Source: Spirochaetae bacterium HGW-Spirochaetae-3
Lineage (GTDB): Bacteria > Spirochaetota > Spirochaetia > Treponematales > UBA12059
NCBI GenBank assembly: GCA_002839315.1
Contig: PGXV01000009.1
Coordinates: forward strand, 62,001-126,000
DNA length: 64,000 nucleotides
Direction of reading: 5' to 3'
Part shown: one piece after another, positions 1-64,000 of the stretch
Position numbering within the stretch: position 1 is the stretch's first letter
Layout: each line of letters starts with the position of its first letter
The notes under the pieces: generated by a model
What the model saw: only the letters and a program-made list of their open reading frames with translations
Database searches by the model: none
What the model was told of the DNA's origin: nothing
Program-made: the position numbers and the translations under genes

Positions 1-939
1 GAGATCATGCTCGATACCAAGGCCGACGAGGTCATCGTCGAGAAGGGCCGGGTAGTCGGCGTCAAGGCCACCAAGGCCGACGGTACGCCGGTCGTCCTCA
101 AGGCGTCAAAGGGCGTCGTGATGGCGACGGGCGGCTACGGGGCCAATCCCGAGATGCGCGCCGAGTACAATACCTACTGGCCGTCCATGCCGCTCGCCAT
201 GCCCACGACCAATACCGCCAACGCGACCGGCGACGGTATCGTGATGGGCGAGAAGGCCGGCGCCAAGCTCGTCGGCATGGGCTTCGTCCAGCTGATGCCC
301 TCGTCCCACCCGGTGTCCGGAGCCCTCTCCGGCGGGCTATGGGGTAGCGCCGAGTCCCAGGTCTTCGTCAACAAGCAGGGTAAGCGCTTCGTCAACGAGT
401 ACGCCGAGCGCGACGTGCTCGCGTCCGCGGCCCTCAAGCAGACCGACGGTATCTTCTATATCATCTGCGACCAGGTCACCGCCGGTAATCCCCAGCCCGG
501 TTCCAAGAACGGCTGGGGCGACGACGTCGACACCCTCGTGAAGAACCACGACGTGTACAAGGCCGACACCCTCGCCGGCCTCGAGCAGCAGATCGGCATG
601 CCCGCGGGTAGCCTCAGCTCCGAGATAGCCAGGTACAACGGCTATATCGCGGCCGGCGCCGACCCCGATTTCGGGAAGCGCAACTTCGGCACCCCGCTGC
701 TGACGCCGCCCTTCTACGCGACGATCCGCTCGCCGTCCGTCCATCACACGATGGGCGGCCTGGCGATCGACGCGTCCGCCCGCGTACTCGGCGCGTCCGG
801 CGAGGCCATCCCCGGCTTCTACGCCGCGGGCGAGGTCACCGGCGGCATCCACGCCGGCAACCGCCTCGGCGGCAACGCGATAGCCGACATCATGGTCTTC
901 GGACGCATCGCCGGCGCGAGCGCCGCCGCGACGAAGTAG
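1..939 (+). CDS. FAD-dependent fumarate/urocanate reductase-type flavoprotein (5'-truncated by window)
   Basis: The C-terminal 312 residues of an FAD_binding_2 flavoprotein are present; the reading frame is open to base 1, so the N-terminal FAD-binding Rossmann motif lies outside the window. Visible family marks are GVVMATGGYGANPEM, the substrate-domain segment FVNEYAERD, the active-site-like SVHHTMGGLAID and the C-terminal FAD-contacting GEVTGGIHAGNRLGGNAI. These match flavocytochrome c/fumarate reductase and urocanate reductase enzymes, which reduce an unsaturated acid as electron sink. Which substrate is used, and whether an FMN-binding domain sits at the missing N-terminus, cannot be decided. 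A strong hairpin follows the stop codon. Confidence 0.85.
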   Translation, partial: EIMLDTKADEVIVEKGRVVGVKATKADGTPVVLKASKGVVMATGGYGANPEMRAEYNTYWPSMPLAMPTTNTANATGDGIVMGEKAGAKLVGMGFVQLMPSSHPVSGALSGGLWGSAESQVFVNKQGKRFVNEYAERDVLASAALKQTDGIFYIICDQVTAGNPQPGSKNGWGDDVDTLVKNHDVYKADTLAGLEQQIGMPAGSLSSEIARYNGYIAAGADPDFGKRNFGTPLLTPPFYATIRSPSVHHTMGGLAIDASARVLGASGEAIPGFYAAGEVTGGIHAGNRLGGNAIADIMVFGRIAGASAAATK

Positions 940-953
940 CGGGGCCGTAGCCC

Positions 954-994
954 GGGAAAGAGGCGGCAGGGGCTACCCCGGCCGCCTCTTTCCC
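954..994. terminator. Bidirectional hairpin terminator between convergent genes
   Basis: A perfect 14-bp inverted repeat, GGGAAAGAGGCGGC (954-967) and GCCGCCTCTTTCCC (981-994), encloses a 13-base loop. It starts 15 bases after the flavoprotein stop and directly abuts the stop of the minus-strand gene. The A/T-rich outer stem bases give a short U-rich 3' arm in both directions, as in bidirectional intrinsic terminators. Confidence 0.75.
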
Positions 995-1957
995 TTATGC
1001 CGGGCGAGGGCGCCCGACGATCCTTCCTATACGTTCCTTGCCTTCTGCCATACTCCACCCGTCCCGAGCGTTGAAGTACAGGTACCACGACCCGTCCGCC
1101 TCGCGGTACCGGCAGTCGCAGGCGTAGACGTGCGAGCGCGTCCAGCCCGGTTCGGGCGCTAGCAGCGGTTCCCTGCGTGCCTCGATCCACTCCCGGCCGT
1201 CCTCCGAGCGCAGGACGAAGATAGCCGAGCGCGAGCGTCCTTCCGCGTCCCTGAAGATCCTGTTCTGCAGGCCTATCCAGCCGTCTTCCATCGCGACTAC
1301 CTTCAGCGAGCCGGCGCCGAGGCCGTCGGGCGAGCCGTCGTTCGCCGGATCGGCCATGGGCCGCGGCTCGGGCTCGAACGGGCCTTCCGGCGTACCGCCC
1401 CGGGCTACCGCGAGGTATCGCGGCTCGCAGAAGCCGCAGTCGTCTATCCATGACAGCGACGCGGAGAAGTAGAGCGACCACGAGTCGCCCGCCCTAACGA
1501 CGCAGGGATTGGAGACGGAGTCGCCCAACGCCGGCTCGCGCATCCAGTCCAGGGCGGGACGCAGGAGTATCCGGGGCGTCGACCAACGTCGCAGGTCGAC
1601 GCTCCTCGATACGGCGATGACCGATCTCCATCGCCGCCTGAACGGCAGGGCCGTCAGCGGGAGCGCCAACGGCGGGTACTTTTCGTAGTACAACAGGTAC
1701 TCGCCCTCTATCCGCCTGATGAAGGGCCGCATGGCGTTCCGGACGACGAGGCCCCGTTCTAGCCACGACAGGCCGTCCCGCGATGAATAACGGTGCAGGC
1801 CCCAGGCCGAGTGCGCTAACAGCTCCCATTCGCCGCTCGGAGTTTCCTCGGGGAAGAGGAAGCTAGGGTCTGCGATCACCGGCGAGAACCGCGGCGGCTG
1901 TAGCAACGGATCGCCCGGTTCTGACCACGTCAAGGCGAGGAAATCGTCGATATGCAT
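995..1957 (-). CDS. Five-bladed beta-propeller glycosidase-like protein (GH43/GH32/GH130-like)
   Basis: A 320-residue protein without signal peptide. The repeated pattern of an aspartate-containing strand followed by W/Y-rich blades (SPVIADPSFLF, SWSLYFSASLSW, WIGLQNRIFRD, SWYLYFNARDGW) is typical of glycosyl hydrolases or phosphorylases with a five-bladed propeller; the aspartates at the blade starts would be the catalytic candidates. The exact family and sugar cannot be assigned. No Shine-Dalgarno sequence precedes the ATG, and a TATACT (minus strand, 1964-1969) lies only 6 bases upstream, so the transcript may be leaderless. It converges on the flavoprotein gene. Confidence 0.6.
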   Translation of the reverse strand: MHIDDFLALTWSEPGDPLLQPPRFSPVIADPSFLFPEETPSGEWELLAHSAWGLHRYSSRDGLSWLERGLVVRNAMRPFIRRIEGEYLLYYEKYPPLALPLTALPFRRRWRSVIAVSRSVDLRRWSTPRILLRPALDWMREPALGDSVSNPCVVRAGDSWSLYFSASLSWIDDCGFCEPRYLAVARGGTPEGPFEPEPRPMADPANDGSPDGLGAGSLKVVAMEDGWIGLQNRIFRDAEGRSRSAIFVLRSEDGREWIEARREPLLAPEPGWTRSHVYACDCRYREADGSWYLYFNARDGWSMAEGKERIGRIVGRPRPA

Positions 1958-2035
1958 GGCTACAGTATAGTACCGGACGCCGAATTCGGCGCAAGCCTCC
2001 AGAAGCTTGCCTCATGCGGATCCGGCTAAACGGTG

Positions 2036-2041
2036 TATAAT
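2036..2041 (+). promoter_or_regulatory. Probable -10 box upstream of the small secreted protein gene
   Basis: TATAAT (2036-2041) sits in the only AT-rich stretch of the 1958-2085 intergenic region, 45 bases before the next start codon. No well-spaced -35 box is visible, so the assignment rests on the -10 hexamer and context alone. Confidence 0.4.
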
Positions 2042-2085
2042 AATATTATTCAATCTTCAAGAAGTAATCGCTGAAAGGATGCCCA

Positions 2086-2583
2086 ATGAAACGAATGAAG
2101 CCCGCGCTCGTCGCCTTAGCCCTTCTCTTGGCTATCGCCGTTCCTTCCGCGACGGCGGCCCCCGCCCGCGTACTGACCAAGTCGACCCTCGACCGTTTTC
2201 TAAAGGATTTCCCGGCGATGATGGTGGAGCTCGAGGCTCTAGGCGAAGAGACCGTGGAGTCTTTCGAAAGCTACGGCGGCGACGAGGAGCCCGCCGATTT
2301 CTCCGCCGAGTCGATACGTGCGACGCTAGCCGCCGCCATTGCCGACGAGAAGGTCAAGGCCATACTCAGGCGGTACGGCTGGGGCGATACGTTCGTCGAC
2401 GTCTATTTCACGATAGTATCCTGCTATTCCTACCTGGCGTTCGAGGAAGTGTTCAACGCGTATCCCATGCCCGAGTACAAGCAATATATGGAGCAGCTCC
2501 GCGCCACGGTTCATCCCGACGACATCGCGATCGTAAAGGCCAACAAGGCCGCGATCGACGAAGCGCTGGGCATGGAGGACTGA
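2086..2583 (+). CDS. Small secreted protein of unknown function
   Basis: A 165-residue protein with a clear signal peptide (basic MKRMK, hydrophobic ALVALALLLAIAV, cleavage near SATAA). The mature part is helical and acidic, with no recognised domain. An AAAGGA ribosome binding site precedes the ATG at about 7 bases. The next gene, a GntR regulator, begins 41 bases downstream. I cannot name a function; export to the periplasm or outside is the only safe inference. Confidence 0.7.
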   Translation: MKRMKPALVALALLLAIAVPSATAAPARVLTKSTLDRFLKDFPAMMVELEALGEETVESFESYGGDEEPADFSAESIRATLAAAIADEKVKAILRRYGWGDTFVDVYFTIVSCYSYLAFEEVFNAYPMPEYKQYMEQLRATVHPDDIAIVKANKAAIDEALGMED

Positions 2584-2624
2584 TACGCGACGTAGGCTCC
2601 GCCCGTGCTATACTCGGCGGCACT

Positions 2625-3347
2625 ATGGATGAACCAACACGATCGCGCGCGACGATAGACGGGGCCCCGGATGCTCGAGGCGCGTCGGGCGTCCGCCGCG
2701 ATTCGCGATCGCTCAACGAGAGCGTGCACGCGCGTATCCGCGACGCCATCCTGAGCGCCGAGATAAAGCCGGGGCGCAGGCTCGTGGAGAACGACCTCGC
2801 GGTATGGCTCGACGTCTCGCGGACGCCGGTGCGCGAGGCGTTGCTGCGCCTGGAGCAGGAAGGATTCGTACGGCGGCTCAGGGGATGGGTCGTTCGGGAA
2901 TACGAACCGTCCGAGGTGCGCGCCAGGCTGGAATGCCGGCTGGCGGTGGAAGGCTACGCCGCGCGCCTGGCCTGCTCCAGGCGCGACGAGGCTCAGCTCG
3001 AGTCGCTCGCGGAGCTCCGGCGGGCCATGTCGTCGGCCGGACTGGCCCGCGAGGCCTTCAACGAGCTGAACGACAGGTTCCACCGCATTATCATGGAAGC
3101 CGCCGGGAATCTCGCGCTCTCGAGCCTGCACGCGCAGACCAAGATGAACTACTGGGACCTGAGCGTGCCCGTCGTATTCTCGACGGAAGACGATCGCGTC
3201 GTCGACGAGCAGCACGCCGCCCTGCTCGCCGCGCTCGAGGCGCGGGACGGGGACGCGGCCGAGCGCGTCGCGCGGGCGCACGTGCAGGTTACCATGGATA
3301 AGGTCGTCGCCGAGCTGGCGCTCCGGTATAGGGATTTCAAGGCGTAG
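2625..3347 (+). CDS. GntR-family regulator, FadR/FCD subfamily
   Basis: A 240-residue DNA-binding protein. The winged helix spans roughly residues 25-95 (LNESVHARIRDAILSAEIKP, then SRTPVREALLRLEQEGFV, the recognition-helix signature). The FCD ligand-binding helical domain follows, with metal-ligand-like His residues in NDRFHRIIMEAA and DEQHAALLAALEARD. Family members usually sense small organic acids. The ATG at 2625 was chosen because the HTH starts soon after it; the frame is open much further upstream, but that part overlaps the secreted-protein gene and is not protein-like. It converges on rpiB with a 14-base gap. Confidence 0.85.
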   Translation: MDEPTRSRATIDGAPDARGASGVRRDSRSLNESVHARIRDAILSAEIKPGRRLVENDLAVWLDVSRTPVREALLRLEQEGFVRRLRGWVVREYEPSEVRARLECRLAVEGYAARLACSRRDEAQLESLAELRRAMSSAGLAREAFNELNDRFHRIIMEAAGNLALSSLHAQTKMNYWDLSVPVVFSTEDDRVVDEQHAALLAALEARDGDAAERVARAHVQVTMDKVVAELALRYRDFKA

Positions 3348-3361
3348 CGCGGGACGGCGGA

Positions 3362-3796
3362 CTATCTCGCCCCGTCGATCTTGTCGACGCGCCGCTGGTG
3401 GCGTCCGCCCTCGTATTCCGCCGCCATGTACCGCCTGATCATGTCGACGACGGGCACGGAATACTCGACACGGCCTCCGAACGCGATGAAGTTAGCGTCG
3501 TTGTGGCGCTTGCACATCTCCGCCGTATAGAGGTCGAATACCTGCGCGCAGCGTATGCCCCGGACCTTGTTGGCCGCGATCGAGATGCCTATCCCCGAGC
3601 CGCAGCACAGGATGCCGAAGTCGTAGCCCCCCGCCAGGTATCGCTGGGCGGCCATCCTGGCTATATCCGGGTAATCGACGGAACCCGCGTCGTCGACGCC
3701 CAGATTCTCGACCGTATGGCCTTCGTTACGCAGGGATTCGACGATAGACGCCTTGAGCTCCACCGCGCCGTGATCGTTCGCGATAAGTACCTTCAT
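3362..3796 (-). CDS. rpiB: Ribose-5-phosphate isomerase B
   Basis: 144 residues, the usual RpiB/LacAB length. It interconverts ribose-5-phosphate and ribulose-5-phosphate in the cytoplasmic pentose phosphate pathway. Family motifs are present throughout: MKVLIANDHGAVELK, the LGVDD.GSVDYPD segment, the catalytic-cysteine region GILCCGSGIGISIAANKVRGIR, and CKRHNDANFIAFGGR. The gene stands alone, convergent to the GntR regulator; no SD-independent features stand out. Confidence 0.93.
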   Translation of the reverse strand: MKVLIANDHGAVELKASIVESLRNEGHTVENLGVDDAGSVDYPDIARMAAQRYLAGGYDFGILCCGSGIGISIAANKVRGIRCAQVFDLYTAEMCKRHNDANFIAFGGRVEYSVPVVDMIRRYMAAEYEGGRHQRRVDKIDGAR

Positions 3797-3862
3797 GTAT
3801 CGCTCCTAACCGGGTCAGCATACCATGAGTCCGATGAAATCCGCCATCGGCCGCGATAAGCC

Positions 3863-3890
3863 TAAAACGCCGCCGGAACCCGTCCGATAC
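3863..3890 (+). promoter_or_regulatory. Possible sigma-28-like promoter upstream of the coiled-coil protein
   Basis: TAAA (3863-3866), 16 bases, then TCCGATAC (3883-3890) resembles the motility sigma factor consensus TAAA-N15-GCCGATAA (6 of 8 matches in the -10 part, spacing one base long). It lies about 50 bases ahead of the start codon. This is a pattern match only. Confidence 0.3.
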
Positions 3891-3942
3891 TGAATCAGGG
3901 GCGTTCCGCGAATGCGGTACGGAGCCCGAGAGGAGCTATCGC

Positions 3943-5697
3943 ATGCGTCTACGTATTTCAGCTTTCCTATGCGTTCTCGCCTTGAGTTCGGCGTGGTCCC
4001 AGGTTGCGACCGCCGGAGGCTCCGATACGTCTACCGCCCCGAGCGCGTACGATATCCTCGGCGTCAGTTCCGCCGGCGACGCCGGCGACGAGGCGATCGT
4101 CGTCGATCAGGCGTTGCCCGTAGAAGAGGATCCCGCGCTGGATAACGAGGGCCCCGTCGCCGAGGGCCCCGCCGCGGAAGACGGAACCGTCGTCGACAAC
4201 GAGGCCGTCGACGATGAGGTTCCCGCCGTCATCGATGAGCTGAGCCCCGCGGAGGCTCCAGCCGCCGTCGAAGAAGCCGTTCCCGTCGAGGAGCCGGCGC
4301 TCGTAGACGACGGAACCGCCGCGGATGAGGCGAGCGTCGACGAAGAAAGCCTCCTCGCCGAGATTTCTCGCCTGCTCGAGGAACGCGACACGCTCAACCT
4401 GACTATCGAGGAGCTTCGCGCCGAGAACGCCGACCTCGCCGCGCGGGTCGCCGACGCCGAGCAATACAAGACGAGGGCCGCAGAGCTCGAGGCTGAGATA
4501 TCCAGGCTCGAAGGCGTTATCGAGGAGAAGGACGCGGCGCTGGCCGAAGCCGATACCCGCCTCGCCGCGATCGAGGAGCAGCTCGCCGAGGAAGGGGCGA
4601 GGCTCGCCGACGCGGAAAGCCGACTGGCCGGGGCCGTCGCCGGAGCCGACGACGATACGGTATCGTCGATGATTGCCGAGAAAGACGCTCTTATTGCCGC
4701 CAAGGACGCCGAGATAAAGACGCGGGATCAGGCCCTCGCCGACAAGGATGAGGAACTGGCCACTATTAACGCCAGGCTATCCGCCGCCGAGGCCGGTCTA
4801 GCGAAGGCGAAATCCGATCTGTCGGCGGCGCATGCGGCCGTGCCGGCGGGTTCCGCCGCGATCGCCGGATCGGGAATCGTCTCCGCCGCTTCCGATGCGG
4901 TCGCGGCCGCCGAGCGCAGGATAGCCGCCATTACCGCCGAGCGCGACGCCGCGTTATTGGCGCGCGACGCCGCCGAGAAGGCCAGGCTGGCGGCCGAGGT
5001 GTCTCGAGCCGAGGCCGAGGCCGCGCTCGCCGCGGCTAAAGCCTCGGGCGCCGTAGTGTCCGCGGTACCCCCCGCGGGAATATCCCCCGACGCCGGATAC
5101 CTGTCGGGCTGGCGCCTCGATACGTCCAGGTTCTCCAAGAAAGCGCGCGACGGCTTCGACGGTTCCGCCGCGCGCATGGGCTCGTGGAAGATCGCCGGCG
5201 CTACGGCCTCCCAGGCCGACGCGGCGCAGTACTTCTCGAGGCTGGAACTGCCGCTGGCGCAGGGGAAGGCGACGACCCTGTATCGATTCAAGGCCCGCTC
5301 GACCGGCTCGGGCTGGGTCGGGCTCGGATTGCACCTCTATGTCGAGGACGTCAAGAAGAAGCGCGGCTACGGCGAGGGCAAGAGCCTTCTCGTCTGGTTC
5401 ACGCGGGATCGCTCGGGCAGGGGCGACGACGCTACCTACCTGCAGCTCTACCGCTCGGACGACGACGTCGTGATGGAGCGTATGTTCGACGCCGAGCTAT
5501 CCGACGGGGTCGAGGAGTGGCGCCTCGTCGAGATCGTATACGATCCCGCCGCCGAGTATATCGCGGTCTCCGTGGACGGGACGCTGCGCATCGTCTATAA
5601 GACCTTCTTCGGCCGCGACTCGGGCGCTACGGTCTCGCTGCGCACGCTCGGCGGAGGCGCGTCGTTCTCCGATTTCTCGGTCTGGACGGAGCGCTAG
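3943..5697 (+). CDS. Secreted coiled-coil protein with C-terminal concanavalin-like domain
   Basis: 584 residues. A signal peptide (residues 1-24, ending near QVATA) is followed by an acidic Ala/Pro/Val/Glu-rich linker to about 130, a long heptad-repeat coiled coil (about 131-300, with a second segment 318-368 rich in ERDAALLARDAAEKARLAA), and a beta-rich domain from about 385 to the end. The last part (VGLGLHLYVEDVKKKRGYGEG, EEWRLVEIVYDPAAEYIAVSVDG) resembles LamG/concanavalin-like sugar-binding folds. It probably acts at the cell surface or periplasm as a rod with a binding head. The start is supported by GAGAGGAG 9 bases upstream. The GH18-like gene follows after 5 bases, so the two are likely co-expressed. 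Confidence 0.7.
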   Translation: MRLRISAFLCVLALSSAWSQVATAGGSDTSTAPSAYDILGVSSAGDAGDEAIVVDQALPVEEDPALDNEGPVAEGPAAEDGTVVDNEAVDDEVPAVIDELSPAEAPAAVEEAVPVEEPALVDDGTAADEASVDEESLLAEISRLLEERDTLNLTIEELRAENADLAARVADAEQYKTRAAELEAEISRLEGVIEEKDAALAEADTRLAAIEEQLAEEGARLADAESRLAGAVAGADDDTVSSMIAEKDALIAAKDAEIKTRDQALADKDEELATINARLSAAEAGLAKAKSDLSAAHAAVPAGSAAIAGSGIVSAASDAVAAAERRIAAITAERDAALLARDAAEKARLAAEVSRAEAEAALAAAKASGAVVSAVPPAGISPDAGYLSGWRLDTSRFSKKARDGFDGSAARMGSWKIAGATASQADAAQYFSRLELPLAQGKATTLYRFKARSTGSGWVGLGLHLYVEDVKKKRGYGEGKSLLVWFTRDRSGRGDDATYLQLYRSDDDVVMERMFDAELSDGVEEWRLVEIVYDPAAEYIAVSVDGTLRIVYKTFFGRDSGATVSLRTLGGGASFSDFSVWTER

Positions 5698-5702
5698 CGG
5701 GC

Positions 5703-6677
5703 GTGGATATGCATAGAAGCTCGAACCTCGCGCTCGCATCGCTGTTGGCTATCTGTCTGTCCCCCGCGCCTGTCGGCGCTCAGGACGTTCGAACGGGAAT
5801 CGCGTTCCGCGAGGTATGGGCGTATCTGATGAACGGCGAGGAACGATTCCTCGCCGAAGGGATGCCCATCACCGACCTGTGCTATTTTAGCGCCGAGATA
5901 AACGTCTACGGGGAACTGGATAGGATTCCCGACATAAGGAAACTGTCCGGGTACGAGGGCCGGAAGCACCTGGTGATAGCGGAGATCGGGAGCTATTCCC
6001 TCACTCATTTCTGTCTCGACCCGGCGTACGGCGTCCGCCCGACGCTGACTGAGGCCATAATCGATGCCGCCGCGCCGTATGACGGCGTGCAGATCGACTT
6101 CGAGGCCGTACCGGTACGCGATCGGGAGAATTTCGTCGGCTTCCTCGCCGACCTCAAGAAAGGCCTCGGGAAGAAGACGCTCAGCGTCGCGCTGCCGGCT
6201 CGGCTGGACGAGGCGGGAGACACCCTCGGATACGCGAGGATCGCGGCCGTCGTCGACCGTATCGTCATAATGGCCTACGACGAACATTGGAGCACGAGCG
6301 CGGCCGGCCCCGTCGCGTCAATGGATTGGTGCGGGCGGATAGCCGCCTACGCGTCGCTCAAGGTGGAGCCGGGAAAGCTGATCATGGGGCTGCCGTTCTA
6401 CGGGCGCGCCTGGGGCGACGTACGGCCCAACCGGGCGTATAAGCACTCCGGCATTGAGTCGCTCGCCTCGGAGAAGGGCGTCGGAGTCTTCTTCCGCGAG
6501 AACTACGTGCCGTGGTTCCGGTACGAGGAGCTCGTCTCCGTGGACGTGTATTACGACGACGCGGAATCCTTGTCCCACCGCATGCGTCTCTACCGGGATG
6601 CCGGGGTCGGCGCCGTCGCGTTCTGGCGCCTCGGCCAGGAGGATCCTGTCGTCTGGTCGATGATCGCCTTGGAGTAG
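5703..6677 (+). CDS. Secreted glycoside hydrolase family 18-like protein
   Basis: 324 residues with a signal peptide ending near PVGAQ. The TIM-barrel GH18 signature is YDGVQIDFEAV (residues 126-136): Asp127, Asp132 and the putative catalytic acid Glu134 are kept, while the second Asp of the DxxDxDxE motif is Gln130. Other barrel marks are VDRIVIMAYDEHW and LIMGLPFYGRAWG. Such proteins cleave or bind N-acetylhexosamine polymers, including peptidoglycan. GTG at 5703 was preferred over ATG at 5709 because GGAG (5688-5691) is 11 bases away. It follows the coiled-coil gene closely. Confidence 0.8.
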   Translation: MDMHRSSNLALASLLAICLSPAPVGAQDVRTGIAFREVWAYLMNGEERFLAEGMPITDLCYFSAEINVYGELDRIPDIRKLSGYEGRKHLVIAEIGSYSLTHFCLDPAYGVRPTLTEAIIDAAAPYDGVQIDFEAVPVRDRENFVGFLADLKKGLGKKTLSVALPARLDEAGDTLGYARIAAVVDRIVIMAYDEHWSTSAAGPVASMDWCGRIAAYASLKVEPGKLIMGLPFYGRAWGDVRPNRAYKHSGIESLASEKGVGVFFRENYVPWFRYEELVSVDVYYDDAESLSHRMRLYRDAGVGAVAFWRLGQEDPVVWSMIALE

Positions 6678-6691
6678 GGTAGGATCCGGGC

Positions 6692-8908
6692 TCAGCTACT
6701 TTCCTCCGAACCCTCTCCTTTCAGCCTGAATACTCCCAGGTTCTCGCGCATATGGTCGATATTGAGCTTGTTATCCTCGGTCATATCCTTGGCCTCCTCG
6801 ACCGCGGCCCGTATCGTCTCGTTGCTCGCGCGGACCTCGTCTATGCTCGCCTGGATGTCCTCCGAATAGCGGTTGAGCGTCTCGACCTCCAGCGCGATCT
6901 GGCCGGCGATGTCGGAAACGGATAACGCGTCGCCGTCCATTTCCGCCGAGGCTTCCTTCATCGCGTCCAGCGACGACAGTATCTGGTTGGAGCCGGCGCC
7001 CTGTCCTTCCATGGCTATCTTTACTTCTTCCTCGAGGCGCGTGATGGTCTTGATGAGGGATTGTATCTCCTCGAAATTCGAGCCTGCATTCCTGGACGAT
7101 TCCGCTATGGCGCTGATGGTGCTCGCGACCTCGGCGAGCATCTCCTTCACCGACTTGGATTGATCGCTCACGTTCGCCGACAGTTTACGTATCTCGTCGG
7201 CCACGACCGCGAATCCCTTGCCCGCCTCTCCCGCATGGGCGGCCTCGATGGCCGCGTTCATGGCCAGTAGGTTCGTCTGGGCGGCGATCCCCGCGATCAC
7301 GCTATTGGTCGCCAGGAGATCCTCGGATTGGTTGTTGACGTCCTTTATCCTCTGGATGACGTCGCTCAGGAGAGCGGCGCCGCGCGTAGAGGTCTCGTTG
7401 AGCATGCCGTAGTACCCGCTGGACTGCACGACGCTGTCCGTAACCGATTTAACCCTCGACAGCATGGTCTCTATTGCGGATACGGACTGCAGTATAAGTT
7501 CCGATTCTCCGCGAGAGCTTCGTTCGAGGCTATGTATGCTCTGCACGATGCGGCCAACCGAGGCGTTGGCGTCCTTGAGCCCGATGGCGATATCCGAGCC
7601 CCTCGAGGTGACGTTCTGTACCGACCGCTCCGTATTGGCGAAGGCCGCGCCCGTTTTCCGCATCTCGTCGGATAGCCTCGACGCGTTCGCGGCCAGATGA
7701 GCCACGTCGCCTTTCAATTCGCCCAGGAGCAGGCTCAGTTTGCCGGTCAGCAGGTTGAAGCCTTCGCCTAGGCGGCCCGTCTCGTCTTCGCTCTGTATGC
7801 GCACGTCGGGGCGAAAGTCTCCGGACGCTATTACGCCGAATATATCGGTAAGCGCGACGAGGGGGCGGCTTATCTTCCCCGCGATGACGACGATGAACAG
7901 GAACAGGGTAACGAGAACGGCCAGCTCGGACAGGATGACGAACAGGTATATCTGGTTGGGTATTCGAAGTATCAGGGCCTTGGGGATGGATACGATGAAT
8001 ATCCAGGGATTCAGGCCTGCTTCGAACCGGACCGGCTCCATCATCTGCAGGGTCGGGACTCCCTTCAACGCCGTCTCGACGTAGGTCCTGCCATCGCCCG
8101 CGGCGTTAAACAGGGCGGATGCCGCTGACACGGTGTCGGTCGATTGCGAGTCGGACAGGTACGTGCCAGTCGCGTCGGATAGCGTGTCGGCCAGCAGTAC
8201 GCCCTCGTACGTTGCCAGGGAGCATGCGCCGCCGCTCTTCTCGTCTATCGACGTGAGTATCCCGTTCAGGAAGGTTATAGGGAAGTCCATCCCCGTCACG
8301 CCGATGGCGTTGCCTTCGGGGTCGAGGATCTTCCGAGCCAGGGTCATCATGCGTATGGTGACCCCGGTTTCCATCTCCTCCTCATAGGGTTTTCCGAACC
8401 AGAGCCCGTCGCTCCCCATCGGACCCGCGTAATAGTCCTCGGCGTAGGACTCCTCGCCCCACGCTTCTATCGACACCACCGCTTCTCCGTCCGTGTTCCG
8501 GTATGCCCATACGGCATAGTTCCCGAGCTCGTCGTAGCCGGCCGTATCGGCGTATTCCGCATCCCGACCGTCCCAGCCATCCGGTTCGAACAGGACCCAG
8601 AGCGCGATAGCCGAGTCGTGTAGCTTCAGGGTCTCCAAAAAAAGCGGCTGAAGTATCTCCCTGTCGGTCCGCCCCTCGGCCTTGAGCACCTCGACGAGGC
8701 GGGCGGTATTCCTGATCGTCTCTATGCCTTCGCGAAAACTGTCCTTGGTGACGACGGCGCCTTCGTGGGCGTATTGGGCGGCGACGTCGTAGGCGTAGTC
8801 GTCGAGCACTGAAGTTAATCGGTAGGCGAGCAGTACCATAGCGGTGGTGAAGAGTATGAACGTGCTGGCGACGAAATAGACGAGCATCTTTCTTTTTATA
8901 GATCTCAT
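6692..8908 (-). CDS. Transmembrane methyl-accepting chemotaxis protein with dCACHE sensor
   Basis: 738 residues. TM1 is at about 8-30, a large periplasmic double-CACHE-type sensor spans about 35-315, TM2 about 320-345, HAMP about 346-400, and the cytoplasmic signalling hairpin covers 440-720 with the conserved tip [20 protein letters not shown]. Helices near the C-terminus carry Ala/Glu/Ser methylation-type positions. It would relay ligand binding to CheW/CheA. It converges with the GH18-like gene. An upstream TTGCTT-16-TATAAT promoter and a GAGGAG site support the start. Confidence 0.93.
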
Positions 8909-8951
8909 GTTTCTCCTCTATATACGCTTTCTTAAATAAGTATTGTTCTAG

Positions 8952-8979
8952 ATTATAGAGAGTTGTTTTCTAAAAGCAA
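8952..8979 (-). promoter_or_regulatory. Sigma-70 promoter of the chemoreceptor gene
   Basis: On the minus strand TTGCTT (8979-8974), 16 bases, TATAAT (8957-8952), giving a leader of about 37 bases before the ATG with GAGGAG as ribosome binding site. The 8909-9000 region is the most AT-rich stretch of the first 10 kb. Confidence 0.6.
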
Positions 8980-9096
8980 GTTATAGGATGAAGCGACCCG
9001 GAAAGCCTATAGGTCGGGACGCGCGCGCCGATCCTCGCCGATCAGCGCAAGCGTCGGTGCGCGGTTCGACGTTCGGGAGGCGACAGGAGGCGCATT

Positions 9097-10128
9097 ATGT
9101 TCCGTTACCGTCCGGTCGTCGCGGCCGTCGTCGCCGTTCCGTTCCTCGCGGCGTGCATTCCCGTGCCGAACGTCGCTCCGTTCGCCGTCGGCGACATGCG
9201 GCCTCCGGCCGTGGCCTCGTGGGGCCCGACCGGCGACGCCGAGCTCGCGATTTCGTTCGACGAGGATATCGCCGAGGCCCTCCCGGGGTTCGCGTCCTCG
9301 CCCGGCCCGGCGGTCGTATCGGCGCGCATCGGGGCGGACGGCAGAAGCGTCGTGGTATCGCTCGGAGGTTCCCAGGAACCCGGAACGGCCTACGCGGTTT
9401 CCGGTATCGTCGCCGACGCGGCGGGCAACCTGTCCAGTTTCGTGCTTCCGTACTGGGGCCATAATCCACGGCCTCCGGCCCTCGTCTTCAACGAGCTCCT
9501 GACGGAGGGCTCCGCTACCCATCCCGACGCCGCGGAATTCTACGTGGCGGCGGACGGAGAATGCGCCGGGCTCGCGTTCTTCTGCGGAGCTCCGATGGAT
9601 TTCGATTTCCGCTACGTTTTCCCGCCCCTGGCGGTCGAGGAAGGCGACTATATCGTACTGCACCTGAAGCCGCAGGGACTGGAATCCGAGATCGACGAGT
9701 CGTCGGATCGCGCAGCTTCAGGCGGCCTCGACGCGACCGCCGGCGCCTGGGACCTGTGGTACAGGGGCGGCGACGGAGCCCTGTCGGGCCAGAACGGCGC
9801 CCTGTCGTTGTGCGCGTCGCCGAACGGCGCCTTCGTGGACGCCGCGCTCTATAGCTCGCGGACCATAGACTCGGATACCGCCTACGGCGGCTTCGGCTCC
9901 GCCGCCTTGCGCGACCGGGTTGGCGCCATCGTCGCGGGGCTCGCGTGGGCCGCCTCCGATCCGCCTCGGCCAGAGGATTGCGCCGGGTCGGCCGGGACGA
10001 CGAGCACGCGTTCCTTGTGCCGCTCGTCGTCGTCAGCGGATACCGATTCGCGCGAGGACTGGCACATCGTCCCCACGAGGGGATCGACGATTGGCTCGGT
10101 CAACTCGGACGAGGTCTACGCGCCGTGA
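9097..10128 (+). CDS. Surface lipoprotein with Ig-like and lamin-tail-like domains
   Basis: 343 residues. The lipobox FLAAC places the acylated cysteine at residue 20. Residues about 30-125 form an Ig-like module (ELAISFDEDI, TAYAVSGIVADAAGNLS), similar to SbsA/Big_5-type domains. From about 128 a lamin-tail-like domain begins with LVFNELLTEGS and DAAEFYV. The C-terminus is low in complexity and serine-rich. It probably sits on the outer or cytoplasmic membrane and binds an extracellular ligand, unknown. AGGAGG 8 bases upstream supports the start. Confidence 0.7.
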   Translation: MFRYRPVVAAVVAVPFLAACIPVPNVAPFAVGDMRPPAVASWGPTGDAELAISFDEDIAEALPGFASSPGPAVVSARIGADGRSVVVSLGGSQEPGTAYAVSGIVADAAGNLSSFVLPYWGHNPRPPALVFNELLTEGSATHPDAAEFYVAADGECAGLAFFCGAPMDFDFRYVFPPLAVEEGDYIVLHLKPQGLESEIDESSDRAASGGLDATAGAWDLWYRGGDGALSGQNGALSLCASPNGAFVDAALYSSRTIDSDTAYGGFGSAALRDRVGAIVAGLAWAASDPPRPEDCAGSAGTTSTRSLCRSSSSADTDSREDWHIVPTRGSTIGSVNSDEVYAP

Positions 10129-10159
10129 CGTTACGTCGATGCGCGGGAGCGGCCGTTTG

Positions 10160-10188
10160 TTGACCTCGGACGCGCCGCCGGGTAAGAT
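10160..10188 (+). promoter_or_regulatory. Sigma-70 promoter of aroK-aroA
   Basis: TTGACC (10160-10165), 17 bases, TAAGAT (10183-10188). The predicted transcription start falls near 10195, which is at or after the first in-frame ATG (10194) and so favours the second ATG (10215) as the aroK start. Confidence 0.65.
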
Positions 10189-10214
10189 ACGTCATGGAGA
10201 AACAGGATTCGTCG

Positions 10215-10712
10215 ATGCGCGGCATCGCGCTCATCGGTCTTCCCGCGTCCGGGAAGACCAGCGTCGGCGCCTTACTAGCGGGGCTCGTTGGATTACCGTT
10301 CATCGACCTCGACGAGGTCGTTACGACGGATTCGGGCATGTCAATTCCGTCGATATTCGAGGACGAGGGCGAAGCCGGCTTCAGGCTGCGTGAAAGCGCG
10401 GCGCTCGCCCGCGTCTCCGCGGGAGGTCCGGTCGTGCTCGCTACCGGCGGCGGCACCGTAGAGTTGCCGGAGAACCGCGCCCTCTTGCGCGATCGCTTCC
10501 GCGTCGTCTGGATAAAGGCGGACCCGGCCGTGCTCGCAACGCGCTCCGTCGGGGGCGCCAGGCCGCTACTCGCGGGCGACGCGGAAGCCAGGATACGCCA
10601 GCTGTACGAGCGCCGACGACCGTGGTACGCGGAATGCGCCGGCCTCGTCATGAATACGGACGGCATGAGGCCGGCGATGATAGCAAGGGCGATCCGTGAC
10701 TCGCTCCGTTGA
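10215..10712 (+). CDS. aroK: Shikimate kinase
   Basis: 165 residues from the ATG at 10215. It phosphorylates shikimate at O3 with ATP. The P-loop GLPASGKT follows the start by 7 residues, the shikimate-binding acidic motif is FIDLDEVV, the substrate Arg lies in FEDEGEAGFRLRE, VLATGGGTV is the third-strand signature, and GGARPLL contains the lid arginine. The ATG at 10194 would add 7 residues, but it has no SD sequence and coincides with the predicted transcription start; AGGA precedes 10215 with good spacing. It overlaps aroA by 17 bases, so the two are co-translated. Confidence 0.9.
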   Translation: MRGIALIGLPASGKTSVGALLAGLVGLPFIDLDEVVTTDSGMSIPSIFEDEGEAGFRLRESAALARVSAGGPVVLATGGGTVELPENRALLRDRFRVVWIKADPAVLATRSVGGARPLLAGDAEARIRQLYERRRPWYAECAGLVMNTDGMRPAMIARAIRDSLR

Positions 10713-11982
10713 GCCTTCCTCCGTCAGCGGCCGGATCCGGGCTCCCTCGTCAAAGAGCGCCATGCAGCGGGCGATCGCCTGCGCCGCGATGGCCCCGGGC
10801 CGCTCGACCATAACGAATCCTTCCTGGTGCGCCGATTCCCTGGCGGCGATGCGCGTGGCTACGGCGCTCGGCGCAAGGGTCGAGCGTTTCGATGACCGGG
10901 TCGTCGTGGTCGGTGGCCTTTTCCCCGAACCGGCCGGCCCGGGACCCATCGTCGCCTCGTGCGGCGAATCCGGCCTGTGCCTGAGGATGTTCTCCTCGAT
11001 CGCGTCGCTGTCGCCCGTCGAGGTAGAGCTGCGCGGCGAGGGATCGCTCGCCGGTCGTCCGGTCGGCATGGTCCGGGAACCGCTGGTCGCGCTCGGCGTC
11101 GAATGCTCGACGAACGGAGGACTGCCGCCAGTTCGCGTCCGCGGGCCGTTGCTTCCGGGGCGCGTCGTCGTGGACGGGGGCGAAAGCTCGCAGTTCCTGA
11201 CGGGTCTCGTCATGGCCTTGCCGATGACGGGCGGCGACTCGGTCGTGATAGCTGAACGGCTCGCGAGCCGCGGCTACGTCGACCTTACCCTCGACGTTAT
11301 GCGGGCCTTCGGCGCCCGGGCGGGGCGCGACGACGGCTACCGGCGATTCTCTATAGGGGGAAAACCGTACGAGGCCGCCGACTACGATGTGGAGGGGGAC
11401 TGGAGCGGCGCCGCCTTCCTGCTCGTCGCCGGTGCGATACGCGGCGAGAGCGGGCTGGATGTCGTCGGGCTCCGCACCCGCTCGTCGCAGCCCGACCGCG
11501 CCATCGTCGACGCGCTCGCGCTTGCCGGCGCCCGGCTCGAGGAGCTGCCCGACGGGTATCGCGTGCGCTCGGGGCCGTTGCGCGCCTTCTCGTTCGACGC
11601 GACCGATTGCCCCGACCTCTTCCCGCCGCTCGTCGCGCTCGCGTCCCGCTGCGAGGGAGTGACGAGTCTTCGCGGAGCCGACAGGCTACGGGTAAAGGAG
11701 AGCGACCGCTCGACCGCGCTGTCCGAGGAATTCGGCCGACTAGGCCTTCGCGTCGTCGTCGACGGCGATCAGATGTTCGTATACGGCCTCGGCGCGGAAG
11801 CGGGCTCCGGCGGGCCCCGCGGCGGCGCGGTCTCGTCGCGCGGCGACCATCGTATCGCGATGGCGGCGGCCGTAGCCGCTCTCGCCGCGTCAGGCCCGGT
11901 GATCGTCGAGGGCGCGGAATGCGTCGCCAAGAGCTGGCCGGATTTCTTCGAGGCGCTGTCGTCTATCGGCGCGCGGGCCTAG
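10696..11982 (+). CDS. aroA: 3-phosphoshikimate 1-carboxyvinyltransferase (EPSP synthase)
   Basis: 428 residues, the family length. It joins shikimate-3-phosphate and phosphoenolpyruvate. Motifs: APSSKSAMQRAIACAA (substrate Lys20, Ser21, Arg25), CGESGLCLRMF in the PEP loop, GGESSQFLTGLVMALP, SRGYVDLTL, catalytic DATDCPDLFPPLVALA, LRVKESDRS and SSRGDHRIAMA near the C-terminus. The PEP-loop differs from the enterobacterial GNAGTAMR form. Start is GTG inside aroK. Its TAG shares 4 bases with the stop of the convergent M20 hydrolase gene. Confidence 0.93.
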   Translation: MTRSVEPSSVSGRIRAPSSKSAMQRAIACAAMAPGRSTITNPSWCADSLAAMRVATALGARVERFDDRVVVVGGLFPEPAGPGPIVASCGESGLCLRMFSSIASLSPVEVELRGEGSLAGRPVGMVREPLVALGVECSTNGGLPPVRVRGPLLPGRVVVDGGESSQFLTGLVMALPMTGGDSVVIAERLASRGYVDLTLDVMRAFGARAGRDDGYRRFSIGGKPYEAADYDVEGDWSGAAFLLVAGAIRGESGLDVVGLRTRSSQPDRAIVDALALAGARLEELPDGYRVRSGPLRAFSFDATDCPDLFPPLVALASRCEGVTSLRGADRLRVKESDRSTALSEEFGRLGLRVVVDGDQMFVYGLGAEAGSGGPRGGAVSSRGDHRIAMAAAVAALAASGPVIVEGAECVAKSWPDFFEALSSIGARA

Positions 11983-13301
11983 CGGCCTCGGTCCCGGACG
12001 GCGGCGATCGCGGCGAGGAAATCGTCCGGGAACGGCCGGTAATCCGGCGGTACGCCCGGGACGTCGCTGAAATTCGCCTTCCTGTACGCCATATACTCGT
12101 CCTTGACCCGCTTGGCGTAATCGGGATTGCCGAGCATCTCTACCGCGGTCATCGCCATCGCCTTGGCGGCCAGTATCGCGGCCTCGTCGCCCGGCGCCGA
12201 GCCCGCCGCCGCGACCAGTCCGGGCGTATGCAGCGTGAGCCCCGCGTCGCCTAATCCGCAGTAGCCGTGTATCGCAGGCGCCTCCCAGCTGACGTCGCCG
12301 AAATCGGTGGAGACGCCGGGGTAGGTCCGCCGCTCGAGGTCGCGCAACGCGTCCGCGGGATCCGAGACGTCGCCGCCGAGTTCGCGTATGGATTCGAACA
12401 GCCCCGCCGAGAGGCTGAGGTTAGGTATCGTATGACGGTATTCGTCGAGGACCGTCACGGTCCCGGTCGCGCCCGTCATATCCGATACGGCCCTGACGCA
12501 GGTCTTGACCAGCTCGAAGCGGGATTCCAGGTACTCCCCATAGAACGCCTTCATCGTTATATGGGCCTCGGCGCTCTTGGGAACCGTTATGGCGCTCGGG
12601 CCGCCGCCATCGGTGATCGTGTACGCGAACATCGTCGACGGGGACCAGCCTCGCTTCATGTCGTTGACCGAATGCAGGAACAGGAGCAGCGCCTCTAGCG
12701 CGTTGATGCCCTTCTCCGGCTCGGTGTAATGGGCCGGCTTGCCCTCGAAACGTACGGCGATGTCCTTGAGCGGGAAGGTGTAGCCCCAGGCATGGTTCAA
12801 TCCGCCGTTGGGATGCATCATCATCACGGCGTCCAGTCCCTCGAATACGCCTGCCCCGGCCATGATCACCTTGCCGCCCTTGGACTCCTCGCTTACCGCT
12901 TCCTCGTCCGGCGTGCCGATGAGCAGTACCTCCCCGCCCAGTTCATCGACCATCGGCTTCAGCGCCATGGCGGCGCCGAACGACCCCGCCGCGATGACGT
13001 TGTGCCCGCAACCGTGCCCGAGTTCCGGCAAGGCGTCGTATTCGCACAGGAAGGCTATCCTCGGGCCGGGCCTGGACGAGGCGTACCGCGCCATGAAGGC
13101 GGTATCGAGCCCCGCCACCGGGGTCTGGACCGTGAAGCCCCGAGCCCCGGCTTCCGCGCAGAGGAGGTCGCGCGCGTAACGCTCGTGGAGACCCAGCTCG
13201 GGATGGGCGTGGATGTCGCGGCTTACCCGTATCACATCCTTCGCGATGCGGTCGACCTCTGCCCGGACCTTCGCGCGATACGCGTTCGTGCCTGATGCCA
13301 T
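11979..13301 (-). CDS. M20D amidohydrolase, AbgB-like
   Basis: 440 residues. Metal-ligand motifs of the M20 fold are visible: DIHAHPELGL, CEYDALPELGHGCGHNVIA (His/His region), GTPDEEAV (catalytic Glu pair) and MMMHPNGG. Lengths and motifs fit the p-aminobenzoyl-glutamate hydrolase B subunit and related N-acyl amino acid hydrolases. The acyl substrate is unknown. It lies 84 bases downstream of tyrA on the same strand, separated by a 10-bp inverted repeat, so it may be read from the aromatic operon. A possible partner, an AbgA-like protein, is encoded 46 kb away near abgT. GGAGAG supports the start. Confidence 0.82.
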   Translation of the reverse strand: MASGTNAYRAKVRAEVDRIAKDVIRVSRDIHAHPELGLHERYARDLLCAEAGARGFTVQTPVAGLDTAFMARYASSRPGPRIAFLCEYDALPELGHGCGHNVIAAGSFGAAMALKPMVDELGGEVLLIGTPDEEAVSEESKGGKVIMAGAGVFEGLDAVMMMHPNGGLNHAWGYTFPLKDIAVRFEGKPAHYTEPEKGINALEALLLFLHSVNDMKRGWSPSTMFAYTITDGGGPSAITVPKSAEAHITMKAFYGEYLESRFELVKTCVRAVSDMTGATGTVTVLDEYRHTIPNLSLSAGLFESIRELGGDVSDPADALRDLERRTYPGVSTDFGDVSWEAPAIHGYCGLGDAGLTLHTPGLVAAAGSAPGDEAAILAAKAMAMTAVEMLGNPDYAKRVKDEYMAYRKANFSDVPGVPPDYRPFPDDFLAAIAAVRDRGR

Positions 13302-13318
13302 GGCTTCTCTCCGATTGA

Positions 13319-13369
13319 CGGGATGGGGACGGCGCTTCCGTGCCTTCTTGCCAGCTTACCCCCATCCCG
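13319..13369 (-). terminator. Intercistronic hairpin between tyrA and the AbgB-like gene
   Basis: CGGGATGGGG (13319-13328) and CCCCATCCCG (13360-13369) pair perfectly over 10 bp around a 31-base loop. No U-run follows on the minus strand, so partial termination or RNA processing is as likely as full termination. Confidence 0.4.
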
Positions 13370-13385
13370 ACGGCTGTCAAGCTAT

Positions 13386-14174
13386 TCAGTCCTGGCCGAC
13401 GTTGTCCCGGAGCTTCTCGAGGAATTTGCTCATCTCCTCGTGGTCGCGGTCCTTGATGATGTGCGTCAGGTAGGACAGCTGCGAGTTGATAAGCTCCAGC
13501 CGGCGTATCGTGTACGGGTTGAACATGATCTCCGCGAGGAGCCGGTCGTCCTCCGCGAGGAGCCCGTGGGCTAACTCCAGGTGTTTCTTGAAATTGGTTC
13601 CCGGCGCGTCTAGCCGCTTCATGCATGCCGCGAATACCATCGTCGACGCGAAGGGCGTGGCGAGCGAGTACGCAACGGTGCGGTCGTGTCCGTCGAAGCT
13701 CTCCTCGAAGACCCGTATGCCCAGGCCCTCGTACAGGCCGCGCCATAGCGCCTTCCCCGCCTCGCAGGATTCGGATATGACGACGGCGCTCTGCCCGGCC
13801 AGGTTCGACCGATCGGCGTAGGTAGGGCCGAACATTGGGTGTGAGGACACGAACGGGCGACCGGACGCGGCGTACCATTCGGCCAGGCCGGTCTTCACCG
13901 ACGCGATGTCCGCCAGCATGCAGTCCGCGGGCAGGTACGGCTCCGCCGCTTCGAAGGCCTCGACGGTCATGCCGAGCGGCACGCAGTTGACGAGCATATC
14001 GGCCGCCGCTTCCCCTATGCCGTCGAGCGTCGCGACGGCCTTGGCTCGGCCGGAGCCCGCGGCCGCCGCCGCGCTGGCGGGATTCGCGTCGTATACGAAG
14101 ACGTCATGCTCCGCGGCAAGCGCCGACGCGAGCCACGCGCCCATCTTGCCCGAGCCCAGAACGGCTATCCTCAT
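13386..14174 (-). CDS. tyrA: Prephenate dehydrogenase
   Basis: 262 residues. It oxidatively decarboxylates prephenate to 4-hydroxyphenylpyruvate for tyrosine. The N-terminal dinucleotide fold is MRIAVLGSGKMGAWLASALA; VSSHPMFGPT carries the family His and substrate loop; DGHDRTVAYSLATPFAS is the helical dimer-domain signature. No ACT or chorismate mutase domain is fused. It is the last gene of the coupled leftward operon, beginning 2 bases after pheA. Confidence 0.88.
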   Translation of the reverse strand: MRIAVLGSGKMGAWLASALAAEHDVFVYDANPASAAAAAGSGRAKAVATLDGIGEAAADMLVNCVPLGMTVEAFEAAEPYLPADCMLADIASVKTGLAEWYAASGRPFVSSHPMFGPTYADRSNLAGQSAVVISESCEAGKALWRGLYEGLGIRVFEESFDGHDRTVAYSLATPFASTMVFAACMKRLDAPGTNFKKHLELAHGLLAEDDRLLAEIMFNPYTIRRLELINSQLSYLTHIIKDRDHEEMSKFLEKLRDNVGQD

Positions 14175-14176
14175 CG

Positions 14177-15229
14177 CTATAGCTTCCTTTCATCGTAGCA
14201 GCCCAGCAGCCTGAAGTCGCGGACGAGGCCGCGCGCGGCCTCGATGGCCTCGGCGACGCGGGCGTCCCGGTCGGAGCCGTCGAAGTCGATGAAGATGGCG
14301 TAGTCGCCCGGTTCGTCGGGTACCGACTCTATGCGCGTCAGGTTTATGCCGGCCTTCGCGAAGACCTCGAGCACGCCGAACAGGGCTCCGGCCTTGTCGT
14401 CGGTGAAGAATACCGCGGAGCACTTGTTACCGCCCGTCGCGGCGGCTCCCTTGGCGAGCACGAAGAAGCGGGTCCGGTTGGCGGAGGAGTCCTGTACGCC
14501 TTCCTTGATGATCTCGAGCCCGTACAGCTCGGCGGCGAAGCGGCTGGCGATGGCGGCCGCGCCCTTGGGCCGGTCCTCGGCTATCATGCGGGCGGCGCCG
14601 GCGGTGTCGAACCAGTCTATCCCGTCCAGCTTGTTGCGGTCGAGGAAGCGGCGGCACTGTGACAGGGCCTGCCTGTGGGAATAGGCCGTCCGTATATCCC
14701 TGTGATCCGAGCCGGGAGCCGCGAGCAGGCAATGGTCGATGGGCATGTCGATGGCGGCCACGACGCGTAGCTCGGTGGTCACGAGTATCGAGTTGACCTG
14801 GCCTACGATGCCGCCGAGCGTGTTCTCTACCGGCACCACGCCGAAATCCAGGTCGCCGGAGACGACCGCATCGAATACCTGCGAGAATTCCTTGAAGGGT
14901 ATGGTCGCAGCCTCGGTATCCCATGCGCGGGCCGCGGCCTCGCTGTACGCGCCGTGCATGCCCTGGAAGCCGACGAGCCGGAGCTCGCGTTCCTGCATCG
15001 TCCGGCTCTCCGCTATGATGCGCTGGTAGAGGCTCTCGGTGAATTCGCGGCCGGCGAGGCATCTAGTCCGCCGGGCTACGCGGTCGAGCACCTCGGCCTC
15101 GCGGGCGGGGTCCCGGGTACCCGTCTTGTGCCGGCGAGTAAGGAGTCCCCGCTCCAGCCGTTCGTCGAGAAGGGCCATGATGCGGGTGTCTATTATGTCG
15201 ATATCTTGCCTGAGTCCTTCGAGGGTCAT
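14177..15229 (-). CDS. pheA: Bifunctional chorismate mutase / prephenate dehydratase
   Basis: 350 residues, three domains. Chorismate mutase type II at about 1-85 (LRQDIDIIDTRIMALLDERL, RRHKTG); prephenate dehydratase at about 90-270 (LVGFQGMHGAYSEAAA, VPVENTLGGIVGQV, NRTRFFVLA with the catalytic Thr-Arg-Phe); ACT regulatory domain at about 280-350. The usual ACT motifs GALV and ESRP read GALF and ESVP, so phenylalanine feedback may be altered. ATGA overlap with aroC couples their translation. Confidence 0.92.
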   Translation of the reverse strand: MTLEGLRQDIDIIDTRIMALLDERLERGLLTRRHKTGTRDPAREAEVLDRVARRTRCLAGREFTESLYQRIIAESRTMQERELRLVGFQGMHGAYSEAAARAWDTEAATIPFKEFSQVFDAVVSGDLDFGVVPVENTLGGIVGQVNSILVTTELRVVAAIDMPIDHCLLAAPGSDHRDIRTAYSHRQALSQCRRFLDRNKLDGIDWFDTAGAARMIAEDRPKGAAAIASRFAAELYGLEIIKEGVQDSSANRTRFFVLAKGAAATGGNKCSAVFFTDDKAGALFGVLEVFAKAGINLTRIESVPDEPGDYAIFIDFDGSDRDARVAEAIEAARGLVRDFRLLGCYDERKL

Positions 15230-16236
15230 TTGGTATTCCTTCCTGTATCCGCAGAGCTGTCGCGCGAACGGGCCTGGAGTTCCAGGTCCGCGAGTACTAC
15301 GGCGAGCGCCGATTCAAGCACGACGGCCGCGCGCAACGCTATGCACGCGTCGTGCCTGCCCGGAGCCGATAATAGGCCCATATCGCCGGTCCTTAAATCC
15401 AGTGTTTCCTGATTCCTGCCTATCGACGACGTGGGCTTCATCGCGACGCGGGCGACCAGCTCGTTGCCGTTCGTGATGCCGCCGTTGACGCCGCCCGCGC
15501 CGTTCTTAGAGGTCGTCCCGTCGCCGGCGACGATGGGATCGTTGTGCTCGCTGCCGCGCATCGCCGCCGCCTTGAAGCCGTCTCCGAATTCGACGCCGCG
15601 TACGCCCGGTACCGCGAATAGGGCCTGGGCGATCAGCCCCTCGACGGAGCCGAAGAACGGCTCTCCGAGCCCGGCGCGTACGCCGGCGGCGCGCAGCTCT
15701 ACGAGCGCTCCTACCGAGTCCCCGTCATCGGCCGCCTCCTTGACCGCGGCCGTTACGTCGCGACGACCGCCGGCCTCGAGGATGGCCGTCGAGAACGACG
15801 CGCCTGGTAGCAGCTTCTTGGCGACGACGCCGGCCGCGACGAGGCCCGCGGTGACGCGCCCGGAGAAGTGCCCGGAGCCGCGCGGGTCGGAGAATCCGCC
15901 GTAGCGAGCGCGGGCGGTCATGTCCGCATGGCCCGGCCTGGGCATGGCGGAGAAGAGCGCGTAGTCGGAAGAACGGGTGTCGGCGTTCCTGAATACGATG
16001 CACAGAGGCGTCCCGGTCGTCCGGCCCTCGTACAGGCCCGAAAGGAATTCCGGCTCGTCGGCTTCGACCCTCGGCGTCGTGCCTTCCGCGCCGGCCCGCC
16101 TTCGGGCCAGGTCCGCCGAGAAATCGGCGGTCGTCAGCGGCAGGCCCGCAGGCAGGCCGTCCATCACGACGCCGATCGCCGGTCCGTGCGATTCACCGAA
16201 TAGTTCGACCCTCAGCAAGGTACCCATACAGTTCAC
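15226..16236 (-). CDS. aroC: Chorismate synthase
   Basis: 336 residues from GTG at 16236. It makes chorismate from EPSP using reduced FMN. Signatures: LFGESHGPAIGVVMDG, ADEPEFLSGLYEGRTTGTP, YGGFSDPRGSGHFSGR, FGDGFKAAAMRGSEHND, GITNGNELVARVAMKPTSS and GRHDACIALRA. The GTG is preferred because AGGAGG lies 5 bases away and it forms a GTGA overlap with the aroB stop; ATG at 16227 is the alternative. The C-terminal tail after VLADLE is short. The enzyme is a little shorter than the E. coli form, as in many short-type synthases. Confidence 0.92.
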   Translation of the reverse strand: MNCMGTLLRVELFGESHGPAIGVVMDGLPAGLPLTTADFSADLARRRAGAEGTTPRVEADEPEFLSGLYEGRTTGTPLCIVFRNADTRSSDYALFSAMPRPGHADMTARARYGGFSDPRGSGHFSGRVTAGLVAAGVVAKKLLPGASFSTAILEAGGRRDVTAAVKEAADDGDSVGALVELRAAGVRAGLGEPFFGSVEGLIAQALFAVPGVRGVEFGDGFKAAAMRGSEHNDPIVAGDGTTSKNGAGGVNGGITNGNELVARVAMKPTSSIGRNQETLDLRTGDMGLLSAPGRHDACIALRAAVVLESALAVVLADLELQARSRDSSADTGRNTK

Positions 16237-17318
16237 GGCGCCCTCCTTACGAATTCCTGCAGCGCGACGAGCGGGATGGACTCCATCCTGACGTCGCCGA
16301 TCGCCATCGGCGACGCGAACAGCACGTCGCCGCCGACGCGCTTCTTGTCGGAGGCCATCGCTACGGCGACGGCGTCCCGGAACGCGGCCGGCGACAGGCC
16401 CCTCGTCTCGGGCGCCGCGAGCCTGGCCGCCTCGAGCCCCTTCGGCAGTCCCAGCCTGTCGAGCAGAGCGCCGACGCGCTCCGCGTCCACCCGCGAGCCG
16501 CCCCGCTCGGCCGCCAGCGCGAACGCCGATCCCAATCCGGCCGCGACGGAGGCGCCGTGCGCGAGAGCCGTTACCGCCTCGACGCCGTGGCCTATCGTGT
16601 GCCCGAGGTTGAGCGTGCGCCGTACCCCGGACTCCCGCTCGTCCGTCCCGGCTATCGCGGCCTTGAACCCGATCGATAGCCTGATCAGGGGGGGCAGCGC
16701 CCCGCGGTCTATCCTGCCGGACCCCGCCACGGCCTGCTCCAGCATCGTCAGGTGCTCGTCGCCCGCTATGACGCCGTGCTTTATCGCCTCGACGAAGCCG
16801 CAGTTCAGTTCGTAATCGGGCAGGCTCGAAAGCAGGGACGGATCGACGAGGACGAAGCGGGGCTGGGAGAAGCAGCCGATGAGGTTCTTGCGGCCCCGGT
16901 AGTCCAGCCCGTTCTTTCCGCCGACCGACGCGTCGACCATCGCGAGCAGGGTAGTGGGCACGAAGCCGAAGTCTATCCCGCGCATCCACGTCGACGCCGC
17001 GAAGCCGGCTAGATCGGATACGCTGCCTCCGCCGACACCCACGACCGTCCAGTCCCGTCCGACCTCCAATTCGAGGAAGCCCGCGAAGAGCGCGTCGAGC
17101 GATTCGAGGCGCTTGGCCGCCTCTCCCCTCGGAACGACGAGAACGCGCTCGCGAGGGAAGTCCCTCGGTACGAAGTCGGCCGTCAGCTCGTCGGCGACGA
17201 CGACGGAACGGTCCGCCCCGGCGAGCGCCGCGAGGCCGGCCGCCGCCGCGAACCGTATCGTGGAACCGGATCTCCCGCCGGCGATCTCGACGTCGCCGCC
17301 GGTATTCACCGCCGTCAT
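16233..17318 (-). CDS. aroB: 3-dehydroquinate synthase
   Basis: 361 residues. It cyclises DAHP to 3-dehydroquinate with NAD and a divalent metal. Motifs: [23 protein letters not shown] (NAD site), [30 protein letters not shown] with the first metal ligand, and [16 protein letters not shown] with two metal-ligand histidines. ATG at 17318 was chosen because it makes an ATGA overlap with the DAHP synthase stop; the frame stays open upstream but is not conserved. The C-terminus couples by GTGA to aroC. Confidence 0.93.
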
Positions 17319-18145
17319 CCGTAGCTCTCCGAGGATAGCTCGGCCATCGTCCGGCGCATCACGGCGAGCTTGCGCATCAGCCGGCCGAAGGCCTCGGGGG
17401 AAAGCTGCTGGTCCTTGTCGCTGAGCGCGGAGCTCGGGTCTACGTGCACCTCTAGCTCGAGGCCGTCGGCGCCCGCCGCCACCGCGGCCAGGCTCATCGG
17501 CTCTATGAGGCCCAGCACGCCCGTACCGTGAGACGGATCGACGAAGATCGGTAGATGGCTCTGGGCCTTGACCGACGGCACTATGGACAGGTCCAGGGTG
17601 TTCCTCGTATAGGTCTCGAAGCTGCGTATGCCGCGTTCGCATAGGATGACGTTGGGATTGCCCTCGGCCAGGATGTACTCGGCGCAGTTGAGCCACTCCT
17701 CGAGCGTCGAGTACATGCCGCGCTTCAGCAGGATGGGCCGGCCGGACTTGCCCGCCTCGCGTAGCAGCGAGAAATTCTGCATGTTGCGCGCGCCTATCTG
17801 CAGGATGTCGGCGTACTCGCCCACCCAGCTGACGTCTCGCGTGTCTATCACCTCGGTGACGATCGGCAGGCCCGTCTCGCGCCTCGCCTTGTCGAGTATC
17901 TTGAGGCCCTTGAGCCCCAGGCCCTGGAACGCGTACGGGGAGGTGCGCGGCTTGAACGCTCCGCCCCTGAGCATCGTAGCCCCGGCTTCCTTCACCGCGA
18001 CCGCGGTGCGGACCATCTGGTCCTCGGACTCGACGGCGCAGGGGCCGGCGATGACGACGAAATCCTCGCCGACCCGTATTCCGCCCACCTCGACTATGGT
18101 CCTTTTCCCGTCGGCCTTGGCGCCGGTCAATTTCAGGTTCTTCAT
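17315..18145 (-). CDS. aroF: 3-deoxy-7-phosphoheptulonate (DAHP) synthase, type I-beta
   Basis: 276 residues. First step of aromatic synthesis: PEP plus erythrose-4-phosphate. Motifs of the KDO8PS-like beta class: [74 protein letters not shown] and [10 protein letters not shown]. No fused chorismate mutase or ferredoxin-like domain, so there is no visible allosteric module. The ATG at 18145 has GGAAGG upstream; the open frame before it lies in the promoter region. First gene of the leftward operon. Confidence 0.93.
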
Positions 18146-18183
18146 ATCGATCAACCTTCCGCCGGAAATCCGGCCGTAGTCAC

Positions 18184-18213
18184 TTGCATAACACCGACGC
18201 CGAGGCGTATATA
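18184..18213 (+). promoter_or_regulatory. Sigma-70 promoter of the aminotransferase gene
   Basis: TTGCAT (18184-18189), 18 bases, TATATA (18208-18213), about 44 bases before the start codon. The same 111-base region must also hold the promoter of the leftward aromatic operon, for which I see no convincing pair of boxes. Confidence 0.55.
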
Positions 18214-18256
18214 CCTTCAGCGGCCCGGACATCGGGACCGTTGGAAGGATAACGCC

Positions 18257-19456
18257 ATGAGCGCCCTATCGTCGAGGACGGCCCGAATAGAGCCGTCCCG
18301 CACCATCGCCATGAACCAACGCGCCCGCGAGCTCAAGGCCGCGGGCCGGGATATCGTCGACCTCACCGTAGGCGAGCCCGATTTCCATCCGCCCGCCTCC
18401 GTCCGCGAGGCCGCCGCCAGGGCCATCGCCGAAGGCGCCGATCGTTATACGCCGGTCGCCGGCGAGATGGCCCTCCGCGAGGCTATCTCCCGTAAGCTGC
18501 TGCGCGATGCGGGCCTGTCGTACCCCGCCTCGCGCGTCCTCGTATCCTGCGGCGCCAAGAGCGCCCTTTCGAACGCGCTGCTCGCCATGGCCGGTCCGGG
18601 CGACGAGGTCCTTATACCGACGCCCGCCTGGTTGTCGTACGCCGAGATGGCCAAGCTCGCAGGGGCCGTCCCCGTCTTCGAGCCGACGCTCGCCGCCGAC
18701 GGCTACAAGCTACGTCCCGAGCGCCTCGCCGCCGCCCTTACCCCGCGCACGCGCGTCCTCGTCCTCTGCTCGCCGTGCAATCCGACCGGCGCCGTCTACT
18801 CCCGCCCCGAGCTCGAGGCCCTCGCCGCGGTCCTGGCCCGCTTCCCGGACGTCTGGATCCTGTCGGACGAGGTCTACGAGAGCATCCGCTACGTGCCGGA
18901 CGTCCCGAGTCCCGCGTCCGTACCCGCGCTCGAGGGCCGGACCGCCGTGGTCGGCGGCCTGTCCAAGTCGCACGCGATGACCGGATGGCGTCTCGGCTTC
19001 CTCGCCGGGCCCGCTCCGCTCGTCGACGCCTGCGTCGCTATCCAGGGACAGACCACTACCTGCGCCTCGTCCATTACCCAGCGAGCCGCGATCGCCGCCC
19101 TCGACGGCGACCAGGCTCCCGTCGCCGCGATGACCTCCGCGTTCAGGCGGCGCCGCGACCGCGCGTACGAGAAGCTTTCCGCCGTTCCGGGCCTCAGTCT
19201 CCGCTCGCCCGACGGCGCGTTCTATCTGTTCCCGGACGTATCGTCCCTGTTCGGCTCAGCCTGGCGCGGAGGCGCCATAGCCTCCTCCGATGATTTCTGC
19301 CTGTACCTCCTGGAAGAAGCCGGCGTCGCGCTGGTGCCCGGCTCGGCCTTCGGCGACGACGCTTGCGTCCGCATGTCGTTCGCTGCGTCCGACGACGCGA
19401 TCGACCTCGCTCTTGAGCGCATAGAGGCCGCCGTATCGTCGCTCGCGAAGCGCTAG
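18257..19456 (+). CDS. Class I PLP-dependent aminotransferase (aspartate/aromatic type)
   Basis: 399 residues, fold type I. Marks: [43 protein letters not shown] with the PLP Asn, ILSDEVYE, and [16 protein letters not shown] containing the Schiff-base Lys. The C-terminal Arg in CVRMSFAAS would bind the alpha-carboxylate. It diverges from the DAHP synthase operon, so transamination of prephenate or aromatic keto acids is plausible, but aspartate specificity cannot be excluded. GGAAGGA precedes the ATG. Confidence 0.88.
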
Positions 19457-19568
19457 GCGTCTCGCGGAAGGAGGGCGACGGGCGCCTGGCTGACAGGGAC
19501 GCGGATCCTCCAGGGCGGCCGGTAAACCTACGGGCTCTCCCCGCCCGGCCGCGCCGCGAAGGAGCCCT

Positions 19569-19652
19569 ATGAGTTGTAGTGGTAATAAAAATAAAAGGAA
19601 ATCGCGGGCGAATGGCCGCTATGAAGAGGGGTTGGTACCTGTAATTCGGTAG
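19569..19652 (+). CDS. Possible 27-residue basic small protein
   Basis: ATG with AAGGAG 4 bases upstream, 28 codons, TAG stop. The N-terminal half (MSCSGNKNKRKSR) is Asn/Lys/Arg-rich and uses AAT and AAA codons that are rare elsewhere in this window. It could be a real small protein or a chance ORF in the 3' region of the aminotransferase. No homologue is recognised. Confidence 0.3.
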   Translation: MSCSGNKNKRKSRANGRYEEGLVPVIR

Positions 19653-19670
19653 CCATGGAAAAAACCTAAC

Positions 19671-19742
19671 ATGGCCGTAAAAAAGAATCAAGTTACTATC
19701 GGCAGTAACCGTTGGAAATTCGAAGGCGCGCGGCCCGCGTAA
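19671..19742 (+). CDS. Possible 23-residue small ORF
   Basis: ATG to TAA, 24 codons (MAVKKNQVTIGSNRW and a short tail). No good ribosome binding site, and the end runs into the 19730-19758 hairpin. Weakly supported; listed because it follows another small ORF in the same compositional island. Confidence 0.18.
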   Translation: MAVKKNQVTIGSNRWKFEGARPA

Positions 19743-19758
19743 TAATTCCACGGGCCGC
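19730..19758. terminator. Hairpin between convergent aminotransferase and trxA
   Basis: GCGGCCCG (19730-19737) pairs with CGGGCCGC (19751-19758) around a 13-base AT-rich loop. No U-run on either side; it probably helps to terminate transcripts arriving from both sides. Confidence 0.45.
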
Positions 19759-19805
19759 CCGCGATCGGCTCGCTCGCCGACCGTCGGGGACCCGGACGAC
19801 CGGAA

Positions 19806-20129
19806 TTACAGCTGGTCGGCGAACAGCTTCTCGATGGCCTGCTTGGGGAGGGCGCCGGGCTGCTGCCGCACGATCTTGCCGTCCTTGAATACCATCAGGG
19901 TCGGTATCGATATGATGTTGAAACGGCCGGCGAGCTCCGCCTCGTTGTCGACGTTCACCTTGCCGACCTTGAGCCTGCCCGCGTAGGTCTTGGCCAGGTC
20001 GTCGATGTGCGGGCCTATCATCCTGCACGGCATGCACCATTCCGCCCAGAAGTCTACGAGGACGGGGATGGAGGACTGCTCGACCTCGGCGGCGAAATTC
20101 TTCGATGTCAATTCTATTCCAGCGCTCAT
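19806..20129 (-). CDS. trxA: Thioredoxin
   Basis: 107 residues, standard thioredoxin length. It is a cytoplasmic dithiol reductant. The active site is WCMPC (Cys32, Cys35), with Met in place of the common Gly, and the cis-proline loop is SIPTLMVF (Pro76). The buried Asp and DFWAEW strand are normal. The changed dipeptide should shift redox potential somewhat. No thioredoxin reductase is adjacent. AAGGAG and a TTGACA promoter precede the gene. Confidence 0.93.
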   Translation of the reverse strand: MSAGIELTSKNFAAEVEQSSIPVLVDFWAEWCMPCRMIGPHIDDLAKTYAGRLKVGKVNVDNEAELAGRFNIISIPTLMVFKDGKIVRQQPGALPKQAIEKLFADQL

Positions 20130-20206
20130 GGCTTGTCTCCTTCTGGCGCGGCGAGCCTCGCGCGTCGGTGAGGCCGCGTCGGGGAATTCTCCGGTTGCAG
20201 ATAGAG

Positions 20207-20236
20207 AAAATACCTATTCGGGCGCCTGATTGTCAA
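20207..20236 (-). promoter_or_regulatory. Sigma-70 promoter of trxA
   Basis: On the minus strand TTGACA (20236-20231), 18 bases, TATTTT (20212-20207); about 78 bases ahead of the start codon. Confidence 0.55.
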
Positions 20237-20335
20237 ATGGGTCGAGGCGGAAACGTCCCCACGGAATCGGAAAGATCGTCTTGAATCATAGTCGGCCGTA
20301 TACAGCCCGCCGTTCCGTCGCTACGATCCTTCATT

Positions 20336-22066
20336 ATGCTCAAGCGGTTCCTTCACTATTACAAGCCATATAGGGGCCTCCTCGCCCTCGACCTATCCTG
20401 CGCGTTCGGACTCGGCCTCGCCGACCTCGTGTTCCCGGCCGCTATCGGGCGGGTCGTCGACGTGATCGTCCCGGCGGGGGATATGCCCGGCCTCGCGCGC
20501 TTCGCGGTCCTGCTCGTCCTTCTGTACGCGATTCGCGCCGGGTTGGAGTTCGTCGTCGGCTACTTCGGGCACGTGCTCGGGGTGAATATCCAGCACGACC
20601 TCCGGCGCGACATATACCGGCACCTCCATACCCTGGACACGCGCTTCTTCGACGACACGAAGACCGGCCAGATCATGTCGCGCATCGTCGGCGATCTCTT
20701 CGACCTGGCCGAGATATCGCACCACCTGCCCGAGGACCTGATCATGGCGAGCGTCCGCCTCGCAGGGTCGCTCATCGTCATGCTAGCGATAGAATGGCGC
20801 CTGGCGCTCGTCGTTTTCGCGATCGTACCGGCGCTCGTCGCCTTCTCGTCTACGTTCCGCGGGAAATTCCGCCGGGCGTTCAGGGCCAACAAGGAGACGA
20901 TAGCCGTCATCAACGAACGTATCGAGGAGAGCGTCTCCGGCGTCAGGGTGGTGAGGGCGTTCGGCAACGAAGTCTTCGAGACGGAGCGCTTCGACGAGGG
21001 CAACGAGACGTTCAGGCGCTCCCGTATCGAATCGGTCTGGCATATCGGCGTATTCAGCACCGGCGTCTCGTTCCTGTCGAACCTCGGCCTCGTCATCGTA
21101 CTGATCGCGGGAGGTTACGCGTCGCTGCGTGGGGCGGTCAGCCTCGGCGCCTACGTGGCGTTCGCGCTGTACGTTTCGCGCTTCTTCCAGCCTATCGAGA
21201 CGCTCGTGCGGTCGATGGAGCAGTTCCAGGAGGGCGCGGCCGGCTTCCGGCGATTCCTCGAGATCGTCGATACCGTGCCGACCATCGTCGACGCGCCGGA
21301 CGCGGTGGAATTGGCCGGCGTCCGCGGCGACGTGGAATTCCGGGGGGTCGGCTTCCGATACGGCGACGGCAAGGAGCGCGTACTGGAACGGGTAGACCTA
21401 CGGGTGGCGGCCGGCGAGACCGTCGCGATCGTCGGGCCCTCGGGCGCCGGCAAGACGACGCTGTGCTCGCTCATCCCGCGCTTCTACGACGTGGAGGAGG
21501 GCTCCATCACGGTGGACGGCCTGGACGTGCGGAAGGCGACGATAGCGTCGCTCAGGCAGGCCGTCGGCATGGTGCAGCAGGACGTGTTCCTGTTCTCGGG
21601 CAGCGTCCGCGACAACATAGGCTACGGCAGGCTGGACGCCGACGACGCCGCTATAGAGGCCGCCGCGAAGTCGGCCAACGCTCTCGAATTCATACGCGCC
21701 CTGCCGCTGGGCTTCGATACGCCGGTAGGGGAACGCGGGGTCAAGCTGTCGGGCGGGCAGAAGCAGCGTATCGCCATAGCCCGCATGTTCCTCAAGGACC
21801 CGCCCGTGCTGATACTCGACGAGGCTACGAGCTCCCTCGATACGATGAGCGAGCTGGCCATACGGGAATCGCTGGAGCGGTTGTCCAAGGGGCGCACGAC
21901 CTTCATCATCGCCCACCGCCTGGCTACCGTCAGGCACGCCGCCCGTATCCTCGTTCTGACCGAGGACGGCATCGTGGAGCAGGGCCGGCACGACGACCTC
22001 GTCGCCGCCGGAGGCGTCTATCGGCGACTGTACGACGCGCAGGTGGAGAGCCTCCTCGTCAGTTAG
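20336..22066 (+). CDS. ABC exporter, fused permease-ATPase (MsbA/multidrug type)
   Basis: 576 residues: six-helix ABC transmembrane domain (about 1-320) and a nucleotide-binding domain with Walker A GPSGAGKTT, Q-loop GMVQQDVFLFSG, signature LSGGQKQR, Walker B VLILDEATSSLD and H-loop IIAHRLATV. Half-transporters of this kind act as homodimers exporting lipids, drugs or peptides. No second subunit is adjacent, which favours a homodimer. No clear SD precedes the ATG. The stop overlaps that of the convergent MocR gene by 4 bases. Confidence 0.9.
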   Translation: MLKRFLHYYKPYRGLLALDLSCAFGLGLADLVFPAAIGRVVDVIVPAGDMPGLARFAVLLVLLYAIRAGLEFVVGYFGHVLGVNIQHDLRRDIYRHLHTLDTRFFDDTKTGQIMSRIVGDLFDLAEISHHLPEDLIMASVRLAGSLIVMLAIEWRLALVVFAIVPALVAFSSTFRGKFRRAFRANKETIAVINERIEESVSGVRVVRAFGNEVFETERFDEGNETFRRSRIESVWHIGVFSTGVSFLSNLGLVIVLIAGGYASLRGAVSLGAYVAFALYVSRFFQPIETLVRSMEQFQEGAAGFRRFLEIVDTVPTIVDAPDAVELAGVRGDVEFRGVGFRYGDGKERVLERVDLRVAAGETVAIVGPSGAGKTTLCSLIPRFYDVEEGSITVDGLDVRKATIASLRQAVGMVQQDVFLFSGSVRDNIGYGRLDADDAAIEAAAKSANALEFIRALPLGFDTPVGERGVKLSGGQKQRIAIARMFLKDPPVLILDEATSSLDTMSELAIRESLERLSKGRTTFIIAHRLATVRHAARILVLTEDGIVEQGRHDDLVAAGGVYRRLYDAQVESLLVS

Positions 22067-23535
22067 CGACCACCGTCTCCCAGGGAATCGACCGCTTCCG
22101 AAAGAGCGCGGACGCCCGCCCTTATCCGTTCGGGGCTCTCGGCGGCGAAGTTGAGCCTCAGGAACGAGCCCGCGTCCGGGGCGCCGGGGTCGGCGAAGCA
22201 CGGCTTCCCGTCGAAGACCAGGACTCCGCGCGCCTTGGAGGCCGTCGCGACGACGGAGGAGTCCAGGCCGACGGGAAGGCGGAGCCAGAGGAAGAGACCG
22301 CCTGACGGCTTCTTGACCTCCAAGCCGGGCAGGCGATCCGCGAGCGCTTCGAGCATGGCGTCCCGCCGTTCGGTGTAGCGCCGCCTCGAGCGCCTGATAT
22401 GGGCCTCGTACCTGCCGACGGACAGTATCCTCGCGAGCGCTTCCTGCGACAGGCGCGGAGCCGACATCGACATGCAGTACTTAAGCTCGAGGAGGCGCTC
22501 GTAGGCGGGCCCCCTGGCGGCGATGAAGCCGACGCGGAGGCCTGGCGCCAGGAGCTTGGAGAACGTCGCCGAGTGCATGACGCCGGCGCCGCCCAGGGTA
22601 TAGAGCGAAGGCAGGTCCCGGCCTTCGTAGCGCAGGTCTCCGACGAAATCGTCCTCCAGCACGGGCGTATCGAATTCCTTCGTCAGGGCGACGACCGCCC
22701 TCCGGCGCTCGGAGTCCATGCGTACGCCGCTGGGATTCTGGAAATTCGGCATGGTATAGACGAAGGCCGCCCGACCGGAGCGTAGCGCGGCTCGCAGGGG
22801 CTCGAGTCGCATGCCCCCGGAGTCCATGGGAATTCCCGTCGGTACGTAGCCGAGGCTCCTGAAGAGGCCGAGGGCCGAGGCGTAGCACGGGGACTCGACT
22901 ATTACGTCGTGGCCGCGGCCACGAAGAGCCAATGCCACGAGCCCGAGCGCCTCCTGCGATCCCGAGGTCACGAGTATCTCCTCCGGTGACGCGTCCACCC
23001 CCCTGCTCGATAGCACGCGGGCGATGAGCGTCCTGAAGGCCTGGACGCCGCGCGGATCGGCGTACCCGAGGGCGCTTGACCCTTCCCGCGATAGGGCGGA
23101 AGCCAGGGCGGCCTTGAAGTCGGCGAGGGGGAATAGCGACGCGTCGCCCACGCCGGTCGCGAAGTCGATCGTCTCCCCGTCCCCGCCGCCGCCGAGCCCG
23201 ATGCCTATCTCGATCCCGGAGCGATCGGAGCCGGCGAGCAGGACGCCCTGCCAGCCGGGCAGCTCTTCCGCGGAGACGAGGCTCTTCCTGTCGCCCCGCC
23301 TTCGGGCGACGTAGCTGCCGCTACCCGCTCTCCGCTCTATCAGGCCGTCGGCCTCCAGCGACGAGTACGCGCTCTCGACGGTGATCCTCGAGACGCCGAG
23401 CTCGACGCTCATGGGTCGGGAGGCGGTTAGCTTGGAGCCGGGCTCAAGGAGCCCGGATTCGATTCTCTGTCGGAGCGCCGATTCGAGCTGTTTATTAAGA
23501 GGCGTAGAGTTGGACGGATCGAGGGCTAGCTTCAT
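22063..23535 (-). CDS. MocR-type regulator (GntR HTH fused to class I aminotransferase domain)
   Basis: 490 residues. An N-terminal winged helix (about 8-75: TPLNKQLESALRQRIESGLL, ELGVSRITVESAYSSLEADGLIER) is followed by an aminotransferase fold (about 110-485) with YTMPNFQNPSGV, EDDFVGDLRYE and HSATFSKLLAPGLRVGF, whose Lys would bind PLP. Such proteins sense PLP adducts. The gene diverges from the EamA exporter across 96 bases, the classic arrangement for a regulator and its target. TTGCAT and TAAATA are suitably placed as its own promoter. Confidence 0.9.
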   Translation of the reverse strand: MKLALDPSNSTPLNKQLESALRQRIESGLLEPGSKLTASRPMSVELGVSRITVESAYSSLEADGLIERRAGSGSYVARRRGDRKSLVSAEELPGWQGVLLAGSDRSGIEIGIGLGGGGDGETIDFATGVGDASLFPLADFKAALASALSREGSSALGYADPRGVQAFRTLIARVLSSRGVDASPEEILVTSGSQEALGLVALALRGRGHDVIVESPCYASALGLFRSLGYVPTGIPMDSGGMRLEPLRAALRSGRAAFVYTMPNFQNPSGVRMDSERRRAVVALTKEFDTPVLEDDFVGDLRYEGRDLPSLYTLGGAGVMHSATFSKLLAPGLRVGFIAARGPAYERLLELKYCMSMSAPRLSQEALARILSVGRYEAHIRRSRRRYTERRDAMLEALADRLPGLEVKKPSGGLFLWLRLPVGLDSSVVATASKARGVLVFDGKPCFADPGAPDAGSFLRLNFAAESPERIRAGVRALSEAVDSLGDGGR

Positions 23536-23631
23536 GTGGTATTGTCATTATTTATTCAAAGCGGATATTAATGCAAGGCCAAATTGACGCTATGCTTTCC
23601 TCGCGCCTGAGAACGGCGTGGAGGGTGGAAA

Positions 23632-24615
23632 ATGCGTGACCGAACATCTCGAACGAGAGGCGGACCGTTCACGGTCGGTATACTGGCGGCGGCGATCTTG
23701 TCCTTGACCGGCGTACTGATAGTCATAGCCTCGACGAGGTACGGGATACCGGCCCTGGTGATAGCCGTATGGCGTGACGTGTTCACCGCCATCGTGCTCG
23801 CCGCGGTCCTGGCCGTAGTCGCGCCGGGTCTCATACGCGCCGGCCTGACGGAGCTACGGTACCTGGCGGTCTACGGCTTCGTGCTCGCGTGCTTCAACGT
23901 GCTCTGGACGATCTCCGTGATACGAAACGGAGCGGCGGCCGCGACGCTCCTCGTATACGCCTCCGGCGGCTTCACGGTGATCATCGAGCGCCTGGTTTCG
24001 AGGACGCGGCCGTCGGCGTCGAAGATAGTCGCGGCCTTGCTCTCCTTCGTCGGGGCCGCCTTGCTGTCCGGGGCGCTGGAGCCAGGCGCATGGCGAGTCA
24101 ACGGCCCGGCTATCGCCGTCGGTATCGGCTCCGCCCTGGCGTACGCGGTATACAGCGTCGTAGGCAAGGGCGCCTCCAGGCGGGGCCTGTCCCCGTGGAC
24201 GAACGTACTCTATAGCTTCGCCTTCGCCGCGGTATTCCTCCTCGTAGCGCGCCGGCTCCCCGCGAGCCTGCTGCCGCCGTCGGTGACGGGGCCGGGAATG
24301 CTGGCGCTGCCCGGCGCTCCGGCAGGCGCCTGGATCGTCCTCTTCGTCCTCGCCGCCGGTCCGACCCTCGTCGGCTTCGGACTCTACAACGTAACGCTGG
24401 CGGCGTTGCCGGCGGGAACGGCGAATATTCTCGTCTCCATGGAGCCCGTCTTTACCGCGGGTATCGCCTTCGTCTTCCTCGGCGAGCGCCTCGGTTCGGC
24501 GGCGCTACTCGGGGCGTTCCTTGTGCTAGCCGCGGTCGCCGCTACCTGCCTGGACGGCGGCGGTCGCGGTTCGGCGCGAGCCGCGACGACCAGGGCCCGG
24601 GCTAGCGGCGGATGA
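23632..24615 (+). CDS. EamA/DMT-family metabolite exporter
   Basis: 327 residues with ten hydrophobic segments in two EamA repeats (about 12-140 and 155-310); the second repeat shows ANILVSMEPVFTAGIAFVFLGERL, the family signature. It probably exports an amino acid or related metabolite across the inner membrane. Control by the divergent MocR protein is likely. A basic, Ala/Arg-rich tail overlaps the pirin gene by 14 bases in the opposite direction. Confidence 0.87.
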   Translation: MRDRTSRTRGGPFTVGILAAAILSLTGVLIVIASTRYGIPALVIAVWRDVFTAIVLAAVLAVVAPGLIRAGLTELRYLAVYGFVLACFNVLWTISVIRNGAAAATLLVYASGGFTVIIERLVSRTRPSASKIVAALLSFVGAALLSGALEPGAWRVNGPAIAVGIGSALAYAVYSVVGKGASRRGLSPWTNVLYSFAFAAVFLLVARRLPASLLPPSVTGPGMLALPGAPAGAWIVLFVLAAGPTLVGFGLYNVTLAALPAGTANILVSMEPVFTAGIAFVFLGERLGSAALLGAFLVLAAVAATCLDGGGRGSARAATTRARASGG

Positions 24616-25447
24616 ACGTGCCGTCGTCGAGCTCGCGGAACGCCTGATCCAGTTCGGCGCGGGTGTTCATCACTATCGGGCCGCCCCACGCTATCGGCTC
24701 TCCGAGGGGAGTCGCGTGGGCGATGACGAAACGGGCCCCTTCCGGCCCCGTCGAGAACCGAGCCTCGTCGCCGTCGCCGAGGAGCGCGCAGGTACCGGCG
24801 GGATAGGCGTCGGCGGGGCCGGACGCGGTCCCGATCGCGCCTTCCAGCACGTAGAAGAACGCGGTACGGCCGGCCGGCGCGTCGATCATCAGCTCCGCGC
24901 CGGCTTCCAGCGCGACATCCAGGTAGACCGGGTCTCTCGCCACGCCGATGACGGGGCCTCTCGCGCCGCCCCATCGCCCGGCGAGGACGCGGACCGATCC
25001 GGAACCGGTCGGCACTACGGGAACCTCTCCCGCCGAAACGCCCCGGTACGCGGGCTCGCGCATCTTCTCCCTGGCCGGCAGGTTTACCCATAGCTGCAGG
25101 CCGTGGACGCCCCGCGGGGAGCGGATGGGCATCTCCTCGTGGACGATGCCCGAGCCGGCGCTCATCCACTGCAGGTCCCCGGGGCCGATTACCCCGCCCG
25201 AGCCCGTGGAGTCGCTATGCCGAACGGAGCCTTCGAGCAGGTAGGTGACGGTCTCTATGCCTCGGTGCGGATGCATCGGGAATCCCGGCAGGTAATCCGC
25301 GGGATCGTCGGAGCCGAACGCGTCCAACAGCAGGAACGGGTCGAAGCGCGTCGCCTCGTCCTGGCTGAATACCCGCAGGAGCCTGACCCCGGCGCCGTCG
25401 TAGGTCGGCCTACCCCGTATAGAGAGAACCGCTTCCCGTATGCCCAT
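24602..25447 (-). CDS. Pirin family protein
   Basis: 281 residues, a bicupin. The metal site is in the N-terminal cupin: FPMHPHRGIETVTYLLEG supplies two His, and MSAGSGIVHEEMP the third His and Glu. The C-terminal cupin is ELMIDAPAGRTAFFYVLEG. Some pirins have quercetin dioxygenase activity or act as redox-responsive cofactors; the role here is unknown. ATG at 25447 has AAGGAG 7 bases upstream, so the longer open frame is not used. Confidence 0.88.
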   Translation of the reverse strand: MGIREAVLSIRGRPTYDGAGVRLLRVFSQDEATRFDPFLLLDAFGSDDPADYLPGFPMHPHRGIETVTYLLEGSVRHSDSTGSGGVIGPGDLQWMSAGSGIVHEEMPIRSPRGVHGLQLWVNLPAREKMREPAYRGVSAGEVPVVPTGSGSVRVLAGRWGGARGPVIGVARDPVYLDVALEAGAELMIDAPAGRTAFFYVLEGAIGTASGPADAYPAGTCALLGDGDEARFSTGPEGARFVIAHATPLGEPIAWGGPIVMNTRAELDQAFRELDDGTFIRR

Positions 25448-25517
25448 GCGTCGCTCCTTCCGCGTTCCCTTCCAGTATAGGGCATGCTTCGGTAGGAGTC
25501 CAAGGCCGTTCAATCGT

Positions 25518-26180
25518 CTACAGGTCCCATTTCTTCTTCCGCCTCGGGTTCCTGTCCTCCCCGATACGCTCCAGCTGGTAGTCTCGCATCGCGAAGAACG
25601 ACGCGAGCAGGCGTTCCTTGTCGGGGTACTCGTCGAGTCCGGCCCGCTCCAGCGCCAGGAGCAGCTCGTGCGTCGCCTCTATGGTCGACAGGCAGTTGGG
25701 CGCCGGCTGGCGCTTGATGACGTAGCGACTCGGTACGGTAGGCGTGAATTTTACGCAGGGCAGGTCGAGGAGGCAGGGGCTCTCGCGGAGTATGCTCTTG
25801 GCGCAGGCCCAGGTCGAGTCTATGAGGAATACGACGAGCCGCCTGCCCCCGAGTTCCGCCGCGGGGAAGCCGCCGGCCGAGAGGTCGAAGGCGTCCTTGC
25901 CGGGGTAGAGCAGCACCGGATAGTTGCCCGGGTCGTCCACTAGCGCCCGGTACCGGGCGTTCTCGCCGAAGCGCAGGCCCGGTATGATCTCGCTATTCTC
26001 CAGGTTGAGGCAGGTGAGCCGCCCGGTCGTGCACTTCTCGCGCTTCCATTCCATAGGGTGCATCAGTAGCGCCACGCGCGTACGCGTAGGCATAGGCGGC
26101 TCGCTCGGGCATAGGCAGAGGGCCTTGGGGCGGCGGCAGCTCCAGCATATCTCCCGATACGTCGGCTCGGTTCTTTCCAC
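25518..26180 (-). CDS. DTW-domain tRNA-uridine aminocarboxypropyltransferase (TapT-like)
   Basis: 220 residues. An N-terminal CxxC...CLC zinc-type cluster (CWSCRRPKALCLCPS) is followed by the SPOUT-like DTW domain with FLIDSTWACAKSIL and FTPTVPSRYVIKRQPAPNCLSTIEA. Family members transfer the aminocarboxypropyl group of SAM to tRNA uridine (acp3U). GTG at 26180 was chosen: AAGGA is 7 bases upstream, whereas the TTG at 26186 has no room for a ribosome binding site. Confidence 0.85.
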   Translation of the reverse strand: MERTEPTYREICWSCRRPKALCLCPSEPPMPTRTRVALLMHPMEWKREKCTTGRLTCLNLENSEIIPGLRFGENARYRALVDDPGNYPVLLYPGKDAFDLSAGGFPAAELGGRRLVVFLIDSTWACAKSILRESPCLLDLPCVKFTPTVPSRYVIKRQPAPNCLSTIEATHELLLALERAGLDEYPDKERLLASFFAMRDYQLERIGEDRNPRRKKKWDL

Positions 26181-26267
26181 TGACAATCCTTAGGTGCCGC
26201 GAGCGCGGCGGTTTTGGAAGCGATAGCATAGCGCAATCGCGGCGATCGATGAAAGCCGGCAGTGGCA

Positions 26268-26295
26268 TTGACATCGATGAGGTTTGTGCTATATT
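26268..26295 (+). promoter_or_regulatory. Strong sigma-70 promoter of the DUF2807-TetR-flavodoxin operon
   Basis: TTGACA (26268-26273), 16 bases, TATATT (26290-26295). The expected leader is about 32 bases with AGGAG before the ATG. Confidence 0.7.
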
Positions 26296-26334
26296 AAGTA
26301 AGTCAACGTTTACATATACTCAGGAGTAGCGATA

Positions 26335-26997
26335 ATGGGAAAACCTATCCTGGCCTTACTGCTTACCACCGTGACGATCGGATCCTGCGGCGCCATGGAT
26401 CCAGACGCCGGTGTTACGACGGAGACGAGAGACCTTCCCCCGTTCTCCTCTATCGCGCTGAACGGCGTCGGTACCCTCCGTATCCATCGAGGACCCCAGG
26501 CCGTCAGCGTAACCATGGACGGCGCCTTGATCGACCGCTTCGAGACCGCGGTCAAGGACGGCAAGCTGTCGCTAGGGTTCGAGTGCGGGGTCGGCTTTTC
26601 GTACTGGAGGGCTATGAGGCGCCTGCGGCGCTGCGATATCGACGTAACCGTCCCCGAGCTGCGCGGCATAGAGCTTAACGGCGCCGGGACGATAAGCGCG
26701 GACCCGATCGAGTACGATGCGCTGAGCCTGAGCGTTAACGGCGCTGGTACCGTCGAGCTTCGGGGGACCGCCACCGAGTTTAGCGTCCGCTGTACCGGCG
26801 CGGCGCGTATCCTGGCCCGCGATCTCGCCGCGGCGTCCGTCCGCGTAGGCGCGACCGGCTCAGGCGAGGTCGAGCTCCGGGCGGAGGACGAGCTCGACGC
26901 CTCCGTCACGGGCGCCGGTTCGATAGCCTATTGGGGTAGCCCGCGCGTATCCGAGCGTATATCTGGCGCAGGCTCCGTACATAGGGCCGGCGACTAG
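26335..26997 (+). CDS. DUF2807 (head-GIN-type) lipoprotein
   Basis: 220 residues. Lipobox TIGSC places the lipidated Cys at 18. The rest is a right-handed beta-helix-like repeat with recurrent short motifs such as LNGVGTL, LNGAGTI, VNGAGTVEL, CTGAARI, ATGSGEVEL and VTGAGSI at about 20-residue spacing, as in putative auto-transporter adhesin head-GIN domains. Periplasmic or surface location; function unknown. The TetR gene follows after 8 bases. Confidence 0.8.
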   Translation: MGKPILALLLTTVTIGSCGAMDPDAGVTTETRDLPPFSSIALNGVGTLRIHRGPQAVSVTMDGALIDRFETAVKDGKLSLGFECGVGFSYWRAMRRLRRCDIDVTVPELRGIELNGAGTISADPIEYDALSLSVNGAGTVELRGTATEFSVRCTGAARILARDLAAASVRVGATGSGEVELRAEDELDASVTGAGSIAYWGSPRVSERISGAGSVHRAGD

Positions 26998-27005
26998 GGG
27001 GGCGA

Positions 27006-27698
27006 GTGGACGAAAAGCTACCCGGCCCTAGGATGGGCCGTCCGGCCGCGGTACCCGGCGAGCGTCGGACCCGCGACAGGATCCTTGACGCGGCCATAAA
27101 CCTGTTCGCCAGGGACGGGTTCGACCAGACGCCGGTCCGTTGCATCGCTGCGGCGGTCGGGCTTACCGAAGGCGCCGTATACCGGCATTTCCCCGGCAAG
27201 GAGGCGATCCTCGGCGCCATACTCGCATATGCCGAGGAATGCGTCTACGCGCCGCTACCGGTAGAAACCGGCTTGGGCGGCGACGGCGCGTCGGTGTTCG
27301 AAGGGCTATTGGCACCCTTGCCGGCTATCATCGAGGCCAACCCGGTCGTCGTCAAAATCATGCGGATCCTCTATATAGAGATGTTCCATAACGAGAAAGT
27401 CCGGCGGTTCTTCCGCGCGGAATTCATGGAACGCGCGGACGACCATCTCGCCGGGCTGTTCGGTCGCTGTATAGAACTCGGCACTATCCGCGACTGCGAT
27501 CCGCGCGAGCTCGCCAGCGTGTTCAACGCCTTCAGATCCGAGTGGGCGTTCAAGGCGTATATACTCGACGGCGAGGCGGGCGTCGACCCGGAGGCCGCGC
27601 GGGATGACTTGCGCGCGGCTATCCGCTTCTTCGAGCGCATGCTGTGTCCGAAGGAATGCGCCGACGATACGGAGATAGACAGGAGGACGAGCCCATGA
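27006..27698 (+). CDS. TetR/AcrR-family regulator
   Basis: 230 residues. HTH at about 20-65: RDRILDAAINLFARDGFDQT, then AAAVGLTEGAVYRHFPGKEA. The C-terminal ligand domain has a long helix with MRILYIEMFHNEKVRRFFR. GTG start with only a weak G-rich upstream site; translation may depend on the preceding gene. It couples through ATGA to a flavodoxin gene, which suggests it controls this three-gene unit. Confidence 0.88.
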   Translation: MDEKLPGPRMGRPAAVPGERRTRDRILDAAINLFARDGFDQTPVRCIAAAVGLTEGAVYRHFPGKEAILGAILAYAEECVYAPLPVETGLGGDGASVFEGLLAPLPAIIEANPVVVKIMRILYIEMFHNEKVRRFFRAEFMERADDHLAGLFGRCIELGTIRDCDPRELASVFNAFRSEWAFKAYILDGEAGVDPEAARDDLRAAIRFFERMLCPKECADDTEIDRRTSP

Positions 27699-28240
27699 AC
27701 GCATTGGTTATCTCATATTCTTATACGGGGAACAACGAGGCCTTGGCGAACGGTGTCGCGTCGCTATTGCGCGCCGACCGCGTCAGGATCGAGGACGCGA
27801 AGCGCCGTAGCGGCTGGACCGTCTTCCTGGACATGCTTATGGACCGGACCCCGCCGACGGTACGCCCAGCCTGCGAGGCGGAGGGCCGCGACGTGGTCGT
27901 CTTCATCGGACCGGTCTGGATGGGCATGGTCGCGTCGCCGTTACGCGCTTGCTTCGAGCGACTGCGGCCGACGATAGGGCGATACGCCTTCGCGAGCGTG
28001 AGCGGCGGCGCCGACGGCCCAAACCCCGGGCTCGCCGCCGAGCTGGAACGGAGGCTCGGCAAGGCGCCCGTAGCGATCGCGGACCTGCATATCGCCGGGC
28101 TCCTACCGCCCGAGCCGAGGCCCCGCCGCAAGGACACGAGCGCCTATCGCATATCGGGCGAAGAAGCAGGCCGTCTCGCCGAGGCCGTCGTAGCAGCCTT
28201 GCGCGACGCCGCCTCGCGCGATGCTACGGCCCGCGCTTGA
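27695..28240 (+). CDS. Flavodoxin-like protein
   Basis: 181 residues. The N-terminal phosphate-binding loop SYSYTGNNEALA and the later VFIGPVWMGMVASPLRACFERL and FASVSGGADGPN loops match flavodoxin/flavodoxin-family FMN-binding proteins. It should carry electrons or reduce a small substrate in the cytoplasm. AGGAGG 9 bases upstream and the ATGA overlap with tetR set the start. The C-terminus is Ala/Arg-rich. Confidence 0.82.
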   Translation: MNALVISYSYTGNNEALANGVASLLRADRVRIEDAKRRSGWTVFLDMLMDRTPPTVRPACEAEGRDVVVFIGPVWMGMVASPLRACFERLRPTIGRYAFASVSGGADGPNPGLAAELERRLGKAPVAIADLHIAGLLPPEPRPRRKDTSAYRISGEEAGRLAEAVVAALRDAASRDATARA

Positions 28241-28272
28241 CCGCCCCGGCCGCCTGAGGCGATACTCGCCGC

Positions 28273-28914
28273 ATGAGCGGACAGCATCATACCCAGACCT
28301 TCGATAATATTCCTGCGGAGAAGCGCGTGCGTATACTGCGCGCGGCCGCCTTCGTGCTCGGTCGCGACGGTATCGGCGGCGCCAGGATGGGAGACGTAGC
28401 GCGCGAGGCCGGGGTCTCCCACGGGTCGATCTTCAGCTACTTTCCCACCAAGGACGATATGGTCCGGGCCGTCGTGGAGCGGGGCATGGCCTTGCAGGCC
28501 GAGCGTTTCGCGCCCGCCGATTCGGGCTCCCGCTTCGACGAGGCCGTACTCGCGGTGTTCCGGGGAGCGTGGGAGCTGGCGAGCGCGGAACCTGAATTGA
28601 TATCGCTCTGGCTCTCCCTGTCTCTCGCCGAGAACGCGCGCTTCGCAGACGCGATCCTTCCGCTCGAGAAGGACGCCGCCGATCGCTGGCTCGCGCTCGC
28701 CGAGCGCGGCAAGCGCGAAGGCTCCGTGGCCGCCGCCGCCGATACCCGCGCCGTCGCCTACCTGCTGGACGCACTCGCGGCCCAGCTGATGAAGAGCCGG
28801 GCCAGCGCTCTCGAGCGTCGGAAGCTTGAGCATTTTATCGGCGCGGGGCTCGGCGGCGAGGCCGCCGCGCTGATCGCCGATACGATACTCGGCTTGCTTC
28901 GCTCCCGCGACTGA
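28273..28914 (+). CDS. TetR/AcrR-family regulator upstream of the GH1 operon
   Basis: 213 residues. HTH: RVRILRAAAFVLGRDGIGGA, AREAGVSHGSIFSYFPTKDDM. The C-terminal part is helical (AYLLDALAAQLMK). It lies 87 bases before the glucosidase gene, and a palindrome of the TetR type sits in the gap, so repression of the sugar operon is the likely role. It has no close ribosome binding site of high quality. Confidence 0.88.
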   Translation: MSGQHHTQTFDNIPAEKRVRILRAAAFVLGRDGIGGARMGDVAREAGVSHGSIFSYFPTKDDMVRAVVERGMALQAERFAPADSGSRFDEAVLAVFRGAWELASAEPELISLWLSLSLAENARFADAILPLEKDAADRWLALAERGKREGSVAAAADTRAVAYLLDALAAQLMKSRASALERRKLEHFIGAGLGGEAAALIADTILGLLRSRD

Positions 28915-28937
28915 GTTTTTTCTTTATATGCAATATG

Positions 28938-28955
28938 ATTGACTGGTCAGTCAAT
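28938..28955 (+). promoter_or_regulatory. TetR-type operator at the GH1 promoter
   Basis: ATTGACTG-GT-CAGTCAAT: perfect 8-bp arms around a 2-base centre, close to known TetR/AcrR-family operators of the TGACTGGTCAGTCA kind. TATGAT (28934-28939) overlaps its left edge and could be the -10 box, though the -35 is poor. Bound repressor would block initiation. Confidence 0.65.
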
Positions 28956-29001
28956 GGATGATACGCTCACTTCATCCCAGGAGACCAGGAGATGGCAGGA
29001 A

Positions 29002-30399
29002 ATGGCGCGATTCCCGGATGATTTCGTTTTCGGCGCGTCGTCGTCGGCGTTCCAGATAGAAGGCGCTCCCGACGCCGACGGTAAGGGCCCTTCGATATGG
29101 GACGTGTTCGTCGCCAGGCCCGGTAGGGTCAGGAACGGCGCGGACGCCGTCGTCGCGTGCGACCATTACGCGCGATGGCCCGAGGACGTCGAGATCGCCG
29201 GCGACATGGGCCTGGACGCGTATCGCTTCTCTATATCGTGGCCGCGCGTGATGCCGACGGGGCGGGGCTCGGTAAACCGGGCCGGCCTCGATTTCTACTC
29301 GCGCCTCGTGGACGGACTGCTCGCCAAGGGCGTCCGCCCGTTCCCGACCCTGTTCCACTGGGATCTGCCGCTCGCGCTCCAGCGGGAGCTCGGAGGCTTC
29401 CGGAACCGGGACGTCGCGTCGATGTTCGCGGATTACGCCGCGACGGTCGCCCGAGCCCTCGGCGACCGGGTGACCGACTGGATTACGGTCAACGAGCCGT
29501 TCGAGTTCGCGTGCTTCGGCCATCTGTACGGCACGCACGCCCCCGGCGTCAGGAACCCGTTCGCATACCTGCCCGCGCTGCACCATCAGCTGCTGGCCCA
29601 TGGCCTGGCGGTCCGCGCTATACGCGCCGAGTCGGCCGGATGCAGGGTCGGCGCGGCGCTCAGCTGGACGCCGGTCCATCCGGCGAGGGCCGCCCCCGCG
29701 AAGGCGGCGGCCGCGGACCTCGCGGCGGCCGCCCGCGTCAACGACCTGATGAACCATATCAGCTTCGGCCCGATACTGTTGGGCGCCTACCCGGAGTCGG
29801 TCGCCTCTGGCCGCATCCTCCGACCGCCGGTCGAGCCCGGGGACATGGACGCGATATCGGAGCCCCTCGACTTCATCGGGCTCAACTACTATAGCCGCGA
29901 GAAGGCCAGGAACAATCCGCTCGTACCGTTCATCCGCGCCGACGTATCGGGCAAGGAGCCGCGAGAGCTGCCGGAGACCGATATGCGCACCGCGATGGGC
30001 TGGGAGGTGTACCACGAGGGCCTGACGGAGGTGCTGGCCGAACTGCGGACCCGGTACGGCAATCCTCCGGTTATAGTCACCGAATTCGGATCCGCATGGA
30101 CCGACGCCGTCGACGGCGAGGGTGAAACCGGCCGCCGGGTGCATGACCTGAGGCGGGTACGGTACCTGCAGGGCTCGCTCCGCGCGATGCAAGCAGCGCG
30201 CGCCGCGGGCTCGGACCTGCGCGGCGCGTTCGTCTGGAGCCTCACCGACAACTTCGAGTGGGCTGAGGGAAACGCCAAGCGTTTCGGCCTCGTATACGTC
30301 GATTACGCGACGCAGGCCAGGATCGTCAAGGACTCCGGCCGCTGGTACTCGCGGCTGATAGCGGCGCGCGACCTGGATTCGGTATCGGAGGAAGCATGA
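29002..30399 (+). CDS. Glycoside hydrolase family 1 beta-glucosidase-type enzyme
   Basis: 465 residues. N-terminal GH1 signature FPDDFVFGASSSAFQIEGA; acid/base Glu in WITVNEPFEF; the nucleophile region is VTEFGSAWTD instead of the usual ITENG; aglycone-site WSLTDNFEWAEG near the C-terminus. It hydrolyses beta-linked glucosides or galactosides, intracellularly as no signal is present. ATG at 29002 has AGGAG about 10 bases upstream; ATG at 28954 lies inside the operator. Next gene couples by ATGA. Confidence 0.9.
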   Translation: MARFPDDFVFGASSSAFQIEGAPDADGKGPSIWDVFVARPGRVRNGADAVVACDHYARWPEDVEIAGDMGLDAYRFSISWPRVMPTGRGSVNRAGLDFYSRLVDGLLAKGVRPFPTLFHWDLPLALQRELGGFRNRDVASMFADYAATVARALGDRVTDWITVNEPFEFACFGHLYGTHAPGVRNPFAYLPALHHQLLAHGLAVRAIRAESAGCRVGAALSWTPVHPARAAPAKAAAADLAAAARVNDLMNHISFGPILLGAYPESVASGRILRPPVEPGDMDAISEPLDFIGLNYYSREKARNNPLVPFIRADVSGKEPRELPETDMRTAMGWEVYHEGLTEVLAELRTRYGNPPVIVTEFGSAWTDAVDGEGETGRRVHDLRRVRYLQGSLRAMQAARAAGSDLRGAFVWSLTDNFEWAEGNAKRFGLVYVDYATQARIVKDSGRWYSRLIAARDLDSVSEEA

Positions 30400-31766
30400 G
30401 AGACGGCGCGACGGCGACGACCGCGAGGCCGCGCATGGGGCTCGGGCTCAAGATCGTATTCTCGCTCGGGCAGTTCGGCTGGAGCCTGACGACGTTCCTG
30501 GCCAATAACCTGCTCGCGTACTTCTACGTGCCGCCCGAGACCGGCTACGAGGGCATACCCGCCTTCGTACCGCGCGGCGCCGTGCTCGGCCTCCTGACCG
30601 TCGTCGGGCTCGCGGCGTTCTCGGCGAGGCTGTTCGACGGGGTCAACGACCCGATGATAGCCGGATGGTCAGACCGCTCGCGATCCCGATTCGGACGGCG
30701 CAGGACCTTCATGGCCATAGGCGCGATACCCGCGGTCATCCTGGCTCTCGCCCAGTTCTGGCCTCCGACCTACGGCGTCTCCGGGCTCAACGTCGCGTGG
30801 CTGTTCGCCTCGGCGCTGCTCGGTACCGCCTTCCTGACGATGTACGTAATGCCGTACAACGCGCTGATAGCCGAGCTCGGCGCCGATTCCAAGGACCGGC
30901 TGCTGCTCGCCGCGCTCACGTCGGTAACCTGGGCGATAGGATTCGCGTCCGGGAACGCCGTATACGCGATCAAGGACGCGCTGGTCGGCGGCGGCGTATC
31001 GCCGCTCGCCGCGTTCAGGACGGCTACCGCTATCCTGGGGGCCGTCGCGGCCGTCGCGATGCTCGTGCCGGTAGTCTGTATCGACGAGAAGAAGTACGCG
31101 TCGGGCGGCGTCTCGGACGCCCCTGCCTTCGCCGCGATCCGGGAGGCGCTCGGCGACAGGCCGTTCCGTACCCTCGTAGGCGCCAGCTTCCTCTATTACA
31201 CGGCCAATACCTTCCTCGAGATAGGCATCGCGTACTACGTCAGCGCGCTGATGGGCCTCCCTGAGGCCCAGGCCTTCACGCTATCGGTCGCGATCTTCGG
31301 GCTCAGCTTCCTGTGGTATCCCGCCGTGATGAAGGCGGCGAATACCTACGGCAAGAAGCGCGTGCTCTCCCTCGGTTTCGTCGCGCAGGTCGCGGTCTTC
31401 TGCGTCATCCCGGCGGTCGGCCTCGTGCCCGGCCTGCCGATGATCGCGTGGGCGGTCGCCATAGCCGTGGGGCAGTCGGCCGCGTCCGCCGCGTTCGGCA
31501 TCCTGCCCACGGCGATGGTAGCCGACGCCGCCCGCGCCCACAGCGCCAAGAGCGGTTCTAGCATCGAGGGCGCGTACTTCGGCGTCAACAGCTTCGCCAT
31601 GAAGCTGGCCGTGTCGACCGCGAACCTCGCGTTCCCGTCGTTCCTGCTCTTGGGACGGAGCGCCGAGCATTCCCTGGGAATCAGGTTGTCGGGTCTCGCC
31701 GCGGCGGCGCTGACCGTCGCCGGGTTCCTCGTGCTGCGCGGCTACGAGGACGCGAGCGAGCAGTAG
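30396..31766 (+). CDS. GPH-family sugar:cation symporter (MFS)
   Basis: 456 residues, about twelve transmembrane helices. The GPH marks are in the N-terminal half: ARLFDGVNDPMIAGWSDRSRSRFGRRRTFM, then MYVMPYNALIAELGAD. These transporters bring glycosides, pentosides or hexuronides in with Na+ or H+. The ATGA overlap with the GH1 gene indicates import followed by cytoplasmic hydrolysis of one disaccharide. It converges on the TRAP-type binding protein gene with a 4-base gap. Confidence 0.9.
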   Translation: MRDGATATTARPRMGLGLKIVFSLGQFGWSLTTFLANNLLAYFYVPPETGYEGIPAFVPRGAVLGLLTVVGLAAFSARLFDGVNDPMIAGWSDRSRSRFGRRRTFMAIGAIPAVILALAQFWPPTYGVSGLNVAWLFASALLGTAFLTMYVMPYNALIAELGADSKDRLLLAALTSVTWAIGFASGNAVYAIKDALVGGGVSPLAAFRTATAILGAVAAVAMLVPVVCIDEKKYASGGVSDAPAFAAIREALGDRPFRTLVGASFLYYTANTFLEIGIAYYVSALMGLPEAQAFTLSVAIFGLSFLWYPAVMKAANTYGKKRVLSLGFVAQVAVFCVIPAVGLVPGLPMIAWAVAIAVGQSAASAAFGILPTAMVADAARAHSAKSGSSIEGAYFGVNSFAMKLAVSTANLAFPSFLLLGRSAEHSLGIRLSGLAAAALTVAGFLVLRGYEDASEQ

Positions 31767-31770
31767 CGGA

Positions 31771-32772
31771 TCACGGGGTCGCGTCGATCAGCGCGTAGTA
31801 ATCGACCCACCTGTCGCCTAGGCGCTCGGCCACGAGCCGCGCGGCCCTGGCCTTGAACGCCGCTACGTCGAGTCCGTCCGCTTCGGATACGACGCGCATG
31901 CCGCGATCCCGGAGCGCGGCGATCGCCTCGGCCTCGCTCTCGACGAGGGAGCGGGTCGCGAACGCTCCGGCTTCCCGGCCCGCCGCGAACAGCGCCTCGC
32001 GGTCGCGCTTGGGCAGTAACGACAGCGTTCTCCTGTTGACGACGACGATCTGGGCGCCCAGGATATGGTTCGTCAGCATCAAGTAGGACTGGCTCTGGTA
32101 CAGCTTGGCCGCGAGTATCGTGTCGGGAGGGTTCTCCTGTCCGCGCGCCAAGCCGGTCGCGAGGGCCGTAGGCGTGAAGTTCCAGTCGATGGGAGTCGGT
32201 ACGCCGCCGAGCGCCTCGACGGCCAGCTCGTACATCGGGAAGGGAATGGCCCTTACCCGCGCTCCGGCCAGGTCCTCGGGCCGCAGGACCGGAGCGTCGA
32301 AGGTCAGCTGCCTCGCGCCGAAATAGAACGTATACAGGACAGACAGTCCCGAAGCCTTCTCGAGCCCGTCACCGAGCCGCCTCATCAACGGCGAGTCCCT
32401 GTCGGCTATCCTCATCAGGCGATCAGGGGTCGAGACGAGGTACGGCGTATCGAGCACGGAGAAATCCTCGAAAAGCGATCCGAGCGCCCCGGCGGTAGTA
32501 TGGTGGATGTCGACGTCCCTGTCCCGTACCATCTCGAGCTGCTCCGAAAGGCTACCGAGGGACGATGCCGGGTAGACCTCTATCCTGATCCTGCCATCGC
32601 TGAGGGCGGCCGCCCGTTCAGCGAAGAAATCCGCCTGGATGCCGGCGACGCTGTCCCGCGCGTTCATGTGCGCGTAGCGGAGCACCGTAGGAGCGCGGGC
32701 GCCGCAGGCGGTCGACAGCGACAGGATAGCCGCGGCGAGCGTCAGCGCGGGCGGCGTCCGGCGGCCGCTCAC
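31771..32772 (-). CDS. TRAP-type (DctP) substrate-binding lipoprotein, orphan
   Basis: 333 residues from GTG. The signal sequence ends in a lipobox with Cys at about 23 (LSTACGARAP). DctP-fold marks: RYAHMNARDS, RIEVYPASSLGSLSEQLEMVRDRDVDIHH, and LAGARVRAIPFPMYELAVEALGGVPTPI. TRAP permease genes are absent nearby. Its start overlaps the stop of a sensor kinase by one base, so it may present ligand to that kinase and not to a transporter. The GTG is preceded by a G-rich run. Confidence 0.8.
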   Translation of the reverse strand: MSGRRTPPALTLAAAILSLSTACGARAPTVLRYAHMNARDSVAGIQADFFAERAAALSDGRIRIEVYPASSLGSLSEQLEMVRDRDVDIHHTTAGALGSLFEDFSVLDTPYLVSTPDRLMRIADRDSPLMRRLGDGLEKASGLSVLYTFYFGARQLTFDAPVLRPEDLAGARVRAIPFPMYELAVEALGGVPTPIDWNFTPTALATGLARGQENPPDTILAAKLYQSQSYLMLTNHILGAQIVVVNRRTLSLLPKRDREALFAAGREAGAFATRSLVESEAEAIAALRDRGMRVVSEADGLDVAAFKARAARLVAERLGDRWVDYYALIDATP

Positions 32773-34790
32773 TATCGGCCCCCCGCGGCGGGAGAGGACG
32801 ACGGGAACCTCGCGACGACCCTCGTACCCCCGCGAGCCGCCCGCTCCCACGTCACGCCTCCGCCTAGCTGGTCGGCGAGCCCGCGTATAAGCGAGAGTCC
32901 CAGCGAGCCCTTGTCCAAGGCGTCGGCCGGCAGCCCCGGGCCGTCGTCCTCTACGACGAGCTCCGCTTCCTCCCGGCCGTCCGGGGAGATCATCGACAGC
33001 GAGACGCGTATCGAGCCTCGCCGGTCCCCGCCATCGCCAGAGAGCCCGTACTTGAACGCGTTCGAGGCTATCTCCCCGAGCATCAACCCGAACGGGATCG
33101 CCCGGTCAAGCTCCAGCCGTATTCCGTCGAACGCCTGCTCTATGCTGCCGGGCGGGACCTTGTATTCGCCCTCGAGGTAACGGAGCAGCTTGCCTGCGTA
33201 GTCTCCCATGTCGACCGACGATATGTCCGGCATCTGGTATACCACCTCGTGGGCCAGCGACATGGCGAATACCCGGTCCTGCGCCTCCTGAAGCGCGCCG
33301 GCCGTATCGTCGTCGGTCGCGATCGCGGCCTGCATGGACAGGAGGCTCGAGATGATCTGCAGGTTGTTCTTGACGCGATGGTAGACCTCGCGGAGGAGCA
33401 GCGTCTTCTCCTCGAGGTCCGCCAGGTTCTTCTCCTCCGCTACGCGCCGCTCGGTCACGTCCAGCACGAGCTCGTATAGCAAGACTTCTTCGCCTATCGC
33501 AAGCGGGGTCGAGAATACCTCGACGTCCCGGATCTCGCCGGAGCTCAGGCGGTTCTTCGCGGCCAGGAAGAGGGTGCCGTCGTGTTCCGCGGGCCTTTCG
33601 GGGCTCGCGTCCAGGTCGCGAGCCCCGAAAGCGCGCATTTCCTCGAGCGTATAGCCGTAATAGGCGAGCGCCGCGGGATTGGCGTCGCGGATAGAGCCGT
33701 CCCCGGCGCTTACGAGCAGGGCCGGCACGCCGTTGCCCTCGAACATCAGGCGGTACCTGCGCTCGCTGTCCTTGAGTTCCTTGTCCCGTCGCTCTATAGA
33801 CTCGGCCATGCCGTTTATCGTCGTCGCGATCTCGCGGTATTCCTCAGCGAAGTCCAGCGTTAGCCGCTCGTCGTAGCGGCCGTCGCCTATCTGTTCGATC
33901 TTCGTCACGAGCTCGACGAGCGGCGAGCTTATCCAGCGCCACGAGGCGTAGGCGATGAAGGCCGAGAGGCAGAGCGTGACGACCGCGAGCATGGCGATCC
34001 TCAGGGATAGCTCGGCGAGCGGGCCGGTGACCGCGGCCCATGATCGATAGTAGACGACGCGCCAGTCGGAGCCCGGTATCGACTCGCTCGAGACGAGGTA
34101 CTCCTCTCCTTCTTCCCTATGGCGGACGGCCGAGGTCGAGAGCAGATCCGCGTCGACGCGATCCCCGCGCCGCATCCTGGAGGGGTCGCTGGACGCGACG
34201 AACCGGCCGTCCAGCCATACGATGCCTACCGCGTCGTCGCGGGAGCCTAACGACAGGAATAGCCTGGCGGATAGCCATTCGAGGTCTATGAGCGCCACGG
34301 CGGTGCGCTTGCCGTTGGAATACGAGGCCTCTAGGATTACGCGCCCGAGGCTCTCCGAGTCGAACGGCCCGGAGAAGGCCGTCTCGCCGAGCCTGGCCGC
34401 CTTCGTCCGTAGCGAGTACGTCGAACCGACCGAGAGGCCTATGTCGGGCCGCGCCGCCAGTATCCGCCCGTCTTCGTCGAGAATGGCCAGGGCCAGGTAC
34501 TCGGGCCTGGGCGATAAGATTACGCCCAGGGCGGAGCCGAGCCGCCCGGCGTCGGACTCGCCAGCGGTCGTCAGCAGGATGGACGGAAGGTCTCGCCTCG
34601 GCCCCTCTATCGCCCGCTCGTTGGCGTTTATCGATACCGACCGGAGCATCGCGCGGGTGATACTCTCCGCGTGTTCGTTCAGGTGCTCGTCGAGCACGGT
34701 GAAGAACACGGACGAGAAGAGGACGAGCGGCATTACGCCTATGGCTATCAGCGCGAGCAGGAGGTATTTCCGGACGCTCATTCGTTGCAT
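32772..34790 (-). CDS. Membrane sensor histidine kinase, CACHE-HAMP-PAS-HisKA_2
   Basis: 672 residues. TM1 about 8-31; periplasmic CACHE-like sensor 35-255; TM2 about 262-283; HAMP 284-340; PAS 341-450 (YRLMFEGNGVPALLV, DVTERR); HisKA_2 phosphoacceptor with His471 in LLREVYHRVKNNLQIISSLL; HATPase from about 550 (GEIASNAFKYGL, VEDDGPGLP, GSLGLSLIRGLADQLGG). ATG at 34790 has GAGGAA upstream; the longer frame is not protein-like. No response regulator is adjacent. It is coupled to the DctP-type lipoprotein gene. Confidence 0.88.
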   Translation of the reverse strand: MQRMSVRKYLLLALIAIGVMPLVLFSSVFFTVLDEHLNEHAESITRAMLRSVSINANERAIEGPRRDLPSILLTTAGESDAGRLGSALGVILSPRPEYLALAILDEDGRILAARPDIGLSVGSTYSLRTKAARLGETAFSGPFDSESLGRVILEASYSNGKRTAVALIDLEWLSARLFLSLGSRDDAVGIVWLDGRFVASSDPSRMRRGDRVDADLLSTSAVRHREEGEEYLVSSESIPGSDWRVVYYRSWAAVTGPLAELSLRIAMLAVVTLCLSAFIAYASWRWISSPLVELVTKIEQIGDGRYDERLTLDFAEEYREIATTINGMAESIERRDKELKDSERRYRLMFEGNGVPALLVSAGDGSIRDANPAALAYYGYTLEEMRAFGARDLDASPERPAEHDGTLFLAAKNRLSSGEIRDVEVFSTPLAIGEEVLLYELVLDVTERRVAEEKNLADLEEKTLLLREVYHRVKNNLQIISSLLSMQAAIATDDDTAGALQEAQDRVFAMSLAHEVVYQMPDISSVDMGDYAGKLLRYLEGEYKVPPGSIEQAFDGIRLELDRAIPFGLMLGEIASNAFKYGLSGDGGDRRGSIRVSLSMISPDGREEAELVVEDDGPGLPADALDKGSLGLSLIRGLADQLGGGVTWERAARGGTRVVARFPSSSPAAGGR

Positions 34791-34916
34791 GAGGTTCCTC
34801 TTCTGCCTACCAGTATAGACGAGGACGATGGAAACGCAAAACCGTATCGCCCGAACGGGCGCCGTATCCCCGCGCCCGACGTCGCCCGGCGGCGGGACGG
34901 CGCGGAAGAGGTAGAG

Positions 34917-34946
34917 GCGCCGGCGGGCTCGAGCGAGCTCCGGCGC
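34917..34946 (-). terminator. Hairpin after the phospholipase-like gene
   Basis: GCGCCGG (34917-34923) and CCGGCGC (34940-34946) pair exactly, 3 bases beyond the stop of the leftward gene. No U-run; weak terminator or mRNA end. Confidence 0.4.
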
Positions 34947-34948
34947 GG

Positions 34949-36418
34949 CTATCCAATATTCCCCTTTTTCCTCCGCCTCGTGCGCGCGCCCGATATGATG
35001 ATGAGCGCGATACCCCCGAGCGACAACAATAGGGCCGCTATGTACGCCGCCCCGCGATAGTCGAATGCGGCCGCGCGGGCGGCGAGGATCGCGTCCGGAT
35101 CGCTCATGTAGGCGACGTGGGCTCGTATCTGGGCGCCGATAGCCTGGAATCGATCGGCCAGGGCCGCATCGATACGGGCGCCCGCCGCTTCGTCTACCGC
35201 GCCGCCATACGGCTCCCAGGAATCGGTGCCTTCTTCCTTGGCGAGGCCGAAATCGAAGGTCGGATCGTCGACGTACTTCGCGGGGAAGCTTTTCGCTATG
35301 ACGCGGTCGAGCCGGCGGCCGTCGTCGTAGGCGCCGGTCGCGACGACGTCGTACAGCCATCCGCGGCGGTACGCCGGCGCAGAGCCCGGGGCCGCCAGGG
35401 CGGCTTCGAGGCCCCGGCGTGAGGCGCCGCCTTCGTCCTTGAGCGACTCGTAGGCATAGGTCTCGATGACGAGGTGCCTGTTCGACAGTAGGATCATCGC
35501 GCCGTTCTTGTCGGCCTCCGATCCGAAGACGTTAAGGGCCAGCGTTTCGAGCGTTCTTTGTCCTGGTAGCATCCGGGCGTGGTATGGCTGTCCGAGATCC
35601 TGGGAGTAGTGCAGGGCCCAGCCGGCGAAGCGCCAGCCCCAGTACGGGTGCCCGCTCTCGAAGGCGAACCTCGCCAGGGTCGAGAACTGCATCTCGCGGT
35701 ACGCAGCCTGCGATCGCGTCGAGAAGGGCGCGGCCAGCGAGATGACGGGATCCTCGCGGGGGAAGGCCATGTGGAACGGCGCCTGGCTTCCGTACGATAG
35801 CGCGGGATTGCCGTAGGGCTGTTCTCCGAAACCGTAGGCGGCACCCAGGGGACCCTCGTTGTTCGTATACAGGCCGACGTCCAGGCCGTAGTCGGGTTCG
35901 TCGGAGCCGGTGGCCAGGACGTCGAGGGCGGAGACGGATTCCCCGGGCTCTAGGCGTTCCATCGGGTTCCCGGCCAGCTCGGAACCGACGAGCGAGTACC
36001 GAGCGGGATCGAGGACGGGGCGGCTGCCCGGCGCCTCGCCGCGCGCGGGCTGGCGGTACAGTCCCAACGGAACGCGGGGATTGACGCGCAGCGCCCTTAG
36101 GAACGATTCGCGCAGCGCGTCGCCCGCGGCAGCGGGGTCGAAGGCGAGTCCCGGGGGGAGTCCGTCATACGCCCCGAGCTCGGCCTCGGCTCGCGCCTCT
36201 ATCCCGGCCAAGACCAGGGCCAGCCCGGCGCTCTCGGCGGAGAGGAAATCGGAGAGCTCCTCGGCGCTCACGGCCGCCTGCGTGGCGGGGTCGTCGGCGA
36301 GCGCGGCTCGGGTCAGTATGGAGTGGGCGCTCCACGACCATGCCGATTGGATCGACGCTACGGAGAGTAGCACGAACGTGGCTAAGCGGTAGCGCGACGG
36401 GCGGGGCTGGTTGTACAT
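34949..36418 (-). CDS. Exported zinc-dependent phospholipase C / S1-nuclease-like protein with C-terminal membrane anchor
   Basis: 489 residues from ATG 36418 (AGGAG 6 bases upstream). A signal peptide is followed by WSWSAHSILTRAAL: in this fold the mature N-terminal Trp and a nearby His bind zinc. HYSQDLGQPYHAR is the zinc-binding helix motif, and SNRHLVIETYAYESL the helix with another His/Glu pair. A hydrophobic helix AAYIAALLLSLGGIALIIIS plus a basic RTRRRKKG tail at the C-terminus would anchor it in the membrane, with the enzyme outside. Substrate could be phospholipid or nucleic acid. Confidence 0.75.
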   Translation of the reverse strand: MYNQPRPSRYRLATFVLLSVASIQSAWSWSAHSILTRAALADDPATQAAVSAEELSDFLSAESAGLALVLAGIEARAEAELGAYDGLPPGLAFDPAAAGDALRESFLRALRVNPRVPLGLYRQPARGEAPGSRPVLDPARYSLVGSELAGNPMERLEPGESVSALDVLATGSDEPDYGLDVGLYTNNEGPLGAAYGFGEQPYGNPALSYGSQAPFHMAFPREDPVISLAAPFSTRSQAAYREMQFSTLARFAFESGHPYWGWRFAGWALHYSQDLGQPYHARMLPGQRTLETLALNVFGSEADKNGAMILLSNRHLVIETYAYESLKDEGGASRRGLEAALAAPGSAPAYRRGWLYDVVATGAYDDGRRLDRVIAKSFPAKYVDDPTFDFGLAKEEGTDSWEPYGGAVDEAAGARIDAALADRFQAIGAQIRAHVAYMSDPDAILAARAAAFDYRGAAYIAALLLSLGGIALIIISGARTRRRKKGNIG

Positions 36419-36477
36419 GATTTCTCCTGGTTCCCATAGTACCATGGTCCTCCGGAATCATGTATCCAGCTATTGCT

Positions 36478-37662
36478 TCAATGACGGTTCAGCGCCTTGT
36501 CCATCGCCGCTATCGCGAGGATGACGGCTACCCCGATGGGGATGTACCATAGCGCCAAGCGCATGTCCGCGGCGTCGGCTAGCCGGCCGAGGAGGAACGG
36601 CGCGAGCCCGATCGCCGATCCGGAGGCTACGGGCACGAGAGAGCTGGCCTTGGCGGCGTTGCCCTGGGCGTGCCCCAGAGCGAGCGACAGGCCCAGCGGA
36701 TAGAAATTCGATGAGCCGAAGCCGCAGAGCGCCAGCCCGAGGAAGGTGAGCGGGACGCCGGCCCGGAGCCAGTACAGCGGGAATCCCGCGAGGACGACAG
36801 CCAGCATCACGAGCAGGAGCCTGTTCTCGGGTATCCTGTGCCCGATCCTGCTCGATACGAAACGGCCCGCGACCGCGGACAGCCCGAGCAGTACCGTGCC
36901 GGCGGCGGCGAGCCCGCGCGAGTTGCCCGGAAGCCCGAGCAGGTAGGTCATGCACCAGAAACTGACGGCCCATTCTACCGATACGCCGAAGAAAACGACC
37001 AGCCACATGCGCCAGAACGCCCCGCCCAGCCGCCCGCCGCCCGCGTCAGCCCGTTCGTCGCGAGCGGCCTGGTTCTTCAGCGTCGCCGGAATCCCGAAGC
37101 TCGCCACGGCGACCAGCGAGGCGAGCATGACCGGGAACACGATGCGCCAGCCGAGGAACCAGCGCGCCCCCGCCAAGAGTACGAGCGGCACGAGCATGGT
37201 CAGCGCGCTGGCCATCACGTTGGCCTCCATGATCAGCTTGCCGCGATGCCTGGCGGATCCGTTGGCCAGGGCCGTCTGGATGGTAGCGAGCGCGACCGTC
37301 CCGCCGAGGCTCATGATGAAGACGCCGGCCAGCGTCAGCGCCGGCCCGCGGGCGAGCACCATCACGAGGAGCCCCGCCAGCATGTCGGCCATGCCGCCCC
37401 ACAGGCACCTGGCTACGCCGAAGCGCTTGATGATCGGCCCTCCCGCCATGCCCATCGTCACCATGCCGAGCGCGAAGGCGCTCTGGTGCAGGCCCGCGAG
37501 CCCGTAGCTCATCGAGAATTCGTCCCGAAGGTACGGCACCATCGGGCCTATCATCGACAGCATGAACGAGAAGAGGCCGAGGAGTACGTAGAGCGCCCAT
37601 ATGAACGGCGTCCGGATCAGCGCGCCGCCGTCGGGCGCGGGGGTGTTCAGCGTGTTAGTCAT
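36478..37662 (-). CDS. MFS transporter
   Basis: 394 residues with twelve predicted helices. The loop after helix 2 reads GGPIIKRFGVARCLWGG, an MFS A-like motif; the second half has SSRIGHRIPENRLLL. Substrate unknown; the N-terminal DEFSMSYGLAGLHQSAFALGM resembles FucP/NarK-like and drug-type carriers only in general. It diverges from the hydrogenase-like chemoreceptor gene. Confidence 0.8.
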   Translation of the reverse strand: MTNTLNTPAPDGGALIRTPFIWALYVLLGLFSFMLSMIGPMVPYLRDEFSMSYGLAGLHQSAFALGMVTMGMAGGPIIKRFGVARCLWGGMADMLAGLLVMVLARGPALTLAGVFIMSLGGTVALATIQTALANGSARHRGKLIMEANVMASALTMLVPLVLLAGARWFLGWRIVFPVMLASLVAVASFGIPATLKNQAARDERADAGGGRLGGAFWRMWLVVFFGVSVEWAVSFWCMTYLLGLPGNSRGLAAAGTVLLGLSAVAGRFVSSRIGHRIPENRLLLVMLAVVLAGFPLYWLRAGVPLTFLGLALCGFGSSNFYPLGLSLALGHAQGNAAKASSLVPVASGSAIGLAPFLLGRLADAADMRLALWYIPIGVAVILAIAAMDKALNRH

Positions 37663-37742
37663 GGCCTCCGGTATAACGAAAACGGCGAGCTTTGTCAGCG
37701 GGATACGGCTCGTAGTGTTCGGGCGGTTCGTTTCGATCGCTA

Positions 37743-37771
37743 TTGCATGTAAGCGGCCGTTGACCTAAAAT
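37743..37771 (+). promoter_or_regulatory. Sigma-70 promoter of the hydrogenase-like chemoreceptor operon
   Basis: TTGCAT (37743-37748), 17 bases, TAAAAT (37766-37771). The transcription start near 37779 leaves room for the GAGGGG ribosome binding site ahead of ATG 37806. Confidence 0.65.
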
Positions 37772-37805
37772 CGGGAATACACCATTGATAAAAAGAGGGG
37801 CCGTC

Positions 37806-39929
37806 ATGCAGCCGAAATCGGAATCGCCGTCGTTAAGCCCGGTCATCGCCGTCGATGAGGACCTGTGCGTCAATTGCCATATGTGCATCGCCGTCTGTCC
37901 CGTCAAGCTGTGCATCGACGGGTCGGGCGACAAGGTCACGATCAACGCCGACATGTGCATAGGCTGCGGCAGTTGCGTACAGGCCTGCACGCAGAAGGCC
38001 CGGTCTATCGTCGACGATTCCGCAGCGTTCCTCGAGGCCCTCGGCCGAGGCGAGAAGATGGTCGCCGTAGTCGCGCCGGCGATAGCCTCCAGCTTCCCCG
38101 GGCGGTATCGGCGTTTCCTGGGTTGGCTCAAGAGCCTCGGCGTGTCGGCTTGTTTCGACGTCAGCTTCGGGGCGGAGCTGACGGTGAAGTCGTACGTACG
38201 ACACATCGACGAGGCGGAGCCGACGCTCGTGATCGCCCAGCCCTGTCCGGCGATCGTCAGCTATATAGAGCTGTACAGGCCGGAGTTGCTCCAGTATCTC
38301 GCGCCCGCGGATAGTCCCATGCTTCATACCATAAAGATGATCCGGGAGTACTACCCGGAGTATCGCGACCATAAGACGTTGGTTGTCTCGCCTTGCGCCG
38401 CCAAGAAGCGGGAATTCCAGGAGACCGGCATGGGCGACTATAACGTTACCATGCGCTCGTTCGACGAGATCCTCAAGTCGCGGAATGTGGATCTATCGCG
38501 GCAGTCCGAGGCCGACTTCCAGAACGGGCCGGCCGAGCGCGCCGTGCTGTTCTCCACCCCCGGCGGACTCCTCCGTACGGCGGAACGGGACGCGCCCGGC
38601 CTCCGCGACAGGACGAGGAAGATCGAGGGGCCCGAGCTCGTCTATCCGTATCTCGATTCGCTGCCCGCGGCGTTGAAGCGCGGAGTCAACCCGTTGCTCG
38701 TCGATTGCCTCAATTGCGCATACGGATGCAACGCGGGACCGGGCACGCTGAACCAGGACGCCTCTCCCGATGATATGGAGCATGCGGTCGAGCTTCGCTC
38801 CATCGAGGGGCGACGGACCTACGCGGGCAGGAGGGGCGGCGATAGGACGTCGAGTAAACGCGTAGCCAAGGCCCTCTCCCGCTACTGGAAACCGGACCTG
38901 TACGCGAGGTCGTACGTCGATCGGTCGGCTAATTACCGGATTCGCGTCCCCGATGATATAGAGCTCGCGCGGCTCTACGCCGATATGCTCAAGGACGGCC
39001 AGAAGGATCACCTGAATTGCGCGGCCTGCGGCTATAAGTCGTGCCGCGGCATGGCCGTCGCCGTCTATAACGGACTCAACAAGAAGGAGAATTGCCATCT
39101 GTATCGCCAGCGGGTGATAGAGAAGGAGCAACGGGTCGTTGACGGATCGTCGACCCGGCTCAATGCCGAGATCCAGCTCGCCCTGGAGGATATCCGCGCG
39201 ATATCGGGCGAGCTCGAGACATTGAGCGCGCGCGCGGAGACCCAGTTCACCGCGATACTATCGTCTTCCGCCGAGGTCGGGGACATGATCGAGACGCTGT
39301 CCCGCGCTTCCGAGATAGCGTCGGGCAAGCGCAGGCAGATCATGAGCCTCGCCGACGCCGCGGAAGGCGGAGAGCGCGGCATGCACTCGACCATGGAAGC
39401 CATACGCAGGACCTCGGCCGAGGTCTCGGGCATAGGCGAGATGATCGGCGTCATACAGGACGTGGCGGAAAGAACCAATCTCCTGGCTATGAACGCGGCG
39501 ATCCAGGCCGCTCGCGCGGGTAGCGCAGGCAAGGGCTTCGCCGTCGTCGCGGACGAGATACGAAATCTCGCGGAGGCGACCAAGAGTCAGGCGAACGGCG
39601 TCGGCGGTTCGCTCGCCTCCATAATGGAGCAGATCGCGGTTTCCGACGGCATGATCCTCCAGACCGAGACGAACATGCAGTCGATGTCCCGCGACGTCGG
39701 GGTGATGGCGGAGGATATGTCCGGGCTCATCGATTCGTTTACCGGGCTCTCGTCCGGCGGGACCAAGGTCATCGACGGGATAGAGGAGCTTAAGACCGCT
39801 TCCGCCGAGGTCAAGGAGATCTATTCCAATATCTCCGGGAAAATTGAGGGCCTGCTCGCGATGATAGGCACGATCGCGTCCATATCCGCCGAGACCCAGG
39901 AAACGATCTCGGCCATGACGCGCCGATAA
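37806..39929 (+). CDS. [FeFe]-hydrogenase-like sensor fused to a chemotaxis (MCP) signalling domain
   Basis: 707 residues, no transmembrane segment. Two ferredoxin clusters: Cys21/24/27/31 and Cys51/54/57/61. The hydrogenase catalytic-domain homologue (about 85-315) keeps H-cluster ligands in AQPCPAI (Cys147), PCAAKKRE (Cys197) and NCAYGCNAGPG (Cys304, Cys308), but the proton-relay Cys of the catalytic TSCCP motif is Pro146. A further 4Fe-4S domain follows (Cys405/408/413/430). Residues 450-707 are an MCP hairpin with [18 protein letters not shown]. It should sense H2 or redox state in the cytoplasm and signal to CheA. The downstream MBL gene overlaps by one base. Domain calls are sure; function is inference. 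Confidence 0.9.
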   Translation: MQPKSESPSLSPVIAVDEDLCVNCHMCIAVCPVKLCIDGSGDKVTINADMCIGCGSCVQACTQKARSIVDDSAAFLEALGRGEKMVAVVAPAIASSFPGRYRRFLGWLKSLGVSACFDVSFGAELTVKSYVRHIDEAEPTLVIAQPCPAIVSYIELYRPELLQYLAPADSPMLHTIKMIREYYPEYRDHKTLVVSPCAAKKREFQETGMGDYNVTMRSFDEILKSRNVDLSRQSEADFQNGPAERAVLFSTPGGLLRTAERDAPGLRDRTRKIEGPELVYPYLDSLPAALKRGVNPLLVDCLNCAYGCNAGPGTLNQDASPDDMEHAVELRSIEGRRTYAGRRGGDRTSSKRVAKALSRYWKPDLYARSYVDRSANYRIRVPDDIELARLYADMLKDGQKDHLNCAACGYKSCRGMAVAVYNGLNKKENCHLYRQRVIEKEQRVVDGSSTRLNAEIQLALEDIRAISGELETLSARAETQFTAILSSSAEVGDMIETLSRASEIASGKRRQIMSLADAAEGGERGMHSTMEAIRRTSAEVSGIGEMIGVIQDVAERTNLLAMNAAIQAARAGSAGKGFAVVADEIRNLAEATKSQANGVGGSLASIMEQIAVSDGMILQTETNMQSMSRDVGVMAEDMSGLIDSFTGLSSGGTKVIDGIEELKTASAEVKEIYSNISGKIEGLLAMIGTIASISAETQETISAMTRR

Positions 39930-40684
39930 TGGCCGCGCGCGGTATCGAGCTCGACCCGGGGCTCGTGCTCTTCCAGGTCGACCCCCCCGAGGGCGAGATC
40001 GAAGGCCTCAACTTCATGGCGATAGTCGACGACGGGCGCGCCCTTTTTATCGATACCGGCTACGCGGTGGATATGGCCGCCGCGCTCGCCGATCCGTATC
40101 TCGAGGGCGTCGTGCCGTACGGCGCTGTCGTCTCGCATTACCATCCCGACCACGACGGCGGCCTCCCGCTGCTGGGGAAGGTGGACGTCTGGGCGAGCGA
40201 CGCGTGGCGCGCTACGGCGGACGCGTGGCGAGAGCCTGGAGGAGCCGCCTCGGTGGAGCCTACGAGGCTCGTGTCGGGGCGCACCGAGCTCCGTTTCGGC
40301 CGCCGGATCCTCGAGCTGTATCCGCTCCCGGGGCACTCCGACGACTCGCTGGCCGTCGTGATCGACGGCGCCTGGCTGTACGTCGCCGACGCCGTCCTGC
40401 TGACCAACGACGGCCGGCCTCTGCTACCCTCGGTGCATAGCCGGCCCGTCTCCCGCCACGTAGACGCGATGGACTGGCTGGCCGCTCGGACGGATCTCGT
40501 CTTCATACCGGGTCACGGCTCCGTGATGGCCGACCGCGGGCAACGGGAGCGCGACATCAGGAACCGTCAACGCTACCTGTCGGCCATAGCGGGCGCTCAG
40601 GGCGGCATTTCGTTCGCCGACGCGACCGCAGGTTGCGATCCGCCGTTCTTGGGCGAGGCCTGGCACGAGCATAATTACCGCTGA
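39929..40684 (+). CDS. Metallo-beta-lactamase-fold hydrolase coupled to the hydrogenase-like sensor
   Basis: 251 residues. HYHPDHDGG supplies the HxHxDH metal motif; LPGHSDDSLAV, YVADAVLL and FIPGHGSVM are the other metal-binding and fold motifs of the glyoxalase II/RNase Z/FprA superfamily. No flavodoxin domain. Its ATG shares a base with the TAA of the sensor gene (TAATG), so translation is coupled and a joint role in redox or H2 sensing is likely. The substrate cannot be told. Confidence 0.85.
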   Translation: MAARGIELDPGLVLFQVDPPEGEIEGLNFMAIVDDGRALFIDTGYAVDMAAALADPYLEGVVPYGAVVSHYHPDHDGGLPLLGKVDVWASDAWRATADAWREPGGAASVEPTRLVSGRTELRFGRRILELYPLPGHSDDSLAVVIDGAWLYVADAVLLTNDGRPLLPSVHSRPVSRHVDAMDWLAARTDLVFIPGHGSVMADRGQRERDIRNRQRYLSAIAGAQGGISFADATAGCDPPFLGEAWHEHNYR

Positions 40685-40716
40685 CGCGGCGGCACGCGAA
40701 TTCCGGCGAACGAGTA

Positions 40717-40760
40717 TTGACCCGAATCTTCGAATTGGCTATTTTCCCCGCAGTAGCCAA
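40717..40760 (+). promoter_or_regulatory. Sigma-70 promoter with overlapping inverted-repeat operator, MATE-reductase operon
   Basis: TTGACC (40717-40722), 17 bases, TATTTT (40740-40745). Across the -10 and start region lies the perfect repeat TTGGCTA (40735-40741) - 12 bases - TAGCCAA (40754-40760). A repressor bound there would block the promoter. About 100 bases of leader follow before the start codon. Confidence 0.55.
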
Positions 40761-40861
40761 ATAGCTAAAATCGGTTCGGGGCGAGAGGCCCGGGATCGTC
40801 GCGCGGACCCTGGCGCCCGGCGACGGACTTTCCGATCGAGCGATGGCGTACGAGGTCTCAG

Positions 40862-42253
40862 ATGGATCGTTCCGAAGCGATGGGCCGAGCGCCCGTCGGC
40901 CGTCTCCTATTGCAGTTCGCCCTTCCCACTACGGCTTCCATGCTCGTCTCGGCCCTGTACAGCCTAGCAGACCGTATATTCATAGGCCGGGGCACCGGCG
41001 TCGACGGCATCGCGGCCGCTACGGCCGCTTTCCCGTTCATGATAATCGGCCTAGCGGTCGGTCTCCTATTCTCCATAGGCGCGAGGAGCGTCGCGTCCGT
41101 GGCGCTCGGCGCCGGGAGGCCGGGCGAGGCTCGGGCCGCCATATCCGGGGCGGTAGGCGCATCGTTCCTGGCTACGGCGGCGGCGGGAATCGCCATCTGG
41201 ATATTCGCGGATCCGCTCCTCGACTTGTTCGGAGCCGGGGCGCGCATAGCCGGGGGCGCAAAGACGTTCCTCGGGTGGATGCTGCTCGGCCTGCCGTTCC
41301 AGTCCGCCGCGATGGCCGTCGCATCGTCGCTACACGTACAGGGGCGTCCCCGATCGGGATTCGTCGTCAATCTCGCCGGCAACCTCCTGAACGTGGGCCT
41401 CGACTGGCTGTTCATATTCGGTTTCGGTTGGGGCCTCGTAGGCGCGGCTTCCGCTACGGCGGCCTCCCAGGCGTTCTCGCTGGCGCTGGCCCTCGCCGTC
41501 GTTCAAGGACGCTCGAGCGAACTCAAGATAGAGTCCGCCCGTATCCTTCCTGAGCCCGCGCTGCTCGGGCGCATCGCCGCCATCGGCGCGCCAGTCTTCC
41601 TGGTTAATATCGTATCCACGGCTATACTCGTCGTCGCCAACCGCGCCATCACCCCGTACGGCGGCGATATGGCCTTGGCCGTCATCGGCGTCGTCAACAC
41701 GATAGGCATGGTGGTAAGCTATCCGCTCTACGGCATAACGAACGGCGCTCAGCCGCTCTTCGGCTATAATTACGGCGCTCGCGAGTGGCGGCGGCTCGGG
41801 CGGCTATCGGTCCTCGTCGCGGCTTGGACCCTGGCTATGGCGGCGGCGGCCGAGTTCATCGCCGTATTCCGGCCCGAAGCGCTCATCGGTCTATTCGGGA
41901 CCGACGCGGCCCTCGTCTCAATGGGCGCCCGAGGCCTACGCGTCTTCATGCTGGCGTTCGTTACGTTCCCGATATCGCAACTGCCCTGTATATATTTCCA
42001 GTCGACGAAGCGCCCCGCGCCCGCCGCCGCCCTGATGCTGACGCGTAGCGTCGTCATGATAGTCGGTATGCTCCTGCTACCGCTCCGCTTCGGCCTCGAC
42101 GGCGTATACCTCGCGGGGCCCGCGTCCGATATCGCGGCGGCGGCGATAGGGGCGTTCATGCTAGTCAAGATGACCGCTGAGATACGCGCCGGCATGCGGA
42201 CGGATTCGGCGGCGAAGCGCGACGTCTCCGCGGCCGAGCGGATGCCCGCCTGA
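40862..42253 (+). CDS. MATE-family efflux transporter
   Basis: 463 residues, twelve helices in two MatE repeats. N-terminal mark LLLQFALPTTASMLVSALYSLADRIF; second half IGAPVFLVNIVSTAILVVANRAI and GITNGAQPLFGYNYGA. It exports a cationic drug or metabolite against Na+ or H+. First gene of an operon with two flavodoxin-like reductases (gap 14 bases), so the export substrate may be a product of reduction. GAGG upstream of the ATG. Confidence 0.9.
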   Translation: MDRSEAMGRAPVGRLLLQFALPTTASMLVSALYSLADRIFIGRGTGVDGIAAATAAFPFMIIGLAVGLLFSIGARSVASVALGAGRPGEARAAISGAVGASFLATAAAGIAIWIFADPLLDLFGAGARIAGGAKTFLGWMLLGLPFQSAAMAVASSLHVQGRPRSGFVVNLAGNLLNVGLDWLFIFGFGWGLVGAASATAASQAFSLALALAVVQGRSSELKIESARILPEPALLGRIAAIGAPVFLVNIVSTAILVVANRAITPYGGDMALAVIGVVNTIGMVVSYPLYGITNGAQPLFGYNYGAREWRRLGRLSVLVAAWTLAMAAAAEFIAVFRPEALIGLFGTDAALVSMGARGLRVFMLAFVTFPISQLPCIYFQSTKRPAPAAALMLTRSVVMIVGMLLLPLRFGLDGVYLAGPASDIAAAAIGAFMLVKMTAEIRAGMRTDSAAKRDVSAAERMPA

Positions 42254-42267
42254 GCGAGGAGGAAGAG

Positions 42268-42822
42268 ATGAATACGCTTATCCTGAACGGTAGTCAGTCG
42301 TCCGGCGGATCCGCCCTCGACTCCTGGGTAGGACGGTACGGCGCGAGTCTAGAGCGGAGCGGCGCCGACGTAGTCGAGATCGTCCGTCTTCGCGACCTCG
42401 GCATCAAGACCTGTACGGGTTGCTGGAGTTGCTGGTGGGCGACGCCGGGGCTATGCGCGCTCCACGACGGCATGGCCGGGCTATACCCGAAGGTCGTCGC
42501 CGCCGATTTAGTCGTATGGGCCGTTCCGCTCGTTCTCGGCGCCCAGAACGCGCTGACCAAGAAGGCCCAGGACCGCATGATACCGCTCCTCCATCCGTAT
42601 ATAGAGCTCGTCTCGGGCGAGAGCCATCACAGGAGGCGCTACGCGCGATATCCCGACCTCGCGCTCGTCGTAGAGCCCGGACTAGAAGACGGAGAGCGGG
42701 ACGTCGCGACGGTCCGAAGGCTTTTCGAGCGGTTCGCGCTTAATTGCCGTTCCAGGCTTTCGTTCTTCGCGACGACGTCGATGGACCCGAAGGAGGCTGC
42801 GGATGAAACGCGTAGCGCTTAA
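42268..42822 (+). CDS. NADPH-dependent FMN reductase / flavodoxin-like oxidoreductase
   Basis: 184 residues. The FMN-binding start is LILNGSQSSGGSALDSW; CTGCWSCWWATPGLC is the cysteine-rich segment seen in iron-sulfur-flavoprotein-like NAD(P)H reductases, after which DLVVWAVPLVLGAQNALTKKAQDRM forms the substrate loop. It reduces quinones, nitro compounds or metals in related proteins. GAGGAGGAAGAG lies just before the ATG. It overlaps the next, related gene by 20 bases. Confidence 0.82.
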   Translation: MNTLILNGSQSSGGSALDSWVGRYGASLERSGADVVEIVRLRDLGIKTCTGCWSCWWATPGLCALHDGMAGLYPKVVAADLVVWAVPLVLGAQNALTKKAQDRMIPLLHPYIELVSGESHHRRRYARYPDLALVVEPGLEDGERDVATVRRLFERFALNCRSRLSFFATTSMDPKEAADETRSA

Positions 42823-43489
42823 TTGTTCTCCGAGGGGCGCGTCGTCCAATTCGGCGCTCATACTCGAATGGATCATCTCCGGCATGCGGACGGCCGGCGC
42901 CGAGGAGGTACCTATCGTCAGCCTGGCGGGGGGCTCTAACGCGGCGCGATCGGCGTTCCTCGCGGCCGACGAGGTGATTGCGGCATTCCCGCTCTATACC
43001 GACTTCGTGCCGGGGCTCCTTAAAGAGTTCCTCGACTCGCTCGTCGACGTCGATCCAGCGATGCTACGGGGCAAGCGACTGGCTTGGGTCGTGCATTCCG
43101 GCTTCTCGGAATCGATACATAGCGAGACCGTGGCGGCATGGCTTCCCCGGGCTACCGAGCGGCTCGGGATGGAATGCGCCGGCGCGCTTATTAAGGGCGG
43201 GAGCGAAGGCTTTAGGATTATGCCGCCGACTATGACCGAGAAGTCGCGCGAGGCTTTCTCGGCGGCAGGCGAGTCGTTGGTTGCCGTCGGGACCTTCGAC
43301 GCCGCGGCGGCGCGCTCGCTGGCGCGGCCCAGGCGGCTCGGCCCGTTCCGTATCGCGATAATGGCCGCGCTTAAGCCGACGGGCCTCGTCGACGCGTACT
43401 GGAACATGATGCTCAAGAGGCACGGGGCCATGGACCGACGCTTCGACGCTCCGTACGGTCGGGCTTTCGGTAGGCGTCCGGCTTCGTAA
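42803..43489 (+). CDS. Second flavodoxin-like NAD(P)H-dependent oxidoreductase
   Basis: 228 residues. LNCSPRGASSNSALILEW is the FMN phosphate loop; DEVIAAFPLYTDFVPGLLKEFLDSL the ring-binding loop. It lacks the CxxCxxC segment of its neighbour, so the two may form a heteromer or an electron chain. The C-terminus (LVDAYWNMMLKRHG) extends past the usual fold. Confidence 0.78.
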   Translation: MKRVALNCSPRGASSNSALILEWIISGMRTAGAEEVPIVSLAGGSNAARSAFLAADEVIAAFPLYTDFVPGLLKEFLDSLVDVDPAMLRGKRLAWVVHSGFSESIHSETVAAWLPRATERLGMECAGALIKGGSEGFRIMPPTMTEKSREAFSAAGESLVAVGTFDAAAARSLARPRRLGPFRIAIMAALKPTGLVDAYWNMMLKRHGAMDRRFDAPYGRAFGRRPAS

Positions 43490-43535
43490 CGACTACCGCC
43501 GAGGCGCGCGATGGGCTATACTAATACATAACGCC

Positions 43536-44045
43536 ATGCGTATCGTCTACGATTATATAGGAGCATCGCCTCGCATCCCCCCTGTCCCGCGGGCAATCGG
43601 GGACGAAAGCGGCCGCGTCGGCCGGGAATCCGTGATCGTCGTGCGCGTCGGCCGCGAAGCGTCGAGCCGGCCCGGAGCGGTCGCCGATGATGCCCCCGAC
43701 GATGCACGATTAAGGACATCGGACGAAGCCCGTTCCCGGGACCGGCATGTCCGGGGCCACGAGAACGCCCACCTGTCGGCGCTCGGCCCCTATGCCGCCT
43801 CCGGTATCCTGTACGAGACGGCGAGAGGCGCCGACGGCGAGGCTATAGCGGTAGGCGGCCGTATCGCCGTAGACCTGGCGGAAGTGCCCGGGGATCCCGA
43901 GGCCACGATGCGCAAGGCGAGGACCGTTCTAAACGCCTCGCAGGCTCCTGGCGACCCCTCGGCCGCCGATATGCGCGTCGCCGCGCGCGCGTATCGTATG
44001 ATGGCGGATGCGCAGGCCGAACTCCGAGTCGAGCGCTACGCCTGA
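43536..44045 (+). CDS. SprA-related putative metalloprotease-like protein
   Basis: 169 residues. The HExxH motif is HENAH (His75, Glu76, His79) in HVRGHENAHLSALGPYAASG; then YAVGG-like AIAVGGRIAVDLAEVPGDPEATMRKARTVLNASQAPGDPS, which is the conserved block of the SprA-related family. The N-terminal 60 residues are disordered and Arg/Asp-rich; no signal peptide. The family is annotated as putative zinc peptidase but its biology is poorly known. It lies 46 bases after the flavin reductase genes. Confidence 0.75.
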   Translation: MRIVYDYIGASPRIPPVPRAIGDESGRVGRESVIVVRVGREASSRPGAVADDAPDDARLRTSDEARSRDRHVRGHENAHLSALGPYAASGILYETARGADGEAIAVGGRIAVDLAEVPGDPEATMRKARTVLNASQAPGDPSAADMRVAARAYRMMADAQAELRVERYA

Positions 44046-44058
44046 AGGCGATGCCGGC

Positions 44059-44087
44059 TTGCATCTCTATGTAAGAACTGATACGAT
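44059..44087 (+). promoter_or_regulatory. Sigma-70 promoter of the lysine riboswitch operon
   Basis: TTGCAT (44059-44064), 17 bases, TACGAT (44082-44087). The transcription start near 44094 falls just ahead of the riboswitch P1 stem. Confidence 0.65.
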
Positions 44088-44098
44088 GTCCCCATCTG

Positions 44099-44271
44099 AT
44101 TGGAGGAGCGGTTCCCAGGAGTATTCGGGTCGAGGGCGGTGCGCCCGACGACGCTCGGAGAAAGGGGAGGATCGCCGAAGGGAGCGCGGACGCATCCGCC
44201 GCGTTCCTTGGACGTTCGGGTTAATACCCGACGGCTGTCGCGGGACCCTAGGGGCCTCGCGGAGTGCCAAC
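44099..44271 (+). ncRNA. Lysine riboswitch (L-box)
   Basis: The L-box core is recognisable by eye against the B. subtilis lysC leader: GGAGGAGCGG with AGGAGTATTC near the 5' end, then GGAGAAAGGGGAGG and ATCGCCGAAG in the central junction, a P4-like GC stem (GGAGCGCGGA...CCGCGTTCC), a hairpin TTCGGGTTAATACCCGA, and CGGCTGTCGCGG...CGCGGAGTGCC closing back. TTGG (44100-44103) pairs with CCAA (44267-44270) as P1. It precedes diaminopimelate genes, the expected regulon, so lysine should repress them. Confidence 0.9.
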
Positions 44272-44333
44272 GGAATCGTCGCGCCCCATGGGCCCGGAGT
44301 CCATATACCACAGGGCGAACGCGCGGTTTCTTG

Positions 44334-44359
44334 GGATCTCCATCGGGTTGGAGGATACC
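44334..44359 (+). promoter_or_regulatory. SD-sequestering hairpin, probable riboswitch expression platform
   Basis: GGATCTCC (44334-44341) can pair with GGAGGATACC (44350-44359) with two bulges, hiding the GGAGG of the first ORF. No U-run terminator is seen between the aptamer and this site, so control is more likely at translation. Structure is by eye. Confidence 0.45.
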
Positions 44360-44563
44360 ATGCCGCGCCTTCAATTCGTGGAACGTCCGATGCCCGGTCT
44401 ACGAGGCCGAATCCGTTTCACTGCAATGCCTAACGGGGCCTTCACGGCTCCCGTCCCGCCGTATCCGGGAATATCGCCGTCCGCCAGGACGGCCCACGGC
44501 TTCAAGCGCCGCTCCGAGTTCTGTATCGGCCTCGGGACAAAGGGTCCCGTAGCGCGAGCGTAG
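44360..44563 (+). CDS. First ORF of the L-box operon, 67 residues, unrecognised
   Basis: ATG with GGAGG 5 bases upstream directly after the riboswitch. The product (MPRLQFVERPMPGLRGRIRF and onward, Pro/Gly/Arg-rich) matches no family I know and does not look well folded. Because its neighbour asd is a deletion remnant, this may be another shrunken lysine-pathway gene, but I find no diagnostic motif in any frame. Confidence 0.35.
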   Translation: MPRLQFVERPMPGLRGRIRFTAMPNGAFTAPVPPYPGISPSARTAHGFKRRSEFCIGLGTKGPVARA

Positions 44564-44580
44564 GTTCTCGGAGGGATACC

Positions 44581-44777
44581 ATGAACAGAATACCGGTCTC
44601 GGTTCTAGGCGCCACCGGCGTCACGGGTCGGCGTCTCGCGAGGCGTTCCGCCCTTCATGTATATTTTGAATCCATGTTCAGCGCAGCCGGCGAACACCAC
44701 GTCGGCAGGCTTTCTGGGGCGCTGCCGGAGGCTCCGCGCTTAACGCCGGGCTGGCCGTCGAACGAGTATACGTATGA
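44581..44777 (+). pseudogene. asd: Aspartate-semialdehyde dehydrogenase remnant, internal deletion
   Basis: After GGAGGG the frame reads MNRIPVSVLGATGVTGRRLA, the NADP-binding start of asd, and continues to about HVYFE (residue 29), where the family has HPxFE. From about 44675 a different frame (TAT...ends TGA 44775-44777) reads WGAAGGSALNAGLAVERVYV, matching the asd C-terminal signature RGAAGGSxLNAELA. Some 300 codons between are missing. The TGA overlaps the dapB ATG exactly as an intact asd would, so the ends are original and the middle has been lost. Read in one frame it gives a 68-residue ORF ending at 44787. Confidence 0.75.
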
Positions 44778-45592
44778 CAACGAATGAGAACGTACGTATA
44801 GGTCTTTTCGGCCGCGGTCGACTCGGTACCGCCGTGGTCGAACGGATAGGGCTCACGCCTGGCGTCGAGCTCGCGTGGGTCGCGGGGCGCGGAGAGCCGC
44901 CGTGCGCGGGCGCCGACGTCGTACTCGACGCGAGCTCGGGGAGCGCGGTCGCCGAGCATCTGCGATGGGCGCTCGAGACCGGTACTTCGCTCGCCATAGG
45001 CGCGACCGGCTGGGATACGTCCGTCGTCGACGCGCTGGCAGGGCGTCCCCTGGACATCGGCGTGATGGTGGCGCCAAATTTCTCATTGGCGGTCGCGTTG
45101 ATGCGCCGCTCCGCGCTCGCTCTAGGCCGACTCGCCGCGAGGGAATCGGACGCGGACTTATCTGTGATGGAGCGCCACCATAGCGGGAAGGTCGACTCGC
45201 CGAGCGGGACCGCTAAGCTCCTTGCTTCAGCGCTCGCGGATGGGTCCGGCCGCCATCGGGGCTGGATCTCCGGAGCGGCCGAGACCGGCGCCATCAGCAT
45301 CGCGAGCCTCCGCTCGGGTCAGACCGTCGGATACCACGAAATCAGGTACGAGGCGCCGTTCGAGACCATCGTTCTCTCCCATGAGGCGTTGTCGCGGGGG
45401 CTCTACGCCCGAGGGGCGCTCGAGGCGCTCGTCTGGCTACGGAACCGGCGCGGCGTCTATAGCTTCGACGACTTCGCGGCAGAGGTGGTAGATCCGCTCT
45501 TCTATCCTCGCAACGAGGATCAGTATCGCGATAATCCTTTCCTGACGGGAGAGAGAGAGGGAGGCTCCGTATGGACGAGACGCGCGGTATGA
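44774..45592 (+). CDS. dapB: 4-hydroxy-tetrahydrodipicolinate reductase
   Basis: 272 residues. It reduces HTPA/dihydrodipicolinate with NAD(P)H in diaminopimelate and lysine synthesis. Marks: RIGLFGRGRLGTAVVER (nucleotide loop), LAIGATGWDTS, APNFSLAVALM, catalytic MERHHSGKVDSPSGTA (His-His and Lys), and VGYHEIRYE. The last 30 residues extend beyond the usual end and overlap dapD by 22 bases. ATGA overlap with the asd remnant. Confidence 0.92.
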   Translation: MTTNENVRIGLFGRGRLGTAVVERIGLTPGVELAWVAGRGEPPCAGADVVLDASSGSAVAEHLRWALETGTSLAIGATGWDTSVVDALAGRPLDIGVMVAPNFSLAVALMRRSALALGRLAARESDADLSVMERHHSGKVDSPSGTAKLLASALADGSGRHRGWISGAAETGAISIASLRSGQTVGYHEIRYEAPFETIVLSHEALSRGLYARGALEALVWLRNRRGVYSFDDFAAEVVDPLFYPRNEDQYRDNPFLTGEREGGSVWTRRAV

Positions 45593-46404
45593 GCGTCGCT
45601 TCGCTCGAGGCGTTCTTCTCGCGGCCTATCGAGGAAGTCGTCTCCGACGCGGGCGCCCCCGAACGAGGACGGGAACTCCTGCTGGCGCTAGAGTCGGGCG
45701 AGGCGCGCTCGGCCTCTCGGGACGAACGGGGCGGCTGGGCCGCGAACGCGTGGGTCAAGAACGGCATACTTACTATTTTCAGGCTGTCGCGCCTCGTCGA
45801 CTATCCTGAGTGGCCGGGAGGCGCGGTTGACAAGGACGCCTTCCCGCCGCGGACGTTCTCTATTCTGGACGGCGTTAGGGTCGTCGCCGGCGGAAGCTCG
45901 GTCAGGCGCGGCGCGCGGATATGCCCCGGCGCCGTACTGATGCCGCCGTGCTTCGTCAACGTCGGCGCCTGGGTCGGTTCTGGCACTATGGTCGACAGCC
46001 ATGCCCTGGTCGGTTCCTGCGCCCAGATCGGCGAGCGCGTTCACCTTTCCGCCGGCGTCCAGGTCGGCGGCGTCCTCGAGCCCGCGGGCGCGCGGCCCGT
46101 CGTCGTAGAGGACGGGTGCTTCCTCGGCGCCTTGTCGGGCCTGTTCGAGGGAGCCGTGATGGGGGCCGGTTCGGTGCTGGCGCCCGGCGTCATGATAACC
46201 GCGTCGACGACGGTATACGACCTCGTCGAGGAGCGCGAATACAAGGGCCTGGTCCCCGAGGCCGCCGTCGTCGTTCCGGGCTCGAGACCGGCCCGCGGCG
46301 CATGGGCGGCTTCCATGGGACTATCCGTATACGCGCCGTGCATCGTGAAGTACCGCGACGCCGGTACCGCCGCCGCCACGGCGCTCGAGGAGGCCCTCAG
46401 ATGA
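45571..46404 (+). CDS. dapD: Tetrahydrodipicolinate N-succinyltransferase
   Basis: 277 residues. It acylates tetrahydrodipicolinate with succinyl-CoA. The left-handed parallel beta-helix is visible as hexapeptide turns from RRGARICPGAVLMPPCFVNVGAWVG to GSVLAPGVMITASTTVYD; GTMVDSHALVGSCAQIG and LSAGVQVGGVLEPAGARP are the active-site blocks. The usual NCFIGARSEVVEG segment reads DGCFLGALSGLFEG, a notable variation. GGGAGG 7 bases before the ATG. Couples by ATGA to the aminotransferase. Confidence 0.92.
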   Translation: MDETRGMSVASLEAFFSRPIEEVVSDAGAPERGRELLLALESGEARSASRDERGGWAANAWVKNGILTIFRLSRLVDYPEWPGGAVDKDAFPPRTFSILDGVRVVAGGSSVRRGARICPGAVLMPPCFVNVGAWVGSGTMVDSHALVGSCAQIGERVHLSAGVQVGGVLEPAGARPVVVEDGCFLGALSGLFEGAVMGAGSVLAPGVMITASTTVYDLVEEREYKGLVPEAAVVVPGSRPARGAWAASMGLSVYAPCIVKYRDAGTAAATALEEALR

Positions 46405-47510
46405 GGCCCGCCGCGCGCTTGGAAGGCGTCGGCCTCTCGATCATCCGTCGGATGAACGTCGGGGCCCCGGTTGGCGCCGTATCGCTTGGCCTCGGCGAGC
46501 CATCGTGGCCGCTGCCGGAAGCGGCCGTACGCGCCCTTGGCCGTACGGACGGCGCCTGCGCATATGGGCCCAATGAAGGATTGCAGGACCTGCGCGACGC
46601 GGTCGCCGGTTTATACGGCGTCTCGAAGGCCAGCGTCATGATTGGCGCCGGTAGCCAGGGCGTCCTGTTCTCCCTGTTCCAGGCCTGGTCCGAGCCGGGC
46701 CGCGCGGTACTGGTTCCGGATCCAGGTTTCGTAGCGTACCCGACGCTCGCGCGGCTCGCGGGGGCCGTCCCGGTCACGTATCCTCTTGGTACGGGCGGGC
46801 GTCTCGACGCGGCCGCGCTTATCGCCGCCTTGAAAGAACATCCCGAGGCGGCGATGGCTATCGTGAATCATCCCGGCAACCCCTGCGGCGGCGGCGCCGA
46901 CCCGGGTGACCTGGCCAGGGTCGCCGACGCCTGCCGCGACGCGGGCGTCATCCTGGTCTCTGACGAAGTCTATGGCGAGCTGTACCTGGGGGCTCGCCCG
47001 ACGCGCCTCGTGGACGTATCCGATTACGGCGTTTCCGTCTCGTCCGTCAGCAAGGCATGGGGGGCTCCCGGGCTTCGAGTGGGGTGGGCCGTCGGCGACC
47101 CGGGAATCCTGGAACCGGCCCGGCTTATCCATAATTACATGACAACCGCCGCCGCCAGGCCTTGCCAGGAGGCCGCCCTCGCGTTGATAGCCGATTCGGC
47201 GACCGTCCTGCCGGCGGCCAGGCTCGCGTTACGCAAGCGTTGGGACGCCCTCGCATCCGCCCTGGCGTCGGGGCTCGGAATGACCGCATCTATACCGGCG
47301 GGCGCCTTTTATTTCTGGCTCTCCTTGCCTCCCGCCTTCGCCGACGATCCGCTTCCCTTCTGCCTGAGGCTTCGGGACGAAGCCGAAGTCATCGTCGTGC
47401 CCGGCCTCGCCTTCGGCAGGCTAGGAAACGATTACGTCAGGTTGAGCTTCGCCGGCGAGCCCGGGACCATAGCGGAAGGCGTTCGGCGCCTGGCTCCGTT
47501 CTGGCGATGA
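46401..47510 (+). CDS. Class I aminotransferase, probable succinyl-diaminopimelate aminotransferase (DapC role)
   Basis: 369 residues. PLP fold type I: SLGLGEPSWPLP, MIGAGSQGVLFSLFQAW, MAIVNHPGNPCGGG with PLP Asn, VSDEVYGELYL, SSVSKAWGAPGLRVGWA with the Schiff-base Lys, and YVRLSFAGEP with the carboxylate Arg. Placement after dapD with an ATGA overlap argues for the N-succinyl-2-amino-6-oxopimelate step. dapA, dapE and dapF are not in the window. Confidence 0.85.
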   Translation: MRPAARLEGVGLSIIRRMNVGAPVGAVSLGLGEPSWPLPEAAVRALGRTDGACAYGPNEGLQDLRDAVAGLYGVSKASVMIGAGSQGVLFSLFQAWSEPGRAVLVPDPGFVAYPTLARLAGAVPVTYPLGTGGRLDAAALIAALKEHPEAAMAIVNHPGNPCGGGADPGDLARVADACRDAGVILVSDEVYGELYLGARPTRLVDVSDYGVSVSSVSKAWGAPGLRVGWAVGDPGILEPARLIHNYMTTAAARPCQEAALALIADSATVLPAARLALRKRWDALASALASGLGMTASIPAGAFYFWLSLPPAFADDPLPFCLRLRDEAEVIVVPGLAFGRLGNDYVRLSFAGEPGTIAEGVRRLAPFWR

Positions 47511-48943
47511 CCGAGGCCGTCTCCCCGTCATTGACGTCGGGCCGGCCCGCCCCGTATAACGGATGGATGCAACGCGATTTGACGAAAGGCAGCGTCGTAG
47601 GCAACCTGCTCGCGATGTCCGTCCCTACCATGTTCGGCATGCTCGGCCAGACGCTCTACGACGTCGTCGACATGATATGGATAGGGCGCATATCGGGTAA
47701 CGCGGTAGCCGGCGTGGCGCTGTTCAGCGCGATGTTCTGGCTGGTCGAGGTGCTCAACGAGATCATCGGCGTTTCGTCTGTCGCGATGATAACGCAGAGT
47801 TACGGCGCCGGCGACACGGAGCGTACGCGGCGCGTCATCGAGCAGACCATCGTGTTCAAGGCCTTCATGGCCGTCATCGCCGCCGTCCTCCTCAACCTGT
47901 TCCTTGAGCCGCTCATCCGCTTCTTCTCGACCGATCCCGAGGTCGTCAGGAGCGCGCTCGAGTACGGCCGCGTGCGCGTATTCTTCCTGCCGATATTCTT
48001 CGCGACCTATAGCTGCTTCACGGCCCTCCGCTGCACCGGCGATCCGGGCAGCCAGATGTGGATCATGCTGGGCGCCTCCATACTCAACACCATCCTCGAT
48101 CCGCTTTTTATGTTCGAGACCGTACCGGGCCTCGGCTGGAAGGGCCTCGGCCTCGGGGTCTTCGGCGCCGGACTCGCGACGGTCATATCGATATGCCTGG
48201 CCTTCGCGGTCGGCTTCGGGCTTCTCGTCAGCGGCCGCAACAAGATAAAGCTATCGATAGGCGGCCTGTTCCGCCTCGACCCGGCCATAGACCGCAAGCT
48301 ACTGACCATAGGCCTGCCGAGCGGCGGCGAGATGCTGGCCCGTCAGCTCGCCGGGCTCGTCACCACCAAGTTCGTAGCGTTCTACGGCACCGCGGCGATA
48401 GCGGCGCTCGGCATAGGCAACCGCCTGGGCGGACTCGTGTTCATGCCGCTGTTCGGGCTGATGTCCGGCGGCGGCACGATAGTAGGGCAGAACCTGGGCG
48501 CCGAGAACCCGGAACGGGCCGAGAAGACCGCCCGGGCCGCCTCGTTGCTCGGCGGCTTCGCCATAACGGCCCTGATGGGCCTCGCGATCGCCTTCCCCCG
48601 ATCGGTTATGGGCGTCTTCGTGGATTCGGCGGAGACGATAGAGGTCGGCGTCTCGATGATACGGCTGATGGGCTCGTCGTTCATCGTCGTCAGTTTCGCC
48701 ATAGCGCTCGGCTGCGCGTTCTCCGGCTCGGGCTATAACCTGCCGTTCCTCGTCTCGTCGCTAGCCGGGCGCTGGGGCGCGCAGGTGCCATTCCTGGTGC
48801 TGGCGGTATACGTCCTCCCGCGGTTCGGCCTCGTCCTGGGCATACGGGGCGTCTGGGCCAGCTTCCTCGTCTCCGACGCGGTGGAGGCGCTGGTCATCCT
48901 GGCGTACTATAGGCGGGGCGACTGGAAGCGCGTGCGCGTGTAG
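47507..48943 (+). CDS. MATE-family transporter in the L-box operon
   Basis: 478 residues, twelve helices. Marks: LLAMSVPTMFGMLGQTLYDVVDMIWIGRI and second-half IGLPSGGEMLARQLAGLV. ATG at 47507 overlaps the aminotransferase stop (ATGA); ATG at 47568 is an alternative that would remove a 20-residue leader. Its place in a lysine-regulated operon suggests export of an amino acid or related compound, though this is inference. Confidence 0.86.
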   Translation: MTEAVSPSLTSGRPAPYNGWMQRDLTKGSVVGNLLAMSVPTMFGMLGQTLYDVVDMIWIGRISGNAVAGVALFSAMFWLVEVLNEIIGVSSVAMITQSYGAGDTERTRRVIEQTIVFKAFMAVIAAVLLNLFLEPLIRFFSTDPEVVRSALEYGRVRVFFLPIFFATYSCFTALRCTGDPGSQMWIMLGASILNTILDPLFMFETVPGLGWKGLGLGVFGAGLATVISICLAFAVGFGLLVSGRNKIKLSIGGLFRLDPAIDRKLLTIGLPSGGEMLARQLAGLVTTKFVAFYGTAAIAALGIGNRLGGLVFMPLFGLMSGGGTIVGQNLGAENPERAEKTARAASLLGGFAITALMGLAIAFPRSVMGVFVDSAETIEVGVSMIRLMGSSFIVVSFAIALGCAFSGSGYNLPFLVSSLAGRWGAQVPFLVLAVYVLPRFGLVLGIRGVWASFLVSDAVEALVILAYYRRGDWKRVRV

Positions 48944-48951
48944 GAGGGATC

Positions 48952-49803
48952 ATGATAGGCGAACGGATTATCCATAACGGTGAACTGGCGCTTCCGTCGG
49001 AGGCGAGCTTCGGACTCGACGACGTCGACGTAACCTACGGCTACGGCTGCTACGAGACGCTGAAGATACGGGACGGGCTCCTGTACTTCCCCGAATTCCA
49101 CGAGGAGCGCCTGCTACGGTCAGCGAGCATTCTCGGCATAGCGCACGGTATTCGCCAGGGCGAGCTCGTGGCGGCCCTGCGCTCGCTGGCCTACGCCAAC
49201 GCTGTCGCCTCGTGCAACCTCAAGGTGATGCTCATCGGCCGCGACGGCCGGAACGCCGACTGGTACGCGTTCATGCTGCCTCCCGTCGTGCCGCAGGCGT
49301 CCGCCTATTCCGACGGCGTCTCGTGCCTGCTGTTCCGCGGCGAGCGCCACTTCCCGGCGGCCAAGAGCCTGTCCATGCTGCTGTCCACGGTCGCCTACCG
49401 GGCCGCCGCCGCCGCGGGCCGCTATGACGCTCTGCTGGTCAACGGCCGCGGCGAGATAACCGAGGGCACCCGTACCAACGTGTTCTACGCGCGCAGGGGA
49501 TCTTCGGACGAGATCTATACGCCGCCAGCCGCCGACGTTCTCGAGGGCATCACGAGGCGTACGCTGATAGCGGCGCTCTCGGAATCGGGCGTGCGTACGA
49601 TAGAGCGGCCCCTGCGCGTATCCGACGCCCTGTCCGGCGAGTTCGCGCTCGCCGTCACGAGCACGTCCAGTCGCGTCATAGCCGTGCGCACGCTCTTCGA
49701 GGGACCCGGGCCCGGACTGGCCGTCGAGCGATCGCCGGAGCTCGATCGCGTCCGCGCCGTATACGACGGCTACCTGGAACGTTACGCCGCGCGGACCCGC
49801 TAG
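48952..49803 (+). CDS. Class IV PLP aminotransferase (BCAT/D-amino acid/ADC lyase-like)
   Basis: 283 residues. N-terminal DVDVTYGYGCYETLKIRDGLLYFPEFHEERL, the Schiff-base Lys in FPAAKSLSMLLSTVAYRAA, and DALLVNGRGEITEGTRTNVFY are fold type IV marks. It may make branched-chain or D-amino acids, or act as aminodeoxychorismate lyase; motifs do not settle which. AGGAGGG precedes the ATG, 8 bases after the MATE gene, so it is likely the last gene of the L-box operon. Confidence 0.85.
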   Translation: MIGERIIHNGELALPSEASFGLDDVDVTYGYGCYETLKIRDGLLYFPEFHEERLLRSASILGIAHGIRQGELVAALRSLAYANAVASCNLKVMLIGRDGRNADWYAFMLPPVVPQASAYSDGVSCLLFRGERHFPAAKSLSMLLSTVAYRAAAAAGRYDALLVNGRGEITEGTRTNVFYARRGSSDEIYTPPAADVLEGITRRTLIAALSESGVRTIERPLRVSDALSGEFALAVTSTSSRVIAVRTLFEGPGPGLAVERSPELDRVRAVYDGYLERYAARTR

Positions 49804-49810
49804 GGAGACC

Positions 49811-49838
49811 TTGACTCCGCAGTCCGAAGTCGGATACT
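49811..49838 (+). promoter_or_regulatory. Promoter of the CsgG/PEGA gene
   Basis: TTGACT (49811-49816), 16 bases, GATACT (49833-49838), about 85 bases ahead of the start codon. Confidence 0.45.
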
Positions 49839-49922
49839 TGAACGTAAGTCAACGCTCGCTCTGTTGTACGGCATTCTTAGCGTTATCGGGCACGGACCGC
49901 CTGGTACGGAAGGAGCAGACGT

Positions 49923-51389
49923 ATGAAGAGATCGATCCCGTTCGCGCTCGTCCTGTTTGCGGCCGTGACGGCCTTCGGCCAGTCGCCGGAGGAGCAGCCG
50001 GCCCGGGGCCTCGGCGTCGTATTCCTCGGCTTCGATTCCGGCGATATAAGCGACTCCGGCCTGCTGATACTCGCCGACCTCGTCAGGCGCGAGATATCCA
50101 TAGCGCCGGGATTCTCCCTCGTCGAGCGGGGGAACGTCGAGGCGCTGCTCGAAGAGCAGGAGATGCGGCTGTCCGACGCCTTCGACGCCTCCGATCCCGT
50201 CAGGATAGGCCGGCTGATAGGGGCCCGATCGTACATGGTCGGGCGCATAGGCCTGCTCGGGACCCTCTACATCATATCGCTGCGGATGATAGACGTGGAG
50301 ACCGGCGCCGTTACGAGGTCCGTCACCGAGGAGTTCATCGGTCCGCTCGAGGATCTCCGTAAGCCGGTGCGCATCGCGGCGCAGAAGATACTCGGCATAC
50401 CGGGCATAGAGGTCAACCAGGGCGAGTTCATCAGCGTCGTCACGGATCCGCCGGGCGTCGGCGTCTACGTCAACGGCCTGTTCGAGGGCAACGGCCCGGT
50501 CGTCGTCAGGGTGCCGGCGCCCGGGAAGTACGACATCAAGCTGACCTCCGACGGGTTCAAGCCCTGGTCGCAGAACGTCACGGTCGAGAAGAACTCCACC
50601 TTCTTCCTGAAGGCCAAGCTGCTAAGGCAGGAACGTATCGTCGACGAGAGGACGAGGGCGCTCCAGGACGGACGCGTCGCGTTCCTCACCTTTACGACGG
50701 TCTATTCCGCCGCGGCCTCCGAGGCGCTCCTGTACGCGCTCGGCTCCGAGAACGTGCGCCTCTACATAGGCCTGCCGCTCCTGGCGTCGCCGCTCGCTTT
50801 CTTCGGGGCGCTGCGCGCGACGGACGGAGTCGTGATGAATTCCGGCCGCTCGTTCATGATAATGTCGAGCGCGCTGTGGGGTAGTACCTGGGGGCTGGCC
50901 GCGGCCGTCGTGTTCGGCGCCGATGCGGCCCCGGGCGAAACCGCCGGCTTCCCCCCGGCGTACGCCGGGCTGAGCGTCGCCGGCAGCCTGCTGTACGGCG
51001 GCCTGTCGACGTGGCTGACGGCCGGCGACGAGCCGTTCCCGAGCTCCCGCGTCTGGCTCTATCACCTGGGCTCGGTCCTCGGCTCCTTCCTCGGGCTCGG
51101 CGTGCCGTACGTGCTGGGCGCCGAGTCCCCGGGGATCATCTACGCCGGTATGCTGACGGGGTCGCTCGCGGGCTCGGCGACCGCTCTGTGGCTGACGCGC
51201 GACTATACCGAGGGCCGCAACGTCGGCAACGTCGCCTCGGAAGGCCGTCGATCGTTCCCGGGCTCCCTCGTCGATATCGGGCCGACGGGCGTAGCGCTCG
51301 GGCTCCCGGTTCCTATCCCCGTCATCGCGGCGTCGGGGAATGGCTTGGCGTCGGGGATTTACGTGCCGGTCGTAAGGGCTAGGTATTAG
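49923..51389 (+). CDS. Exported CsgG/TolB-like and PEGA domain protein with hydrophobic C-terminal half
   Basis: 488 residues. Signal peptide to about residue 20 (AVTAFGQ). Residues 30-165 resemble CsgG-type assemblies (LVERGNVEALLEEQEMRLSD, IGARSYMVGRIG, LRMIDVETGAVTRS). A PEGA module spans about 170-240 (VVTDPPGVGVYVNG, GKYDIKLTSDGFKPW). The rest holds several hydrophobic segments. Probably a cell-envelope protein that binds peptidoglycan or another surface polymer. Function unknown. Confidence 0.72.
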   Translation: MKRSIPFALVLFAAVTAFGQSPEEQPARGLGVVFLGFDSGDISDSGLLILADLVRREISIAPGFSLVERGNVEALLEEQEMRLSDAFDASDPVRIGRLIGARSYMVGRIGLLGTLYIISLRMIDVETGAVTRSVTEEFIGPLEDLRKPVRIAAQKILGIPGIEVNQGEFISVVTDPPGVGVYVNGLFEGNGPVVVRVPAPGKYDIKLTSDGFKPWSQNVTVEKNSTFFLKAKLLRQERIVDERTRALQDGRVAFLTFTTVYSAAASEALLYALGSENVRLYIGLPLLASPLAFFGALRATDGVVMNSGRSFMIMSSALWGSTWGLAAAVVFGADAAPGETAGFPPAYAGLSVAGSLLYGGLSTWLTAGDEPFPSSRVWLYHLGSVLGSFLGLGVPYVLGAESPGIIYAGMLTGSLAGSATALWLTRDYTEGRNVGNVASEGRRSFPGSLVDIGPTGVALGLPVPIPVIAASGNGLASGIYVPVVRARY

Positions 51390-51427
51390 CGCCATGCGCT
51401 ATTCTTCGGACGATCGATGGATCGAGC

Positions 51428-52720
51428 ATGGCGCATAATACTATCAAGTCCAGTTACGCAAGCCTGACCGAGCGACTCAATAGGTTCCCCCAGGGCGCGC
51501 CGCCTTCCGACCTGCTGTTCGCCATACTCAGGCAGCTGTTCAGCGAGAAGGAGGCCGGGATGGTCTCCCTGTTGCCCATAAAGCCGTTCGACGCCGCCCG
51601 CGCCGCCGCCGCATGGCGGACGACACCCTCCGACGCCAAGAAGACGCTGGACGAGCTGGCGAGCAGGGCCCTGCTCCTCGATACGGAGCGCGACGGCGAG
51701 ACCACGTACTGCCTGCCTCCGCCCATGGCCGGCTTCTTCGAATTCTCGATGATGCGGGTGCGTAGCGACCTCGATCAGAAGGCGCTGGCGGAATTGTTCT
51801 ACCAATACCTGAACGTCGAGGAAGACTTCATCAAGGCGCTGTTCACGAGCGGCGAGACGCAGCTCGGCCGCGTGTTCGTTCAGGAGCCGATGCTCCCGGA
51901 TTCTGAGCCCGGCGGCGGGGAACTACTCGTGCTCGACTACGAGCGCGCCAGCGAGGTCATCAAGACCGCTACGCGCATCGGCGTCGGCATGTGCTACTGC
52001 CGCCATAAGATGATGCACCTGGGCCGGGCCTGCGACGCGCCGATGGATATCTGCATGACCTTCAACGGCTCGGCCGAATCGTTGACCAGGCACGGGCACG
52101 CGCGCGCTATAGACGTGGCCGAGTGCATGGCCCTCCTCGATACCGCGTACGAGCGCGGGCTCGTGCAGTTCGGCGAGAACGTACGGCGACGCGTCAACTT
52201 CATCTGCAACTGCTGCGGCTGCTGCTGCGAGGCGCTGATAGCTCAGCGCCGCTTCGGTATCCTGCACCCGGTGCATACGACGAACTATATCCCGAAGGTC
52301 AAGGAGGAGAGCTGCACGGGATGCGGCCGCTGCGTAGAGGCCTGCCCCGTCGAGGCGATGGCCCTGGTATCGGCCGAGGATTCCAAACGCCCCGCCAGGC
52401 GCAAGGCCAAGGTGCTCGAGGACGCCTGCCTCGGTTGCGGCGTCTGCGTTCGCGCCTGCCCGACCGGCGCCCTATCGCTGAAGTCACGCCCCGCGCGCGT
52501 TTTCACCCCGGTGGATTCGACGCACCGCGCGGTCATCATGGCCATCGAGCGCGGAAAACTACAGAACCTGATCTTCGACAACGGCGCGCTGGCGAGCCAC
52601 CGGGCGATGGCGGCCATTCTCGGGGTGATCCTGCGCCTGTCCCCGGTCAAGCAACTGATGGCCAGTGAGCAGATGAAAAGCAAATACCTGCTCAAGCTAC
52701 TGTCTATCGTCAAGCCGTAA
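51428..52720 (+). CDS. Cysteine-rich 4Fe-4S ferredoxin-type protein with N-terminal winged-helix-like region
   Basis: 430 residues. Residues about 25-100 look like a winged helix (AWRTTPSDAKKTLDELASRALLL). MCYCRHKMMHLGRACD with CMTF (Cys189/191/202/209) and NCCGCCCEAL (Cys260-267) are unusual clusters, followed by two classical ferredoxin sites: Cys296/299/302/306 and Cys334/337/340/344. Soluble. Related proteins occur near hydrogenases or reductive dehalogenase-like systems, but the partner is unknown here. No strong SD is seen. Confidence 0.8.
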   Translation: MAHNTIKSSYASLTERLNRFPQGAPPSDLLFAILRQLFSEKEAGMVSLLPIKPFDAARAAAAWRTTPSDAKKTLDELASRALLLDTERDGETTYCLPPPMAGFFEFSMMRVRSDLDQKALAELFYQYLNVEEDFIKALFTSGETQLGRVFVQEPMLPDSEPGGGELLVLDYERASEVIKTATRIGVGMCYCRHKMMHLGRACDAPMDICMTFNGSAESLTRHGHARAIDVAECMALLDTAYERGLVQFGENVRRRVNFICNCCGCCCEALIAQRRFGILHPVHTTNYIPKVKEESCTGCGRCVEACPVEAMALVSAEDSKRPARRKAKVLEDACLGCGVCVRACPTGALSLKSRPARVFTPVDSTHRAVIMAIERGKLQNLIFDNGALASHRAMAAILGVILRLSPVKQLMASEQMKSKYLLKLLSIVKP

Positions 52721-52756
52721 GAGGGAGCGTCGTTCCGACCTTCCGATAAAAAAAGA

Positions 52757-52785
52757 TTGCGCGCCTCCGGAATCGATCGTATACT
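52757..52785 (+). promoter_or_regulatory. Sigma-70 promoter of the DUF819-epimerase operon
   Basis: TTGCGC (52757-52762), 17 bases, TATACT (52780-52785). Confidence 0.55.
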
Positions 52786-52808
52786 ACGGCGGTCGGGGCT
52801 CCTCTTTC

Positions 52809-52894
52809 CCGGCTTACTGCTTGGTTTGCTTGGGTGTCCTTACCGGCATCGTCCGTAAACGAAGCTCAGTAAACGGCTAACGCCGATCTTACTG
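52809..52894 (+). ncRNA. Candidate cis-regulatory RNA with mutually exclusive helices
   Basis: State 1: CCG (52809-52811) and TTACTG (52814-52819) pair with CAGTAA (52867-52872) and CGG (52874-52876), enclosing a hairpin TTACCGG/CCGTAA (52840-52846, 52853-52858). State 2: the same CAGTAA pairs with a second TTACTG (52889-52894) over an inner CGGC/GCCG stem (52874-52877, 52882-52885). Both cannot form together, as in riboswitches and attenuators. It matches no known riboswitch class I can recall. By-eye pairing. Confidence 0.45.
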
Positions 52895-52916
52895 GCTGTT
52901 CGTCTATGGAGGTGCG

Positions 52917-52997
52917 ATGCAATTCCCCCTTTATTCGCGAATTACCTCATCGAACGGCGGATCGTCTTCGACCCGTCGTGTCGTCGGAAGGAGGTGA
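52917..52997 (+). CDS. Possible leader peptide, 26 residues
   Basis: ATG with GGAGGT 3 bases upstream; codes for MQFPLYSRITSSNGGSSSTR and a basic tail. Its TGA stop is the end of AAGGAGGTGA (52988-52997), a full-length match to the anti-SD complement with no start codon behind it. It could be a regulatory leader ORF linking translation to the upstream RNA structure, or chance. Confidence 0.3.
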   Translation: MQFPLYSRITSSNGGSSSTRRVVGRR

Positions 52998-53067
52998 CGC
53001 GAACGTTCGTCCCAGCGGCTTCCCAATCAGTTCGTATTCGATCCACACTCTACAGGAGGGTTCCTAG

Positions 53068-54228
53068 ATGATCCAAAACGCTCTTCCCTATGTCGCTTTC
53101 CTCATATTCTTCGCGGGACTGCTCGTGCTTCTCGAGAAGAAGGCGAAGCTCAAGATATTCAAGTATATCCCCGCTATCGTGATGCTGTACTTCTTCGCCA
53201 TGCTGCTGTCGACGTTCGGCGTCTGGAAGAAAACGCCGCCGATAAACGCCGCCTATAGCGCGCTCAAGAATGGGCTATTGCCCGCGATGATCTTCCTGAT
53301 GCTGCTACGCTGCGACCTTCGCAAGATCGCCAAGCTCGGTCCCAAGATGATCCTCGGATTCTTCGCCGCGACGGTGACCATCATGATCGGCTTCATCATA
53401 ACCTTCGCGATATTCAAAGGCTTCTTCGAGGCGGGTAGCTGGAAGGCCTTCGCGGCGCTGTCGGGTAGCTGGATCGGCGGAACCGGTAACATGGTCGCCG
53501 TCCAGGGCGCCCTCGACGTTCCCGACGCCAAGATGGGATATACGCTCCTCATCGATTCCATCAACTACTCGATGTGGGTGATGTTCCTGCTATGGGCCGT
53601 CTCGTTCGCTCCCTCGTTCAACAAGTGGACCAAGGCGAATTCCAAGACGCTCGAGGAGGTCGGCTCGAAACTGTCCACTGCGAACGACGGGAACAGGACC
53701 AATATCGAGTTCGTAGACTTGATCGTGCTCCTCGGCACCAGCCTCCTGGTGTCGGCCTTGTCGATCTGGATCGGCGGCATGATGCCCAAATCCGTATTCT
53801 TCCAGAGTTCCACCTGGACCGTCCTGATAGCGACGGCCGCCGGCGTTATCTGCGCGATGACGCCCCTCGCCAAGTTGCCCGGATCCAGCTCCCTCGCGAA
53901 CCTGATGCTATACACCATCGTCGGCCTGATCGCGTCCAGGGCCAATTTCGCCGAGCTGACCCAGGCGCCGATCTACATAGTGGCCGGCTTCTGCATACTC
54001 GGTATCCACGCGATCCTGCTCACGCTCGTCGCGAAGCTGTTCAAGCTGGACTTGTTCACCTGCGGCGTCGCCAGCCTCGCCAATATCGGCGGCGTGGCCT
54101 CCGCGCCCATACTGGCCGCCGCGTACGGCGAGGCGCTTGTTCCGATCGGCGTACTCATGGCCCTGATGGGCTATATCGTCGGAACGGGCGGCGGATTGCT
54201 CGTCGGGAAGATACTTTCTATCCTATAA
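53068..54228 (+). CDS. DUF819-family membrane protein
   Basis: 386 residues, about ten helices. WIGGTGNMVAVQGAL and the C-terminal NIGGVASAPILAAAYG repeat match DUF819 (YjcL-like) proteins, an uncharacterised carrier-like family with two symmetrical halves. As the first gene before a dipeptide epimerase it may carry dipeptides or an amino acid. AGGAGGG 9 bases upstream. The stop codon lies inside a large hairpin. Confidence 0.85.
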   Translation: MIQNALPYVAFLIFFAGLLVLLEKKAKLKIFKYIPAIVMLYFFAMLLSTFGVWKKTPPINAAYSALKNGLLPAMIFLMLLRCDLRKIAKLGPKMILGFFAATVTIMIGFIITFAIFKGFFEAGSWKAFAALSGSWIGGTGNMVAVQGALDVPDAKMGYTLLIDSINYSMWVMFLLWAVSFAPSFNKWTKANSKTLEEVGSKLSTANDGNRTNIEFVDLIVLLGTSLLVSALSIWIGGMMPKSVFFQSSTWTVLIATAAGVICAMTPLAKLPGSSSLANLMLYTIVGLIASRANFAELTQAPIYIVAGFCILGIHAILLTLVAKLFKLDLFTCGVASLANIGGVASAPILAAAYGEALVPIGVLMALMGYIVGTGGGLLVGKILSIL

Positions 54229-54280
54229 TCCGGTAGGCCGCGGCGGGGACTCGCGCTCCCCGCGGCCATCTATCCGGATT
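54227..54280 (+). terminator. Extended intercistronic hairpin after the DUF819 gene
   Basis: Outer arms AATCCGG (54227-54233) and CCGGATT (54274-54280), inner arms GGCCGCGG plus GGGGA and TCCCCGCGGCC (54236-54248, 54257-54267). Very stable but without U-run; probable partial terminator, processing site or 3' protector of the DUF819 message. Confidence 0.5.
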
Positions 54281-54293
54281 ACGGGGGTGGGCT

Positions 54294-54623
54294 ATGTATG
54301 ACTCTGCTACGGTATATATCGTAGGGAACTCCAAGACCAATAACGAGAACGCGATCACGACGCTCTACAATTCGTTCTACATCGGCTTCGTGCTCGATCC
54401 GGCGAGCGGCCTGATTGTCGACGCCAGCTGCTCGGCGACGATCAGGACGACCGACGAGTTCGTGAGATCTCTGTTCATCGGTAAGGTCATGGGCCGGGAC
54501 GACGCGTCGCTCGAGGACGAGATACGGCGTCGGTACCACGGATCGTCGCAGAAGGCCATCCTCGTAGCCTATAAGGACGCCGCGAAGAAACTCGCGGAGA
54601 TACAGGCCCGACGGGAATCGTAG
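54294..54623 (+). CDS. DUF3870 family protein
   Basis: 109 residues: VYIVGNSKTNNENAITTLYN, VIDASCSATIRTTDEFVRSLF and YHGSSQKAILVAYKDAAKKL cover the whole of this small cytoplasmic family. Function unknown, but its usual company in amino-acid or dipeptide loci fits its place between a DUF819 carrier and a dipeptide epimerase. GGGGGTGGG precedes the ATG. Confidence 0.85.
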   Translation: MYDSATVYIVGNSKTNNENAITTLYNSFYIGFVLDPASGLIVDASCSATIRTTDEFVRSLFIGKVMGRDDASLEDEIRRRYHGSSQKAILVAYKDAAKKLAEIQARRES

Positions 54624-54630
54624 ATCCCTG

Positions 54631-54695
54631 TTCCGGGCCGCATCTCCACTGCATCGCTTCCCGGCCGCTACGCGACGGCCGGGAGCCCGGAAGGA
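54631..54695 (+). promoter_or_regulatory. Stacked helices overlapping the epimerase ribosome binding site
   Basis: TTCCGGGC (54631-54638) pairs perfectly with GCCCGGAA (54685-54692), the latter containing the first half of the SD GGAAGGA (54689-54695). Inside sits TCCCGGCCG/CGGCCGGGA (54659-54667, 54676-54684), directly abutting the outer stem so the two can stack. The structure would limit translation of the epimerase unless opened. Confidence 0.55.
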
Positions 54696-54703
54696 CAAAC
54701 GAA

Positions 54704-55792
54704 ATGAAGATCAAGGAACTGCGTCTCGGACGGATCTCCGTGCCGCTCAAGAGGCCGTTCAAGACGGCGCTCCGAACGGTGGAGAGCGTCGAGGACGTTA
54801 TAGTCGAGGTGCATACCGATACGGGCGCCGTCGGATACGGCGAGGCTCCGCCTACGGGAGTCATCACCGGCGACACGACGGGCGCCATCATAGGCGCCAT
54901 CGGCGACCATATCGGAAAGGCTATCGTCGGCCTCGACGTAGAAAACATCGAGGAGATCATGTCGCGCATCGACGCGGCCATCATCCACAACACCAGCGCC
55001 AAGGCAGCCGTCGACATAGCGGTGTACGACCTCTTCGGTCAGCTCTGCGGCCAGCCGCTGTGCCGGCTATGGGGCGGCTACCGCAAGGAGATCGTCACCG
55101 ACATAACCATCAGCGCCAACGGCGCCGAGCAGATGGCCCGGGACGCCGCGGATGCCGTGGCCCTCGGATACAGGACGCTCAAGATCAAGCTCGGCAAGGA
55201 TCCCGCCCAGGACGTGGCCCGCATGAAGGCGATACGCGCGGCCGTCGGCTACGACGTCGACTTGCGCGTAGACGCCAATCAGGGATGGAAGCCCAAGGAA
55301 GCCGTACGCCTGATAGGGAAGATCGAGGACGCAGGGCTAGCGCTCGAGCTGGTCGAGCAACCGGTCGCGGCCCACGACCTCGTCGGCCTCAAGTACGTGA
55401 CGGACAACGTCTCGGTGCCGGTGATGGCGGACGAGAGCGCGTTCTCGACGCGCGACGCCCAACGCATCATGGAGATGCGCGCGGCCGATATCGTCAACAT
55501 AAAGCTGATGAAGACGGGCGGCCTCCATAACGCGCTGCGCATCTGCTCGCTGGCCGAGGTCTACGGTGTGGAGCTGATGATAGGATGCATGCTCGAGGCC
55601 AAGGTCAGCGTGACGGCGGCCGTGCACCTCGCCGCCGCCAAGAAGGTCATCACGAAGGTGGACCTGGACGGCCCGGTGCTGTGCCGCGAGGATCCGATAG
55701 ACGGCGGCGCCGTGTTCGCCGAGTCTCTCGTCCGGCCGAACGACGCGCCCGGACTGGGCATAACCGGCATACGGGGCATCCGCTACCTGTAA
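54704..55792 (+). CDS. Dipeptide epimerase (L-Ala-D/L-Glu type, enolase superfamily)
   Basis: 362 residues. N-terminal capping domain (RPFKTALRTVESVEDVIVEVHT) and TIM barrel with catalytic KIKLG (Lys), metal ligands in RVDANQGW, LVEQPV and MADESAF, and second catalytic Lys in NIKLMKTGG. Known members epimerise the second residue of dipeptides from peptidoglycan. Last gene of the operon, followed by a strong terminator. Specificity is inferred from family. Confidence 0.9.
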   Translation: MKIKELRLGRISVPLKRPFKTALRTVESVEDVIVEVHTDTGAVGYGEAPPTGVITGDTTGAIIGAIGDHIGKAIVGLDVENIEEIMSRIDAAIIHNTSAKAAVDIAVYDLFGQLCGQPLCRLWGGYRKEIVTDITISANGAEQMARDAADAVALGYRTLKIKLGKDPAQDVARMKAIRAAVGYDVDLRVDANQGWKPKEAVRLIGKIEDAGLALELVEQPVAAHDLVGLKYVTDNVSVPVMADESAFSTRDAQRIMEMRAADIVNIKLMKTGGLHNALRICSLAEVYGVELMIGCMLEAKVSVTAAVHLAAAKKVITKVDLDGPVLCREDPIDGGAVFAESLVRPNDAPGLGITGIRGIRYL

Positions 55793-55815
55793 TCGTGCGG
55801 TCGAGGTAGCCTGTA

Positions 55816-55858
55816 AAGCCGGGCGCCGCCCTCGCGGCGAGCGTCCGGCTTGTTTTTT
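55816..55858 (+). terminator. Intrinsic terminator of the DUF819-epimerase operon
   Basis: AAGCCGG...CCGGCTT with a GC-rich inner stem (55816-55851), then TGTTTTTT. A textbook rho-independent terminator for the rightward operon; its end touches the stop of the leftward pepD. Confidence 0.85.
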
Positions 55859-57353
55859 ATCGAGCCTCGGGAACGGCGAGCGCCTGCACCAGCTCCCGCA
55901 CGAATCGGTACGATCTCTGGACCGACGCTATCTCTACGCGCTCGTCGGGCGAGTGCGGGGCCCTGATGTTCGGGCCCAGCGATATCATGTCCCACTTGGG
56001 GAACCGGGGCCGGAAGAGCCCCGTCTCGAGCCCGCCATGCGTCGAGCTGACCCTGGGTTCCTTGCCGGACAGCCTCTTGTAGACGGCCTTCGTCGTCGCC
56101 AGCAACGGGCTGCCGGTATCGGGGCTCCACGCCGGGGACTCGGAGGGGCGCTTCTGGGAAACGCTCCAGCCGTGGTCCGCGGCGCCGGCGAGGCGCTTCT
56201 CAACGGTGGCGCCGAGGGCTTCCATCTCGCTTCCCGACGAACTGCGTATCATCACCAGCGCCGCCAGGCGGAATAGGCCGTCGGAGGTAGCGCCGGCGAG
56301 CGTGCCCAGGTTGAGCGACGTGCGTATGAGGCCGGGCATGTCCGGCTCCATCGCGATGAGTCCGTTGGGCAGGGCGCCCAGGACGGACAGCATCGACGCG
56401 GCGCCCCCCGGGGGCAGGGCCCGCTCGGGCCTGGCCGACGATACGGCGATACCGGCGACGAACCCCGGGTCCTTGTCGCCCAGCGCTATGCGCTCCTTCG
56501 TCGCCTCGGCCGCGAAGGACGCCTTGAACGCTTCGGCCCTGTCGGCGGCGACGCCGACGACGGCGCGCGCCTCGCGGGGGATCGCGTTGGACGCGGTGCC
56601 TCCCGAGATGCCCGCGATGAAGAGATGCTCGCGGGTTCGCTCGAGCAGCCCGACGAGGGCGAGCGTAGCGTTGGCGCGGCCCTTGTCGATATCGACGCCG
56701 GAATGCCCTCCCAGGAGTCCTCCGACCGACGCCTCCAGCCAGGTCAGGCCGGAAGGCGCGGCTTCCGTCGGGTGCGTAAGCTCGGCGAGCGCGCGTATCG
56801 ATCCGGCGCAGCCGATCGTCAACTCCCCGTCGTCCTCTCCGTCGATGTTGAGCAGCAGGCTGCCTGACAGGAAGTCCTCGCCGATGGCGCGCGCGCCGGA
56901 CATACCGTCCTCCTCGTTGACCGTGAAGAGGCATTCCAGCGGGCCGTGGACGAGCGAGTCGTCCTCGAGCGCCGCCATCGCCATCGCGATGCCCATGCCG
57001 TCGTCGGCGCCGAGCGTGGTACCGGTGGCGACGAGCCAGGCCGGGTCGGCGGGGTCGAGGCGCGGCAGGATCGGGTCGCGGGAGAAATCGTGGGTAGAGC
57101 CGCCGGCCTTCTGCGGCACCATATCGAGGTGGGCCTGCAGTATGACGCCCGGCGCGCCTTCCTTGCCTGGGCTGGCCGGTTTCCGCATGGCTATGTTGCC
57201 GGCAGGATCCATCGCGGCCTCTATGCCCTTGGCCTCGGCCCAGGCCATCAGGGCCTCTCCGAGAGCGCGCTCCTCGTGCGACGGATGCGGGATCGAGCAT
57301 ATAGTCAGGAAATGCTTGAAGACTGATTTAGGTTCGAGATCGCGAATGTCCAT
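55857..57353 (-). CDS. pepD: Xaa-His dipeptidase / aminoacyl-histidine dipeptidase
   Basis: 498 residues, M20 family with inserted lid domain. QAHLDMVPQK and LGADDGMGIAMAMA give the metal His and bridging Asp; NEEDGMSGA the catalytic Glu and ligand; DGEDDGELTIGCAGS is family-specific; STHGGLETG carries the last His/Glu. Broad-specificity dipeptide hydrolysis in the cytoplasm. ATG at 57353 with AAGGAG 7 bases upstream. Downstream of the regulator on the same strand. Confidence 0.92.
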   Translation of the reverse strand: MDIRDLEPKSVFKHFLTICSIPHPSHEERALGEALMAWAEAKGIEAAMDPAGNIAMRKPASPGKEGAPGVILQAHLDMVPQKAGGSTHDFSRDPILPRLDPADPAWLVATGTTLGADDGMGIAMAMAALEDDSLVHGPLECLFTVNEEDGMSGARAIGEDFLSGSLLLNIDGEDDGELTIGCAGSIRALAELTHPTEAAPSGLTWLEASVGGLLGGHSGVDIDKGRANATLALVGLLERTREHLFIAGISGGTASNAIPREARAVVGVAADRAEAFKASFAAEATKERIALGDKDPGFVAGIAVSSARPERALPPGGAASMLSVLGALPNGLIAMEPDMPGLIRTSLNLGTLAGATSDGLFRLAALVMIRSSSGSEMEALGATVEKRLAGAADHGWSVSQKRPSESPAWSPDTGSPLLATTKAVYKRLSGKEPRVSSTHGGLETGLFRPRFPKWDMISLGPNIRAPHSPDERVEIASVQRSYRFVRELVQALAVPEAR

Positions 57354-57402
57354 GATTAACTCCTTTATGGATATGATAACACGGGAACGGCGGGGCCGGG
57401 GG

Positions 57403-58689
57403 CTATAGCTTGAGCTCGTAGAGCCTGCGCGGGCGCCCGGTCTTGGACTTGCTTTCAAGGGCGACGACCTCGGCCCTGCCCGCGCCGGCGATATTCTGCA
57501 GGATGCGGCGCGCGCTACGCTCGCTTATATCGAGCGCCGCGGCGAATTCCTCGACGTCGAAGCGGTTCTTCTTCGTCATGCGTACCAGCGACTTGATCTT
57601 CGTGACGTAGGCGGCGCTCAGCCCGGTCGCCTCGGCGACGGCCCGGACCTCGGAATCGGTCTCGGCGATGCTGTACTGCAGGCTACGCATCGGCGTCGAG
57701 ACGGGGCCTTCTATCTCGCCGTCCACGTCGACGGAGAACAGGTTGCAGCCGGGGACGGCGGCGGCCCTGCAGAGCGCCTTGCGGGCGTTGGCCTCCGCGT
57801 TGAAGGCCGTGGATCCGTAGCCGAGCCCGGCGCAGAAGTCGATCCCCTCCTTGTCGGAAGAACGGAAGAGCGTCTCCAGTCCTTCGTCTTCCTCCATAGT
57901 GCCGCGCGTCGCGAAGAGTAGGTATTCGTCGCGGCCCGACGGGAATACCGATCCGAGGATGCCCTTCGCGTAGTCGATGAGAATACGCTCGAACGCGTTC
58001 TTCAGCCTTAGGAAATCGTACTCGGAGAGGACGGACCGCTTGTCGCCGCGCAGTCTCAGTATGGTCACCGCTATCTGGTAGGCCTTGACCTTATTCTTCT
58101 CGGCTATGTAGATGGCCTTCTGTATCGACTCACGGATGATGTACTTGGTAGGATAGATCTTGTAGCACCGTATGCCGCGTCCGCTGAGGATGCGGTAGGT
58201 CCTCGAAAGCCCCGTGAGCGCCGCTTCTACCGCGCCTTCGCTCACCAACGCCGCGTGCATCTCGGCGAGGTCCTCGTATGAGGTGCCTTCCTCGTACTCG
58301 ACGACCTCCAGGGCGTCGAATTTGAAGCCTATTTCCTCCGCGATCTCCTCCACGGCCTCCCGGTCTATGGAATCGACGCTGATACGGTCATAGCGCTCCC
58401 CCGCGTCGCGCATCTCCCAGAGAGCCTTCACGATGCTGGTCCCGACGCGCGGGAGGTACAGGCAGGGCTTGTCGGTGACATTGGCGTAGCTGACTATCCT
58501 GTACGGTATCACGCCCGTGAACAGGATCGCGTCGACGTCGCGCTCTATCTGGAGCGTAAGCTCTACGCTCTCTTCTTTGGACTCGTATACTCGTATAACA
58601 AAATCGGTTTTAGTCTCGTACCTGGCCGCGACGCCCAGGACTCGATCGACCGAGTCCCTGGGGCCGATAAGGCCGATTCGCGTTTTCAT
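57403..58689 (-). CDS. Putative transcriptional regulator of the peptide-use island (uncharacterised type)
   Basis: 428 residues. The N-terminal 200 residues form alpha/beta folds like PrpR/periplasmic-binding modules (MKTRIGLIGPRDSVDRVLG). The middle (VFPSGRDEYLLFATRGTMEEDEG, GIDFCAGLGYGSTAFNAEANARKAL) resembles a degenerate nucleotide-cyclase/GTP cyclohydrolase III fold. The C-terminus has two HTH-like parts (TGLSAAYVTKIKSLVR, AALDISERSARRILQNIAGAG). It is transcribed with pepD, which it may control together with the DUF819 operon. A TACAAT (58720-58715) could be its own -10 box. Confidence 0.6.
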   Translation of the reverse strand: MKTRIGLIGPRDSVDRVLGVAARYETKTDFVIRVYESKEESVELTLQIERDVDAILFTGVIPYRIVSYANVTDKPCLYLPRVGTSIVKALWEMRDAGERYDRISVDSIDREAVEEIAEEIGFKFDALEVVEYEEGTSYEDLAEMHAALVSEGAVEAALTGLSRTYRILSGRGIRCYKIYPTKYIIRESIQKAIYIAEKNKVKAYQIAVTILRLRGDKRSVLSEYDFLRLKNAFERILIDYAKGILGSVFPSGRDEYLLFATRGTMEEDEGLETLFRSSDKEGIDFCAGLGYGSTAFNAEANARKALCRAAAVPGCNLFSVDVDGEIEGPVSTPMRSLQYSIAETDSEVRAVAEATGLSAAYVTKIKSLVRMTKKNRFDVEEFAAALDISERSARRILQNIAGAGRAEVVALESKSKTGRPRRLYELKL

Positions 58690-58729
58690 GCTGACCGTCC
58701 ATCCTCGGGGACCGATTGTACGGCGAAAC

Positions 58730-58759
58730 GGGCGCCGGGGCAACCTCGACCCGGCGCCC
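58730..58759 (-). terminator. Hairpin between the AbgA-like hydrolase and the regulator
   Basis: GGGCGCCGGG (58730-58739) and CCCGGCGCCC (58750-58759): perfect 10-bp stem, 10-base loop, 15 bases after the hydrolase stop on the minus strand. The tail is GTTTC only, so termination may be incomplete. Confidence 0.55.
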
Positions 58760-58774
58760 GCCGATGGCGTATGG

Positions 58775-60067
58775 TCAGGGCGCCTTCAGGAGCCTGCCCG
58801 CCAGCAGGAACAGCGTCTCGGCGGCGGGTAGCATCGCGTCCTCGTCGAAATCGAAGCGGGGCGAGTGGTGGGCGTCGGTTATCGTCGCCCCGAACACCGA
58901 GTACAGGGCCTTCCCGCCGCGCGCGACGACCCTGTTCATCATGAAGCTGTAGTCCTCGCTGCCTCCGAGCGGCAGGGTCTCCCCCGATACGCGCGCGTAT
59001 CCGGCCTCGGCAGCGCAGGTCGCCGCCAATTCCATTAGCCACGGGTCGCTGTCGGCTCCCATCGCCTCGCCCATCCGCCGCACGTCGACGTCGACGCCGT
59101 AGGCCGCCGCTACGCCTTCGAGTATCCGTATAGCCTCCGCCGTCATGTACTCGTTGAGCGCCGATGTCTCTCCCCTGGTCTCCAGGACTAGCAGCGCCGA
59201 GCCGGGTATGACGTTGCGGCCCGAGCCGCCCTCTATCCTGCCTACGTTGACGCGGGTAGCGCCCGAGGAGTGCCTCGGGATGCCGCTCAGGTGCAGGGCG
59301 GACGAGGCCGCGGCTAGCAGCGCGTTGCGTCCCAGCTCGGGATTCATGCCGGCGTGCGCGGAACGGCCCGTGAACCGGGCGTCGAGCTTGGTAGTCGACA
59401 GGAAGCCGCCGACGCCCGAGTAGAAGGTTCCGGAGCCGTCCGCCAGTATGCCGAGGTGGCCGGCCGCGATGTAGTCGACGTCGTCGAGGAAACCCGATTC
59501 CGCTACGCTCTTGGCGCCCCTGACCCCTTCCTCGGCCGGCTGGAAGATAAGCTTTACGGTACCGCTCCACGAATCGCGATCCGCGGCCAGGAGCCTCGCG
59601 AGGGCGAGCCCGATCGCGGCGTGGCCGTCGTGGCCGCAGGCGTGCATGGATCCGGCGTGCGTCGACGCGAAGCCCTCGCGCCGCGGCGGGTGGCCCGCGT
59701 CCGAGGATTCGTCGACGTCTACCGCGTCTATATCGAAGCGGAAGGCGACGACCGGCCCGGGGCCGTTGGCCATCACGCCGGCGACCGCCGTGAAGCCGCC
59801 CGCCATGGCCCCGGCGATCGAGGCATCGGCCCCTTCGTCGATGGCTCGCTTCAGGCAGGCGTCGAGGATAGCCGCGTCCGGGACGCCCATGCGGTGCTCC
59901 TCGCTCATCAGTTCCTTGCCTACGCGGACGTCGTACCCTTCGTCGCGAAGCAGCCCCGCGACGGTGGTGGCCGTCCAGAATTCGGTGAAGCCGCTTTCCG
60001 CGTGAGCGTGGAATTCGCGGCGCTCGGCTATCATGCGCTCCTTCAGCGCCTTACGGTCGATATTCAT
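58775..60067 (-). CDS. M20D amidohydrolase, AbgA-like
   Basis: 430 residues. REFHAHAESGFTEFWT at the N-terminus, FRFDIDAVDVDES, GSMHACGHDGHAAIGL (metal His cluster), IFQPAEEGVRGA (catalytic Glu), AAGHLG and GRSAHAGMNPELGRNAL. Length and the inserted N-terminal block agree with p-aminobenzoyl-glutamate hydrolase A. It starts 3 bases after the stop of the preceding hydrolase gene and has no good SD, so it depends on coupling. Confidence 0.85.
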   Translation of the reverse strand: MNIDRKALKERMIAERREFHAHAESGFTEFWTATTVAGLLRDEGYDVRVGKELMSEEHRMGVPDAAILDACLKRAIDEGADASIAGAMAGGFTAVAGVMANGPGPVVAFRFDIDAVDVDESSDAGHPPRREGFASTHAGSMHACGHDGHAAIGLALARLLAADRDSWSGTVKLIFQPAEEGVRGAKSVAESGFLDDVDYIAAGHLGILADGSGTFYSGVGGFLSTTKLDARFTGRSAHAGMNPELGRNALLAAASSALHLSGIPRHSSGATRVNVGRIEGGSGRNVIPGSALLVLETRGETSALNEYMTAEAIRILEGVAAAYGVDVDVRRMGEAMGADSDPWLMELAATCAAEAGYARVSGETLPLGGSEDYSFMMNRVVARGGKALYSVFGATITDAHHSPRFDFDEDAMLPAAETLFLLAGRLLKAP

Positions 60068-60070
60068 CGT

Positions 60071-61267
60071 TCAGTCGCCCTTCCCCAGGTCGAGCGCGCA
60101 CCTGACGAATACGCGTACGCCGTAGCCGAGCGCCGCCTCGTCGAAGTCGTAGCGCGGATTGTGCGGCTGGACGGGCTCCTCTCCGGGCTTACGGTATCCC
60201 AGGAACATGAACGCGGCCGGCACGGCCTTGGCGAAGAACGCGAAGTCCTCTCCGCCGGGCGCCGCGCGGGCCACCTCGATGAATTTATCCTCGCCCAGCT
60301 CGGAGATAATGCACGCCTTTACCTTCTCGTATACGCGGCGGTCGTTGACGAGGGGCGGGTAGGTCAGCCGGTAGTCGACGACGGCCTTGCCTCCGAGCGC
60401 CTCCGCGGTCTTCTCCGCTATCGCGATGACCCGGTCCCGGACGAGCATGCGCACCTCCTCGTTGAAGCTGCGGACTGTGCCCTGTATGGTGGCGGTCTCG
60501 GGGATGACGTTATAGCGGGAGCCGCCCTGGAACACGCCGACCGTGACGACGGCCTGCTCGAAGGGGTCGACGTTCCTCGATACCACGCTCTGCAACGCGG
60601 AGACGATCTGGCTGCCTATGTAGATCGGATCGATCGCCCGGTGCGGTAGCGACGCGTGGCCGCCCTTGCCCTCGATCTTGATGATGAACGGATCGGAACC
60701 GGCCATCATCGCGCCGGGCTTGGTGCCTACGGTGCCGAGCATGTCGTCCGGCCATAGGTGCATGCCGACCATGCAGTCTACCTTGGGATCCTCGAGCGCG
60801 CCGTCGCGTATCATGTACTGCGCCCCGCCGCCGGTCTGCGCGTCCTCTTCCGCCGGCTGGAAAATAAGCTTTACGGTTCCCGCCAGCTCGTCCCGCAGGC
60901 CCATCAGGACCTTCGCCGCGCCGAGGCCCATCGCCGTATGCCCGTCGTGCCCGCATGAATGCATCATGCCGGGTATAGTAGATTTGAAGCCGTGGTCGGT
61001 CAGCTCATCCATCTCGAGCGCGTCCATATCGAAGCGCATGCCGACCGTCTTGCCTGGGCGCGAGCCGCGGATGACGCCGACGACGCCGGTGTTGTAGTAG
61101 CCGGTCTTCACCTCGACGCCGAGCTCGGCGAGCCTGGCGGCTACGAGGGCGGCGGTCCGCGTCTCCTGTCCGCTCTTCTCGGGGTGCCTATGGATATCCC
61201 TGCGTATGTCTATGATCCAGGGAAGCGCCTCCTGGACGAGTCTCTCAATGGTGTCGGTGTCGGCCAT
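60071..61267 (-). CDS. M20D amidohydrolase (N-acyl-L-amino acid / HipO-like)
   Basis: 398 residues from ATG 61267, with AAAGGAG 6 bases upstream. RRDIHRHPEKSGQET, MRFDMDALEMDE, GMMHSCGHDGHTAMGL, IFQPAEEDAQTGGGAQ, MVGMHLWP and GGHASLPHRAIDPI are the full set of M20D motifs. It releases amino acids from N-acyl or similar amides. The gene lies right after the terminator of abgT, so its expression relative to the transporter is probably reduced. Confidence 0.88.
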   Translation of the reverse strand: MADTDTIERLVQEALPWIIDIRRDIHRHPEKSGQETRTAALVAARLAELGVEVKTGYYNTGVVGVIRGSRPGKTVGMRFDMDALEMDELTDHGFKSTIPGMMHSCGHDGHTAMGLGAAKVLMGLRDELAGTVKLIFQPAEEDAQTGGGAQYMIRDGALEDPKVDCMVGMHLWPDDMLGTVGTKPGAMMAGSDPFIIKIEGKGGHASLPHRAIDPIYIGSQIVSALQSVVSRNVDPFEQAVVTVGVFQGGSRYNVIPETATIQGTVRSFNEEVRMLVRDRVIAIAEKTAEALGGKAVVDYRLTYPPLVNDRRVYEKVKACIISELGEDKFIEVARAAPGGEDFAFFAKAVPAAFMFLGYRKPGEEPVQPHNPRYDFDEAALGYGVRVFVRCALDLGKGD

Positions 61268-61285
61268 AACGGCTCCTTTAGGCTG

Positions 61286-61320
61286 AAAAAAAGGCCGCGT
61301 CCGCTTTGCCGGGCGCGGCC
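61286..61320 (-). terminator. Intrinsic terminator (or attenuator) after abgT
   Basis: On the minus strand GGCCGCG...CGCGGCC (61320-61293) followed by seven U residues (61292-61286). The ribosome binding site of the next gene begins only about 7 bases later, so it works as a partial terminator inside the unit if there is no internal promoter. Confidence 0.85.
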
Positions 61321-61358
61321 ATCCTGGATCCGGGGCGGCGGGCCGCCTCGAAGGGTCG

Positions 61359-62888
61359 TTACATGAAGACGCCGGCGCCCGGGCCAAGCGGCAGCTTGAG
61401 CACCATCCATAGGATGATCTGCGCGATCCAGACGAGGCCGAATACCAGGCTGAACGGCAGGGTCATCGCCATCACCGTGCCGATGCCGGCGTCCTCGTCA
61501 TAGCGGCGGAGGAAGCCGAGCAGTATCGGGAAGTACGGGAATAGCGGCGATATCGCGTTGGTCGTCGAGTCGCCGATGCGGTACGCGACCTGCGCGAAGG
61601 CGGGCGAGTAGCCGAGCATCATGAACATCGGTACGAATACCGGCGCTAGCAGCGCCCACTTCGCCGAGCCCGAGCCTATGAACAGGTTGACGAACATCGT
61701 GAAGACGATGACGAGCACGACCATCAGGATACCGGTGAGGTGCCACGCCTTGAGGAGGTTGCCGAGCGAGACGGCGAGCACGAGTCCCATGTTCGACCAG
61801 TTGAAGTAGGCGACGAACTGCGCGATGACGAACACGAGCACGATGTAGCCGGACATGTCCTTCATCGCGGCGGTCATGTGCTTGGAGACGTCCGCGCCGT
61901 TCTTGATCTTGCCTACCGTACGTCCGTAGACGATACCGATCAGGAGGAACCACAGGAACAGGAACGCTATGATGCCGCTGAGGAACGGCGAGGGCACGAG
62001 GCCGCCCTGGGGATTCCTGAAGAAGGAGTTCTTCGGGATCAGCACGCCGACGACCGCCGCGAGGTAGATCAGCGTCGCGATGCCGGCGGCCCTGAGGCCC
62101 TTCTTCTCGACGTCGGAGACGCCCATGCTGGTTTCCTGGACCGCGAAGCCGGCCTTGGGGGTATAGGGGCCCATCTTCTTCTCGACCGACGTCGCCACCC
62201 AGGTGCCGACGACCGTCAGGACCAGCGTCGACGCTATCATGAAGTAGTAATTGACGGCCGGATTAACCGTAATGGTCGCGTCGATGATCTTGGCCGCTTC
62301 CTGGGTAATGCCGGCGAGCAACGCGTCGGTGCCGACGATGATCAGGTTGGCGGTGAAGCCGGCGCAGGCGGCCGAGTAGCCGACGGCGATACCGACGAGC
62401 GGGTTGCGCTTGGCCGCGTAGAAGATCATGCCGGCCAGCGGCGGGATGATGATCACGGCCGCGTCGGAAGCGATGTTGCCGCAGATGCCGACCAGCATGA
62501 TGATCGGGACGAGCAGCTGCTTGGGCGCTCCGAGGATGAATCGTTTCATCATGGCGTTCATCAGGCCGACCTGCTCGGCGAGGCCTATGCCGAGCATCAT
62601 CGTCAGCACGAGTCCCAGCGGGGCGAAGCCGACGAAGTTCTTGGTCAGGTTGATGAACATGTACTTGATGCCTTCGGCCGACAGGAGGCTCTTTATCGCG
62701 ACCATCGAATCCTTTGACGGATGCTTGACCTCGATCTTGAACATCGCGAGTACGGCGGAAAGCACGACGACCGTGACCATCAGGATCACGAACATCATGA
62801 ATGGGTGGGGGAGCTTGTTTCCGGTTCGCTCTACCCAGTCGAGGAAGCGGTAGAATACCGGCTTCCTCGCTATTTTTTCTTGTTTCAC
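61359..62888 (-). CDS. abgT: AbgT-family transporter
   Basis: 509 residues. Family marks: WVERTGNKLPHPFMMFV, the long helices with GIGLAEQVGLMNAMMKRF, GNIASDAAVIIIPPLAGMIFYAAKRNPLVGIAVGYSAACAGFTANL, FIGSGSAKWALLAPVFVPM and RIGDSTTNAISPLFPYFPIL. AbgT proteins import p-aminobenzoyl-glutamate, or export antifolates in some cases. GTG at 62888 has AAGGAGG 6 bases upstream, so the more distal ATG is not used. Two amidohydrolases follow. Confidence 0.93.
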   Translation of the reverse strand: MKQEKIARKPVFYRFLDWVERTGNKLPHPFMMFVILMVTVVVLSAVLAMFKIEVKHPSKDSMVAIKSLLSAEGIKYMFINLTKNFVGFAPLGLVLTMMLGIGLAEQVGLMNAMMKRFILGAPKQLLVPIIMLVGICGNIASDAAVIIIPPLAGMIFYAAKRNPLVGIAVGYSAACAGFTANLIIVGTDALLAGITQEAAKIIDATITVNPAVNYYFMIASTLVLTVVGTWVATSVEKKMGPYTPKAGFAVQETSMGVSDVEKKGLRAAGIATLIYLAAVVGVLIPKNSFFRNPQGGLVPSPFLSGIIAFLFLWFLLIGIVYGRTVGKIKNGADVSKHMTAAMKDMSGYIVLVFVIAQFVAYFNWSNMGLVLAVSLGNLLKAWHLTGILMVVLVIVFTMFVNLFIGSGSAKWALLAPVFVPMFMMLGYSPAFAQVAYRIGDSTTNAISPLFPYFPILLGFLRRYDEDAGIGTVMAMTLPFSLVFGLVWIAQIILWMVLKLPLGPGAGVFM

Positions 62889-62917
62889 AGAGAGCCTCCT
62901 TGCCGTATGGGGCATGT

Positions 62918-62941
62918 TATGGCCATATTTCAGACATGGCC
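62918..62941 (-). promoter_or_regulatory. Palindromic operator candidate in the abgT leader
   Basis: TATGGCCATA (62918-62927) is a 10-bp palindrome and ATGGCC (62936-62941) a second half-site. They lie at and just after the expected transcription start of abgT. Confidence 0.4.
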
Positions 62942-62948
62942 GATACTG

Positions 62949-62977
62949 TATGTACCATGATATTATTTACCCGTCAA
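62949..62977 (-). promoter_or_regulatory. Sigma-70 promoter of abgT
   Basis: On the minus strand TTGACG (62977-62972), 17 bases, TACATA (62954-62949). Confidence 0.5.
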
Positions 62978-63023
62978 CGTTTTTGTTTCCGTTTTGCCGG
63001 AAAGATGGCCGCTTGAATATACA

Positions 63024-63052
63024 AAGCCCGCCCCGGGTTGCCGGAGCGGGCC
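63024..63052 (-). terminator. Intrinsic terminator of trpB
   Basis: On the minus strand GCCCGCTCCGG / CCGGGGCGGGC (63051-63041, 63036-63026), one mismatch, followed by a short TTTG tail, about 34 bases after the trpB stop. Confidence 0.65.
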
Positions 63053-63085
63053 GTTCCTCGACGCCGTACCCGAGGCGCGGGTAAT

Positions 63086-64000
63086 TCAGCGGAATCCGTA
63101 TTTTCCTATTACGAAATCGATGTCCTTGTCGCCGCGGCCGGACAGGTTGACGAGTATGGAGCGGCGGGGCTGCTCCTTGGCGAGCTTCATCGCGAAGGCG
63201 ACCGCGTGGGCGCTCTCGAGGGCGGGTATGATGCCTTCCTTGCGGCTGAGAGCGTAGAACGCGTCGATGCATTCCTCGTCGGTCACCGATGTATAGTTGA
63301 CCTTGCCCAGGTCGTGGAGCATCGAATGCTCGGGACCGACGCCGGGGTAGTCGAGCCCGCTCGCTATGGAGTAGACGGGCGACGGCTCGCCCTTCTCGTC
63401 CTGTAGCAGGTAGCACTTGAAGCCGTGGATCATGCCCGGCTTGCCGTAGGTGATGGTAGCGGCGTTGTCGCCCGTCTTCGGTCCGCGTCCCATAGGCTCG
63501 ACGCCGTATAGCGTGACGCTTCCGTCCTCGAGGTACGCCGAGAATATGCCCATCGCGTTGGATCCGCCGCCGACGCACGCGACGACGTCGTCCGGGTGCT
63601 CGCCGGTCATGTCGAAGAACTGCTCCCTGGCCTCGATGCCGACGACGCGCTGGAAATCGCGTACCATCATCGGGAACGGGTGGGGGCCGACGACCGAGCC
63701 TATGCAGTAGATGCTCGTTATCGGGTCGGCCATGTACGCCTCGAAAGCGGAGTCGACGGCCTCCTTGAGCGTCCTGAGCCCGCGGGACACGGGCACGACC
63801 GTGGCGCCCAGTATCTTCATCCTGGTGACGTTCGGCGCTTCCTTCTCGATATCTACCTCGCCCATGTGTATCTCGCACTCGAGCCCGAAGTACGCCGCCG
63901 CCGTCGCGAGCGCGACGCCGTGCTGGCCGGCGCCCGTCTCGGCTATCAGCCGTTTCTTGCCCAGGTACTTGGCCAGCAAGGCTTCGCCCATGCAGTGGTT
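63086..64000 (-). CDS. trpB: Tryptophan synthase beta chain (start beyond window)
   Basis: The frame is open to the right edge; 304 residues are visible. It makes tryptophan from indole and serine with PLP. The visible part begins just after the HKxN lysine block with [42 protein letters not shown] (PLP phosphate site), the [11 protein letters not shown] substrate loop and [11 protein letters not shown] near the end are all present. trpA is not next to it on the downstream side, where abgT follows after a terminator. Confidence 0.93.

Follow-up and report, generated by a model that had tools for sequence, protein, structure and literature searches.

A soluble chemoreceptor built on an [FeFe]-hydrogenase fold in a spirochaete without HydE, HydF or HydG: a probable Fe-S redox receptor

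The window (the whole 64,000-nucleotide stretch of contig PGXV01000009.1 of Spirochaetae bacterium HGW-Spirochaetae-3 analysed here) encodes a chemoreceptor that is probably a soluble, cytoplasmic Fe-S receptor for redox or energy taxis. Its fold and its four cubane cysteines are those of [FeFe]-hydrogenases; it would hold no diiron subcluster in this organism, and it appears to be the product of a free-standing gene, the MBL-fold gene that follows it being incidental. The locations of the features are given in Table 1.

Table 1. Features of the receptor locus, in window coordinates.
Feature	Position	Strand	Basis
Hydrogenase-derived soluble chemoreceptor, 707 aa	37806..39929	+	ORF, Pfam domains, full-length orthologs
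Shine-Dalgarno-like AGAGGGG ahead of receptor ATG	37794..37800	+	Sequence
Ferredoxin domain, two [4Fe-4S] sites (Cys21/24/27/31/51/54/57/61)	37851..38003	+	Pfam Fer4, invariant columns
[FeFe]-hydrogenase H-domain, residues 84-312	38055..38741	+	Pfam Fe_hyd_lg_C, PDB sequence and Foldseek matches
L1 motif AQPCP, Pro146 in place of CpI C299, Cys147 = CpI C300	38235..38249	+	CpI alignment
L2 motif SPCAAKKRE, Cys197 = CpI C355, Lys200 = CpI K358, Ser195 for M353	38388..38414	+	
L3 motif DCLNCAYGCNAGPG, Cys304/Cys308 = CpI C499/C503, extra invariant Cys301	38703..38744	+	
Cx2Cx4Cx16C [4Fe-4S] domain, Cys405/408/413/430	39018..39095	+	Pfam FeS, spacing as in groups C and D
MCP signalling hairpin, helices 431-570 and 572-706, tip near Gln567	39096..39923	+	Pfam MCPsignal, AlphaFold model
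MBL-fold hydrolase, full metal site H70 H72 D74 H75 H136 D154 H196	39929..40684	+	Lactamase_B, sequence
Divergent MFS transporter	36478..37662	-	Neighbour of receptor

The initial annotation described a soluble protein that joins two ferredoxin sites, a hydrogenase H-domain, a further 4Fe-4S domain and an MCP hairpin, and the open reading frame, Pfam matches and hydropathy bear this out. The ferredoxin folds lie within residues 16–65 (Pfam), where Cys36 (window 37911-37913) is a ninth invariant cysteine beyond the eight cluster ligands. Fe_hyd_lg_C matches the H-domain with an E-value of 2.4e-29, FeS (PF04060) matches residues 403–430, and MCPsignal matches residues 518–680 (E 1.3e-28, 100 bits) with the conserved tip present; Pfam finds neither PAS nor HAMP. 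Hydropathy gives no membrane segment: the mean over 19 residues reaches at most 1.56, as against 2.94 for a membrane MCP encoded in the same window. The sensor half is compact in the AlphaFold model (pLDDT 85 on average, about 70–84 in the coil), and two antiparallel helices form a full MCP hairpin. The model's best PDB matches by Foldseek are [FeFe]-hydrogenases, which confirms the fold only.

Several of these features argue for redox sensing. The cysteines of the ferredoxin and FeS domains do not vary across the aligned receptors, the first long helix of the model begins one residue past the cluster ligand Cys430, PAS, HAMP and membrane segments are lacking, and the organism's own genome carries two CheA genes. 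Coupling to CheA is predicted and plausible. In such a receptor, electrons taken up by the N-terminal pair of ferredoxin clusters would alter the H-domain cubane and the Cx2Cx4Cx16C cluster next to it, in redox state or in occupancy. This would shift the MCP coiled coil at its base (in the model the coil starts just after the last cluster cysteine), and the hairpin would modulate CheA. Direct signalling by the C-terminal cluster is made uncertain by the group D protein TamHydS, in which H2 was found to leave that cluster unreduced (PMC13104023).

Residue equivalences to the enzyme CpI were taken from a profile alignment and a direct residue table. First, all four cubane cysteines of the H-cluster are present (C147, C197, C304 and C308), and the replacement of the proton-relay cysteine by Pro146, noted at the outset, is confirmed. 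Second, the whole proton path is lost, with P146, Y130, H133 and A166 standing for C299, E279, E282 and S319; further substitutions are Met172 for Q325, Leu302 for M497 and Cys301 for V496. Third, the domain is shortened, the distance from L2 to L3 being 107 residues (C197–C304) as compared with 144 in CpI (C355–C499). Fourth, diiron-site residues of the enzymes are conserved (A90, P91, K200 and F249, corresponding to A230, P231, K358 and F417), which counts against the redox reading. Finally, Q145, P146, C147, S195, C197, K200, C301, C304 and C308 are common to 24 of 24 MCP-type receptors, and the residue table has the histidine-kinase-type relatives differing at L1 and at Lys200. At two loci (L024 and L040, in genomes G057 and G042) the sensor module belongs to proteins of about 890 aa with histidine-kinase-like ends, an L1 of QCCP or QTCP, and His or Ile at the Lys200 position.

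The extra cysteine, Cys301, is invariant in an 18-row alignment of receptors and missing from the aligned proteins of HydS or catalytic type that the same genomes encode. This alignment came from a search without a motif seed and was used because DCL[NS]C was one of two seeds in our scan of named genomes, so that Cys301 cannot be counted from that scan. The distribution of Cys301, together with the conservation of the pocket residues without H-cluster machinery, speaks for a gas or stress sensor in which a modified cluster, made up of the cubane and Cys301, is reactive towards O2, NO or CO, or in which another metal occupies the vacated diiron pocket; since both the metal content and the placing of Cys301 by the cluster are predictions from sequence, however, we regard such a sensor as quite unlikely.

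The genome itself, which is 98.3% complete in 18 contigs, has no match to HydE or HydG, and its only matches to HydF are sub-threshold ones to generic GTPases, with none at the family level. Lacking all three maturases, this organism has no known route to the diiron subcluster. [NiFe] hydrogenase is also absent, no catalytic-type [FeFe] hydrogenase was found, and the only other hydrogenase-like gene at E <= 1e-20 encodes a HydS-type sensor, not an enzyme. H2 sensing in this organism is therefore unlikely, and the same absences, together with the sensor nature of the one other hydrogenase-like gene, argue for the redox reading. Thus, where the initial annotation gave the signal as H2 or redox potential, the redox half survives and the H2 half is not supported here. 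The HydS-type gene (contig 14 of G000, locus L038, 889-2883 and 1-935, minus strand) has the L1 motif SSACP, lies beside a gene for a SpoIIE-like phosphatase and belongs to this same genome, which lacks HydEFG. Assembly gaps are an unlikely cause of the missing genes, given that three would have to be hidden at 98% completeness and that 24 of the 31 phylum genomes that carry the sensor module without HydG are at least 95% complete. In another genome (G005, 94% complete) no HydE, HydF or HydG exceeds the cut-off despite a catalytic-type [FeFe] hydrogenase (L048:4923-6368) with a TSCCP-like L1, which adjoins a HydS-type sensor.

HydG was compared with the sensor module across the phylum, a carrier being defined as a genome whose module scores above about 570 bits (80 of 393). 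HydG is present in 49 of the 80 carriers and absent from 31, as compared with 78 of the 313 other genomes, giving an odds ratio of 4.8 (p 3e-9) with shared ancestry ignored. This co-occurrence is in keeping with H2 sensing by some members of the family and counts against the redox reading, and because of it H2 sensing is possible in those relatives that have HydEFG. Nonetheless, the smaller tree requires at least six changes in HydG status among related rows, and no difference in pocket residues that tracks this status was found in the 24 MCP-type receptors. These shifts with an unchanged pocket, and the 31 carriers without HydG, are further arguments for a redox receptor; because the pocket stays identical as HydG comes and goes, selection may be preserving the cubane site and what surrounds it for a function in which the diiron subcluster is dispensable.

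The same data bear on whether this is a true H2 chemoreceptor, with a full H-cluster that is reduced on H2 binding and an MCP part that relays the signal, as HydDB proposes for group C2. The architecture equals that of C2, the cubane cysteines and the equivalents of K358 and F417 are retained, the module is associated with HydG overall, and the two closest relatives, G003 and G006, possess HydE, HydF and HydG. We nevertheless consider it unlikely, since none of the three maturases is in the organism's own nearly complete genome, many near-complete carriers have no HydG, and neither another hydrogenase nor, as a source of H2, a [NiFe] enzyme is found in the same cell.

Full-length or near-full orthologs of the receptor are present in 20-odd of 59 relatives, with full-length homologs 55–75% identical in the family and 41–47% in the order, far beyond chance. 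The scan of named genomes yielded at least 515 sensor-module relatives, the best 80 of which are mostly from Spirochaetota and Bacteroidota and otherwise from Ignavibacteria, Desulfobacterota, Verrucomicrobia and Clostridium; named records matching near relatives are uncultured Spirochaetota MAGs (e.g. SZUA-370 and HGW-Spirochaetae-7). A recognisable MCP tip is present in 44 of these best 80, and others have C-terminal coiled coils or, as read from sequence, phosphatase-like domains. In the tree, receptors, histidine-kinase-type and other fused relatives are on one side of a well-supported branch, and HydS-type sensors and catalytic-type enzymes stand apart. One receptor (L014, G007 contig 225) is split into two overlapping frames of 462 and 281 aa, by a frameshift or an assembly error. 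It is a tentative and somewhat doubtful extension that the whole 'chemotactic hydrogenase' class consists of H-cluster-free receptors and not H2 sensors, with a modified Fe-S site that includes Cys301 as a fifth cysteine and with swimming steered by the intracellular redox state.

The MBL protein matches Lactamase_B (E 1.3e-8), and its start overlaps the receptor stop by one base (TAATG), as originally described. The functional coupling proposed for the two proteins did not hold: absence of the gene pair from relatives had been named beforehand as a ground for refuting it, and the pair is absent from every other genome examined. At the cut-offs used, 3 of 393 phylum genomes have an MBL ortholog, as do 5 of 59 relatives. 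Both genes are present in only one other genome (G003), where separate contigs carry them and where, as in G006, a MATE transporter follows the receptor. G004 has no receptor match, and its MBL gene is near an MFS gene resembling that upstream of the receptor in the window; in G007 a similar MFS gene is oriented divergently from the receptor. Flanks of 80 further loci contain no close MBL homolog, the only matches being weak ones at L071 and L072, and an MBL-like gene of any kind is found in 3 of the 80. In G015 and G020 an MBL gene of a different family, with an altered metal motif, is two genes downstream of the receptor, which we treat, informally, as coincidence because so few loci have any such gene. 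The different MBL family at L072:9013-9909 and L071:5431-6330 has Asn in place of the second His (motif THSNADH), two genes downstream of the receptor and beside a gene for a CPBP-like membrane protein. A dedicated two-gene system of receptor and enzyme could appeal to the one-base overlap, which suggests translational coupling in this genome, and to the downstream genes of G015 and G020; set against the rarity of MBL orthologs, their different settings in G003 and G004 and the 80 loci without a close homolog, it is highly improbable. We therefore reject the partnership, already largely refuted, on distribution and context, and judge the MBL gene of the window an incidental neighbour. Elsewhere in the window (51428-52720, + strand), a 430-aa protein carries two sets of ferredoxin-type cysteines close to the C-terminus.

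The architecture is already known, since HydDB names [FeFe] group C2 'Chemotactic (putative)', with H2 sensing proposed and the role putative (PMC5037454). The receptor resembles C2, as matched by class description, in joining an [FeFe]-hydrogenase domain to MCP signalling, here in a single polypeptide; in contrast to the H2-sensing proposal, this host is without the means for a known H-cluster. C2 matches were removed from a survey of acetogens after validation checks, and the literature on termite spirochaetes has no paper on the receptor among the matches listed. What is new here is that many carriers are without maturases, that the receptors share an extra invariant cysteine, and that the MBL pairing is rejected. 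Such proteins are listed in HydDB and later surveys as putative H2 chemoreceptors, a label that would be misleading for many carriers if these cannot make the H-cluster; hydrogenases would then be overcounted in metagenomes, and these soluble redox receptors would form a widespread family awaiting its first experiment, for which carriers with and without HydEFG offer a natural comparison.

Among characterised sensors, the receptor is like TmHydS and TamHydS (groups C and D; PMC8163306, PMC13104023) in its two N-terminal [4Fe-4S] sites, its H-domain without proton-relay residues and its Cx2Cx4Cx16C C-terminal cluster, and like group D in having Ser/Thr (Ser195) at the position of CpI M353. It departs from both in having Pro for the relay Cys, the additional Cys301, and no PAS domain (in group C this follows the C-terminal cluster), the MCP hairpin being attached directly. 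Aer is a membrane-anchored receptor for redox and energy taxis that uses an FAD-PAS domain to sense the state of electron transfer in the cytoplasm and signals to CheA. The receptor described here is predicted to share with Aer this cytoplasmic sensing of electron transfer and output to CheA, and differs in being soluble and in using Fe-S clusters.
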